The notes below the pieces were generated by a model. It ran no database searches. It saw only the letters and a program-made list of their open reading frames with translations, and was not told the origin of the DNA. 64,000 bases of DNA from Malania oleifera (Eukaryota > Streptophyta > Magnoliopsida > Santalales > Ximeniaceae), in contig NC_080428.1 of assembly GCF_029873635.1 (NCBI RefSeq), positions 66,433,101 to 66,497,100 on the forward strand, given 5' to 3'. Position numbers and translations under genes: made by a program. Every line of letters begins with the position of its first letter. Position 1 is the stretch's first letter. Below, piece after piece: positions 1 through 64,000 of the stretch.

Positions 1-149
1 TTACCAAACACAAAGTTCATTAAAAATAAAATTTGAGATGTTTGCCAACTTAGAAAACAAATCAAGATAAGCTTTAAAAAGAAGAAACATACATCAACTA
101 GTAGACCCTTAGAACTTATGCTTCTCATAAAAATTTTAAATTATATCAA

Positions 150-345
150 ATGGATGTAAAAAGTGCATTTTTAAATGGTTATATTAATGAAGAAGTTTAT
201 GTGGAACAACCTCCTGGTTTTGAGGACATAACGCATCCTAATTATGTATTTAGATTAACTAAAGCATTGTATGGATTAAAACAAGTTCCTAGAGCTTGGT
301 ATGAAAGACTAAGCAAATTCTTACTAGAAAATGGCTTCTCAAGCG
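150..345 (+). pseudogene. Ty1/copia reverse transcriptase fragment
   Basis: About 64 residues of copia reverse transcriptase can be read, including the DVKSAFLNG block and [14 protein letters not shown]. The similarity stops near 345 and the frame runs into unrelated sequence. No LTR, integrase or RNase H is next to it, so this is a dead fragment. The family call is sure; the element it came from is unknown. Confidence 0.85.
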
Positions 346-459
346 GAAGTGGAGTTTCGAATTTCTGTGATAAGGAGTCAAAATTGGGATGTAGATTATG
401 TATCTTGTCTTGCTACCTTTTCTTTTTTTTCTTTGACAGATTCAAATGTCACTAGGTTT

Positions 460-1540
460 TGACATATGAGTCTAGGAAATATAAATGAAAAAGGACTAAC
501 TGTGTTGGATAGGGAGGTTTTTATATGGCCATACTACATCTAAGGTAGACTTCTCGGAGCATTGTGTATTTTGGAAGCAAAAAATAGTTTTCCTTTAGTA
601 AATTAGTTTATAGGGAGGACTAAAGATACTTTGATTACCTTCATTCAGACCTTTGGTTCAATGCACACCCATGTAAAGGTCGTTGATAAACTTCGAAATG
701 GATCTTAGAGCCACTACATGTTAAGCACGATGCATGATCAAGCAGGTTGCTCCACTCAAGATGGATAGTTGGATATTTTTACTCTATTTTTTCCTTCCAT
801 TGATGGTTCCCATTAGTTAACAAGCTAGATACATTCTACTTTGAATTTTTCAAAAGCAGAGTAGATGCAGGTTCTTGAATGTGAATAGGAAGAAATGCTG
901 CATATGAGTAATGGGATGTAGTGGAGATTTCTAGTAGAGGAGAACAAGGCGATCCTTAGAGCCCAAGTGTCAGGTGGTCGTAGGATTACATAGAGATCAC
1001 TAGGGTTTTTATATAGAAGCTCTAGGTTAGAGAGAGAAAGCCTTTGATCAGAATAAGAGCTAAGAGGCCTCCCTTATGGGATAAGAACAAGATATTTAGT
1101 CTTAGCTAGTGATAAGGCTACTAACCAACAAAAGGGGGTCATGATTTTGCATGAAGATTCGACCAATAGGAGAAAAATGAAAATAACTAGGAAATGCCAT
1201 GTGTTGCAATCGACAGTTAAGCTAGCCTAGGAAGTGTTAACGAGGTTGAGCCACTCTTAAGGACCTTGGTTTAAGCCCATCAAGTCAAATCTCTCTACAA
1301 CATCCCTGGACTTGAGATTGATTGGCATACCCTCGACATGTCTCGTGAATAGTCTTGAATATGCATGGAGGTTGTAGCCCCTACAAAAATTTGAGATTAA
1401 AAATCAATAAAACAAGAAATTAATGTTTGGTTGTGGACCACAGTAAAATTTTATTATGTAACTGGACCAAGATAAAAGGAAAAAAGGTATTTATGCAAAC
1501 TACATTGCAATTATTAGCAATTACCATGTAACGGTAACAG
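460..1540. other. No gene recognised
   Basis: No frame of useful length, no recognisable protein similarity and no clear repeat structure. It lies between a copia fragment and a TRIM, so decayed transposon sequence is the likeliest content, but I cannot show that. Confidence 0.4.
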
Positions 1541-1567
1541 TAGTGGCGTAATGGTTGTGACTTGTTG

Positions 1568-1790
1568 GTTTGATCCTCTTAGCTCTCTCTCCTCAATACC
1601 TAGGTTTTGAGGATGAGTACTCTAACTTGGTTTCAGAGCTGGGCCTTAGGTTGCTTGGCTCTTCCGTGGGTTGGACTCCTCGCTTCATTTCCCCCCACTG
1701 GCTCGAGGAGGGAGTGCTGGTGTGATCCTCTTTGCTCTCTTTCCTTAATACCTAGGTTTTGAGGATGAGTTCTCTAACTTGGTATCAGAG
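1568..1790 (+). mobile_element. TRIM-like LTR-PBS-LTR-PBS unit
   Basis: Two copies of an LTR end (an AGCTCTCTCTCC-like stretch, then CCTAGGTTTTGAGGATGAG) are each followed by a methionine-tRNA primer site: a mutated TGGTTTCAGAGC at 1628-1639 and TGGTATCAGAG at 1780-1790. Between them is a short non-coding spacer ending in a purine-rich tract (GAGGAGGGAG). This is the layout of a terminal-repeat retrotransposon in miniature. The second primer site leads into a copia gag remnant, so the TRIM and that copia element seem to share an LTR. The same family recurs at 33401-33680. Confidence 0.6.
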
Positions 1791-2160
1791 TAAGGTTAGG
1801 TTCCTTGTTTAAGGTCTGGGTTCTCAATTGAGTCGTATGCTTCGCACTCGCCATGTATGTTGAGCTTGTGCATCAGAAAGCTTTATTGGTAGTAGGTTGA
1901 GTCATATGCTCTGTGCTTGCCACTTTTAGTGGATCTTGTACGTCAAAAAACTGAGTCTACTTTTTTCTCGATACCTTCCAACGGCTTTTCCGGTGACTTT
2001 GGCAACTTTTCCAGCGACTCTGGCTACCTTTTTTAGTCGACTTTCGACAACTTTTCGATGACTTTCCTGGAAACTCTGGCGGCTTTTCGTTGACTCCGAT
2101 TACTTTCTTTGCTTTGTTGTGCTGCGTTGATACTTTTGCATCCTATTCCTCTTCTTTACA

Positions 2161-2778
2161 ATGGCTACCAAGGACGGTGATATGCCTATCAAGGACAGTA
2201 CATCCACCTCTTCTTCTCTGAACCTTCCATGTCTTGACTTATCTCTAGCTCATACTGCTCCTGCTCAGAAGGTCACTAGCATTCTTCTGAATGGCAGCAA
2301 CTTTCATGCCTGGGCACAATCCCTCCACTTATATCTTGGGGGCCGTGGCAAGGTTGAGTGGTTGTAATGATTGGAGCTTCGCCTTGCTAATACTAATCTG
2401 GCTCACCAACAATGGTCCATTAACAATTGTGTCGTCCTGGGTTGGATATTTGCTTCTATGGAAGACCGCCTCTATAGGATGTTCATGTTTCACGATACTG
2501 TTCATAGCCTTTGGTCTGCCTTGACCAAAATGTTCGCCCACACAAGGTTTGAGGCTCAGATTTTTTAGCTTTATTGGGAGCTCCACGAAGCCGCCCGAGC
2601 TTCTTTGGGTTTATCTGTGACTTACTTTTTCGGCTATCTCTAGTCTTGGTGGGAGGAGCTCGCCCAATATGAGCGTCTTTTTGAGTTTCCTATTGAGGCA
2701 GTAGCTATTGAGGCAAAGCGCTAGGATCGTCGGCATACCTATCAGTTCTTGATGAGTTTAAAACTCGAGTTCCATTGC
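2161..2778 (+). pseudogene. Copia gag pseudogene
   Basis: The frame begins with ATG at 2161 and encodes a copia gag N-terminus (...ILLNGSNFHAWAQSL...), continuing with a shift and several stops to about 2778 (...HQQWSINNCVVLGWIFASM..., ...LWSALTKMFA..., ...YQFLMSLKLEF). Several stops are TAG where glutamine is expected, consistent with CAG to TAG decay. No protease or pol follows. Upstream is the TRIM-like LTR and primer site that probably belonged to it. Confidence 0.75.
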
Positions 2779-3734
2779 GGACGTTACATAACGGGCAATG
2801 ATCACAACATCCATGAATTTATTTTTTGCATTAGCAAACTTCTAAAAAATGTACAAATTCACATATTTTGATCCCAAAATCCTAACACTAAAGCTTTAAA
2901 TGATTTTAGTAAATATTAATCTATTTAAATGTAACATATACTACAAGTCTACAAGTATTAGACGTCATGTTTGTCGCTTTAGTTGCTATTAGCAGGAACA
3001 AGCATGCATTTGCTAATTTTTTCACTATTTTATTGATTATGATTGAAATTCAAACTAAGAACTCACAAATATAAAGAAATATAAAATATAGAATGCCATC
3101 TTTTGTACTGTATTTAATGAATTTTTGTTATTCCAAAAAACAAAGTATAGAATGTCATATGTTAATCAAGGACAAAAATGCATAAAATATAACGCATTTT
3201 AGTCTCCAAACTAGGTGTAAGAAAAACCAAAAAATATAAAATAAAATAAAACAAAATTGAAAGAACTTAGAATAAAAATATATGTAGTTTAATGTGAGAA
3301 AAAATTGGGTTTATTTATGGTAATGTCTTGAATTCTTATGGCTCTCGCTCTCAAGGGTATAAATTTCCACTTGTTTCATTTACAAGCTAAATTTAAGCCA
3401 TTTGTGCATTAAAGCCTTGAGGTTTGAGTGATGTTCATAGGATATGCACAGTTTTCCTTTCATATGTATGAGGTTTGGTGTTTGTAGGGCTAAGGCTTGA
3501 GTGATGCATGATTTCTAATCTTCATTGTTCCTCCATTTGATTCATAATGAAATTTTCTCCTCCCTCACCCATTTATGTATGCTTCAAAGCCACTCTGAAT
3601 GAACCCTTGATTTTCTTTTGTTTTAATTCTTTGTTTGATTCACCTCTTTTGTAGTTGCGTTGTTTTGGAGTTTGTTCCTGATACCAGAGAATGATCATCA
3701 GTTTGTAGGATGTCTCTCTTTGGGGTATGCTACT
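2779..3734. other. No gene recognised
   Basis: AT-rich sequence without a credible reading frame, RNA gene or clear repeat. It may contain unseen first-exon sequence of the helicase gene downstream, but I found no match to the expected start. Confidence 0.4.
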
Positions 3735-3930
3735 CCAAGGTCTAAAATTTTGATTTTGACGCAAATTTCGAAGCTCAAAAAATGTGAAAATTTTATCGAA
3801 AATTTCGATTTTGATGTAAAATTCAATTTTGATTTGAAAAAATGATGGAAATCAAAAGTAAAGGATGAAATTCTTTTATGAAACTTTACAAGGAAAAAAC
3901 ATCTATTTTATGTATGAGGTGAAAAAGTTG

Positions 3931-5502
3931 TGAAAACTAAGGTGTAGTCCCAAGAGGGGGGTGAATTGGGTTTTAAAATTTCTTTTAAATTCTTTTTGTT
4001 TTTAGTGAAGTCTTAACCTTTTATTGATTTGTTCAATACACAACAAAAGCTTAAGCCTTTTATTCAATCCATAACCACAACACAAATAAACAATCAATCA
4101 ACCACTCAAACCAATCAACCACAATATAAGTAACCAATCAATATATGCTTTGCAATTCTTTTGTCAATTCTCAGCTTTTCAAGAATTCAAGATATTTAGT
4201 TGTATGCAGCCCTGTGTGTATGGTTATTTGATTCAAGCCCTGTAGTGAATGTAATTGGCCTTTCAATTAATCAATATAACATCCACACTCTTTCCAAAAT
4301 TCAGAATTCAAATAAACCTTTAGTTAATAGGTTTTGGGTTGTTAACCAATCAATGTACTCCCTTATGGTTTCTACAAAGTATTGATCAACCAACGTACTC
4401 CCTTTCGGTTTCCGCAAGCCCAAAAACAAATTAAACTTCAGTTTATTTAATTTCCAAACCACGTAGTTTGTATGAATATGAAAATTAAATCATCCACACA
4501 GTTTATATGTTTTCTGAAAATTAAAGAGAGTGAGGGAAAGAGAGCGATAGTGGGATTTTTATGAGATTCGGCTTATCCCCAACCTACATCCTCGCCTTTG
4601 GCAAACCACCAAAGGATTCCACTAAACTAGTTCCTTTCTGGGTGAAACAAGACCGTTACAAGCGATACCCCACGCTCAAACACTCCTTCACTAGGCTAGA
4701 GCAACGCCTCTCCAAGCGATATCCCCTCGCTTGGTGCAACGATCCAAATAACCTTGAACCGTCAATATCTACAAGAAACAAATCAAATAGATGTACAAAG
4801 AATGCTCTCAGATAGAGCTAATTAGTACAATTGAAAAACTAATATACTTCAATTGAAAAACATCAAAGGAATGAAGCAAGAAGCTCAATATAAATATCAC
4901 CGGTTTGAGTGAGAGAGCTTTTGAAAGATTGTTCAATGCTTGTTATTGTTTGTGAAGATCATAAACCATGTATTTATAGACTTGAAATCCTTCTTAAATG
5001 TGCTGCCCGCTCAAGTTTACTTGGAGTGCCCCCCAAGTTTCCAAAAAGAATTGGGCTCAAGTTTACTTGGAGTGCCCCCCCAAGTTTCCTTGCTTTCTTT
5101 CTTTTGAAAAATATTTTCCAGGGTTTTAAAATAAAGTCTTAAAGTCCATTTAAATCCCCTAATGAGCTTCTTTTAATTCACAATGACATTTTTACCTTTG
5201 AAGTACTTACATGAAGATTTCCTAAAAATATAAAAACTTTTTGTTCTTTGAAAACTTCATGGTTATCTTTGAGTTTTGAATTCATTCCATCTTTAGCTGT
5301 CTTTGAGCTTTCCTTTTTGATCACTTCATGACACATCATACACCTTTGAGTTGTTGGTGATCTTTTGATAGTTCCTTCGAAGCTTTGTTGGTTTTTTCTT
5401 TTTGAGTTTCCTGAAACATCATTACTTGAACACACAATACATTAAACCTTTCCTTCATTTGTTACCATCAATACAAGAGGAGAAAGCCTTGTTAGGCTAA
5501 CA
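3931..5502 (-). mobile_element. Solo LTR, 1.57 kb, TSD AGTTG
   Basis: The insertion begins with TG and ends with CA and is flanked by perfect AGTTG duplications at 3926-3930 and 5503-5507. Near its left end is CCCAAGAGGGGGGTGAATTG, the same LTR-end signature as the 38431-46850 element, but the rest differs. A minus-strand TATA box (TATAAATA) lies at 4971-4979. No coding capacity or second LTR is present, so I read it as a solo LTR left by LTR-LTR recombination. Confidence 0.8.
5009..5088 (-). repeat. Duplicated inverted-repeat motif upstream of LTR TATA box
   Basis: Two 34-35 bp copies (5009-5042 and 5055-5088) contain CTCAAGTTTACTTGGAG followed by a C-run and CCAAGT, so ACTTGG can pair with CCAAGT in each copy. 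In the minus-strand direction of this LTR the array lies just upstream of the TATA box at 4971-4979, so it is in U3. Confidence 0.75.
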
Positions 5503-5695
5503 AGTTGTACTATAATATTTGTATCAAATATATTTGTAAGATAATGTGCATTAAAAATATTTAGTTAATACAAATGAAATTCATAAATAATTTAAATATC
5601 ATTTATTATACATTCAATGATAATTTACACATGAACGGTTAGATAAAATGTTACTGTCAGTTTATTTTTTCATATAATTTCAAAGGCCCTAATAT

Positions 5696-6308
5696 TTTCT
5701 TAAGTTATATGAGAGCAAATGAAGATATCAGGCTAGTAAGAATCTGTTAACAATCACCTTACAAATAAAGTAACCTATATCATACAAATTGTTCTACTGA
5801 TTTAGAGCATGTCTTAAAATTACAGAATAAAAACAACTCTCCATCAAAGAAGATATCTATTGAGAACATCTGAACAAATTGAACTGGAAATAGTAAAATC
5901 CTATAAAAATAAGAGAAAAGGTTGTTCACAAACAAAAATTAACAAAATTGAACTGGAAATAGGGAAATCCTATGAATATAACAGAAAATATTGTTCACAA
6001 AAAAAAAAAAAACTTTTGTTCATATCTTAGTCAATCTGTTCCCAAAACTAAACTAATCAATTTACTAGAAGTCACTGCATTATGTGCATCTGCTTCCAGA
6101 GTTCTAATTCATAGCTGATGTATTGTAACTATAATGCATTGCAACTCCATTCTTTGTTGTTCCTTTTATTTATTTTTTTGCACAATCTTTTTTTCCGCAT
6201 AATGAAACGTACATTACTAATGTATTTTAATCTGAAATAGATGTTTAAGATATTTTTAATGATTGATATAATTTACTTTGAAACTAACTCAAATTTAATT
6301 ATTTTTAG
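5696..6308. other. Probable intron or 5' flank of the helicase gene; 69-bp tandem duplication
   Basis: No coding sequence seen. A segment starting AAATTGAACTGGAAATAG at about 5876 is repeated in diverged form from about 5945 (to about 6006). The stretch ends at a good acceptor (ATTATTTTTAG) just before the first visible helicase exon at 6309. Confidence 0.5.
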
Positions 6309-9300
6309 GTGGAAAAGATCCCACGATCTTTTGAATCTTTGGAGCATTATTTTGATTCATATATTTTTCCTTTGTTGGAAGAAACACGCTCAGAGCTGTC
6401 ATCAAGTATGGAGGTTATATCTAGGGCTCCTTTTGCTGAAGTGGTCTCTTTTGTTGAGTGCAGATCACAAAGAACGCAACTCTATGATGTCAAGGTTGAT
6501 TCCTGGAAAAACAGGTTCAGTGTTAGTGGCAAGGAGCCCTACAGAACTCTGCCAGGAGATATTTTTGTCTTTGCAGATGTTAGACCTGAAACTATTTCTG
6601 ACTTATGTCGAGCGGGAAGGACATGGGCTTTTGCTTTGGTCACTAAAATCACAGAGGATGAGGATGAGGATGATGAGAATTTTAGTACATCTACTAATTT
6701 TAGAGTCAGGGCATCTAAAGCGACTGAAGTGGGAGATTTAATCCAGAAATCTTTGTTTGTGATATTCTTGATAAATATAACTACCTATAAAAGAATTTGG
6801 AATGCATTGCACATGTTTGGAAATTTGAAGATTATCAAGGAAGTGTTATGCACCAAGTCCGTGGTAAGAAATGCAAATAATTTCTTTCATAGCATTTTAT
6901 TTATTTCTTTTTTTTTTTTCCATTTTTTATGTGGCTAGAATTTCCATTGTTCAATTTTTGTTCAGTAGAAATAATGTTGTATTATTTGTTTATATTTGTG
7001 CTGGACGAGAACAGTCTGCTTGTAGATTTGATAGTATTTCATGAATTTGATCATGTTATGTTGGTGTGAACGTAAAGTTTTTCAATTTGGTTAATAATTT
7101 CTTTTGGATAAAGGTTAATAGAAAGCGTGATATGTGTTCTACGGAGTGTGATGGTATATGGCCTGGAACTCAGATATCATCTAAGCTGAATGAATCTCAA
7201 GTCAAGGCAGTTTTGGCTTCCCTTCATAATATACAATGCAGTCACAAGTCTTCTGTGGACCTCATATGGGGTCCTCCAGGAACAGGGAAAACCAAAACCA
7301 TCAGTATACTGCTCTTTTACCTTGTAAGAATGAACTGTAGAACCCTCATTTGCACCCCAACCAATGTTGCAATTACAGGAGTGGCTTCTCGTGTTCTGAT
7401 GCTGGTGAAAGAAACATTTGATGAATACTCTAGAAGAGATGCTTTGTTTTGTTGCATAGGGGACATCCTATTGTTTGGAAATAAGGAGCGTCTCAAAGTC
7501 AGTTCAGAGATTGAAGAGATACATTTGGATTACCGTGTTGATAGGCTTGTTGAGTGCTTGGGACCTTTGACGGGTTGGAGACACTGCTTCTCTTCCATGA
7601 TAGATTTTCTTAAAGATTGCGTTTCTTGCTACCATATTTTCTTAGAAAATGAATCGATCAAGGAGAAAGATAAATGCAATGAAAATGAGTGTCCTGGGGA
7701 GGAGGATAGATCCTTTCTCAAATTCACAAGAGATAGATACAAATCTGTTGCCTCACCACTCCAAAAATGTGTTAGGATTTTCTGCACTCACATACCCAGA
7801 AGTTACATTCTGGAGCATAATTTCCAAAATATGGTAGAACTTATTCACTTACTTGATGAGCTAGAAAATCTGCTGTTTCAAGACACACTGGTTTCGGAAG
7901 AGCTGGAGGAGTTGTTTTCATGCACAGATGTAGTTGAGGACTGTCATCCATCTCTGGTGGGTTTGTCCAACCTACTTTACACAAGAAGCCAATGTATTTC
8001 TGTTCTGGAAACTCTTCGTTGTTCTCTTGGAGACCTTTCCTTGCCACGTGCTTTGTGCAAGAGTTCAATAAAGAACTTTTGTTTACAGACAGCTTCCTTA
8101 ATTTTCTGCACTGCCTCAAGCTCATATAAGTTGCATTCAGTGGATATGGATATGTACCCACTGAAATTGTTAGTCATCGACGAAGCTGCACAGTTGAAAG
8201 AATGTGAGTCAACAATACCCCTACAGCTTCCGGGCATAAGTCATGCCATATTAGTTGGTGATGAATGCCAGCTGCCAGCGATGGTTAATAGCAATGTACA
8301 TTTTTATCTTTGCTGTTCTACTTTTTCCATGATCAAATAATTTCCCTCTTGGTGCCCTTTATCGAATTCCTTTTTTTTCTGATAAAAAAAAAAAAAAAAA
8401 AACCTATCTGTGTTTCCCTATTTATTTATTTTTCCTTATTTACAGTTTTGCTGAGAATATGGCATTCCACATTCGATATCTGTTCTTCCTTTTTGTAGGT
8501 GTCTATTGAAGCTGGGTTTGGAATAAGTTTGTTTGAAAGGTTGAGTTCATTAGGTCATACAAAGCACCTTCTCAATATGCAGTACAGAATGCACCCATCA
8601 ATCAGTTCCTTCCCGAATTCAAAGTTCTATCTCAGCCAGATTATGGATGCTGCAAATGTCAAAAGTCGAAGTTACGAGAAACAATACCTTCCAGGATTAA
8701 TGTTTGGTCCTTATTCTTTCATAAATATTTTTGGTGGAAAGGAAGAATTGGATATTGGACATAGCCTAAAAAATATGGTTGAGGTGGCTGTTGTGGCCAA
8801 AATAGTGCGGAACCTGCACAGAGGTATTGTTAAGTTGGGGTTTAGTTTTTGTATTATATATACATATATTTTTTTCTATTGATTCAATCTATTTGTATAC
8901 CTTATTAGTATATGTTCTTGGTTTATTTTTTGTATGGATAAAAATTGTCTTATTCCTGGTGGTATATTGTATTTATTTTTTGTAAAAGGGACTAATAGTC
9001 AGACAACTAAACTAGAACAATATGCTTGTTCTAAAACAGATATAGGCATGCAATATTGTACCTGCAAAGAAACTAATTTACCTAAAGGATTAAGCAGCTT
9101 GATTGCATGTGGAGAGAGACTTAAAAAAAAAAAAAACAAGGCAGCCTGGGGCACTATCCATTGTGTTCCGCCCCTTCCCCAGACCCTGCATATGCGGGAG
9201 CTTTGTTCACCAGGCTACCTTTTTTTTTTTTTTTCCTTTCCACATGCAATCGGGCTGCCTAATCCTTTAGGTGAAGTAGTTTCTTTGCAGGTAAAATATT

Positions 9301-10165
9301 GCATGCTTATATCTGTTTTAGAAGAAGCATATTGTGCTAGTTTAGTTGTCTAACTATTAGCCTCTTTTACAGTATCTTTAATTCAAACATGGATGAAGCT
9401 TTATTAGTCAAATTAAATCATCTGACTGTTACTCTATTCTTAGGTCTTCCTTATTTGTGGTTATATTATTTAAGTAAACTATATTATTTGTTTTTCTAAA
9501 AAATATTGAGGAGAAACATATATTGTTTCCATATGCCATTAGACCACTTTCTTGTGAGATTTAACATCCTACTTTTTTGAATTTATTTTGATCCAGCATG
9601 GAGTGGCTTGAAACAGAAGCTCAGCATTGGCGTAGTGTCACCTTATGCAGCTCAGGTTGTAGCAATTCAAGAGAAGTTTGGGCGGAAATATGAGAAACTT
9701 GATAACTTCGCAGTAAAAGTAAAGTCTATTGATGGCTTCCAAGGGGGAGAAGAAGATATAATAATAATATCTACTGTTAGATCTAATAGTAATGGATCAA
9801 TTGGGTTCCTTTCTGATGTTCGAAGAACTAATGTTGCTTTAACAAGAGCAAGGTATTACCTTCAATGGATTTTCTGTTAAACAAAATTGCTTTCCGATCT
9901 TGCATTTTGTGCATGGTGAATATCTATTGGTGTTTTCATTCTTTTTAGATACTGTCTTTGGGTTTTGGGAAATGAGCGAACCCTAGTTCCTAATGAATCT
10001 ATATGGCAAGAGTTAGTTCTTGATGCCAAGAGTCGTCAATGTTACTTCAATGCTGATGAAGATAAGGATATGGCAAAAGCCATATTAGAGGTCAAGAAAG
10101 AGTTTGATCAACTTGGTGATTTGCTTAATGGGGAAAGTGTACTTTTTAAAAAGGTTAGGTGGAAG
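6309..10165 (+). CDS. Exons for the SEN1/UPF1-like helicase module
   Basis: Exons 6309-6863, 7114-8295, 8499-8823, 9597-9852 and 9949-10165. The first encodes the N-terminal region typical of plant SEN1-like proteins ([12 protein letters not shown]..., RAPFAEV..., PGDIFVFAD). The second holds Walker A GPPGTGKT (7270-7293), DEAAQ (8179-8193) and [10 protein letters not shown]. The third has [17 protein letters not shown]. The fourth has [19 protein letters not shown] and VALTRAR, split by an intron before YCLWVLGNE. These are the ordered motifs of the AAA_11/AAA_12 pair in SEN1/UPF1-type SF1B helicases, enzymes usually acting on RNA or RNA:DNA hybrids. That role is known for the family, not shown here. 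Confidence 0.9.
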
Positions 10166-13100
10166 GTATGTAGCTTATATTAGTTGTCTTTCCTTACCAT
10201 GGATTTTTTCCACTTTGGCATTTTTCATTCTTACATTTTTCTCCGTTTGGACCGCATTTTCTCATATATGTTCTTTCAATGTTCCTTCTTATTTTTCACA
10301 TTATATTAACAGGTTCTTTTCAGTGATGATTTTAAGAAGTCATTTGGAAAACTACAATCTGTCCGTACTAAGACTTCAGTTATTAATCTTTTGCTAAAGC
10401 TTTCTAATGGTTGGCGGCCTAAAAAGAGAAATGTTGACACAGTTTGTGAATGCTCTTCATATATCTTGAAACAATTCAAGGTTGAAGGTTTGTATGTTGT
10501 TTGCTCCAATGACATAGCGAAGGAATTAAAATACATTCAAGTTTTGAAGGTCTGGGATATTTTGCCTTTGGATGATATTCCAAAATTGATTAAGCGTCTT
10601 GATTGCATATTCATAAAGTATACTGATGATTTCATCAATCGATGCAAAGCCAAATATCTTGAGGGGTATGCCCATTCTTATGCATTCTATTGAATCTTGT
10701 ACAATTCTCCTCATAGATTGAATACATTTTTCTCTTTAACTTTTATCTTATTTATTTACTTGGTTGTTTTGTTAGGGATTTGGAAGTTCCTAAGATGTGG
10801 CCAATCTCATTCGATATTGTCCGGTTCAAGGATCTTAGCAAGATTGAATCAGAGGCAAATTTGGGTGATGATGATTTCGATGGTAGAACTTATGTTGAGA
10901 ATTCGAAGGTGAATGAAAGCTTGTTGTTGATGAAATTCTATTCCTTATCCCCACCTGTTGTGAGTCACTTGCTCTCTGATCGTGATGTTCGAGAATTGGA
11001 GCTCCCATTTGAAGTAACTGACCAAGAAATGAAGATAATTCTTTTCCACAACAGCACCTTTATTCTTGGTCGGTCAGGGACGGGTAAAACTACAGTATTG
11101 ACCATGAAATTATTTCAAAATGAGCAACGGCACCATATAGCAATGGAAGGTGTTAGTGAAGACGAGAGCAGTAGCCCTTTGGATGCTGGACAAAACAAGA
11201 TTGAGGGTGTTGGAGAGAATAAAGGATCTGTTTTGCGCCAGCTTTTTGTGACAGTGAGTCCTAAATTATGTTATGCTGTCAAACAGCATGTTTCTGACTT
11301 GAAAAGGTGCGTAAATTAGAGAGTTAAATAAGACTGCAAAGTGTATGCCTGCTATTTCTATCTGCACTTCAATGGTCTATTTTCTGGTAAAATATTTTTT
11401 CTCAATTTCCTTTTGTAAGTTTCTTTCTGGGGCTGAGATAGGTTGGAAGCTAGTATTTTCTTAATTTCAATGTTTAAAATGCTTGGTAAAGATGATATGC
11501 CTGTCTTGGGACAAATAATAAAATGCTCGATATTTTAGCAGAATGTAATTTTTGAAGGATGATATTTATACCATCTCTCTGCAGGCAATTCAATGGCATC
11601 AGTTTAGAGGGTTAAACTTTATACATGAATACTGGTGGCTGGATGATATGAAAATTAATAAGTTACATGGTTATAGCAACTCACTAATAACTAATAAGAT
11701 ACATATCATACTCGGAGGAATAGCCATGTATATATATGTATGTATGTACATTCATATGTATGATAGGTCTTAAGCATACATAAGAGAGAATTCTTTCTGC
11801 TGTCTAATAAAAAATGTGAAACTGCTTGGATAGTGTACCTAATCTTCCTGTTCTTTGCATACTATGATTTCTAGAGCACTAAACACATGCTTGTTAACAG
11901 TGGTCCCCACTAAGCTTATTTTTCAAAATCTATCTAGAATATTCTCTTCTGCAATTTACGAATCATATTGGATTAGGTCATGTAAGGATTAGGTCATGTA
12001 AACATGAGCTTAAAATTCTATGAGCATCACTAAGAGAACTTCTACACTGTCACATTTGATGCAGTCGTGCTATCAGGCACGTTTGCAAGGCATTCCATGT
12101 ACCACTGCTGAAATTGCACAGCTGCGTGACTTGACAACATGATGACAAACAAATATCATATTTAATGGTTACAACAGTAATTCTGACAAGACAAATGCTA
12201 TTAGATCACTGTAGACACTCTCTGAAGAGCAGTATATTATATCATTCTTTAAAATTAATTACTTGATGTATAAAGTCCATAATTCTTTTGAATAAACAGA
12301 ACTTGTAATAAAACAAACTTGTAACATCAGTGTAAATTTGAATTATGTTATGTGAACATATGCAGGAATCAAAGAAGCTGGAAATTGTGTGATTCAAATT
12401 CTAAAAAAGGTCAAAATATTTTTTCTTGCCAACACCTTTTATTAGAAAGCTAGATTTTCTTCCCAGAGATCATATACTATTTTTAAAAGGTATTGTACAA
12501 GATAAACCACAGTTTTCTTATTGCATCAAATGTTAGTCCATTCAGTGTGGACTTCTTGTGGGCGTGTTGGCATTGCCTTTTTGCCTCCCTTGCAAAATGG
12601 TGACAGTTGCCAAGCTAGGGAAATTGCTTGAAGATTCACAATGAGAAAAAAATTGCTTGGGTAAGGCCAAGTTGCTTGTCACCATGGTCTTAAAATTTGA
12701 TTTCTACTCAAATTTTGAAGCTCCAAAAGTACAGAAATTTCAACGAAAATTTCAATTTTGATGTCAATTTCAATCTCGATTTGAAAAAATAACGGAAATT
12801 AGTAGTAAAGCATGAAATTCTTTGTGAAACTTTAGAAATGGTTAACAAACATAATAATATAAGTTTTAGGACTAATATTTTAAAAATTAAATACATCTAT
12901 GTTTTGTATGAGGTGGAAAATGTTGTGCCGGGCACCCCACTTGTGCCAAACACCAATACTATAACTATTGTTATTGAATATTTAAGAAAATTAAAGCAAT
13001 GCAGAAACTAATAATAAAGCAATAAAAAGAACAAGACAAGAAATTTACGAGATTCGGTATAGAATTACCTATGTCTTCGGGCGTTGATGATCAATCCACT

Positions 13101-16100
13101 ACTTCTTGACAAAGTACAACTTTGAGGTGTGTTTTACAAATGGAGAGTTGAGCTCTTTATATAGCTTCAACCTCAAGTCTAAAAAACACTTCTCTCCAAT
13201 GTGAGACAAATAATATAAAAAATTCGAAACAACCTTTTTATATTAAGGTGCAAGTATTCTGCCAATGTGGGACAAAAAAACAACAAATCTCCACCTTGAC
13301 GATATATTCAACAAAATTTTCAGTCACCAACATTTTCTGGAGTTCCACATCATCGGCGCCTTCCAAAAATACTCAAATTTGCAGGATATTGATCAAGTCC
13401 AAACAATGTTTGAACTTGATTGTTGTCACAATCTTGGTCAACATATCTGCGGGATTTTCAGTTTTAGCAATCTTCTGAAGAAGTATCTTGCCTCCATCAA
13501 TAATATCTCGCATAAAATGAAACCGAACGTCGATGTGCTTCGTTCATGCATGGTAGACTTGGTTCTTTGCCAAGTGAATAACACTCTGGCTATCACAGAA
13601 TACAACCATGTGCTTCTGAACAACTATCAAATTTTCAAGTAAGCCCTGCAACCAAATAGCTTCCTTAACAGCCTCTGAAGCTGCCATGTACTCTGCTTCT
13701 GTTGTAGACAAAGTAATGGTAAACTGTAAGGTAGACCTCCAACTCACTTGACCATTAGCAAATGTAAAAATATATCTAGTAGTTGATCGATGTTTATCCA
13801 AATCACCTGCAAAATCCGAATCCACATATCCAACAACACGTTGATCAATAGTATTATTTTTCTCAAATACTATACCAATATCAATCGTATTCATAATATC
13901 TCTCAAAATCCATTTCACCGCTTGCCAATGTCCTTTATCCGGATCATGCATATACCTGCTCATCATACTAACAGCTTGTGAAATATCAGGTCTAGTACAA
14001 ACCATTGCATACATCAAACTACCAACAACACTTGCATAAGGAACCTGTGACATATACTTACATTCCTCATCTGATTTAGGAGATAAAGCAGCAGTAAGTT
14101 TGAAATGAGGAGCAAGAGGAGTGCTTATTGGTTTTGACTGCTCAGACATGCCAAAACTCTGTACTACCTTTTTCAAATACTGTTTCGGAGACAAACTAAC
14201 TCTTCCTCTCATTCTGTCTCTGCGAATCTCCATGCCATGTATCTTCTTTGCTTCACCAAGATCTTTCATCTCAAACTCTTGATTTAACTGACTTTTCAAC
14301 TTGTTGATTTCTTCCCTATTCTTTGAAGCTATCAACATATCATCAACATACAAGAGTAAATATATAAAAGATCCATTTTGTAATCTGCAAAAATAAACAC
14401 AATGATCATGTTTATTTCTGATGTACTTCTGACCCATCATAAACTGATGAAATCGTTTGTACTACTGTCTTGGAGACTGTTTTAAACCATACAACGATTT
14501 ACCCAGTTTACATACCCAATTTTCTTTTCCAGCAACCTGAAATCCATCTGGCTGAGTCATATAGATTTCCTCTTCCAAATCACCATGTAAAAATGCAGAT
14601 TTAAAATCGAGTTGAACTAGTTCAAGATCAAATTGTGCTACCAAAGCCAACAAAATTCGAATGGAAGAATGTTTAACAACTGGAGAAAATACCTCATTAT
14701 AATCAATGTCTTCCTTTTGTGTGTAACCCTTAGCTACCAATCTAGCTTTGAAGCGAAAATTATTTGCATATGGAAATCCTTCTTTCTTTACATAAACTCA
14801 TTTACAACCAATTGCTTTCTTACCCTTGGGTAGTTGGGCTAGCTCCCAAGTCTGATTCTGATGAAGAGACTGCATTTCTTCATCCATTGCCTTTTTCTAC
14901 TTGTCTGATTCAGAGTTCCTCATTGCTTCTTTGAAAGTGTAAAGAACATTATCATCTACAACTGGAAGTGCATGGGCCACCATATCAGTATACCGAGCAG
15001 GTTTTCAAATTTCTCGTCTTGGCCTTTGAGAAACAATTGATTGTTGTTGCTGTGAAGATTCTCGAATTGAAATCTCCTCTTCTTGTACACTATTCCCCAT
15101 CATAACTGGAGAGTTACCTTGTGTAGTCTCATTTCTCACTGGGTTTCCCAAAATTCTCTCAACCTCCACCTGTTGTTGAGTACCATTGGTCTTCTCTTCA
15201 ACTCGTGACTCCTTGCGTATTGTTTTTTTCATCATCGCAAGTTCATCAAAAGTTACATATCTACTTAAAATTATTTTTTTCGTCTCTAGACACCAAAGAC
15301 GGTATCCTTTGACTCCTGCGCTTATCCCCAAGAATATTGCTTTCTTGGCTCTTGGATCCAACTTAGATTTTTTAACATGATAATAAGCCATAGTACCAAA
15401 TACATGTAAAGAATCATAATTACTAGCAGGCTTTCCAGACCATACCTCATAGGGTGTTTTTTTCCCTATTGCAGATGATGGTAGACGATTGATGAGAAGA
15501 CACGCATATCTAACAGCCTCAGCCCAAAACCTTTTGTCTAACTCAGCATTAGACAACATACATCGAACTTTCTCCAGCAAAGTCCGATTCATGCGCTCTG
15601 CCACCCCATTCTGTTGTGGTGTATTTCGAACTGTGAAGTGTTGAGCAATACCTTCATAAACGGGTCACTCGTGTATTCACCACCATTATCTGACCTGAGT
15701 CGTTTAATCTTTTTGCCAGTTTGAGTTTCAACTAATTTTTTCCACTTAAGGAAAATATCACACACTTCATTTTTATGCTTAATAGAATACACCCAAACTC
15801 TTCTAGAAAAATCATCAACAAAAGTGACAAAATAATGCATACCACCCAATGAAGCCATTTTTGTGGGCCCCCATACATCTGTATGGATGTAGTCTAAAAT
15901 ACCTTCAATCTGGTGGATTGCGGTGCCAAATTTCACTCTAGTTTGTTTTCCCAGAATGCAGTGCTCACAAAATTCAAGTTTGCACATCTTTGCACCCTTT
16001 AACAAACCTCGCTTAGCTAACTGTTGCAAAGATTTTTCTCCTGCATGTGCTAATCGCATATGCCATAACCTGGTTGTATTTGAACTTGCATCTTTCTCAG

Positions 16101-19100
16101 AAACAACAGCTGCTAAGCCAATAATTGTACTACCTTGTAAATAAAACAAGTTATTTTTCCTTATTCCTTTCATCACCACCAGCGCACTTGATTTAATCTT
16201 TAAGGTTCCATCTTTCAAAGTGATAGTGAACCCTTTAGATTCTAAGGCGCCCAATGAAATCAGATTCTTCTTTAGGCTTGGAACATACCTAACATCAGTC
16301 AAGGTTTTAATAGTTCCATCTTGACATTTCAACTGTATTGATCCTATTCTAGTTGTTTTACAAGTATTATCGTTTCCCATAAAAACAACCCCACCATTTA
16401 ATTCTTCAAAATTAGAAAACCATTCCCTATTGGGACACATGTGATAGAAACAACTAGAATCCAAAATGCACTCACCAAAATAATGTGACGAAGATGTTCC
16501 AACAAGAGAAAAATCTGACTCACTTCCATCATCATTGGCTATATTGGCATTAGAATATGCTTTGCCCTTATTCTTCTGCTGTAATTTAGGGCAATCTTTC
16601 TTCTAATGCCCTCTCTCATGACAAAAGGCACATTCATCTTTAGCAGGTCTCCCACGAGATTTACTCCTCCCATGAGATTTACTCTTCCTTCCAGGCATAC
16701 GACTCTGAGAACGTCCCCTTATTGTTAGCGCTTCTGTTGTTTCCTTATGGACCCTCTGATCCTTCTTTCTGCATTCAGTACTAATCAATGCAGAACAAAC
16801 AGCATCATAAGTAACTTTATCTTTCCCATACAATAATGTGGTGGTCAAATGTTCATACTCATCAGGGAGAGAATTCAGTAACAATATGGCTTTATCCTCA
16901 TCTTTCACCTTTTCATCCAAATTTAACAAATCGGCCAAAATTTTATTAAGAGCATTTATGTGGTCATTAATCGAAATACCTTGTTGATACTGGAAACAAA
17001 ACAATTTCTTTTTCAAATAGAGCTGATTTTCCAGACTCTTGGTCATAAATGTATCTTCCAATGTCTTCCACAATTTCTTTGCAGATGTCTCCCTCATAAC
17101 ACAATATTTCTGATTGTTGGCGAGACATCGACGAATCGTACCACATGCCTGACGATTGATCTTTTCCCAATCTCTGTCACCCATATCTACCGGTTTATCA
17201 TCCAAAGCAATATTTAGTTCTTGTTGATACAAGATGTTCATCACCTCACATTGCCACATACCAAAATTATTGGTACCATCAAATTTCTCCACCTCAAACC
17301 AAGCATTAGCTATCGTCTTCGATGATGATGTTGAAGCTGAAGGGGTTGGAGTTCGTGTGGACAGAGTTTCTTCTACTGCTGCACTAGTTTTTGTCATCTT
17401 CTATATATTCAATAGCAACCAACAAAGCAAAAGGTTTAGGATGAATAGTACGTACCAACTGTGTCTACTCTGTTTTATCCTATAAAATTCCACTTTGACC
17501 AGGCCGACCTCTAGGGAGCGACTGAGCCGCAATGGTCTCTAAGCGCTCGCTTAGACAAGGTCTTTCTTAGGCATCAAACGTGGAATCAAGGATCCTAACA
17601 GAGGAACACCTCCGTATCAACACTATTCAACCTAGCTCTGATACCAATTGTTGTGTCGGGCACCCCACTTGTGCCAAACACCAATATTATAACTATTGCT
17701 ATTGAATATATAAGAAAATTAAAGTAATGTAGAAACTAATAATAAAGCAATAAAAAGAACAACTTACGAGGTTCGGTATAGAATTACCTGCGTCCTCGGG
17801 CGTCGATGATCAATCCACTACTTCTTGACAAAGTACAACTTTGAGGTGTGTTTTACAAATGAAGAGTTGAGCTCTTTATATAGCTTCAACCTCAAGTCTA
17901 AAAAACATTTCTCTCCAATGTGGGAGAAATAATATAAAAAATTCAAAACAACCTTTAATACTAAGGTGGAAGTATTCTACCAATGTGGGACAAAAATACA
18001 ACAGAAAAGTTGTAAAATAGTATGTGTATCAAATATATTTGTAAGATAATGTACATTAAACATATTCAGTTAATACAAATGAAATTTATAAATCATTTAA
18101 ATATTATTTATTATACAAATAATGATAATTTAGATATGAATAGTTAAATAAAATGTTATTGTAAGTTTATTTTTTCATATAATTTCAAAAGCACCTGTAA
18201 TAAATTTTTTTTTGATAAAGCAAATAAAATAAATTAAAAGATAAATTTCACTACTATATTAAAAATTAAATACATCTATGTTTTTTATGAGGTGGAAAAG
18301 TTGTAAAATAGTTTGTGTGTCAAACATATTTTTAAGATAATGCACATTAAACATATTCAGTTGATAAAAATGATATTTATAATTATTTAAATATTATTTA
18401 TTATACAAATATTGATAATTTATACATGAATAGTTAAATAAAATGTTATTGTAAGGTTATTATTTTGATATAACTTCAAAAGCACTTGTAATAAAATTTT
18501 GTTTCAATAAAATAAGTTAAAAAATAAATTTCACTTCACTCCTAAATCTTTCATTTGAATTTCAACAAAATTTCATTGTATAGTTTAAATTTCGACAAGT
18601 TTCACAAAAATTTTGAGATTTTGATAAATTTCAAATGATTCGTTGAGATTTTAATGGAAATCGATTGCCATTTCGATTTCGAGGGTGACGGAAATCGGAA
18701 ATTTTGACAAAAATTTCAACAATTTCGTTGGAATTTAAGACCATGCTTGTCACCTAGGCGAACTTGGAAGATCAAGTAGTTGCCCAGCCGACAAAGGCCA
18801 TTAGGCGACGTTGATCGCTTGGTTATTATGGTATATATATAAAATTACAATTTTATTATTATGGTAGTATTTAGCTATACTGCTCCAAAGGTTGAAATTT
18901 TACTTCTTTATGCTTCGAAAGACAAATATTTCTTAATTTGTCAATGCATAGAAGTATCTTTCATCAGTATTTTTTTTTTTGTCTGTAGTGTGATTCGTAT
19001 TTGATGAACCATGAATTTATGGACTGTGGAGCATACATACATTACTGTGGATGTGAAGAATGGGGATATGTTGAAGAGTCAAAAGTTTAGAAGCATCTAT

Positions 19101-22100
19101 ATAAGTTATGAATAATACGTGCAAATATATGCAAAACAATAAAATAAAGCCAACGTTTGGAGAAGCACCTATCCTAAAATCCCAAGCCATTAGTTGAGCT
19201 CCCAAGAATTGGTTTTATTATCTAGCAGTGGTCCATTGTGCACCAGTTCATTGGGCTTGTACTATAGGTGAAGCACAATTCCATCATTTTTCTCTTGCTG
19301 AATTTTAATTATAAGAATTGAGTACTCAAGAGTGAAGATTCAAACCCCGATTTTCAGGTCAAATAAATTCTTGTCCCACATTAGAGAACGATGCAAGCAA
19401 AAAAAATAGAATATAGGCCACTATCTAGCTCTCACAGTTAATATTTTTTAAAGGAATGTCAAACTCCAACGCACATTGTGACATAATTACATAAAATACT
19501 GTTTAACTTAACAATGCCTAAGAAGTTGCAAAATTACATTGTGACTTCATCTCTATTTGATCCAAAATAATAGAACTCTTTGGCATGTAGCATATATAAG
19601 GTATTATGAGGTTTATAATGGTGAGGCTAGATTCTTTTATGATTGTATCAAGGGTCCGCGAAGGTTCTACCGTAAGACTTGCCAAAAATTACTATATTTC
19701 TTTTGTTACTAGACTAACAGCTCCTATTGTTTGGTGGTACTTACCAAATTAAAATGGTCCTTACCAAATTGCTATATTTTGATGGAAAAGTCCTCACACA
19801 AAATATTTTTTCTATCAAGTAAAACTGCACTTTTATAGTTTTATCAGTTTGTGCATGATAGATACTCAATTTAGCTGTTTGGAGGATGTTCAGTTTCTAA
19901 TTATATGCCATCTTATAAATATAGGTTTGCTCAGGGCAGAAAATTTGCAGCTGAAAGTAGTTCAAGTAATGTGGAGTATATTGATGATACTGCACAATTC
20001 AATGATATTGCTGATTATTTTATTGATATTCCTTCACATTCATTCCCTCTAGTAATAACATTCCATAAATTTTTGATGATGCTTGATGGAACATTGGGTA
20101 GTTCATACTTTGAGAGATTTTTTGATGCAAGGGAGCTTTCCTTTGGGAAGATCAACTCCAGATCAGTTGCCTTAGAGACGTTTATAAAAACAAAGGAGGT
20201 TAGTTATGACAGGTTTTGCTCATCTTACTGGCCACATTTCAATACTCAGTTGACAAAGAAGTTTGATCCTTCCAGAGTCTTTACGGAGATAATTTCTCAT
20301 ATAAAAGGTGGTTTGCAAGCTGGGGTGGCCTGTGATGGAAAACTCAGTCGGGAGGATTATCTTCAGCTGTCTGAGAGTCGAAATTCAACATTAACAAAGA
20401 TGAAGAGAGATCAAATTTATAATATTTTTCAACATTATGAAAAAATGAAGTTGGAAAATGGTGATTTTGATTTGGCTGATCTTGTAATTGATCTTCATCG
20501 TCGACTTGTAGCTGAAAAATACAAGGGTGACGAAATGGATTTTGTATATGTGGATGAAGTGCAAGATCTCACAATGAGGCAAATTGCACTTTTCAAGTTT
20601 ATATGCAGAAATGTTGATGATGGTTTTGTCTTTTCAGGTGATACAGCCCAAACGATTGCAAGGGGGATAGATTTTAGGTTTGAAGATATAAGAACTCTGT
20701 TTTACAATGAGTTTTTGTTGGAATCAAGAAGCAATGAAAGTGATTGTAAAAAAAAGAAAGGATTATTAGCACCCATTTTCCATTTGAACCAGAACTTTCG
20801 CACCCATGATGGTGTTCTCAAGTTATCTCAGAGTGTTATTAATCTCCTTTATCGTTTTTTCCCTTCATTTGTTGATATTTTGGACCCAGAGGGTAGCCTT
20901 ATATATGGAGAGCCTCCCATCTTGCTTGAATCTGGCAATGATGAAGACGCAATCATGACTATTTTCAGAAATAGTGGAAATGCTGTTGGAAGTATGGTTG
21001 GCTTCGGAGCAGAGCAAGTTATCCTGGTGAGAGATGATAGTTCTAGGAATGATATTTCTGTCTATGTTGGGAAGCAAGCTCTCATCCTGACAATAGTGGA
21101 ATGCAAAGGCCTAGAATTTCAAGTAAGTGATTGCTATTATCCCTTTGTTTGTATATCAATTCATTGTTTATTTGTGAAGAGGTATTAGGTTTGAGAGATT
21201 CTCTTTTATTTTCTTTTCTATTCTTTTGATTTCTTTCATAGTGGACATTTTTTTAGCTTTTGTTGAGTAAATTATATTTATTCCCATTAGCCTTGTGGTT
21301 TCCTTTTCTCCATATTTTCTGACTTGGTCATGCTCTTCACTTCAAATGTCTTCAATGAGGATTATCTTTCTACTCCGTCTAATACCTACTTGTTGGGGCA
21401 TTATGGTGCTGCAGTTTCTTGCCATAATGTTCTGAGCCTAACTTGTTGTAAAAGCCCTATTTTTTATTTTTATTTTTTATTGGAGGGAGATGGGGGTGTG
21501 TGTTTGGTTTGTTTGGCTGGCTAGCTGTCTTTTCTTGTCAAATACTATTTGCAGCACTATATCCACACCGATTATGGCATTGTCAGAGTTCTTGCATTGT
21601 ATTGTGCGTTATTGCTCAGTCATCTGCTCTTTCAATTCGTATTTTGTTGTTATTGTAGGACGTGTTGTTGTACAATTTTTTTGGTTCATCACCTTTAAAA
21701 AATCATTGGAGAGTGATATATGAATATATGAAGGAACAAGAATTGCTTGACTCTACTTCTCCAAAGTCCTTTCCCAGTTTCAATGAAGCAAAACACAATG
21801 TTTTATGCTCGGAATTAAAGCAATTATACGTTGCTATCACACGTACTAGGCAGAGACTGTGGATTTGTGAGAATAAAGAGGAGTTCTCCAGGCCTATGTT
21901 TGACTACTGGAAGAAATTATGCCTTGTACAAGTTAGGCAACTGGATTATTCACTTGCACAAGCCATGCAAGCTACAAGTACCAAAGAGGAATGGAAGTCA
22001 CGGGGCATAAAGGTTTCCTTAATTGTTCCATGTATTTTTAGGATTGTCAATATTCTATCATGAGAAAGGAAATTCAGGATGATCCTTTCATCCTCTGTTT

Positions 22101-25100
22101 TCTGCTCAACAGCATGATTTGCATTTTTTCACGCTTTCATTTTGTTGGCATTCATTTATTTGCTTTTTTGCAGCTCCTTGAGGAGCATAATTATGTGATG
22201 GCGATATTATGTTTTGAAAGAGCGGGGGACCATTATTGGGAGAGATTGGCTAAAGCTGGTGGCCTTAAAGCAGATGCAGACCGTATGCATAGTTCAAGAC
22301 CTGAAATGGCTCGTAATTTCTGTAAGGAGGCTGCTGAAATATTTGAAGAGATTGGTGAGGCAAAATCTGCTGCAAAATGTTATTATCAGTTAAATGAGTT
22401 TGAAAGAGCAGGTATTTCTGTTTATTTTAACATAGTATTTTCATAATTATTATTGTTTTCATGCTGAGTTTTTTGTTATCTACAATTTTTGGCTTTCTTC
22501 AGTCTGTAATAGTAGGTGTTTATGTGTTCAAAGCAGGCTCTGACATTCTCTCTTATGTAGAACAAAAATTTTATGTTGGTTGTGGCTGGTGGCGTAGCTA
22601 AATATTTGAATGAGAATTTTTTATTTAAATAGAGGTATTAGCTATCTAAAGTGGAAGCTAAAGGAGTGCATGAGATTATAAAGGAGTGCATGAGATTAAA
22701 TTTCAAGACTTCCTGGTTCTGTACTGTAGATGCATTTTTCTTTTGAAGGATTGATATGATTGTCTTGTCAGCAAACTTACTAAACCTAATTATTGAGTGG
22801 CTATGCTGCTTGGATTTATTTATAGAGTTACATGATTGTGTTTAATAATAATCAGGATTTTAAATTTTTTATTCTAAATACATAACATGGTCGCATGTAA
22901 TGAAAAAGATATTTTTGGCCGGCTTGTTGGAACATGTCTTTGTAATATAACTGTAAACTTGTATTATGCTTTTATTTCCAGAAAGTTCTTGAACCTTGCA
23001 ACTAGCTTTTTAAATAATAGTTGGTACTTAGAGAATTTCTTTTACTAGGGTATATTTGAATGCAATATTTAAAATGACTAGCATTAATTATTTGATGATT
23101 TGTTTTAATTAATCTTTAAAATCTTAAAATCATATCATAGTTTTCTATTCACAATTGTCCAGACTCGTTTCTAGTATTGTGCTCCACATTGACATTCAAT
23201 TTGTGAATAACTATTGGTGCAGGTAAAATCTATTTAGAAAAATGTGCTGAATCGGAGCTTGAAAAGGCTGGAGAATGTTTTTTTCGGGCAGGATGTTATG
23301 AGCTAGCAGCAGATGTGTATGCTAGAGGCAATTTTTTCACTGAGTGCTTATCTGTTTGCACTAAAGGAAAATTTTTTGACATGGGTTTGCAGTACATACA
23401 ATACTGGAAACAGCATGCTACAACAAATAATGCTATGACCAGAAAAAGTAAAGACATAGAGAAACTTGAACAAAAGTTCCTGGAGAGTTGTGCACTTCAT
23501 CACCATGAGCTTAAAGATAACAAAGCCATGATGAAATTTGTTAGAGCTTTTCATTCTTTGAACTTGAAGCGCACTTTCTTGAAGACATTAGGTTGCTTTG
23601 AGGAGCTTCTCTTGTTGGAAGAAGAGTCCGGGAACCTTTTGGAGGCTGCAAATATTGCAAGGCTAAGAGGAGATTGCCTACTTGAAGCTGACCTGCTGGG
23701 GAAGGCTTGTCATTTTAAAGAAGCGTCAATGCTAGTTCTCTGGCATGTGTTGGCTAACTCTCTTTGGTCGCCAGGAAGCAAGGGCTGGCCTTTGAAACAT
23801 TTTACACAAAAAGAAGAGCTTTTAACGAAGGCCAAGACATTTGCAAAGAGAGAGTCTGACGTCCATTATGAGCTTGTTCTTGCAGAGGCAAAAGTTTTAT
23901 CAAAAGAATGCAGTAGCTTGTTTGAGATGGGACAGTTTTTAAGTCCTTCCCAGGGCAATAGAAGTCTAAGTAGTGACATTTTATCTGCTAGAAAAGTTCT
24001 TGATTTTCATCTTCATTCAAATTGCTCAAAATATGATTGGGAAGATGAAATGGTTACTGATTTGAGCAAGTATTCAGAGTATAAATTGTCCCTGAACAGG
24101 ATTTCTGTTGGAACAATGGTTTATTCCTGGAACTTTTGGAAGGAGAGGATTGTGAACATAATAAAGTACCTTGGTTGTCTTGAAACCCAAGATATTAGTG
24201 AATATGTAGAATATGAGGAGTTCTGTTTGAATTATCTAGGTGTGCAGAAGCGGCACAATAATGTGAATACGGTCTACCTTATTCTCTACCCTGGTGCTGA
24301 TTGGGTGAAAAAAATTGATGAGAGATTTCTTCGTAGGAGTGAAAATTTTGTTACCATTGATGCTCGTCATTTTGTATTAGCTGCTCAGAATTATTGGTGC
24401 TCAGAGATTTCTTCTGTTGGTGTCAAGGTATTGGACAATCTTGAAGCCCTTCATAAATTCTCAATGAATCATTTCATATCATTGTTTGCTCAAAGCATGT
24501 TGCTCATTTATATCTTTCATCTTGTGAAATTTCTCATGGATTCCAAATTTCTGGATTTCAAATACCAAGAGACTAGGAGACTGCAGAGTTTCCTTGACCT
24601 ATCTACTATGCAGTTCTTTGGCTATGCATTCTCTATAGAGTGGCAAAAATCACTGACAGAAAATATGATTTCTTTGAGGGAGAATAAGTTATCCCAGGAT
24701 TTACTTGAAGAAGTTGTCATTTTAAACATCAGCTCAAAGAATAGGCTGACATGTGGGCAAATTGGACGGGTGGTGATGATTCTCCTTGGATCTGGTAAGT
24801 TTAATGATGGATTATATGAGATGGTTGCAAAAAGGGTTAATTCACCTTGGAGGATTTTTATTGAGAAACTAAGGGGAAAAGATTCAGCTCTTGCACAGAG
24901 ATCTGCATTATGCAATTCTAACGAAGCTTCGAGAGAGATATCTCTAGTTTGCAAGTTCCATGAATCTCTAGAGGAAACTTTCAGAGCTAACTGGAGAAAA
25001 GAACATGACTATATTTCACCTTATTGTTTTTTGTATCTCATTGAGCGCCTTCTAATTTTAGTGTCCTGCACCCAAGGATACCTTTTTGCCTCAAAATCTT

Positions 25101-28100
25101 CGTTTGTTGATTGGATTATATCGCTTGAACAACTAACCATCTCAAATTCCCTTTTAGTAGCTAAGTTGCCATCATCCATGGGACATATCCTAAACTTTGT
25201 GGCTAATGTGCTTGAGCAGCTTCTTCATAATAAGAAAGAAATGATGGAGTGGATTAGGAGGTCTAATATCAATGTGAATTACTACCCCTTGCTGTTATTG
25301 AGATTGGTTATTATATTGTGTTTGCTTTGTTTGAACTCTGGGAGGTACTATGACTTCCTATTTGACTTGCTGGGCAAGAGTCACGTTATTTCTCAACTTC
25401 CACGGAATTTTTTGGATGTCCTTCGGAGAGGACGAAAACGTAATAATGTGGCTATTGAAGTTGTTGCTGAAGCATTTAAGAAGATAGATAATCCCCTTGT
25501 GATAGTGAGTTTTGGAAATACTTGTTCTGGATATTTATGTCGTGATGCCATCTTTGTAGATATGAAGGCCAATCAAAGCAAGAAGGACATTTTACAAGTA
25601 CTTTTTCCAAAGAATAATGAAGCTTTTAAAGACGAAGTTGTTTCTGTAAAATTTAGGACTACAGATTCATGCAGTGGAGGTTCCTCTTTAAGCAGCAGTA
25701 ATCAAAAAGATAAATCTGAAAACGACATTTCACAAGTAGTTGTTCCAAATAATATTGAAGCTTCACAAGTTGGTTTTAATTTTAGAGCTACAGATTCATG
25801 CAGTGAAGGATTATCAATGAGTAGTAATCATCAAGAAGGTAATTCTAAGCTTGCAGACTTGAAGGATGCTTCAGGGGATCATGACTTGAAGACTAAACAC
25901 AGTATGGGAGAAGGGAACGCACAGAAGATCTGTGAAACCTTATGGGGAACTTTTGATGTTTTAAATTCAGATACTGGAATGGTTAGCAATGTAAACAATT
26001 TCGTGTCTGATGCTCCCAGAGTTAAGGTAACATCAAAGGGCTTCATGTTATGTCTATTGCCAGTGCAGCATTATCACTGGTTCCCCATGTTTGTTTTCCA
26101 CTTTAGGAATCTTAACATGCTATCCCTTTTTTCCAGGTGGAGGTGGAGAAAGTTATTAAAAATATTACATCTGCGTTGACCAAATCTCTTCAGAGCCTTC
26201 CTGAAAGTGAAGCTGGAAACCTTGTTCAAGAAGCTAATATCATGCTCAATGAATTTAAGCAAATTTTTTCTGCCTTGGATGTCAGGTCAGTACAGAGAGG
26301 CAACTTGCTTAGTTAAAATATGATTGTAGTTAACTGACCAGGATGCAGAACCTCATTTGTGCCTATATGGCATATTGCCCATTTACTATCTATTGGTCAT
26401 GTTATTGTTACTTTCCCTAGTTTAATGAGGATTCTTGTGTTTTTCCATTTTATCCTTTAACTATATCTCTGCTTCTTCTTTTTTTCCCTTTTTTTTTTTT
26501 CTTTTTGTTTTGTTTTTGGTCCATGGGAATGGACACTTGCCTTTGAAAAAGGAAGACTATTAGTTATTGAAGAATTTTTTTCAGTCTTATTGCTAATTTC
26601 AAATGAAAATTACTTTTCTCCATTTTTGGCTTTCATAATTGCAAGGAATGCATTCAGATTCTTCAGTTCTTGTCTTTTGCAACTTGGAATATAGGGACAC
26701 TTATGGGTAAAAGCATGAAAATTATGGACGCAATGATTAGAAGACGAATTAATATAATTTGCCTTCAAGAAACTAAGTGGATGGGGGAGAAAGATAGAGA
26801 TGGTATTCCTTTGCCATAAGTGAGGGTTATTAATAAAATTAAGAAAGGAGGTGCTGCCCTCTTTTATTGAAAAAAAAAAAAAAAAAGATTTAAACTTTGG
26901 TACACTGGAAAAGAAAAAAATAAGGATGAAGTAGGAATTATTATAGGCAAAAACTTAAAAGATAACATTGTTGGTGTAAACAGAGTAGGAGATATAATTA
27001 TAAAATTCAAGATGGTATTAGGCCAAAGAGATAATAAATATCATTAGTACTTATTCTCCCAAACTAGGAGAGTAGATCATTTATCATGTAAGGATTGTAA
27101 AGTTATTCCAGGTGAAAGCCTAACCATAGAGCATAGAGTCTTAATGTTAGATATATGTATTAAAAATATGAAAGAAACATGATAAAATAAATTAGTGTAA
27201 GATGCCAAGGTGGTGTAATAATAAGAAAATATAATAAAATTTTAAGATAAAATGAACAAAGATGGGGATTGGACTACAGAGGAGGGGATAGAAACATCTA
27301 CTCTTTGGAGTAGATTAGCTAGCTCTATTAAAATGATAGCAAAAGAGATTTCAGGTGAATCAAGAGAAAGATTCTCGAATAACAAAGAAAGTTGGTGGTG
27401 GGGTAAATATGTCCAAAAAGTCGTAAAGACAAAAAGAATTTTGTTTAAAACGTGCCAAAAATGTAGGAATATGATAACTTTGAAAAGCATAAGGAAGCGA
27501 GAAAAAATGCAAAAAAGGCCGTTAGGGAAGCTAAATATAGATCATTCAATAGTTTGTATGATAGATTAGATATAAAAGAAGGGGAAAGAGATATATTTAA
27601 ACTTGCTAAAGTTAGAGAAAGGAAGAGTAAGGACTTAGGAAATGTAAATTGTTAAAAAGTGAGGATGATATTGTCTTGGTTAAGGATGAAGACATTAAAA
27701 AAAGATGGTGAAGTTACTTTAGTAAATTTTTTAATGAAAATCAAATAGAAAGCTTAAACTTAGATTTGACAAATAAGGAAAAAACTAAAAATATGAGATT
27801 TATTCGCAAAATTAGAATTAATGAAATTAAGTTTACATTAAAAAAGATGAAAAATGGAAAAACTATAGGACCTGATAACATCCCAATTGAAGTTTGGAAA
27901 TGCTTAGTTAACAAACAGGATTTTATGGTTAATTAGTTAATTTAATAAAATTATAAAAAGTAAAAAAAATACCAGAGGAATGGAGGAAAAATACTTTAAT
28001 ATCTATATACAAAAATAAAGGAGATATTCAAAATTATAATAAATATTGTGGGATTAAACTTATGAGTCATACGATGAAATTATAGGAAATGGTAGTTGAA

Positions 28101-31100
28101 CAAAGATAGGGTTAGAAACGAAGGTCTTAGAAAATAAATTTGGTTTTATGTCTAGGAGATCTACCACAGAAGCTATATATCTTTTCAGAAAATTAATGTA
28201 AAATATTAAAGAAAAGAAGAGAGACTGGCATATGGTATTTATTGACCTAGAAAAAGCATGTGATAGGATACCTAAGGAAGTTCTATGGTGGATTTTAGAA
28301 AAAAAAAAATGTGTATGTAGAGGTATATTGATATCATTGAGGACATGTACGATGGACTAATGACTAGTGTAAGGACTATAGATGGAGAAACTAGAGAATT
28401 TCCAATCACCATAATTGTACATCAAGGATTTGCTTTGAGCCCTTAACTTTTTGCTTTAGTGATGGACCAACTGACTAAGAGTATTCAAAATGAGGTTCCA
28501 TGGTGTATGTTGTTTGTAGATGATATTAATTTAATTGATGAAACTAGAGGCGGAGTAGAGGCTAAGTTAGAATTATGGAGAAGCTTTGGAATCTAGAGGT
28601 TTTAGGATAAGTTGAAATAAGATGGAATATATGAAATGTAATTTTTGTAATGGTAGGAGGTATGTTGGAGACAAAGTTAAACTTGATGATGAAAAAATAA
28701 ATAGCACTTGTAGATTTCGATACCTTGGATCTATTATGCAAGCTGAAGGAGAAATTGAAGATGATGTAATGCATAGAGTTAAAGCAGGTTGGGTAAGATG
28801 GAGAAGTGCTTCCAGCCTACTTTGTGATTGTAGAATATTGTAGAAATCCCAAGTATCTTTGAATATCTTGGAGTAATTTAGGGAAATATATATATTGTAT
28901 ATTATTGAAAGAGATCTGTTTAGGAGATTAAACCTACCTATTAAAGGCGGAAACTATCGGCCAAAGTGGAGGTTCGATGACCTCTGAATCTCACAAGGTC
29001 CTCCAACAGAGTTTCACTAGGTCCTCCAACAGAGTTTCAGTCTGCGATTCGCCCTATCTCTACATCAGAGGGAAGACCTCTCGAGTTAGGGTTTCAAACC
29101 TTCATTTTTCGTCAGTGTCGCCGACTACCTCCCATTGCTCGTTGGCAAAGCCTTTTGAGTCTGTGACAACCCTCGCCCCGTCATGTCGTCGTACCTTCTC
29201 CTTTCGGTGTCAACGTACCTTCTCCTCGCGGTGTCACCGTACCTTCTCCTATTCGTCAGTTAACTGTTCGCGCATCACTCGCTCGCTCGCTTGAGTCGCC
29301 CGCCGTTACATTCTTCACAAACCATGGAACCAGATCATATGGAGGTTACTGATGAAGAACACATTGACTATGATTTGAGCGAGCCAACTATGGGTGAGAA
29401 ACTTGAAAGCTTAAATTTACTGAATAATGTTTCTGCAAGTTACCGCAGATTTGTTCAGATGAGTGTCTCCGCATCAAATGCTAAACCTCTGTCGGCCGAC
29501 CCTCAAAATGATGTCGAAAAGGCAGAGACCACTAACGATCTGGTACAGTACATGGTCCTCCAGCGGGACCTGATCGACACTTGGCCGCTCGGTAGCGTCA
29601 TCACCCATGGCTACCACGCCTCAGTCACCGCCATCTGGATGCATAGGGAAGACTCGCACACATTGGATTACTGCAACTATGAGAAACAAGATTCTTCTCC
29701 TCACACAAAGCTTCCAAGTGCCGACTCTATTCATATTCGGCTTAGGCAAGCCCTACATGTTGATGATCGTGCACCTTTGTTAGATTGCCTTCACACAAGA
29801 TGAAAAGGTTATCTCAAATTCCACAAATATTTCTTCGGGTTCTTTAGCCCAAAGAGGTAATTTTTTGCAAGCCTTGAATATAATTTCTAAATCCAAAACT
29901 CCTTGGATTATTGATTCTGATGCTTCTGACTACATGACCGATGCCTATCATCTTTTCTCATCATATTCACCCTGTGCTGGAAATTTGAAAGTTAAAATTG
30001 TTGATGGATCACTCGTCTGTCGCAGGCAAAGGGAATATCTGACTCTCTAACTCAATCACGCTAGAGTTGGTTCTTCATGTTCCTAATTTATCCTGCAACT
30101 TACTATCCATTAGCCAGTTAACTAAAAATTCCAATTGTTCTGCTAAATTTCTTCCCTCTCAATGTGTTTTTCAGGACCTATCATCGAGGAAGACGATTGG
30201 CAGTGCTAAGGAGTATAAGGGACTCTACTACTTTGAGGAGGCTAATGTGAGTGAACAATGTAAAACTACTATTTGTGATTCTGCATCTGTTTCTATTGAA
30301 TAGTGAAATTCTGTTATGACATTCTAGGATGGGTCATCCAAATTTTCAATATCTAAGACGTTTATTTCCTTCCATTTTTTCAAATAAAACGTCTTCTGAA
30401 TTTCAATGTGAGATTTGTGAACTTGCAAAACACCAGCGTAATTCCTTTCCAAAATCCACATACAAACCATCCAGACCCTTTATTATGATTCACAGTGATT
30501 TATTGGGGGAGGGGGGGGGGGGGGCTCGTGCTCTTTTAATCACACTCACACGAGATGGTTTGTTACTTTTATTGATGATCATACTCGTATTTGTTGGGTT
30601 TACTTGTTGAAAGATAAAACTGAAGTTCATTATATTTTCTCTAGTTTCCACTCCATGATTCAAACATAATTACAAACTCACATTCAAAGTTTACGCACTG
30701 ATAATGGTACGGAATGTTTCAATGATATCTTGGGACATTATCTTCAAGAAAATAGAATTGTTCATCAAAGTTCTTATGTGGATACCCCTAAAAAAAAATG
30801 GGGTTGTTGAACGTAAAAATAGGCATATTCTTGAAGTAGCTCGTGCATTGATGTTCACTACAAATATGAAAAAATATTTTTGAGGCGATGCCATTTTAAT
30901 AGCTACACATCTCATTAATCTAGTCAAGTTCTTTCTTTTGCCACTCCTCTCTAGAAACTCCAGGAAAGGTTTTCCAATACTTGGCTCCACTATAATCTCT
31001 CTCTGAAAATCTTTGGATGTACTGCATTTGTTCATGTTCATGCTCACAATCAGGATAAATTGAACCTCGTGCCATTAAGTGCATTTTTATTAGTTACTCT

Positions 31101-34100
31101 CCTACTCTAAAAGGCTACAAACGTTATGATCCTGTCACAAAAAAGATGTTTGTTAGCCTTGATGTTACATTCTTTTAAACCACTCCTTACTTCCCAAAGC
31201 CCTCTCTTTAGGGGAAGAAATGGAGTGAAGATCGGTTCTTTGCTTTCTCTGTTGATGAATCTGTGCCATACATTGAGTCTATCATTGCATCATTCCCTGA
31301 GTCTACCATTGCATCATTTCCTGACCTGTCATGTACAAAAGATCACTTAACCTTAGGGGGAGATGTAGAAAAACAAAACAACACAGATATACTTATTTAC
31401 TCAAGAAAGTCAAACACAAAGAATAGGGAGAATCTCATACCCGAGGCACCAAGAGAGTTAGAACCAGTGATAGCTCCGAGCAACCATGAGTCCACACCCA
31501 ATCTTGATAAGGTAATAGATGGTCATGAGCTTCCTTCTGATAAGTCTGTACCCGATGACATCAATTTACCCATTGCAGTCAGAAAACAAATCAGGTCTTG
31601 TACTCAATATTCCTGACCAAAATACATGTCTTATAAAAGTCTGTCTACAGATTATCGTGCTTTTACTTCTAACCTTGACAGGATAAAATTCCAAAGAATA
31701 TCTAAGAAGCCTTGGAGATTCCTAAATAGAGGGAAGCTGTCATGGAGGAAATGTTTGCTTTGGAAAAGAATGGAACTTGGGACGTTATAAATTTTCCGAC
31801 AGGGAAGAATCTAGTTGGTTGTAAATGGGTCTTCACAGTGAAATATAGAGTTCATGGGACAGTTGAACGATATAAAACCAGACTCGTTGCAAAAGAGTTT
31901 ACACAGACCTATGGCATTGACTACACAGACATTTGCACCAGTGACAAAACTGAATACAATTATGGTCATCCTGTCCTTGGCAGCTAACTTAGATTGGCCA
32001 CTACAACAACACGACATTAAGAATGCATTTCTAAATGGCGAGTTAGAAAAAGAAGTCTACATGACGATACCACTAGATTTCAGCAAGGTGAAGAAAACAG
32101 AGTATGTAAACTCAAGAAGTCCTTGTATGGACTCAAGCAATCTCCCAAAGCATGGTTCGATAGATTTACGAAAGTGATAAAGAATCAAGGATATCAATAA
32201 GGGCAATCAGACCACACTATGTTCTTCCAGCAATCTGAAAGTCGGTAAGAAAATAATTCTAAGAGTATGTTGATGATATAATCCTAACTGGAGATGATAC
32301 AGTGGATATGGAAAGGTTAAAGAAAGTCCTAGCTGCTGAGTTTGAAGTTAAAGATCTGCGACAAATGCGGTACTTCTTGGGAATGGAAGTTGCTAGATCA
32401 AAAAAGGGTATCAGTGTCTCTCAATGAAAGTATATCCTTGATTTCCTAATCGAAACTGGCATGCTTGGATGCAAATCTAGTGAAACCCCGATTGAAGCAA
32501 TAAAGAGGGTCAAGGACTGTGTAATACCAGTTGAAAAGGAGAGGTATCAGAGATTGGTTGGTAAACTAATTTACCTATCGCAGACCAGATCCGACATTGC
32601 GTTTACAGTGTGGTAAGTCAATGCATGAATTCACCGAAAAATACTCACCTAGATGCTGTGTATAAATCCTTAGGTACCTCAAGGGTTCTCCGAACAAAGG
32701 ACTCTTCTTCAAGAAATGCGAAACAAGGAAGTAGAAATTTTCACAGATGCGGATTGGGTAGGATCAGTGGAAGATAGAAGGTCTACCACCGGATATTACA
32801 TCTTTGTATGTGGAAATTTAATTACTTGGAGGAGCAAAAAATAGAATGTAGTGGCTCGAAGCAGTGCTAAAGCTGAATTCAGGGCAGTTGCACAAAGGAT
32901 ATGTAAAGGACTGTGGTTACGAAAACTCTTGGATGAATTACAAATCCCGATGAAATTTCCTATTAAACTCTATTGTGACAACAAAGCAGCCCTCAATATC
33001 TCTCTCAATCTAGTTCAACATGACAGGACTAAGCATGTAGAAGTGGACCAACATTTTATCAAAGAGAAGGTTGAAGAAGGAACCTTCTATCTGACTTATG
33101 TACTTACCAAGGAACAAACTACATACATCTTTACTAAAGAGCTAGCCCGCCAAAGCTTTGATGATTTCATTTGCAAGTTGGATATGATCAATATATATGA
33201 TCCAACTTGAGGGGGAGTGTTGAAATCCCAAGTATCTTCGAATGTCTTGGAGTAATTTAGGGAAGCATATATTGTATATTATTGAAAGAGATTTTAGGAG
33301 ATTATTTCCATATTTAGATCTTCCGATTGTATTATAAATATTGTAAATTGGTCTAAACAAAATTATTCAAGAAATACAGAAATTATTCATTATGATTTCA
33401 TGGTATCTCTCTCTCCTTGACACCTAGGTTTTGAGGATGAGTTCTCTAACATGGTATCAGAGTTAGGCCTTGGGCTGCTTGGCTCATCCGTGGGTTGGAC
33501 TTCTCCTCGCCCCATTTTCCCCCATGGGCTCTCCTCGCCTCATTTCCCCTATGGGTTTGAGGGGGAGTATTTGTGTGCGTTCAGTCTTACATCGTCTTTA
33601 TGAGCAGTTCCAAAGCTAGTATAAGATCCTCTTAGCTCTCTCTCCTTGACACCTAGATTTTGAGGATGAGTTCTCTAACAAATACCCTTAAAATTAAAAG
33701 GAAAGTTTTATCGGACGGTTATAAGACCAACTATGCTATATGGTTCAGAATGTTGTGCAACGAAAAAAAAGAATATCCAAAAAGTAAAATTCTCGAGATG
33801 AGAATGTTTAGATGGATGAGTGGTATAACACTGAAAGATAAATTAAGGAATGAACATATTCGCGGTAGTTTAGGTGTAACTCTTATAAAAGATAGGGAAG
33901 GGACGAATTAGATGGTATGGACACTTAACATAGGTCACATAGTGCGCCAATGAGGAAGAGTGAGTTAGTTACTGTGGGGGGTAGTAGAAGGGGTACGGGT
34001 GGACTAGAAGTAACTTGGAAGAAGATAGTGAGTTAAGATTTAATAGTCCAAAATTTGTCAAAAAAAAAAGGTTCACGATAGCATAAATTGGCGAAAAATG

Positions 34101-35683
34101 ATTCATATAGCTGATCCCACCTAGTGGAACTTAAGGCTTGTTGTTATGTTGTTATAATGATTGATATCCCTTAGATTTGTCCACAAGCTACACCCATCTT
34201 CCTACTTTTTGGTTATTATTCCTCAGTTGATTGTTATGTTGTTACCATCATCTGCTTTCCAAAGGACCCAAGCTTTACACCCTATTTCCGATGAATTGTT
34301 CCCATAGTAGGAATTGAAATTTTGTGTGGAAATGGTATGAGAACTTAACCTGCCCCTTTCAGAAATGCTGTGCGTTCGCTATGAGTAAGGTGTGCCTTGC
34401 AAGATGAGAAAGAAGTGAATTGGAGAATTGTAGAAATATAAAAATTGTAGAGGGAGAGACGGAGGTTATTGGAAATTGGTTAGGAGAGATAAGAAGGGAT
34501 AGAGTTCTATAGAGAAGGAAAGAGATAGATCAAGAGGGAAGGCGATAGGAAACGGATAAAATGGCATGGGGGGATGTATAATTAAAAGAAGCTACATTTT
34601 GATACCATACTCGTCTTGTTGATGTTGATGTTTACAAATGAGGGAACCCCATCCCTATTTATACCAACTTCCCAGGTGTCCTAATCCACTAGAGACAATA
34701 CAGATGAGAACATATCAAATGAAAGATAAAGAGTACTCCCAACTTACAAATCAAACCACAAGATTTATTCACATTTTTAAATTGTAACAACCCAAGTGGT
34801 TTTGAAGCTGAATCTTTGTAGCCATTTCCCATATGATTTTCCTTGAGCAGAACACATGGGCAATAACTTGATTCTGGACGATATCTTGCTTCCCCTATCT
34901 GGGTGATCCCTCTTGCCTTGGCCTAGGGCCCTAGTCTGATTGTTTGATCCTCATCATGTGTTCAATTGGTCAATATTTTTACTTATGATGCTCGGCCACT
35001 TAGGTCATGTCTATACCACGTGGCTGATTATACCCAATTAGACATCATTTTCTTAGCAGGTGCACATAGATGGGCACATACACACTCCAAACTCATTCAA
35101 TTTAGAAACAAGTAAAACTGATATTCATAATTTCAAAATAAAAAGATCAATTCAAAATCACTCCTAGTTTCTATTCCTACAAGCTGCCCGTCCTACAACA
35201 GTCACAATAGCCAGTCACCCATTATGCAGCACTAGCAAAAATCTGAACCTCGGATCACACATTGACCTTTATGTGAAATATCCTGTATATGGACAGTCCT
35301 TGCTACTTTCTTGTGTGATTTATGCTTTATAAGTGATTTTTTTTTTTGGGTGAAACTGCAGTGAGATGGAACTACAGAAGAACATTCCAACAGTTTTAAA
35401 ACTTATTGGGGGCCTGCAGTCAAGAAGACCAAGGTTGGAGTCTTTCTTTAACCAGCTAAACTTGGGAAATGATTCAAATCCCATGAACCAGGCACTCAAT
35501 TGCTCCGAGGCTGATGAAAATAGCAACTCTGATGACATTAAGACCAACACTTCTTCAGCTGCAACTACTGCTTCTGGTAGCCAGATCAAGGGCGACGCAC
35601 AGGAGCAGCTGGAAAGCAAAAGCAGCAAGAGCAAAGGCAAACCCAAGAAGGGAAAAAAGGGTAAAGGAGGTAGGAAGAAATAA
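6309..35683 (+). CDS. Dual SF1 helicase (SEN1-like plus UvrD-like), TRANK1-like; 5' exon missing
   Basis: Joining 6309-6863, 7114-8295, 8499-8823, 9597-9852, 9949-10165, 10313-10665, 10776-11306, 19925-21122, 21659-22012, 22174-22411, 23223-26026, 26137-26285 and 35362-35683 gives one open frame of about 2,827 residues. Every junction is GT-AG and the phases agree. Order along the protein: N-terminal SEN1-type region; UPF1/SEN1-like helicase (Walker A about residue 238, DEAAQ about 541); UvrD-like helicase (Walker A about 1061, DEVQD about 1350, TRTRQR about 1600); helical-repeat region; basic tail. All core ATPase motifs are intact, so an active enzyme is plausible, probably ATP-driven unwinding of nucleic acid. 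The substrate is unknown. The first exon opens with a valine codon after an acceptor, and relatives have about 20 more residues before it; I could not find that exon. Two introns hold 8.6 and 9.1 kb of mostly transposon DNA, so gene finders may split this locus. Confidence 0.88.
8981..9371. mobile_element. Foldback MITE in helicase intron
   Basis: The left arm (from TGTAAAAGGG and CTAATAGTCAGACAAC, 8981 to about 9120) and the right arm (to CTAACTATTAG and TTTTACA, about 9235-9371) are near-perfect inverted complements over about 130 bp. It lies inside the 773-bp intron 8824-9596. No clear target duplication could be fixed. Transcription through it would give a long hairpin. Confidence 0.75.
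9133..9236. repeat. SINE-like segment in MITE loop (possible Au SINE 3' part)
   Basis: The loop between the MITE arms contains GGCAGCCTGGGGCAC, then CCGCCCCTTCCCCAGACCCT, then GCGGGAGCTT and CACCAGGCTACC before a T-run. This resembles the 3' part of the plant Au SINE family as I remember it, with both edges carrying matching A-run/T-run and GGCAGCC/GGCTACC inverted ends. No polymerase III box was confirmed. Confidence 0.4.
10313..11306 (+). CDS. Exons linking the two helicase modules, with UvrD Walker A
   Basis: Exons 10313-10665 and 10776-11306. The first completes the tail of the SEN1-like half ([11 protein letters not shown]...). The second leads into the UvrD-like half with an acidic stretch and then GRSGTGKTT (11068-11094), the phosphate-binding loop. 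It ends with phase 2 at 11306 and its frame resumes 8.6 kb away at 19925. No stop separates the two halves, so the fusion is real at the sequence level and not two neighbouring genes. Confidence 0.88.
11307..12673. other. Left part of 8.6-kb intron
   Basis: AT-rich intron sequence with scattered short frames and no recognisable protein. A short ATGTATGTATGTACAT-type stretch lies near 11725-11765. Nothing else could be supported. Confidence 0.5.
13404..14999 (-). pseudogene. Copia reverse transcriptase and RNase H
   Basis: Reading right to left: [36 protein letters not shown] and YGLKQSPRQ (to 14462); a stop where tryptophan is expected; then the catalytic YVDDM with RNase H motifs ([43 protein letters not shown]) to 13544. 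Further RNase H C-terminal sequence continues toward the LTR. Several stops are TGG to TAG/TGA changes. Confidence 0.88.
15005..16599 (-). pseudogene. Copia protease-integrase region with frameshift
   Basis: The upper part (to 15589) has a degenerate protease site, [12 protein letters not shown], where DSGCS-type sequence is expected. It continues through the GAG-pre-integrase [10 protein letters not shown] and HCILGKQ to the integrase core ([29 protein letters not shown]). A frameshift near 15600-15650 moves to the second part, [16 protein letters not shown] to the integrase C-terminus ([17 protein letters not shown]), which ends at 15005. Confidence 0.88.
16600..17397 (-). pseudogene. Copia gag, stop inside zinc knuckle
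   Basis: An open frame from ATG at 17397 covers 264 residues of gag: [14 protein letters not shown], then [25 protein letters not shown], and a basic stretch before CAFCHERGH. The zinc knuckle CX2CX4HX4C is cut by TAG at 16600-16602 exactly where tryptophan is normal, then KKDC follows in frame. One substitution therefore separates gag from pol. Confidence 0.9.
17635..17646 (-). promoter_or_regulatory. tRNA-iMet primer-binding site
   Basis: The minus strand reads TGGTATCAGAGC next to the LTR at 17649. It primes minus-strand DNA synthesis in copia elements and fixes the element orientation. Confidence 0.9.
18755..19924. other. Right part of 8.6-kb intron
   Basis: No gene or clear repeat seen. 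It ends with the acceptor CTTATAAATATAG before exon 19925. Confidence 0.5.
19925..22012 (+). CDS. Exons for the UvrD-like helicase core
   Basis: Exons 19925-21122 and 21659-22012. Visible motifs in order: [12 protein letters not shown]; Walker [11 protein letters not shown] (about 20550-20576); motif [35 protein letters not shown], joined across the intron to DVLLYNFF; and motif [16 protein letters not shown]. This is the UvrD/REP SF1A pattern with all ATP-hydrolysis residues kept. The intron 21123-21658 has normal borders. In bacteria such enzymes act on DNA, but this eukaryotic branch is poorly characterised. Confidence 0.9.
22174..26285 (+). CDS. Exons for the C-terminal helical-repeat region
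   Basis: Exons 22174-22411, 23223-26026 and 26137-26285. The start is rich in TPR-like helix pairs ([58 protein letters not shown]), the solenoid expected next to the helicase in TRANK1-like proteins and a likely protein-binding surface. The long middle exon is 2.8 kb. Its end has an in-frame tandem duplication of serine/asparagine-rich sequence (25582-25848). The exon 26137-26285 is predicted helical ([16 protein letters not shown]...) and ends in phase 2 for the last exon. Confidence 0.88.
25582..25848 (+). repeat. In-frame tandem duplication within helicase exon
   Basis: Two diverged units of about 43-46 codons follow each other. Each has DI-QV, a P-NN-EA block, an F-R-TDSCS block ([10 protein letters not shown] versus [10 protein letters not shown]) and an S-S-NQ/NH-Q end. 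The frame is kept. Divergence suggests an old duplication. Confidence 0.8.
28945..29323 (+). other. GC-richer leader of captured mosaic, with triplicated 23-bp repeat
   Basis: This segment is richer in C and G than its surroundings and resembles a 5' untranslated leader. Three consecutive copies of a CGTACCTTCTCC...CGGTGTCA unit lie at about 29188-29255. It leads to an ATG at 29324 in good context (AAACCATGGAA). Its gene of origin is unknown. Confidence 0.45.
29324..29803 (+). CDS. Chimeric ORF: Utp12/WDR43-like, PTRHD1-like, Utp12/WDR43-like
   Basis: An intact 159-codon frame with no gag similarity. Residues 1-34 ([20 protein letters not shown]) and about 119-159 ([20 protein letters not shown], then [12 protein letters not shown]) look like adjacent parts of a plant Utp12-domain protein of the WDR43/UTP5 type, a small-subunit processome factor. 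Residues about 35-118 ([20 protein letters not shown], then [12 protein letters not shown]) look like the N-terminal half of a PTRHD1-type peptidyl-tRNA hydrolase 2 domain protein. After 29803 one lost base shifts the rest of the Utp12 part (DEKVIS) out of frame, and copia protease sequence follows at about 29822. Family names are from memory of the families. Whether it is transcribed is unknown; it may be only captured debris. Confidence 0.55.
   Translation: MEPDHMEVTDEEHIDYDLSEPTMGEKLESLNLLNNVSASYRRFVQMSVSASNAKPLSADPQNDVEKAETTNDLVQYMVLQRDLIDTWPLGSVITHGYHASVTAIWMHREDSHTLDYCNYEKQDSSPHTKLPSADSIHIRLRQALHVDDRAPLLDCLHTR
29823..33210 (+). pseudogene. Copia pol (protease to RNase H), decayed
   Basis: Protease is [12 protein letters not shown] (about 29905; normally DSGASDHMT). 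GAG-pre-integrase is [14 protein letters not shown], then [12 protein letters not shown], and integrase has HSDL, then [14 protein letters not shown] and RTDNGTE in shifting frames. Reverse transcriptase is at 31742-32400 ([35 protein letters not shown]) and RNase H at about 32730-33210 ([31 protein letters not shown]). A long G-run interrupts the integrase start at about 30505-30524. Many stops and shifts; inactive. Confidence 0.88.
33219..33451 (+). mobile_element. LTR of composite copia element
   Basis: Starts TGTTGAAATCCCAAGTATC after a GAGGGGGAG purine tract. Its first ~100 bp match 28839-28940. Around 33400 it passes through CATGGTATC, which looks like an LTR end plus the start of a primer site, directly into TRIM-family LTR sequence, suggesting a recombination point. 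Confidence 0.6.
33401..33680 (+). mobile_element. TRIM-like unit, second copy
   Basis: A truncated LTR end (CACCTAGGTTTTGAGGATGA, then GTTCTCTAACA, to 33451) is followed by the primer site TGGTATCAGAG (33452-33462), a non-coding spacer with CTTGGCTC and CCGTGGGTTGGACT, a purine tract (33556-33567), and a complete ~109-bp LTR 33572-33680 ending in the same CTCTAACA. This matches the 1568-1790 unit in order and sequence. Confidence 0.65.
34166..35361. other. Rest of 9.1-kb intron
   Basis: No gene seen. The stretch contains purine-rich tracts near 34440-34560 and ends with the acceptor AAACTGCAG before the last exon. Confidence 0.5.
35362..35683 (+). CDS. Last helicase exon with basic tail
   Basis: The exon completes a serine codon from 26285 and reads [20 protein letters not shown]..., then a serine/threonine-rich stretch, and ends with a lysine-rich tail ([18 protein letters not shown]) before TAA at 35681-35683. 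The tail resembles a nuclear or nucleolar targeting signal. Its match in phase and in style to the rest of the gene across a 9.1-kb intron supports it as the true 3' end. Confidence 0.82.
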
Positions 35684-37211
35684 GCAGATATTTACACACT
35701 GTAGAAATTCTGTTTGGGCTGTGTAAATATGGCGTGATCCCTATTTACCTTTGAATAGATATTATTACTTGTGATGACAATGAAACACTCTTGAAAAGAG
35801 CTTTCACAGGGGCATACTCTTATTTACAAAAAGGAAACAGTTATGAATTAAAAGAGTTCTCTTGATAAGCTAGCCTGAGTGGTATGTTTCCAAAATCCAT
35901 TGAATCAGAGGTAGGACACCGAGCACCAAGGCAATCAAATTCCTGTAGAAAGAAGTGAATATATAGAAATTTAGAATACTTACTCTAAACATGTAATAAA
36001 TAAATACATGGCAAACATTTTCTGAGCAATTGCAGAATAAAACCCCATTCAATTTTTCGTTCTATTATTTTCCTACTCCATTTCATTTTGATTTTCCATT
36101 CTATTCATTTCCTACTCCGTATGCAAAGTAAACATGATATAAGAGAAAGTAAAGATTATCTTTCCAAAATACACAAAAAAAAAAAAAAAAGAACAATAAT
36201 AGAAACAATAATACTATTATAAAAAAATAATAATAACTCGAACGATTATAGTAATAAAAAAAGCAAATTGTAATATTTTTTGTTTATAAGATAATAATAA
36301 TAACAAAAATAATAATTATACTAGTAATGCTTACTATTTTAAAAACAAGAGATGAACAATAATAATAGTGATAAAATAACAACAGGAGTAACAGCAACAA
36401 TAAGTAATTAATGTGGTGCTGTTTGTTTTTGAGAAAAGACGAGAACATTATTTAAAAAAATGTATGATTTTAAAAAATGTTTTAAAAAATTTTGTAAAAA
36501 ATGTTGACTTAACCTTAAATCCTGATTTATAGTTGTAGAAGGATTACTTTGTATGGGCTCTAGATGCATCTAATCAATCCTACAAACATTAAGGGCAAAT
36601 CTCACTAAAAGCAAATTTTCTTCATTAATTCACTTCAAGGCACTATATAATTTATGAACTCGGAACTATACTTAGACCATCCAAAATGAACCTCAAAGAA
36701 AAGATATGACGGTTTTCTCAAAAAAAAATTATAAATTATAATGGTAGCCACTTAGGAGAAAATAGCAATAGTTCGATAATGTGCGTCAAACCTTAACGAT
36801 CAAATATTGCATTGCATAATGTTGATTCAAAACCACTCAACAAAAAGGATGCAAAAATCACTCCAAAAGGAATTTTATTGAGGTTTTCGGTAGAATTTGA
36901 AAAATAGAGCATAGAATTTCACTTATTCTATATCCAAAAATTTTACTTATAAATGTTATTCATAGCTATTGGATTTTATTGAACCAAAACCTATGCCCAT
37001 AAATACACATGAAGTTTATCGCAAAACTCTCCAAACTTATGCTTTAGCATAATAAGTTCATAGTAAAGCTATCCAATGCCCACTTTCCACCAAAAAAACT
37101 CAGTTAACAAAATAGCCAATCATGCTAGAACATCTAACAAAAAGCTTATCCCACTCCAAGAACTTGTGATCCAAGCTCTATTAAGTTCTAGATTTATAAA
37201 AATAGGAGTAC
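35684..37211. other. Helicase 3' flank; AT-rich repeats
   Basis: Probably begins with the 3' untranslated region of the helicase gene; no single polyadenylation signal could be chosen. From about 36170 it has a long A-run and AATAAT-type low-complexity sequence to about 36420. No gene seen. Confidence 0.5.
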
Positions 37212-37477
37212 TATTGAGGAATGCCGCACTCCATGACAAAAACAAAGGAACCAAAGTACGGCTAAAGTCACGTAAATTTTCCTAAAGAGAAAAGTCAATA
37301 GGTCATTTCTATTTGGGAAAGGAGCGTACAAATTGATTTTCTTTTAATTACATGTTCCCTAGTTCTTTGCATAAATAAGAGGTTGTATAGAGATTGAAAA
37401 CACATCAATAGCAACTAATTCTTTGCTATCATTTATTCTTTATTTTCCTCTCGCTTCCTTTTGCTATATTTTTATCA

Positions 37478-37489
37478 TGGTATCAGAGC
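37478..37489 (+). promoter_or_regulatory. tRNA-iMet primer-binding site
   Basis: TGGTATCAGAGC immediately after the 5' LTR of the 37212-56711 element. Confidence 0.92.
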
Positions 37490-37860
37490 AAATTGATCTT
37501 TGAGAGGTACAATTCTTGTTTGAGAATAATTCTCCTCAAGTTCTATCCCTCTGTTTTTTAATACCACAAAGCAGAGCTTGTATTTTTTATTTTTTTTTCA
37601 TCTTCTCTCACATCAACGTGACTGTCGAATGTTGAGTGTGAGTTTTATTTTTCAAAATTTCGTTGCTCTAGATTGTGGGATTATTCTGATGTTATTTATT
37701 TTTCACTTGATTTGATCAACCTGTTCAATTTGATTTCTGTTTTCATTGGGCATTTTTTTCGAATAGTTGAGGTGCACAACCAGCATATTTTCTTTCTATT
37801 CAAAGGTTGAAGAAGATCAGATTTGGGCTATTTTCTTGGGCTTCACACTATTCTGTTTTC

Positions 37861-38110
37861 AAGGCAGATAGCATAAGCCCAATCCAAAGCTTTTTTTTTT
37901 ATTTTTTTTTTGCCGCATTCTCTTTCTCTTCGTAGATTCTGATTCAAAGCCTAAACTCGTGCCCCAAATTAGACACGTGTCAAAGGTCCAAGGCAGATGG
38001 CACAAGCCCAATCCAAAGCAGTTTATTTTTTTTGGCTGCATTCTCTCTCTTCACAAATTCTTATTTAAAGCCCAAACTCGCGCCCTCAAATCAGACCTAT
38101 GTCAAAGGTC
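37861..38110 (+). repeat. Tandem duplication, about 125 bp, in copia leader
   Basis: AAGGCAGATaGCATAAGCCC at 37861 recurs as AAGGCAGATGGCACAAGCCC near 37990, and both run on through a T-rich stretch, GCATTCTCT and CAAAGCC/AAAGCCC to GTCAAAGGTC. Two units, moderately diverged. Confidence 0.75.
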
Positions 38111-39635
38111 TAAGCCAAGCCCCAGATCCAACCTGTGCCTCAGTTCAAACCACACCAAAAAAAAAAAAAGATTCACTTCTCATGACTGAAAAGGCAACCA
38201 AGGTGGAAAAATATGATAATTCTAATCATCACTTATGCCTCCAACAATCAAATCACCCTGGACTGATTTTAGTTTCTCTACTGCTCATGGAGGATAATTA
38301 TTCCACATGGAACTATGCGATGATTCTCACACTTCAAGCGAAGAACAAGATCTACTGCATTGATGGCACGCTACCTCCACCATCTTATGAATCCTCGGAA
38401 TACTCACAATGGAGACGATGTAATGTTATGTGTTAGCTTTCGTGCAATCCCAAGAGAGGGGTGAAATGGTATTTAAAAATTTTATCCCCTAGATCAATCC
38501 ACTAACAACAATATTACACAAGCCTAGGATCAATCTATGCAATCAATAAATAAACATCATGTACAGTAATAGAAAAGTACGGAAAGGTAAACAGTACACA
38601 CAATATATTAACGAGGTTCGGCCAAATTGCCTATGTCCCCACCTTAACTACAGCAGTACAAGGATTCCACTACAACTCACTTAAACGGGTGGAGCGGCAC
38701 CTAATACAACACGTCTTACCAGGGTGGCGCACCTAACTTTCCTAACCGGGTCTAAGTCAATCCGAGACTATTCCATAAGGCTAGTCTCCCTCTTCAGGCC
38801 CACGCCTGGAATATAACAAATGATATGAAATTTTTGTACACGAAAATATGCTTCTTCACAAACAGAAATGTACACTAGTATAGCTCAAGCAATATTACAA
38901 GCACGAATGATTACATGTAAATATGCTCAATGCTCTAATATGTGCTAAACACTCAAACAAGTATAAATTATCAGTCCAGATCTAGAGAGTATATCAAAGA
39001 AAGATTTGAAACACAGTATATAAATATCACAAAATCATATCAAGGTTTCAAATATGCTAGTTAGTTGATTCAAACAAACTCAACAAGATATTCTCAATGT
39101 ACTAAGCACAAGGAGTGTTTGAATACAAGTTTTGAAAATGATTTTGCACACAACAAATATAGGCTTAGGTGTCTTGCAATAATAATGCAAGAACCACAAC
39201 CTTCCAAGTCTTCCCACACAAGATTTATCAAGTTAAATCAGTGGAAGAACTTGATGCTTCTACTCTCAATAAAATCAAACAGTCAATATAATCTAATGAG
39301 AGTATGAGCTAGTGAGATTAGGCACAATCACTTTAAAAATATTCACAACACTTAAAAGATTAAGGAAAATGGAGTGTATGAGTGTTTTGGAGTAGTATAG
39401 GCTAAAAATAGATTTTTGAATTTGAGAGAATCTTGGCCTTAATCAAATTGCTAATCCTTACTAATTATTGCAAATGAACATGTATATATAGGTAAGGAGG
39501 AGTTTTTTACCATTGGGGACTCAATGGGAATAATTATAAAAGTTTAAATAGATTTATAAAAATTAACCCCATTTAGCCCATTTAATTTTCAGTAAAAATT
39601 AATTTTACCCAAGAGATTCAGGTAGATGAACTTCA

Positions 39636-39910
39636 GTTCGGTCGCCCGAGTAAATTCAGCAAAAAAATCAATTTTTGAAAGTTTGGGTGCCCGAAAATAG
39701 GGTTAGTTGGTTGAACCAAAGTCAGTAGCATTTTGTCCGAGGTTCGGATGCTCGAAGCTAAGTTTGGTTAATCGAATTGACCAATTCGGTCGCCCGAGGT
39801 CCTAATGAACGTGAAGGTTCGGGTGCCCAAACAAAAGTCAACAAGTTGACTTGTCGAGGGTTCGGTCGCTCGAAGTGTTTTAAACACAATGGGTTCGGTC
39901 ACCCGAACTC
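39636..39910 (-). repeat. Palindromic TTCGG(N)GCCCGA array in LTR U3, copy 1
   Basis: At least seven imperfect copies of a CpG-containing inverted motif (TTCGGTCGCCCGA, TTCGGGTGCCC, TTCGGATGCTCGAA and relatives) lie 145-420 bp upstream, in minus-strand direction, of the TATA box at 39482-39490 (TATATATA). Confidence 0.85.
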
Positions 39911-40308
39911 TCTCAAGATTTTCAATTTAAGTACATTTTTTTCCTGAATTGATTTCCCTGATTATAATAAGTGATGTTGGGGACTATAAGCACTAAGTGT
40001 AGGTACATAAAGTTCGATTAGAGTCAATATGAGCATACCTACCTATCATGCATGATGCAAAATATTAGATGCCATAGGGTGTACAGTCCATAATAAATAT
40101 TACATCCCAAAATGAAGAAAGTGAAAAAGAATTACAAATACAACACAAAACTTCTTCATTCATTGGCACGAACACCGCACGCCATCATGATATGTCTTTC
40201 AGTTCGAGTACGCGCGCAAGGTGAACCTACATACAAGTCTTAGCACAAACCATCAGTACCAAGAGTATTTGTCATGATCAAAACTGGGTGTGACCTATCA
40301 GGTCAACA

Positions 40309-43101
40309 ATCTCCCCATTTTTTATGATGACAAATACTTTATACAAAAGTGGGTATAGCCAAGAAAGGCTCCCCCTGTCTTTATGCATAAAGACAGTTAA
40401 AGTCCAATGTACGCAATTTAAATTTATTGTTGTACCCAATTTTGCCTCTTCTCCCTCTTTTGGCAACAACAAAAAGGGTTAATAAATATAGCATGAAGGC
40501 AAAAGAAGTCATTTTGATACAAAAGATATATTGGGAGGATTTTTGAAAAATTCAGTAGCATGCCTTTTGAAAATAGAGCATTCCCAAAATAACTTTGTAC
40601 ACAAGTGACCTATTTTGAGTTTTAGATTAACAATTTATCCACAACTTCCAACTCAAACAGTATGATCAAAAATTATTACTTTTAGCATCCAAAAAGATAA
40701 TATAATCATAAAATGCACAATGAATGACAAAGTATGAAGTATAGCAATTTGATCACACAAAATATATAACTGATCATTTAAATGATTTAAATGACATGAA
40801 AACAAGGTTAGACCATAAGCAAACACAAACCATTACAATTGAAACATGTCATAAGACCCGTGGAAGATTTGAATTAAAGGCACACAACATATGATACCAA
40901 AAAGAAGGTTTGAGCACAAACACAGTCTAACTAATCTGCATGCATTTTTATGTGAAGTTACCAAACCAATTATGCAATTTTATAACATATATATGTATAT
41001 AATAATAAACATATCCCCCTTTGATATTTGTAAAAAAGTATTGGGGGTGCTTGCTGAAAAAGAAGCTTTAATTTAAAACAAGTAAGCACAAATTTTCTGG
41101 TTTGTCAATGAAGCACATACTAAAATATAACTAGAAAACCACAACCATAATGATCCTAAAAATTTAACAATCACATGCAAGATCCTATAGCAAGATCATA
41201 TAGCAAATCAATTGACTGTGCCAAATTAACATATTTCAACTTAAGATTTTCAATAAAGTATTTCATTCAAACCCATGCCACACTTGATTCAATAACAAAT
41301 CTAAGTTAAAAGTATTTGAGAGCATAATAAGATGAGCATTTTAATTTAAGATGCACCCCCTACCAATTTGAGTTATAGCTTAGATGTAATAAATAGCATA
41401 TGCCAAATAGAGAATAATTTCATTATGCCTAATAGTATAAGCCATCATGTTAAACTTTTAACATAACTACACTGGATATTAGCTTATTTATTTCAAACAT
41501 GGCAACCAGTATAGTCTCCCTAAAGCCTTCAAAATGCATCAAAGAATATATATTAAGGCATAACTATAATGTTCATAACCGAGAACAATCTATATCTGTT
41601 TATAGATCTTTAAGAACGGGATATGATGTTCAAGGTTCTCTGAAGAGTCTCAATATTTCAAAAGAAATGAAGATGATGCATATGGGTCCTTTATGCTCTT
41701 TTCTTAGGGATGGAGCTGCGCTCCTCTAAGTATGTGATGATTATGCAAGGATGAAAGTGTGATATTTTTATTTAAGTTTTCACTCATCCTTTCAAAAGCA
41801 TTTTAACATTTTTTATTATTATCATAATCATATTTGTACAAAGTTTTATTTTGGGAAAAATCTACCGAAATTTCGGCAGCATTCCGTCCGCAAATTGGAC
41901 GTTTTCTCATAAAACTTGTACCTAATAATGGGTTGTTTTCAACAGATAAATCATATAAAGCAAGCAACAACCTAATATCCACAACTAGTATGCAAATTAT
42001 ATCACCGCATCCGCCATGCAGGAGGCTTTCAACACAAGCATGTTTTCCAGTAGTTCAGTCAACAACTCATAAAAGAAATGAACTATCCAATAGATGATAT
42101 GAACAATAACTAATAATGGATAGTTATGAGATTAGTGCAGAGTTGTTCTCACAAAAGCATACAGACATAAAAGCATAAATAAAAATTGAGAGCATTTTAA
42201 TATATATAGATATGAAAGATAAATGTTCCCCCTCAATTATGCACTCGACTCATTAATGTCTTTTTCTTATTTTTCAAATCATTTAGCTAAAAAGATCTAG
42301 ATTTTTAATGATATATGTTAGGCTTTGAGTTCTTAGGCTTAACAGACCAAAAAGTCACAATGAATATTTCTTTAAGAGTTCTAAGCCTATATTTACCTCT
42401 TTTCTTATAATTTACAATACGTGAGAGGCTTAAGTTCAAATGGTTTGTCTTTCTTATCGTTCATACATAAGTTTCTCAGTTATTGTATTTTCATATATGT
42501 TGAAACCAATAGCAATCATATTAGCCATTTAACTTAATTCACAAAGCTGAAGCTCTAAAGGATTTGATTTAATGTTTGAGAGCTTATGAAAGAAATTTTG
42601 GATTAATACTCTTGAAAAATTAAAATTTATGTTCAAAGAGTATTCATTATGAACGGACATGATTCAAGATAATTGCATGGAAGAGGATATGTCCAAACAA
42701 TTTAAATAAAGAGCAACTCGAAGAGTATGAATTTTAGAACACTGCTCTTTGGTGATTGGAAAGTATCATTTAGGTATGATCATATGGAGGAGCAAGGATA
42801 CAAACCAAGGAATGGGTGAAACCTTACCGAATATGATCGTGGTTTGGTAAGAATTTCCTGTGGAGGATACGATGAACCAAATTTAGAAGATTTTTATATT
42901 TTAAGCACAAAAGGGAATATTTTGGTTAATCAGTGAAACTAGAATCCCTTAGTGGTTGCCTCTAATTTTGATTATGGAATGATGTCTTTAAGTAAGCACT
43001 AGTTAGAATAGGAACTTATAATCATTAGTGCTTAAGCCTGGAGTAATGACTAAGCTATGGTTAAGGCTTTTATTTAAAAAAAAAAAAAAAGTTTAGGTTT
43101 A

Positions 43102-43141
<40 letters not shown>

Positions 43142-43575
43142 AGATAATTTCCCTAAAGCTCAAATATGTGCAATGGACAAGATATGCTTAACTTAAGATT
43201 TGTATATTCAAGTATGAATTAAGCATTTGAGAATAATATGGCAAGCACAATTGTTTTGTCCATTTGGAAGTGGATTTTTATTCAAGAAGTCAATAATTTC
43301 ATATTTCAACCAATGAATATATGCATTAAGTTCATATTGGTTATAAACTTGGATTTGCAGATTGGCTTGATTTTTCAAAATACTTAGTATGTAAATTTTA
43401 AAATAGTGGACATATACTAAAATTTTACATTTTCAGCCCGAACCACTTCCTAAGCCTTAAGTCAACACTACCCCCTATGACTAATCCTAAATGCTAAAGA
43501 AGAATTATATGATCATGTAATTCCTGTTTAAGTAAATTCTTCCTTGAATTTCAAGGGGTTTGTTTTCTTAACAAC
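40309..43575. other. Non-coding interior of the gag-only element
   Basis: About 3.2 kb without protease, integrase, reverse transcriptase or RNase H similarity in any frame I could read. It contains a TA dinucleotide run at about 43104-43139. It replaces pol between gag and the purine tract. Confidence 0.7.
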
Positions 43576-44687
43576 TCATACCATTTTTCTATCTTTTATT
43601 CTTGATGGGTTAAGAGTCAGTGATTCTTTGACTTTCCATACTCGTTTGGGTTTCACACCTTTTCGTTTAAACGGACAATCAAATTTTACATGTCCCTTCT
43701 TTTTACATAAAACACATGTGGTGTGAGTATATGGACTAGGGGAGGTACTAGCATAATGTTTCGATTCTTTTACAAAGTACCTCATGTATAAGTTCTTCCT
43801 TTTCCTATTTTCAATTCCATTAAAACCTATATCTTCCTTATCTAAGGTCATCTTTTGTGAACCTAACAACTTATTAAAATTGTCCTTGCCTCTAGTGAAC
43901 GTATAGATGATCTTAGTTTGGTCTTCTACTTTCTTTATAGATTTTGCATTTTTGAATCTTTCAATTCTTTGCAAACACTTTGTAATTTAATAAGCTCTTT
44001 AGTCATGTTATTTGCTTTGCAGTCAAGTTTTACAATAAGAAGATCTTTATTATTATCATTTGAAGTTTGAGATCTTACTGCATTCAATTCTTTTTTCTAT
44101 TTTTTCATTTTTATTTACTAACTCTTTGATTTTAAAATCATTTTCCCTTTCAACAAGAACTTTTGATTCACATTCTTTCTCACATGCCTCATACTTGTTC
44201 TTCAAAGCAGTATATCTTTTGTTAGCTTTAACAAGTAACTTATGAATTCTAACATATTCAATTTGCAGTTCTTCATAAGTAGGCATGCTCTCACTATCAC
44301 TACTATCACATGATTCAGAATCAGATGCATAATTCAAATCATCACATGAATCATTGTCAGGATTATCTAATAACATAGAAGGAGACGGGTTTACCTCATC
44401 GTCGGTTAGAGCTATGAAGCACAATTTACCTCCTTTAAGATCTTTAGAGCTTGATCACAAGGAGTGATCACCTTTTCCTGCGTAGTTGTTCCATATCTCC
44501 TTTCAAGTTCCTCCCATATCTCCTTAGCACTGTTACATGTCACAACCTCACAAAGAACATTAGAATCTAAAGCATGCAGCAAGGTGTTCAAGGCATCAAA
44601 ATTTATCTGCACTAAGTTCCTATTATGATCATTCAGTTCATACTCAGATTTAGGAACACTAGTACAACCAATGGGTTTAACAGGCAC
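43576..44687 (-). pseudogene. Copia gag with zinc knuckle, internally deleted
   Basis: From 44687 the frame reads the UBN2-type gag domain (NFDALNTLLHALDSNVL, NSAKEIWEELERRYG). From 44424 it reads the later acidic and coiled-coil region (TYEELQIEYVRIHKLLVKAN, YTALKNKYEACEKE). From 43974 it reads the zinc knuckle CVLCKKKGHVKFDC and basic residues. The middle of gag between the first two blocks seems lost. No protease follows. Confidence 0.85.
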
Positions 44688-46107
44688 TCTATCACCCTGA
44701 TCAATGACATTTCAAAATTTCCAATTAAATGCTTTCACATACACAATCATTCTGAATTTCCATACAGCATAGTTATCACCACAGAATACTGGTGGGTGTG
44801 TGACCAATCATCCCTCACATGAAGGGGATGCACTAACACAAGCCATCAAGATCTTGTACTAAATGACGTTTAAGTCTAAGTTATAAGTCTTTGATACCAA
44901 TTGTTAGCTTTGGTGCAATCCCAAGAGGGGGGTGAATTGGTATTTAAAAATTTTATCCCCTAGGTCAATCCAATAACAACAGTATTACACAAACCTAGGA
45001 TCAATCTATGCAATCAATAAATAAACATACACATGCAGTAATAGAAAAGTGCGGAAAGGTAAACAGTACACACAATATGTTAACGAGGTTCGGCCATATT
45101 GCCTACGTCCCTGCCTTGGCTACACCAATACAAGGATTCCACTACGGCTCACTTAAACGGGTGGAGTGGCACCTAATACAACACGCCCTACTAAGGTGGC
45201 ACACCTAACTTTCCTAATCGAGTCTAAGCCAATCCGGGATTATTCCACAGGGCTAGTCTCCCTCTTCAGACACACGCCTAGAATACAACAAATGATATGA
45301 AATTTTTGTACATGAAAATACGCTTCTTCCTAAGCAGATATGTACACCAATATAGCTCAAGCAATATTGCAAGTACGAATGATATGTAAATATGTTCAAT
45401 GCTCTAATTTGTGTTAAACACTCAAATAAGTATAGATTATCAGTCCAGATCTAGAGTGTATATTAAAGTAAGATTTGAAACACAGTATGTGAATCTCACA
45501 AAATCATATCAAGGTTTCAAATATGCTAGCTAGTTGATTCAAACAAACTCAACAAGATATTCTCAATGTATTAAGCACAAGGAGTGTTTGAATATAAGTT
45601 TTGAAAATGATTTTACACACAAAAAATATAGGTTTAGGTGTCTTGCAATAACAATGCTAGAACCACAACCTTCCAAGTCTTCCCACACAAGATTTATCAA
45701 GTTAAATCAGTGGAAGAACTTGATGCTTCTACTCTCAATAAAATCAAACAATCAATATAATCTAATGAGAGTATGAGCTAGTGAGATTAGGCACAATCAC
45801 TTTAGAAATACTCACAACACTTAAAAGATCAAAACGAAAATGGAGAGTATGAGTGTTTTGGAGTAGTATAGGCTAAAAATAGATTTTTGAATTTGAGAGA
45901 ATCTTGGCCTTAAACAAATTGCTAATCCTTACTAATTATTGCAAATAAACATGTATATATAGGCAAGGAGTAATTTTTGACCATTGGGGACTCAATGGGA
46001 ATAATGAGAAAAGTTTAAAATAGGTTTAGAAAAATTAACCCCATTTACCCTATTTAATTTTCAGTAAAAATTAATTTTACCCGAGAGATTCGAGTGGCTG
46101 AACTTTA

Positions 46108-46452
46108 GTTCGGTCGCCCGAATAGATTCAGCAAAAAAATCAATTTTTAAAGGTTCGAGTGCCCGAAAATAGGCTCGATTGGCTGAACCAAAGTCAGTAG
46201 CATTATGTCCGAGGTTCAGGTGCCTGAAGGTAAGTTTGGTTAACCAAACTAACCAATTTAGTCGCCCGAGGTCATAATGAACGTGAAGGTTCAGGTGCCT
46301 GAGTAGTTGAAAAGTGTTCTGACACTGGTTTGGGTGCCCGAGGAAGATACGTTCAAAAAGGTTTGGGTGCTCGAACAAAAGTCAACAAGTTGACTTGTCC
46401 AGGGTTTGGTCGCTCGAAGTGTTTTAAACGCAATGGGTTTGGTCGCCCAATC
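46108..46452 (-). repeat. Palindromic array in LTR U3, copy 2
   Basis: The same array as in the partner LTR, with about 70 extra bases near 46300-46372 holding two more motif units (GGTGCCCGAG and GGGTGCTCGAA types). The matching TATA box is at about 45952-45961. Confidence 0.85.
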
Positions 46453-46948
46453 TCTCTCAAGATTTTCAATTAAAGTACATTTTTACTTGAATTGATTTCC
46501 CTAATTATAATAAGTGATGTTGGGGACTATAAACACTAAGTGTAGGTACCTAAATTTCAACTAGGGTCAATATGAGCATACCTACCTATCATGCATGATG
46601 CAAAATATTACAGGCCATAGGGTGTACAATTCATAATAAATATTACATCCCAGAATGAATAAAATGAAAAGAATTACAAATACAACACAAAACTTCTTCA
46701 TTCATCGACACGAACACCGCACGCCATCATGATATGTCTTTCAGTTCGAGAACGCGCGCAAGGTGAACCCGTATGCAAGCCTTAGTACAAACCATCAGTA
46801 CCAAGAGTGTTTGTCATGATCAAAACTGGGTGTGACTTATCAGGTCAATATTATGATAATTTCTTAGCTTCTTAATTCCATTTCGAAAGAGATTTCTAGT
46901 AGTTCGATCTATCGTGAAACTGTCCATGCCATATGGGACGATTTGAAA

Positions 46949-47127
46949 TGTAATAACCCCAAAAATGGTTATACAAGATTAATTGAGTGATTTCTTAAAA
47001 ATAATTAATTAATTAATTAATTAATTAAGTTTATAAAAAATAATAATAATTAAAATTTATTTTTATTTTTATTAATAAAATATAGTATTATTAATAATAA
47101 TTAATTATTATTATTATTATTTTATAT

Positions 47128-47176
<49 letters not shown>

Positions 47177-49742
47177 CCTCCTGAAGCAAGAAGCTTTAGG
47201 AGGATTTGATTGAAGAACAAAGCAGAGACCCCCCCCCCAAATTCTTTCTCTCTCCTCTTGTTCTCTCTCCCTCTCTCCTGAGTTCTGTGATGGATTCTCG
47301 CCTGATCGAAAATCGGAAGATACCGTTGGACTCCATTCTCCGCTGCCGTCATTTCTGCTGAAGCGGATTGGTGGTAGAAGAGGCATAGGAGTATCTTCTA
47401 GGGTAAGCTAATTTTCCTTTTTTCCTCAATTTCTTGCAAATTATAAACTCAATCGACAATCGGACACCACCACGAGAATCTAGGGATAATTCTCTACAAG
47501 TCTAGCAGAGCGGAATTCGCATGGGGTCGTCATAGGCATAACCCCAAATTTGGGATAAAGAGGTTATTAAGGGGCTAATTGTTATTTAAATAATGTTGAT
47601 TTAGAAATGTTAGAATATTGAGCATCTGAAGTTGAAGTAGGATTTCAGAATTTAGGGTCCGAGTGAGCGCCGTGGGTGTAATTTCGAAACCTGCGAGCTT
47701 AGTTCATAAAATTAAGTGAGGGTGTTAAATATTAGTTTAAATGTTGATTTGGGGTATATGGAGCATAGGGAAGGTTAGTTGGGTATTATTTAAGATAAAT
47801 AAGTTAATTAATCTGGGAAAAATGTAAATTACAAGATTTGAGTTCTGGGCGCCAAGGGCGTAGGATTTGGATCCTAACGAGACTCTTAGTAAGTCAGGTA
47901 AGGGGAATAAATTATAACAGTATTTTTAGAACTACTATTTGAATTAATATGTGAAAATGAGCATATGGTATTTTGTCGGGAAATTATTATGATGTAAATA
48001 TCAGATAAGTTGTGGGGTATTTGAGTAATATTAAATTGCGATATTTTGGTGTGTGAAATTAATATGTTACGAATATTATATGAGAACTGTGTGGCATATG
48101 ACGTGTATTGAAAAATGTGAAATATAACAGTGAGTAATTTCTGAGAAAATATTGAAATGAGAATTATTGTTGTGATTAGTGGAAAATAATGAAATATGGT
48201 ATTTATATATGAGTAAAAATTATTTGCATGAAAAATGAGATTTCGCGAATTACTGAAATGGCTATTTTGAGAAATGTTGTAATACGTGAAACACGATATA
48301 TACTATTATGAGATGATGAAATGTGTACAGAAAACGATGAAAACATTTATATTGAGATGAATTGAAATATACTAATATGATAATAATGATGTATATTGAT
48401 ATGAAAATACTAAAATGTGAAAATGAGAAATATGAATACTACAATATGGAATTGAAATATGATTGATAAAATGTCAATACCACATAATGATTGTGAGTAT
48501 GTGGTGATGATAACCCTGATGGATGGTTATGGAAACCTTGATGATGGGTTGTGATATTGAGCACGATATTGTTGCTAGGGGTGTAGTGCAATCACACGGA
48601 CTCTTGAAGCGTGTGGCATGACAGTCGACTGAGCCATTTTGTAGAGTTGTTGTGCCCTCTGAGTCCGGATTAGGGTTATAAGCCAGTCAGTCGTACTACA
48701 GACGCGATATGATATTTTGATCTAACCGGGTCGGCCAACCACGGTTAGATCTACCCTTCGGGCTGAACAACCTTGACCATGGGGAGAAGCATGGCGTGGA
48801 AAGAAATATCCTCCCGGTGGCCATGAGTTACAGACACGATGTTGGTATTTGATACCAAGGATACTCATGACTTGGATAGAAAAATAGAAACGGAAAGTGA
48901 AAGAATGATAAAACGGGCTAAAATGAGAAATGAAAGAAATAATGAAAGTTGGGAAATAGAGAATGGTAAAATTGAGAAATGGAACCATGTGAGTTAATAA
49001 TATAAATAATTGATACAGAGTGAAACTCTCCGCCTGAGAGCTTACTGAGTAAGGTGAGTGTCCTAATAGGTATCAGATGTGGTCATACCTAGTTGCATTA
49101 GGGCAGAGGGAAGCTAGTTGTATGGGCGGATAATTTTCCCTATTCTCAAGAACTTCGCAATTAAATATAGGTTGGGAATGAATAAACTTGAGAAATGGTT
49201 TTAAAACTTATAAAAGATTGTGTTGTATATCTATATGATTATGAGAATGTGTATATCAGTGTATTTTTTTAGTTGAAATGATGATTTGAAAAGTAAAGTG
49301 TGTTAAAACTAAACTCATATTGTCACACACTGTAAATAATTTATTCCTTCTTACTGAGATGTGTCTTACCCAAATTATCTAAATTTTTCAGGGAACAGGG
49401 ATTCCGAGACCATAGGGAGCTAAGACCCTAACACACAAAGTGAGTTCTTGGACTAGGGAGGTGTAATTCCCCTGGAGTTGAGTTATTTTTGGGTATATGA
49501 TGGTAATGTATATATATATGTATGTTGATACTCTGGGTATTGTATTCTGGTGGTTAAGTATGTATTATCTTCTACTGTTAGGTTGTATAAATAAAATGAC
49601 TTTTTACTCGGTACCCAATGCGGGTCGGGTCATATGAATGGTAATAGGGTTGTTGACGTGGCCGATTTGTGAAGTTGTTAATGACGAGTGAATATTTATT
49701 TATTTCTGAAAAAAAAAATTGTACAAAAATCAGGACGTCACA
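46949..49742 (+). mobile_element. Solo LTR, 2.8 kb, TSD TGAAA (gypsy-like)
   Basis: Starts TGTAATAACCCC and ends GGACGTCACA, flanked by perfect TGAAA at 46944-46948 and 49743-49747, and interrupts a copia gag frame. No coding region, second LTR or primer site is inside. The TGTAAYAMCCC start and TCACA end are typical of gypsy LTRs, which is the basis for the family guess. It contains TTAA repeats, TA and GT runs (47120-47174) and a pyrimidine-rich tract. Confidence 0.75.
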
Positions 49743-50156
49743 TGAAATATCAATACTCCCGAGTCAATGGTCCCCGCCTATACAAGCTTAAACAAGATAT
49801 TGCTAATCTTGTTTAAGGATCTTTATTAGTTAGTGCATACTTTGCCAAAATTCAAGAATTTATGGGATAAGTTATGTGTAGTTCAAGGAACATCTATTTG
49901 CACCTGTAGCACATGCAAGGAGACTCATACAACAAGAGTTAGATCATGTCTTGAAGTTTTAATGGGGATCAATGATTCCTACACTGCAATCCGTGGGCAA
50001 ATACTTTTGATTGATCCACTTCCCACTCTCAACCGTACCTATGCCTTTGTGCTTCAAGAAGAATGTCATCGCAGCATTTTGTCTCCATTATCCATGGAAG
50101 GCATTGCTCTAGCCACCACCAACTATCAACCACAAAAGGAAGGACGCCTCTGTCTA

Positions 50157-50900
50157 TGATATCCCGTGGAAGAAAGGCTTAAAAGGATTAGATGTTACTA
50201 CTCATATCAACAAGGTGTACCTTTCTTTTCGGGAGTCTTCCCATAAGAACTCCAATGTTAAGCGTGCTTGGTTTGGAGTAATCTTGAGATGGGTGACCTT
50301 CTAGGAAGTTTTCTTAAGAAGTGTGTGAGTGAGGACAAAACACACTGAAAAGGAAACGTGTTGGTCTATGGGGCCAGTCATTAGTCTGATAAGGCCTGGC
50401 CCCTATTATCTGGTCTAGGGGGAGGAGAAGAGACGCAGTACTCCCTGAAAGACCCTGGTTAGAGCATTGCAAAATGGTATCAGAGCAATTACCCAGTCGG
50501 AAGTGTGATGAGATTCACATTGTCTGGGTTTGGAAATGTGGGTTCGCAACGAGGACGTTGTGTTCTGTAAGTGGGGGAGAATGTGATACCCCATGGAAGA
50601 AAAGTTTAAAAGGATTAGATGTTACTACCGATATCAACAAGGTGTACCTTTCTTTTCAGGAGTCTTCCCATAAGAACTCCACGGTTAAGCATGCTTGGCT
50701 TGGAGTAATCTTGGGATGGGTGACCTTCTGGGAAGTTTTCTCACAAAGTGTGTGAGTGAGGACAAAACATACTGAAAAGGACATGTATTGATCTGTGGGG
50801 CTAGTCATTAGTCTGATAAGGCTCGCCCCCTATTGTCTGGTTCAAGTGGAGGAGGAGAGATGCAGTGCTCCTTGATAGACCTAGGTTGGGGCATTACACA
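50157..50900 (+). mobile_element. Cassandra TRIM with 5S rRNA-like LTRs
   Basis: Two LTRs, 50157-50471 and 50583-50900, start TGATA(T/C)CCC and enclose only a primer site (TGGTATCAGAGC, 50475-50486), a short spacer and a purine tract (GTGGGGGAGA). Flanks GTCTA/GTCAA are an imperfect target duplication. Each LTR holds a segment like the 3' half of plant 5S rRNA, the defining feature of Cassandra. It is non-coding, so it depends on other elements for movement. Confidence 0.9.
50236..50310 (+). promoter_or_regulatory. 5S rRNA-like segment in Cassandra LTR 1
   Basis: AAGAACTCC, GTTAAGCGTGCTTGG, GATGGGTGACC and GGAAGT appear in the order and spacing of plant 5S rRNA, which contains the polymerase III internal promoter. 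The partner segment in LTR 2 is 50662-50736. This is not a full 5S gene. Confidence 0.85.
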
Positions 50901-51136
50901 GTCAACCCAGGAAGTCTCTCTAATGTACTCACTGTGGCAAAAAGAGTCACACTATAGATCGATGCTACTGCATCCATGGCTTCCCTTCATGGTCTCGTAA
51001 CTCTAAACCCAATCAGGATTCCAAGCATAGTGTTTATCAAGCTTCTTAAAATCCATCTACCAACAGTCTTCCTCTCACCCTTGAACAGTGTTAGCAGCTT
51101 CTGGCCATTCTCAACAAGTCTTTTCCCCCTCAACCC

Positions 51137-53664
51137 ATGACACACCAAGTAGGTAGTGTCAAATCTTCATTGTCAAGTAAATCTCATAATGATCTCTTAT
51201 GGATTCTTAACAGTGGCACAACCGATCATATGGTTTGCTCACCCACTGCTCTCACCCAATATTTCCCAATCCATGGTCGTACTATTCAATTACCGGATGG
51301 ATATCATGCCACTATCACTCATCTTGGATCAATTCACTTCTCTTCCAATCTTATTTTAGACAATGTCCTTTATGTCTTGACTTTTCATTTCAACTTAATT
51401 TATGTTCGTAAATTATGCAAAATCCATCATTGTCTAATTATTTTTTCTTCTGATTTTTGTTTCATTCATGACCTACACTTGATGAAGATGATTGAGATGG
51501 AAACTGAGCTGAATGACTTATACCACTTCACCAACACCAAGAATGCTTGTTACCAAGTGGCTACATCCACATCCACTTCCTAACTTTGGCACCATCTTTT
51601 GGGTCATTTATCAAATAAAAATTTATCTTTTCTTTCCAATAAATTCCCAAAAATGTGTACTTCCAATTTAGATTCATGTTTAATTTATCCATTGGCCTAA
51701 TAGACTCGTGCACCTTTTCCATCTAGTTCCATTTCTTCTCTTAAACCTTCTGACTTGTTGCATGTTGACATTTGGGGAAGTCATCGTGTCCCTTCCACTA
51801 TTGTTGCACACTATTTTCTCACCATTGTTGATGACTATACCCATTGTACCTGGGTTTACTTAATGCGCCACAAATTTGACACCTACTCTCTCTTGCAATC
51901 CTTCATCCACCTTATCGAAAATCAATTTTCCACCACCATAAAAATCACTCAAAGTGATAATGGGTCTGAGTTTGACATGCCCTCATTCTATTCTCCCAAA
52001 GGAATTATACATCAAACCAATTGCATCAACACTCCCCAACAAAATGGAGAAATTTAGTGCAAACATTGTCACCTTCTTAATGTTGCACGTGCATTAATTT
52101 TTTAAGCCCATGTGCCTAAACATTTGTGGGGGGATGCCATTCGTACTGGCAACTTATTTCATTAACTAAACCCCTTCTCCTAATTTAAGTGGTTTGTCTC
52201 CTTGTGAAAGATTGCATAATGTCAAACCCGCATATAGCCATCTGCAAGTCTTTGGATGCTTATGCTTTGCTTCCACTCACTAGCAAAACCCATCTAAGTT
52301 CGATCCTAGAGCAACTCGATGTATTTTTATTTTTTTTTTGTCACCCATATGGTCAAAAGGGCTACCGACTTTATAACCTTGCAACACATAAAATCTTTGT
52401 GTCTCGAGATGTTCTCTTTCATGAAGATTCCTTCCCCTTTGTATCATCTACTCATGAACCCATGGAACCCGTCCTACCTTGTCATATTCCTTCTCTTGAC
52501 AACATCATTGAAATTCCACCTTCGTCACCATCTTCACCACCTACCTCTCCTCCATCCTTATCTAATCCCTTACCCTCTTCTCCACCACCCTGACAATCTA
52601 GTCATCCTACTCAGCCAACGACATAGTTGCAATATTTTCATGTGGAACTGATTATGTCGTCTCGCCCCGCTTAATCAGCTGACTTTGTAATGGTCTGTTC
52701 ATCAAGTAACCCTTATTCTCTTATTGATTTTCTATCTTATTCCCTCTTATCTCCTTCTCACTATGCTTTCACCACAACCCTTTCTTTTTTTCCAAAGAAT
52801 CATCGTCATTTTTTCAGGCTATGACAGATCCTAACTAGCATACCGCCATGCGTGTTGTAATTCATGCTCTCGAGTTCAACAACACCTGGCACCTTACTCA
52901 TCTTCCTCCTGGTAAGAAACCCATTGGTTGCAAATGGGTATACAAGATCAAATACAATCCTGATGGATCCATCGAACAATAGCAGGTTGGCCTAGTTGCC
53001 AAGGGCTATAGTCAACAAGAAGGCATTGACGACACCGAGACATTTGCTCCGGGTTCTAAAATGACCACCATTCGTACCATTTGTGGCTCTTGCTTCTGCT
53101 CGCAATTAGCACATCCACTAACTCGATGTCAACAATGTTCTTCTCTATAGCGACCTTGATGAAGAGGTATATATGCAGCTTCCCCCGAGATTTGGACGAA
53201 AGGGGGAGACTAGAGTTTGCAAGCTCGTTAAGTCTCTATATGGTCTCAAACAAGCTTCAAGTGGTATGCCAAACTTTCATCCACTCTTATTGATGCAGAA
53301 TACAAAAATTCCAAGGCAGATTATTCACTATTCATTCGATCCCATGAAGACAATTTTACTATGATTCTAGTCTATGTGGATGACATTATTGTTGCATAAA
53401 ACAGTTCAGAGTAGGTCAATGAGGTCAAGAAATACCTCAGTGATCATTTCAAACTCAAAGATCTTAGAATTATCAAATACTTTCTAGGAATCAAAGTGGC
53501 TAGTTCAGCCAAAGGAATATTTTTATCTCAAAGGAAGTATGCACTCGAGATATTCAAAGATACAGGCTTCCTTGGAGCTAAACTTGGAAACTTTCTTATG
53601 GATCAAAATTTTGCACTCAACAAAAGTGATGGCGAACTTATCTTAAATCCTTCGTCATATAAGA
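51137..53664 (+). pseudogene. Copia protease, integrase and reverse transcriptase (part)
   Basis: The protease site reads WILNSGTTDHMV, with the catalytic aspartate of DSG changed to asparagine. Integrase is at 51755-52057 (LLHVDIWGSHR, TIVDDYTHCTWVYLMRH, TQSDNGSEF). The proline/serine-rich integrase tail follows, then reverse transcriptase (KPIGCKWVYKIKYNPDGS, GYSQQEGIDD, YGLKQAS, LVYVDDIIV) with shifts. It stops at the TAAGA duplication of the insertion at 53665. Confidence 0.87.
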
Positions 53665-55779
53665 TGTAACATCCTCAAAATTCTTACCATTTTTTTTAAT
53701 AATAAATTACTCCAATACCTGCATGTAATGGACACCCCTATGCAGCGGAAAACATAAATCACATATACATATATATACAATACCAGAATCCAGTATATAT
53801 CGACCATAGCCATACAAAAAAATTCCTCCATCATCATCTACCCCAAAAATACAAAACTCTGTCAAAAACTCATTCTATAACCAGGGTAATCAAAATACTC
53901 TCTATCTGCGAACCTGATCTGCTCGCCCAACTGGCTCACCTGAAAAATGTTAAAGTCATGGGGTGGGTCGATGCTCAGTAAGTGGAAATATGCTATTACT
54001 AGTGTGTGACAACTAAGTTAGGAATACCGTTTAAATAACAACTGAACTATAATACAATAGTAAATTTGTAGAGCATATCTTTCTTTTCACAATTTAAAAT
54101 ATAACTGTATCATCTGTGTTTTCTACTTTTCATACTGCTAATATTATACTATACTCATCATATATTGTAAAGTTGTACACATATACATAACTTTGTTTTA
54201 TCCCTGGAACTCTGTATGTCATAATTTGACCCCTCATGACAAGATTGTGCGACCCGTAGGCGGGACTTAATCTGGTCGGCCCTCTAGATAAGTCAATATA
54301 CTCTACACTACCTCAGCCTGGCCAAACTGCATCCACTCCTAGGTTCGGGACTGGCTACTACCTCATCAAACCAGCCCCCTCCACCCAGTGAACTTGGGAG
54401 CTGCATACTCTTCGAGCATGGTCGACGGTACCCACATACTATCTGAGATATGTGGTTGCACTCTATCTGTATATAGCAATGGTACCGTGCTCTGTATTCT
54501 TTGTCTGTATCTATCTGTATTCTTTCCTCAGGGATCTGATACTATATATATACTCTTTTACTGTTTTCATCATGTTTCCAAAATTACCATAACGCTATCT
54601 TTCTACACTGTAAATACTGTAATCTCTGTATACTGTATCTTGTAGCATCTTGATGCTATCTCTATATATCTGTCTATATTCTCTGCCTATATACTCTATC
54701 TGTATACTCTGTATGTTATGGTAATAGGAAACATAGCATACTGTAAACACTATATATACTATTCTGTATAAAGATGTAATATATATACTGATCTGAGTAA
54801 AACTGTATATATGTATATGTATATATATATCTGTTTTATGAAACTTTTCGTATAAAAGTTGTATATGCATGCATATCTTTCTGTATAATCTCTGTAAATA
54901 TATAACTATATCTATATATTCTGTATAACTCCACATACTGAAAAAACTATATAAACTGTATATACTGTCTATATCTGTGTATTCAGTATAGTATGATACA
55001 CTGTAAAACTATATAAGTTCTTCATCACATAAATATCCACTTAGGCCACACAAGCATTTAAAACTCATATTCTGTAAAACTAGGTAATAAGCTGGTATAT
55101 ACTTATGTGAAAAATCTATGTTAACATTATAACAATTCCTGGCATAGCATATTTCCCTTACCTTAACTCTGAGAAGCCCCTACTAAATTCTGGCCCTATA
55201 CCCGCAGAGTTCTCCACTCAATACCCTGAAAATCAAATCCCTCAAAACGAAACATTAGTATTTCTTCGTGTATTATATTTCTTGTAACTGAGGGAAATGC
55301 AAATACTGAATAAAATATCTTACCTTGAGATTGGGACGAAATTCAAACCAACTTCACCAACGATCAGTTCCAGTAGAGTTGTAAAGAACTTCGCCAGGAG
55401 CATCGTGGTGGCTTCAGATCGTCGATCTGACATAAAACGAGCCTGAAATCGAAGAGAGAAGGGGAGGGAGTCGTAAGAGAGAGAAAGAGAGAGAAAGGAG
55501 AGTTTTGTGCTGATTTTTCCATCAAAATTTGGGTTTTCACTATTTATAACCCTGGGTTTGTCGACGAGACACGTTATCTCGTCGACGAGTCTTTAAGGAA
55601 TTTCGTCGACGAACTTCCTCCCTCGTCAACCAATTTTAGGCTACCCCAAAACAACTGTCGATATTTTCTCGTCGACAAAGACGGGACCTCGTCAACGAAG
55701 TCGGCTACCTCCTTCTATTACTGATTCCATTTCTCTCCCTCTTTATCATTTAAATACTATTATTTTACGGGTAGTCACA
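53665..55779 (-). mobile_element. Solo LTR, 2.1 kb, TSD TAAGA/TAAGC (gypsy-like)
   Basis: Starts TGTAACATCC and ends AGTCACA on the plus strand; flanks TAAGA (53660-53664) and TAAGC (55780-55784) differ at one base. It interrupts copia pol between reverse transcriptase and RNase H. The minus strand shares layout with the 46949-49742 solo LTR, so the two are related and lie in opposite orientation. A minus-strand TATA box is at 55541-55549. CTGTATA-type low-complexity sequence fills about 54440-54990. Confidence 0.75.
55558..55700 (-). repeat. TCGTCGACGA palindrome array upstream of LTR TATA box
   Basis: About six or seven perfect or near-perfect copies of TCGTCGACGA lie in 143 bp, starting about 10 bp upstream (minus-strand direction) of the TTATAAATA box at 55541-55549. 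Some copies show CGTCAACGA decay, as expected from CpG deamination. Confidence 0.88.
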
Positions 55780-55784
55780 TAAGC

Positions 55785-56400
55785 AACTTGTTGGAAAATT
55801 AATTTATCTAACCATCACAAGACCTGACTTAACTTACTCAGTGCATGTATTAAGTCAGTTTATGGACAAGCTAAAAATACCACACTTGGATGCAGCACAT
55901 AGGGTCTTAGGGTACCTTAAGAAAACCTCAGGTCAAGGAATTTTCTTATATACTTCTAGTGAAATTCAACTCTATGGATATTATGATGAAGATTGGGCAC
56001 AATGCAGGGATACTAAACGATCGATCAACAGGTATTGCATCCTACTCATAAAATCACCCATTTACTGGAAGACCAAGAAACAAACAACAGTTTCATGCTC
56101 CTCAGCCAAAGTAGAATATAGGTGTATAGCCTCCATGTGTTATCAGGTTACTTGGCTAAAATCTCTACTCTCAAACCTTGAAGTAATGCATTCTCAACTA
56201 GATAGTTTATACTGTGACATTAAGGTCGCTATGTACACATAACTTCAAATTTAGTGTTCCATGAACGAACCAAGCATACCAAGATAGACTCTCATGTGGT
56301 TCGAGAAAAACTCTAGAGTGGCATCGTCCAAACAGTCTACATGCATACAAGCCAACAACCTGCTGATTTTTTACCAAAGCTCTTGGATTCGCATAGTTTA
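55785..56400 (+). pseudogene. Copia RNase H end
   Basis: Continues pol after the solo LTR: VLSQFMDKLKIPHLDAAHRV, GYLKKTSGQGIFL, a decayed D-DWAQCRDTKRS block, WKTKKQTTVSCSSAKVEYR and the C-terminal sequence toward the 3' LTR. One long frame is open at 55841-56242. Confidence 0.87.
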
Positions 56401-56711
56401 ATTATTTACTCAGCAAATTGGGTGTCATAAATATCCACGCCAACTTGAGGGAGAGTGTTGAGGAATGTCGCACTCTACGGCAAAAACCAAGGAACCAAAG
56501 CATGACTGAAGTCACATAAATTTTCCTAAAAACAGATCATTTCTATTTTGGAAAGGAGCATACAAATTGATTTTATTTTAATTACATGTTCTCCAGTTCT
56601 TTGTATAAATAGGGGGTTATACAAAGATTGAAAGCACGTCAATAGAAACTCATTTTTTGCTATCTTTTATTCTTTGTTTTCCTCTCATTTCCTTTTACTC
56701 TAATTTTATCA

Positions 56712-57189
56712 ATTAAGAAATTAAAACAATTCAAATAGAGACTTATATAGTAATTACAAGCAAACACTCCAAGATTCAAAAGAATCCTTTTGCAGATCCT
56801 TTAACTCAAAGAATCTTGAATTTTTTGATGTTATATCACAAATATATATTTCTCATCGCAAGAAAATTGTAGCAAATGAGCAAATTGATCAATTCATGAT
56901 TCAAGAAAGAAAATTTTGAAATAAATTAGGCTTAGCTAATGGCTTAGGTGTGCCTTGTGTGTCATCCAATAAAAGATAACAAATATAAGCCTCAAGGAAT
57001 AACCTCTGCAAGAAATTTAAAAACAATTATTATTATCAATCATTTGGATTAACTAAATTACGGGGTAAAAATAGTAAACAAAAATTGAAACTAAATCTAA
57101 ATAAAAAATTTGTCTAAAAAAAGTGTACTGCGTAAATTGGAAGGGTTAGTCATTAATTAAATATTTTGGAAGGCATTGTATAGAAAACA
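56712..57189. other. Intergenic, nothing recognised
   Basis: AT-rich sequence to the right of the copia element; no gene or repeat could be supported. Confidence 0.4.
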
Positions 57190-57835
57190 GTTCACTACCC
57201 AAGTTGGGCATTTTAACGAACACATCATGAGCGACCTATACTATGAGATAGAGATAGCTGCAAACCAGGTCTCCAAACACTGCAAAACCAAAAAAAATTG
57301 TATCTAAATTATCTTTAAAAAGCATACAAGACATCTTAAGAAAAATAGTTATTTTCCTTTCTATTAAAATAAATATCTAATCAAATAGAGTTTTAACTCA
57401 AAAACAAAAGTTTAAATGAACCTAGAATCAAGTAGAATAGAAAAACCCTAGTTGGGTTTTTAACAAATATGTCATAAGCGCAGAAAAGACCAACCTATAC
57501 TAAGACACAATTTGCAAGAGACAAAGATAGACTGCGAACCAGGTTTCCAAACACTACAATACCTAAAAAAATATATGCAGGTTATCTTAAGAAAATAGTT
57601 ATTTTACTTTTTGTTAAAATAAATTTCCAAGCAAACAGAGTTATAATCAAAAAGCATATCTAACTCAAGCAACAATAACTTAAATGAACTCAGAATCAAA
57701 TAAAATAGAAAAACTCAGCCTAAGCATTTTAACAAATACGTCATGAGTGTATAAAAGACTAACTTATACCAAGGCACAATTTGCAAAATATAGAGATTGA
57801 CTGCAATCCGGATTTCATTAAGTAGTGTACAGGGA
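57190..57835. repeat. Three diverged tandem units of about 260 bp
   Basis: The block GGGCATTTTAACGAACACATCATGAG... and GCAAACCAGGTCTCCAAACACTGCAA at 57200-57290 recurs near 57450-57560 and near 57720-57825. A second shared block (AGAAAAATAGTTATTTTCCT, then GTTAAAATAAAT-like sequence) lies between units. Non-coding, origin unknown. Confidence 0.7.
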
Positions 57836-59393
57836 ATGTAGTATTTTCGACTAATAACGTTTCAGATTATTTTAAATTAACCAATCAAATAATTATGTGA
57901 AAATTTTAAAACTTCTAAAATCTAAAAAATTCAGAATTGGTGCTTGGAGGATTGTGAGAGCAGAGTTCTCAAGAGAGAAATTATTCATGAGCAAGGGAAT
58001 TTGACCAAATTCAAGGATCATCACCCTTTCAAAATATTATATTTTTCAAAAATAAAAAACAAGACAAACATTAATTTTTAAGTACTTTTAATGAGTGATT
58101 AAGTTATATAATAGCCATGGTTTCATTGACTTGAATTTAGCAGTTAAGCTCAATTTTATCATTTCTTTTCCCTAAATTAGGGTTTAATTAATTGGGTTTT
58201 AAATAATTCCAAAATTAATTAATCTACCCTAGCTTAGCTTTTTCTCTCTCTTCTCTCCCTTCCCTGCTCCAAGGTCATGGTCTCCGAAGTACACCTGAGT
58301 CCTTCATGTGTACATTTATTTAATTTTGCAGCACATTAATGCCCGAATCTATTGTACCCTGCCACCTTTTCAAATGAGGCAGAAGCAGAAAGGCAAAACA
58401 ACAGAGAGAATAAATTTATGATTATGAGGAAGCAGCAGACTACAGGGAATTGAGCTCCTACCTTATATCCTTTATTGAGAAGGGAGAGATTGACATAGAA
58501 AAAATATATATTTTTTTTAATATTTACATAAGCAGTATTTGTGTTAACGGATTTTAAGATTTGAATTTTAAATTTGTATAAATTTGGATGACATTTGATA
58601 TAATTTTATGTATTTTATTTTATTTAAATGTACATAAATTAAAATTTAAGGTATGAATTTAAGTTCCTAAATGCGTAAAAAAAAAATATATTAAGGGCCA
58701 GAAACGAGCAAGGAGTTCAAAAATCATTACAACTTACCATTTCAGAAATATAAAATTAGCTTCTAAAGTGCCTTTTAGAAACAACAAAAAAAAAAATTAA
58801 GTCTTAATTTCACTAGGTAGAATCAACTATATGAATTATTTTTCGTCAATTTATGCGATCATGAACCATTAGTTTTGATAAATTTAGAAATATTAAATCC
58901 TTATCCACTATTTTCTTCCAAGTTATTTTTAGGAAGCTCACCTCTATCCTTTCTATTGCCTTCACAGTAATTAAGTCACTGGCGCACTATATGACCTACA
59001 TTACATTACAAGTATTCATACCATTTGAGTCGTCACTTCCTTATCTTATCTTTATACCTAACTTACCACACGATAGAAATGCATTTATGGAAATAATTAT
59101 ACATTAAGATGGACTTATGACAATAATTAGGTGTGAGATGTTAAATTAAGCTAGTCATACACTAGGATTCATGATTTAAAAAAAAAAAAAAAAAAAATGA
59201 TAAACGGGATTGAGCGCAAAAGAGTCATTTCCTGTCGAACTTTCAATGACCCTATCATTTTGGTTTTGACTCATCCCAATTATCCACAAGGCCAAAAAAA
59301 TAAATTAAGGAAAGAGAGCTACATGAGCTTTTTTTCTAATTATGAATAGCACATGACAATTTTTCATGCAAGGGCGTTTGGAAGCAAATTGAA
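57836..59393. other. Intergenic, 3' flank of MYB gene
   Basis: AT-rich; includes a telobox-like TTAGGGTTT near 58176-58186, an A-run near 59180 and the presumed 3' untranslated region of the MYB gene close to 59393. No gene seen. Confidence 0.45.
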
Positions 59394-60651
59394 CTAGAAC
59401 ACAGGGGAGTCAGATGGGGGCGAAAAATTCACCAAATTGAGAATGCTTCTCCAGTAATTATTGTTGTTATGATTTTTGTTCTCCTCCTCAAGCTCACCCT
59501 CGCAGTTCTCTTCCGCGTTCGACTGCGCCCACTCGCCGGAATTCTCCAGGAACAGGGAATCCGCCGCCGCGGCATCGTCGGGGTCGACAATACTCGAAAA
59601 CGCCGGCGCACTGATCCCGCGACCACTATTAATCCACATTCCTCCCGAAGACCAATTCATCTCCATTCTCTCTTTGAATTCCGGCGTTTTCATCGCGCAC
59701 TTCCACTCGCTTTCCCCTTCCAATTCCAGAGCCAGTTCCAGAACCGGGTTGTCGGAGAGGGTCGGGATCGGGAACGCCGTCGTTTTGGAGAAGTTGAGCA
59801 AGGACGACGCCGGCGACTCGAGGGCGTCGGCGGCCTTGGACCAGGCTTGGAAGGCGTCGAGGCATTGGAATTGGGCGGAGGAGCAGGGGAGGTGGTGGTG
59901 GTGGCGGCGGAAGGCCGAGAGGTTGGAGTGGCGGACGAGGCGGGCTTCGGCTTCGAGGCGGGCGGTCTCCCACTGGGCCATGTGGCTGAGGGTGGCGGCG
60001 TCCTTGGAGGAGGAGAGGGCGTGAGACTTGGGCTTGTGGGTGACGGGGTCGATGCCCATCTTGGCGAGTCGCTTCTTGAGATGAGTGTTCCAGTAGTTCT
60101 TGATCTCGTTGTCGGTTCTCTTGGGCAAGTGTGTTGCTATGGCTGACCACCTGCTCAATACAAATTCCACATTCTCATCGCTCTTTATGAACCTTTAATG
60201 TTGAAAAAGAAAGAAGAAGATGGCGATGGGTGATGGGTGAGGACATGATGAGGTATAAACCTGTTGCCGAGGAGAGCATGGAGTTGGATGATGGTCTGTT
60301 CTTCCTGCATGCTGAACTTCCCTCTCTTGATGTCAGGCCTCAGGTAGTTGGTCCACCTCAATCTGCAACTCTTCCCGCATCGCTGCAGCCCTATGCATAT
60401 ACATACACGTGCACATACATAAAAATAGATTAATGCAAATGCATCCATGCAAGTGGATATACATATATATGGAGTTATGATGGATGAGTGATGAGGAGGG
60501 GAAGGGGAAGAAAAAGACCAGCTTTGGAGGGGAGGGCGCGCCAGCTGCCATGGCCGTGTTGTTCAATGTAAGACATGAGCTTCTCGTCTTCTTCCGGAGT
60601 CCATGGCCCTTTCTTCAGTCCCACCTTGTCGCAGCATGGTGACCTCCCCAT
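59394..60651 (-). CDS. MYB106-like: R2R3-MYB transcription factor, MIXTA/MYB106 subgroup 9
   Basis: Three exons, 60651-60519 (133 bp), 60390-60261 (130 bp) and 60150-59394, give 339 residues. The 133/130-bp first exons are the standard R2R3-MYB structure. The start [20 protein letters not shown] begins R2 ([29 protein letters not shown]); R3 runs from [20 protein letters not shown] through [20 protein letters not shown] to [10 protein letters not shown]. The tryptophans fit the family, with the usual non-tryptophan first position in R3. After the DNA-binding part, [18 protein letters not shown] and [18 protein letters not shown] match subgroup 9, whose members control epidermal cell shape, trichomes and cuticle. 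The C-terminus is acidic ([12 protein letters not shown]), probably activating. Exon 3 is much richer in GC than its surroundings. The frame is intact. Whether it is MYB106, MYB16 or another member cannot be decided here. Confidence 0.95.
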
Positions 60652-60726
60652 CTACCTCCCTACTTAACTAATTACCCTTAATAAAAAAAAATTTAGCAAC
60701 AGCTATTTAACCTAATTAAGCTGATC

Positions 60727-60750
60727 AGAGAGAGAGAGAGAGAGAGAGAA
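60727..60750. repeat. GA microsatellite in MYB 5' leader
   Basis: An uninterrupted AG/GA run 76-99 bp upstream of the MYB start codon. On the transcribed (minus) strand it is a CT run, a common plant 5' leader element. Confidence 0.9.
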
Positions 60751-60857
60751 ATATTATTATACAAAGGGGAAATCAGGTGAAGGCAGCTAGCTAGATAGGA
60801 TAGGTAGGAAGGTTGAGAGAGACGATAAGCGAGGTGTAAGAATGGCCAGGGAGGGAG

Positions 60858-60864
60858 ATATATA
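60858..60864 (-). promoter_or_regulatory. Probable TATA box of the MYB gene
   Basis: The minus strand reads CCTATATATCTCC about 210 bp before the ATG. With transcription starting about 30 bp downstream, the leader would be about 175 bp and include the CT run. A GT run lies further upstream at about 60895-60914. Confidence 0.55.
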
Positions 60865-60951
60865 GGATGAAGGTTATTTAATGCATGTCATCAATGTGTG
60901 TGTGTGTGTGTGTAGATAAGTGATTGCCATGCAGGACTATTCCTGAAAGTG

Positions 60952-63900
60952 TACTCTCTACCAACTCCGACTACACAAAGTATCAGCCATCAATTTATGT
61001 TTGTTAATTTTGTGCAAGGAAATCCACTTGTTAAAATTTCAATTTCTAAGTTAAAAATATTACTTTTGAATTTTGAGAACAGTGTCGTAAGTCTTTTTGC
61101 ACTATTTTTATCAAACTAATTTTTAAGTTAGACAAACTTTGCAAATGATCATTCTAAAAATTCTAAGTCATAAAAACATTAAACACTAATATTGAATAAT
61201 TATCAAAGTTTAACAGACAAATCAATTAGTGTATTTTATCATCACCAAAATTCTCAATGAGGTCAACTATATTACTATACTGGTAAGTACATGAAGTGCC
61301 ATATAATATAGGAGGCATAAGCTTATTAGAAGGATATGAACTTCTATTAATTTCTTTTTCTAATTAAGAGAAATTAAAATGAGAAGTAATCCTAATCATC
61401 CCTTTGTCCTAGTTCAAATTAAGGACTTCAGCTCCATTAATTGAATATTCCACTTTAATCGTTTTGAAAATTTTGAAGCTTCATCTTCTTCTTCTTTTTT
61501 GACAAATAATAATTGATAAGACAAAGTAAAACCAAACTAAAGACATGAAAGGAAGAAAAAAATACAAAAAATAATATGACTCCACATATCTCACTCTCAA
61601 TCTATTATGTTTACAATGAGAATTTACGAGTTTAGACATTTGAATACATGAAGATCGTGCCATGTAATAGATTGACTATATAAAAGAGTAATTTTTAGTA
61701 GATAATATAAGATGAAATTAGCACAAAAGAACCCAACCAATGTACATTCTAGTTATAATCATGCCGAAATACTCGTGATAATTGAAAATCCTACATATAA
61801 TTACTACAAGGGATAGAAAATAACAATTTGTCGGGCATGTGGATGTCATAAATGGATTTCATACACCCAAATTTCACATGATAAATAGCTCTAGAACATT
61901 GTTAATTAATCACAAAGTTTTAGATTGATGTTTTGAATTCAATGCATAAAAATATTTCGACCCAATGATCTTAAATTCTCTCAACTACCCAATTAAATTT
62001 TCTACAAGATCAATTGATTTCAATGTGTTCTTTTTTTCGGTGAATGAATGGAAAACTATTAGATCGGTCCTCCAAAGTAATGAGTACTAAACCCTACAAA
62101 GCTAAATAACTCATGGGGCTAGAAGGCCCCATGACTTCATGAATTTGGGAGGACTAGTAGATAGATTGGAGCCTAAATCTAGCTAAGCCACATTCCGAGA
62201 TGTTTTGATATATGATAATTTTGACATTCATGATTGATAGCCAAATATTCAAAGGCTACTTCTCATATTCATATTAACTTCAATTTAATTGACCTATACA
62301 TACAAAATAGATTGTTTGATCAAGTCAATTTATACATCGATTTCTATATTCAGCTTCACAATTCAAAAAAAAAATTTAATTCATATCAATTAATGTGCTT
62401 GAGGATTGAAATTCAAAACATAATCATCACCTACAAGTTTTTTAAGTCTACGAGGAGAATAACAAATTAAGGGTGAGGATTTGAACAAGAGAAGGTATAA
62501 TATATTCCTCTTTATTTATATATTTAATACTTATCATTACGCTTAAATCCTAACCTAGCTACATAAAAAAGATAGATTAGGAAGGTTCAAAGAGTCATGT
62601 AACTCAATTCATCTATCCAAACCGAACTAACTGTCCACGAACCAAATCAAAAAGAACCATTTTAGACAATATTTGGGCTGAATAGTACATTGAATTTCTT
62701 TATGAACTAAATATATGAATTAGGGGCTAAGGGATTTGAGGAGAATATATATATTGAATAAAAATAGCACTCCCCGAGTTTAGGATGTTCTTGTTGGTTT
62801 TGAGTTTAAACCTTATGAGGAAGTGGGAAGAGGTATAAATGGATGATAGGCTAGCCTCGGCCAATAATAGACCAAAAATGACACTAGTATCTTCAACCTA
62901 CCAAGGCAATCTTAAACTTGATGTTGTAACCGAGTAACATAGGAAGGTTCGACAACCTAAAATCAATTTCTATCAATAGGTTAGAACTAGCTTGGAACGA
63001 ACTTGAATCAACATGTGTCAAGTTTGTTTTGATTCTAGATTTCATGTTTCACATTGTAGAATTTAAGTTCCCATAATTTTCAACAGGATGGGTTCCAAGT
63101 TCAAGCTAACCTTCCTGCCCTACCCATATGATCAAAGTCTCATACTAACTTTGATCATAGGGTTAAAAAAACATAGGGATGTTTTGGATGCCCAGCAAAC
63201 GTGTAGCACGATGATGATTCATATAATCTTACATACTGTGCTCTTGCATAAAAAAGAAAGGGAAAAAAATCTCAGAGAATCAAGCATCTACGCATCTTAG
63301 ACTCTTGAGTTCAATTATGATGTCTCTACTCTTAAGTATTCTTTTGTCTTTTTATTAGTATCCAAGAGACTCAATACAATTTTATAGTACATTATATTTA
63401 AATGTACATAAATCCAAATCTAAGATCCACACTCTAGTCTCCCAAAACATAAATACTGCATTCGGGTGCAAAGATTTTGGACCTTGGAATTGGATTTAAG
63501 TGGATTTAAATAAATTTCAATAAAATTATATATTATAATTTATTCAGATCCAAACTCTCACCAAATATAGGGGAAGTAAATTTATATTCATGAGCATGAA
63601 TTTTAATTTTTGAATTTAAATGTATATATAAAATCAAACACCATTGTTTCTCCAAATCCACACTCCAAGCACACACTAAATCTATAGATAGAACTGAATA
63701 AGCCAAGTTATCCAAAGCCCAGCAGGAAAAGAAAAGGGAGGGGGGAGGAGAAAAATGTTGATGCGCAAATCAAAAACCATTATTACCATTTTGTCTTGGG
63801 ATGGATGTGTCAGGACTCAGGATTGAAGAAGTGGGGAGGGGAGGAGTAGTCTTATTTACTATTTGGAATTATAAGTAGTGGCAGAGGGGAAATTGTACCA

Positions 63901-64000
63901 TCCCAGGTGGTGGGCAAAGGAAAGGAGAGTGGCTTTAAGCATGGGCAGGGCAGCTATATATAATGTATATGCATTTGCAACATTTGGTTGATGAATATTT
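60952..64000. other. MYB upstream region and distal intergenic DNA
   Basis: About 3 kb of AT-rich DNA with only short chance frames and no recognisable protein, RNA gene or complete transposon. Short similar words (ATTTAAATGTACATAAAT) occur near 58623 and 63400, hinting at a dispersed small repeat. Purine-rich sequence near 63720-63900 could belong to a gene beyond the window. Confidence 0.45.

Follow-up and report, generated by a model that had tools for sequence, protein, structure and literature searches.

Host gene pieces in place of gag in a decayed copia retrotransposon of Malania oleifera and in related elements

The window, the whole 64,000-nucleotide stretch of Malania oleifera DNA analysed here, contains a decayed copia element in which the gag slot is occupied by a host-derived open frame, made up of a Utp12/WDR43-like part, a PTRHD1-like part and a further Utp12/WDR43-like part. 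The element, now dead, very probably comes from a copia family that has replaced gag with host sequence time and again, at least in part from spliced mRNA and presumably through template switching.

Results

Structure of the element

The features of the element are as follows.

28839..28930, + strand: truncated 5′ LTR remnant, which repeats with 33218 onward in a pairwise alignment
28931..29085, + strand: leader of the element, which retains a remnant of the gag N-terminus, from comparison of the window frame with the gag-bearing relative L059
29086..29338, + strand: captured 5′UTR of a Utp12-type mRNA, about 100 nt of it absent from the gene at C6
29324..29803, + strand: chimeric open frame of 159 codons, with its stop
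29339..29429, + strand: Utp12/WDR43-like part A, corresponding to the beginning of C6 exon 2 (identity to L039 is 97% over 29332-29429)
29430..29678, + strand: PTRHD1 (PTH2-family) piece, from inside exon 1 of the gene at C3 and in its native frame (the match spans 29429-29685)
29679..29823, + strand: Utp12/WDR43-like part B, from the remainder of exon 2 into the start of exon 3, with the intron absent and a frameshift near the end
29824..33209, + strand: copia pol remnants, namely protease, gag_pre-integrase, integrase-like, reverse transcriptase and RNase H-like (the protease, integrase and RNase H labels were assigned by eye)
33210..33217, + strand: a run directly before the 3′ LTR, which we take to be polypurine tract-like
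33218..33402, + strand: 3′ LTR, matching the LTRs of sibling copies

The stretches 28839-28930 and 33218-33402 form an LTR pair, as in Ty1/copia elements, with the 5′ member truncated. In the sibling copy L032 the 5′ LTR is longer and is followed by what is presumably a primer-binding-like stretch. The leader frame of the window copy gives a 13-residue reading, and the gag-bearing L059 has GQSRGLMTSESYEGQ at the same position. Pol of copia type was recognised in broken frames 3′ of the open frame by Pfam matches to gag_pre-integrs (2.3e-8) and RVT_2 (5e-11), and Pol_BBD was found by Pfam in sibling copies; the remnants in the window are interrupted by several stops and frameshifts. An earlier, sequence-only reading of this DNA had placed the open frame inside a copia element, where gag should be, and the gag_pre-integrase and reverse transcriptase domains do lie downstream of it. 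In the window element only an N-terminal stub of gag was found, the slot itself being filled by the Utp12 and PTRHD1 pieces. The element is a gag-less derivative of a Ty1/copia LTR retrotransposon.

The copia element sits within an older, decayed non-LTR, LINE-like element; frames on both sides (26650-28838 and 33681-34120) read by eye as portions of a single LINE-like protein. A short direct repeat (33391-33451 and 33620-33680) adjoins the 3′ LTR and flanks a primer-binding-like stretch; the segment 33391-33680 resembles a miniature LTR element (TRIM) joined to the end of the copia element. Further downstream, at 35380-35683, lies a lysine-rich end of a reading frame resembling the last exon of a host gene, in which no Pfam family was found at E 0.01.

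The chimeric open frame and its source genes

The open frame was as first described, with 159 codons from 29324 and a stop at 29801. The 1.49-Gb assembly that contains the window was searched with the DNA of this region, and 22/22 candidates were scored. Query positions 1-106 and 356-499 matched Utp12-type copies and positions 106-362 matched C3:111629973-111630229, which upholds the proposed division into three parts. This C3 interval is the single other genomic match of the middle part of the frame (91%, E 1.6e-97) and belongs to the PTRHD1 source gene at C3:111.63 Mb. The gene is intact, and its two exons, joined by eye, gave a Pfam match to PTH2 at 5e-24, so the PTRHD1 label stands. The Utp12-type source is a multi-exon gene at C6:20.90 Mb, five coding pieces of which, joined by eye, matched Pfam Utp12 at 2e-16; we take these pieces to resemble the C-terminal half of WDR43. 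An origin from two host loci, as had been claimed, is thus seen directly in the same genome. A chance frame or an unrecognised gag was considered and is excluded by the matches to the source genes.

These names rest on the source genes because the domain matches of the open frame itself are weak or absent. Its PTH2 match (0.0084) is below the cut-off and covers only profile positions 2-42 of 115, the complete domain being present in the C3 gene, and no Utp12 match is among the Pfam matches listed for the frame. The captured Utp12 part corresponds to the stretch preceding the Utp12 domain and to the start of that domain. A search of solved structures in the PDB with the open frame gave no match.

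A protein search with the C6 gene returned 17 rows at 15 loci, which correspond to the C6 gene itself, the window copy and 13 further copia copies. Comparison by eye with sibling L032 showed the Utp12 5′UTR of the element to be about 100 nt longer than the C6 exon; since this sequence is absent from the C6 gene, that gene may be a close paralogue of the true donor. A possible second parent of Utp12 type, C6:20821325, was seen by eye to be another gene, presumably PWP2-like. Four supposed intron-containing Utp12 parents proved to be copia copies of the AAA type described below.

Splicing and order of the captures

In the element, the Utp12-type sequence runs from exon 1 (5′UTR) through exon 2 into the opening bases of exon 3, and two introns are absent; positions 29086-29180 match exon 1 of L039 at 85%. 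The Utp12 piece is spliced cDNA. Intronless host sequence of this kind is what a gene-transducing, Bs1-like LTR element carries, and the window copy also holds host pieces from more than one locus (C6 and C3). Intron loss, a check suggested in the earlier reading, was seen for Utp12; the PTRHD1 piece lies inside exon 1 and spans no intron, and because it lies within one exon an RNA origin is not demonstrable for it.

In the C6 gene the two Utp12 parts are 15 nt apart, and about 15 nt also lie between them in several copia copies, in agreement with the suggestion that the parts are adjacent in the source. Relative to the siblings, the PTRHD1 insertion replaces about 15 nt of Utp12. Among 13 aligned sibling rows, 12 have parts A and B of Utp12 unsplit and the thirteenth (L028) is deleted there; the PTRHD1 stretch is in none of the 13. 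As the siblings have unsplit Utp12 without PTRHD1, the Utp12 capture came first and PTRHD1 later. The Utp12 capture is family-wide and earlier, and was then multiplied, and the PTRHD1 capture is later and belongs to the line of the window copy. Nesting of PTRHD1 in Utp12 by stepwise capture had been proposed and is borne out by these siblings. Other copies were examined for the same cargo, as had been suggested: Utp12 was found in 13 others, and PTRHD1 only in the window copy. Of 19 sources examined, nine sibling copies had LTR pairs that could be compared, with L035 left out (its pair is on opposite strands); these pairs differ by 3.3-9.0%, so the copies are not young.

Coding potential

Between the PTRHD1 piece and its parent, 23/257 sites differ, nine of them at CpG. 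The changed codons comprise 15 non-synonymous changes (194.7 sites) and 4 synonymous changes (60.3 sites), and the piece evolves neutrally. In ten rows of the Utp12 part, codon positions 1, 2 and 3 differ by 6.6, 6.2 and 5.1%, with no third-position excess. Divergence over these ten rows is 5.6% in the Utp12 part (29339-29822 and the siblings), against 8.2-10.5% in the pol stretches that follow and 12.6% in the leader. Constraint was considered as a reason for the low Utp12 value, and is not supported, as a third-position excess is lacking.

The Utp12 frame is open into the protease in 5/9 sibling rows; the window copy is frameshifted instead. An in-frame run into the protease was also seen with other cargos described below, namely AAA, RPL6 and part of the SKP1 sequence (in L046, L047 and L050, respectively). 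In the window copy the order of a Utp12-like part followed by copia protease is as originally read, but the frameshift near the end of the open frame puts it out of frame with the protease region. Similarly, the ACCATGG start does have a good context, but it lies within the 5′UTR of the host gene, where the host triplet is not ATG; the host Utp12 start codon corresponds to window position 29339.

Other host cargos in the same slot

Relatives of the window element were found by searches with the leader and with the protease region. In five copia copies, including L027, a different host piece, from an AAA-ATPase gene, lies in the same Utp12 leader. Seven copies of this AAA type are listed, among them L021, L022, L023, L024, L027 and L046. 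The cargo was identified by DNA match, and its donor is a single-frame gene at C10 62.908 Mb (Pfam AAA 2e-16). The AAA cargo is circularly permuted: in the host segment B is directly followed by segment A, whereas the element has A and then B.

Four further cargos were confirmed by Pfam, which was run on one member per cargo. An RPL6 cargo is nested in the Utp12 leader in L045, L047 and L049 (Ribosomal_L6e 2e-28), SKP1 is carried by L050-L052 (Skp1 8e-25), RPS16 by L053-L055 (Ribosomal_S9 4e-14) and ARF-GAP by L057 (ArfGap 2e-25); no donor was identified for the ARF-GAP cargo. The PTRHD1 piece, present in one copy only, is the seventh confirmed host gene. The RPL6 and SKP1 cargos are uninterrupted, and the corresponding rows from elsewhere in the genome each fall into two parts; we read these splits as introns, and both cargos look spliced. 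The AAA and RPS16 source sequences found are single frames, for which reason an RNA origin is likewise not demonstrable for these two. The RPS16 cargo is also circularly permuted, as seen at sequence level against one host locus (L058) and in the order of rows against two more. In L053-L055 it is nested in a further piece, presumably AMP deaminase-like (AMPD-like); no Pfam family supports this piece, and it was excluded from the confirmed cargos.

Between cargo and protease, directly ahead of the latter, the SKP1, RPS16, ARF-GAP and AMPD-like relatives have in common a stretch reading approximately DREIGIDEKMLRQGLFRLADQTSFSYYRASS.

Other relatives have gag, or no cargo, at this position. L059 has the same leader and the same protease joint with gag in between (Retrotran_gag_3 1.2e-4 and Retrotrans_gag 0.0027, both below cut-offs), L056 has a gag piece (Retrotran_gag_2 at only 0.093) followed by the AMPD-like host-like piece, and L048 has the leader and no cargo. 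The loci were not drawn at random: 11 were chosen by leader matches (10 with cargo, and L048 with none), and L056, L057 and L059 were chosen for long open frames (gag with the AMPD-like piece, ARF-GAP, and gag, respectively).

Frequency of cargo and gag

The survey covered the best 150 of 18974 protease candidates and the best 150 of 3195 gag candidates, and its counts of cargo and of gag are lower bounds for both kinds. One of the six confirmed cargos lies up to 2.2 kb upstream of the protease, on the same strand, in 48/150 scored protease relatives: RPS16 in 14, SKP1 in 8, RPL6 in 2, Utp12 in 4, AAA in 4 and ARF-GAP in 17, one relative having both RPS16 and SKP1. The AMPD-like piece without a confirmed cargo was found in 10/150, three of which also have the gag motif; the gag motif alone was found in 17/150, which brings the gag motif to 20/150 in total. 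The remaining 75/150 were assigned neither a cargo nor a gag type. Two of these 75 were read, L059 with gag and L048 without cargo. Gag is undercounted, because L059 is among the 75 while its gag is absent from the scored gag list.

A single opposite-strand cargo, an RPS16 row, was seen upstream of the protease among the 150 scored relatives, and no listed cargo row lies 0-6 kb downstream of it. In 16/20 gag cases, from rows preselected by eye, the gag motif is 648-710 nt before the protease. A recount took in every listed cargo row, all 150 protease matches and 34/150 gag matches; none of the other 116 gag matches is near a protease match. Away from the listed protease matches lie 24/41 RPS16 rows, which include host genes. 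The relative at C4:33149296-33150328 has both RPS16 and SKP1 rows ahead of its protease.

Sequence shared at the joints

Eight joints, with registers placed by eye, were tested against random breakpoints. Three share 9/10 bases (P 3e-4 each), and two of these share 8 in a row. At the 3′ joint of the PTRHD1 piece, from PTRHD1 to Utp12, 9/10 bases are common to both sources (P 3e-4), a few of which have since changed in the window copy. The 5′ PTRHD1 joint has 1 shared base (P 0.45), and its best window gives 6/10 (P 0.08). The AAA/Utp12 joints share 8 bases in a row (P 2e-4 or less), but the two are the same sequence pair read in both directions and are not independent. Where the AAA cargo is closed, 8/10 bases are shared (P 0.004) with an exact run of only 2 (P 0.17), and the RPS16 closure has 7/10 (P 0.02) with a run of 3 (P 0.05). 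The joint from the AMPD-like piece into RPS16 has 7/10 (P 0.018) and a run of 4 (P 0.016), and that from RPS16 back into the AMPD-like piece has a run of 4 (P 0.014) and 5/10 (P 0.22).

Discussion

Both source genes, the nesting of one capture in the other, the order of events, the loss of introns from Utp12, shared sequence at one PTRHD1 joint and a range of other cargos are observed in this family. The simplest account of them is that reverse transcriptase switched from element RNA to host mRNA, and back, where the two have short stretches in common, and we infer that the joints arose during reverse transcription. In an ancestor, reverse transcription would have switched from element RNA into a spliced host mRNA of Utp12/WDR43 type and back, losing nearly all of gag; what remained would be a gag stub, the host 5′UTR and the initial host codons, running in frame into the protease. 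The gag-less form would then have multiplied, presumably on Gag supplied in trans by relatives that share its leader and protease joint; gag-bearing relatives with both exist in the same genome. The line leading to the window copy may have undergone another switch, with entry where Utp12 and PTRHD1 have a stretch in common and exit where they share almost nothing; this would have placed a portion of PTRHD1 exon 1 within the Utp12 piece. A circularly permuted cargo would result if reverse transcriptase jumped once within the host RNA and left it by the stretch through which it had come in, and entry and exit at different places would give a plain insert such as PTRHD1.

The PTRHD1 piece could instead be filler copied at the DNA level from the C3 gene during repair of a break in the window copy itself. 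That the piece lies within one exon and is in the window copy only, that about 15 nt were replaced and that one joint has almost no shared sequence would all fit such repair. The other joint, however, shares 9/10 bases, the piece is in sense and in frame, and the spliced appearance of the Utp12, RPL6 and SKP1 cargos makes RNA capture an established route in this family; we consider filler unlikely. For the AAA and RPS16 permutations, an origin from circular host RNA or circular DNA, and not from two jumps between linear RNAs, seems rather unlikely to us. In favour of a circle, both cargos begin and end at an internal position across which the host gene runs without a break, and are sealed at a second position, but the closing points fall at weak internal coding repeats (8/10, P 0.004; 7/10, P 0.02), and ordinary back-splicing does not account for the AAA case, since that gene consists of one frame without interruption. 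Template switching is preferred for the permuted cargos and for PTRHD1.

The sequence-only reading had also raised the prospect of a new chimeric protein. The 159 codons are open and both joints are in the native frame, and maize Bs1 is a published precedent for an expressed chimera (PMC13317346). Against this, the PTRHD1 pattern is neutral, the Utp12 part lacks a third-position excess, the chimera is a single copy, its start codon is not that of the host, and its frame is not joined to the protease. An expressed and selected new gene is accordingly very improbable, and a functional new protein from this frame is unlikely; most likely, the chimeric frame arose as a neutral by-product.

Most descriptions of gene capture by LTR elements of plants are single cases or catalogues. 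The replacement of gag by host pieces presumably sets the present family apart from maize Bs1, judging from what we take Bs1 to have lost. Bs1 is described as an LTR retroelement with pieces of three host genes that form a chimeric gene (PMC13317346; PMC7264820). The two are alike in being LTR elements with pieces from several host genes, and differ in that here one slot holds different cargos in different family members, with nested captures and two that are circularly permuted. LTR elements captured 672 and 1343 host genes in rice and sorghum, a catalogue across many elements which, in the available text, describes no single family with a fixed exchange slot (PMC3726574). In pepper, disease-resistance genes were copied by retroduplication; this case concerns one gene class, and the part of the report at hand describes no replacement of gag (PMC5664825). 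That plant LTR elements capture host genes is already well known, and serial, nested and permuted replacement of gag within one family appears to be new. A literature search found no family of this exact kind; most subscription papers were outside its scope, and absence is unproven. A gag-deficient copia group, BARE-2 of barley, is presumably packaged by the Gag of a relative. BARE-2 was formed by abnormal template switching with another retrotransposon and, as far as the accessible text goes, is described without host gene cargo, in which it differs from the present family (PMC13317346).

The gag position may be an exchange slot, filled repeatedly by host mRNA sequence that can enter in frame with the protease and so may restart Pol; the gag-less forms would spread on the Gag of siblings, and the permuted cargos would record the entry and exit of reverse transcriptase on one host RNA through a single short shared sequence. 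We advance this tentatively, with slightly less than even confidence. The family provides an ordered record of capture, with dozens of cargo copies in one slot, nesting, joints resolved at sequence level, source genes and gag-bearing relatives. With it one can test whether the switch is guided by short shared sequence, and whether the replacement of gag is tolerated or favoured because elements can use the Gag of others. Permuted cargos would be a clear signature to seek elsewhere.
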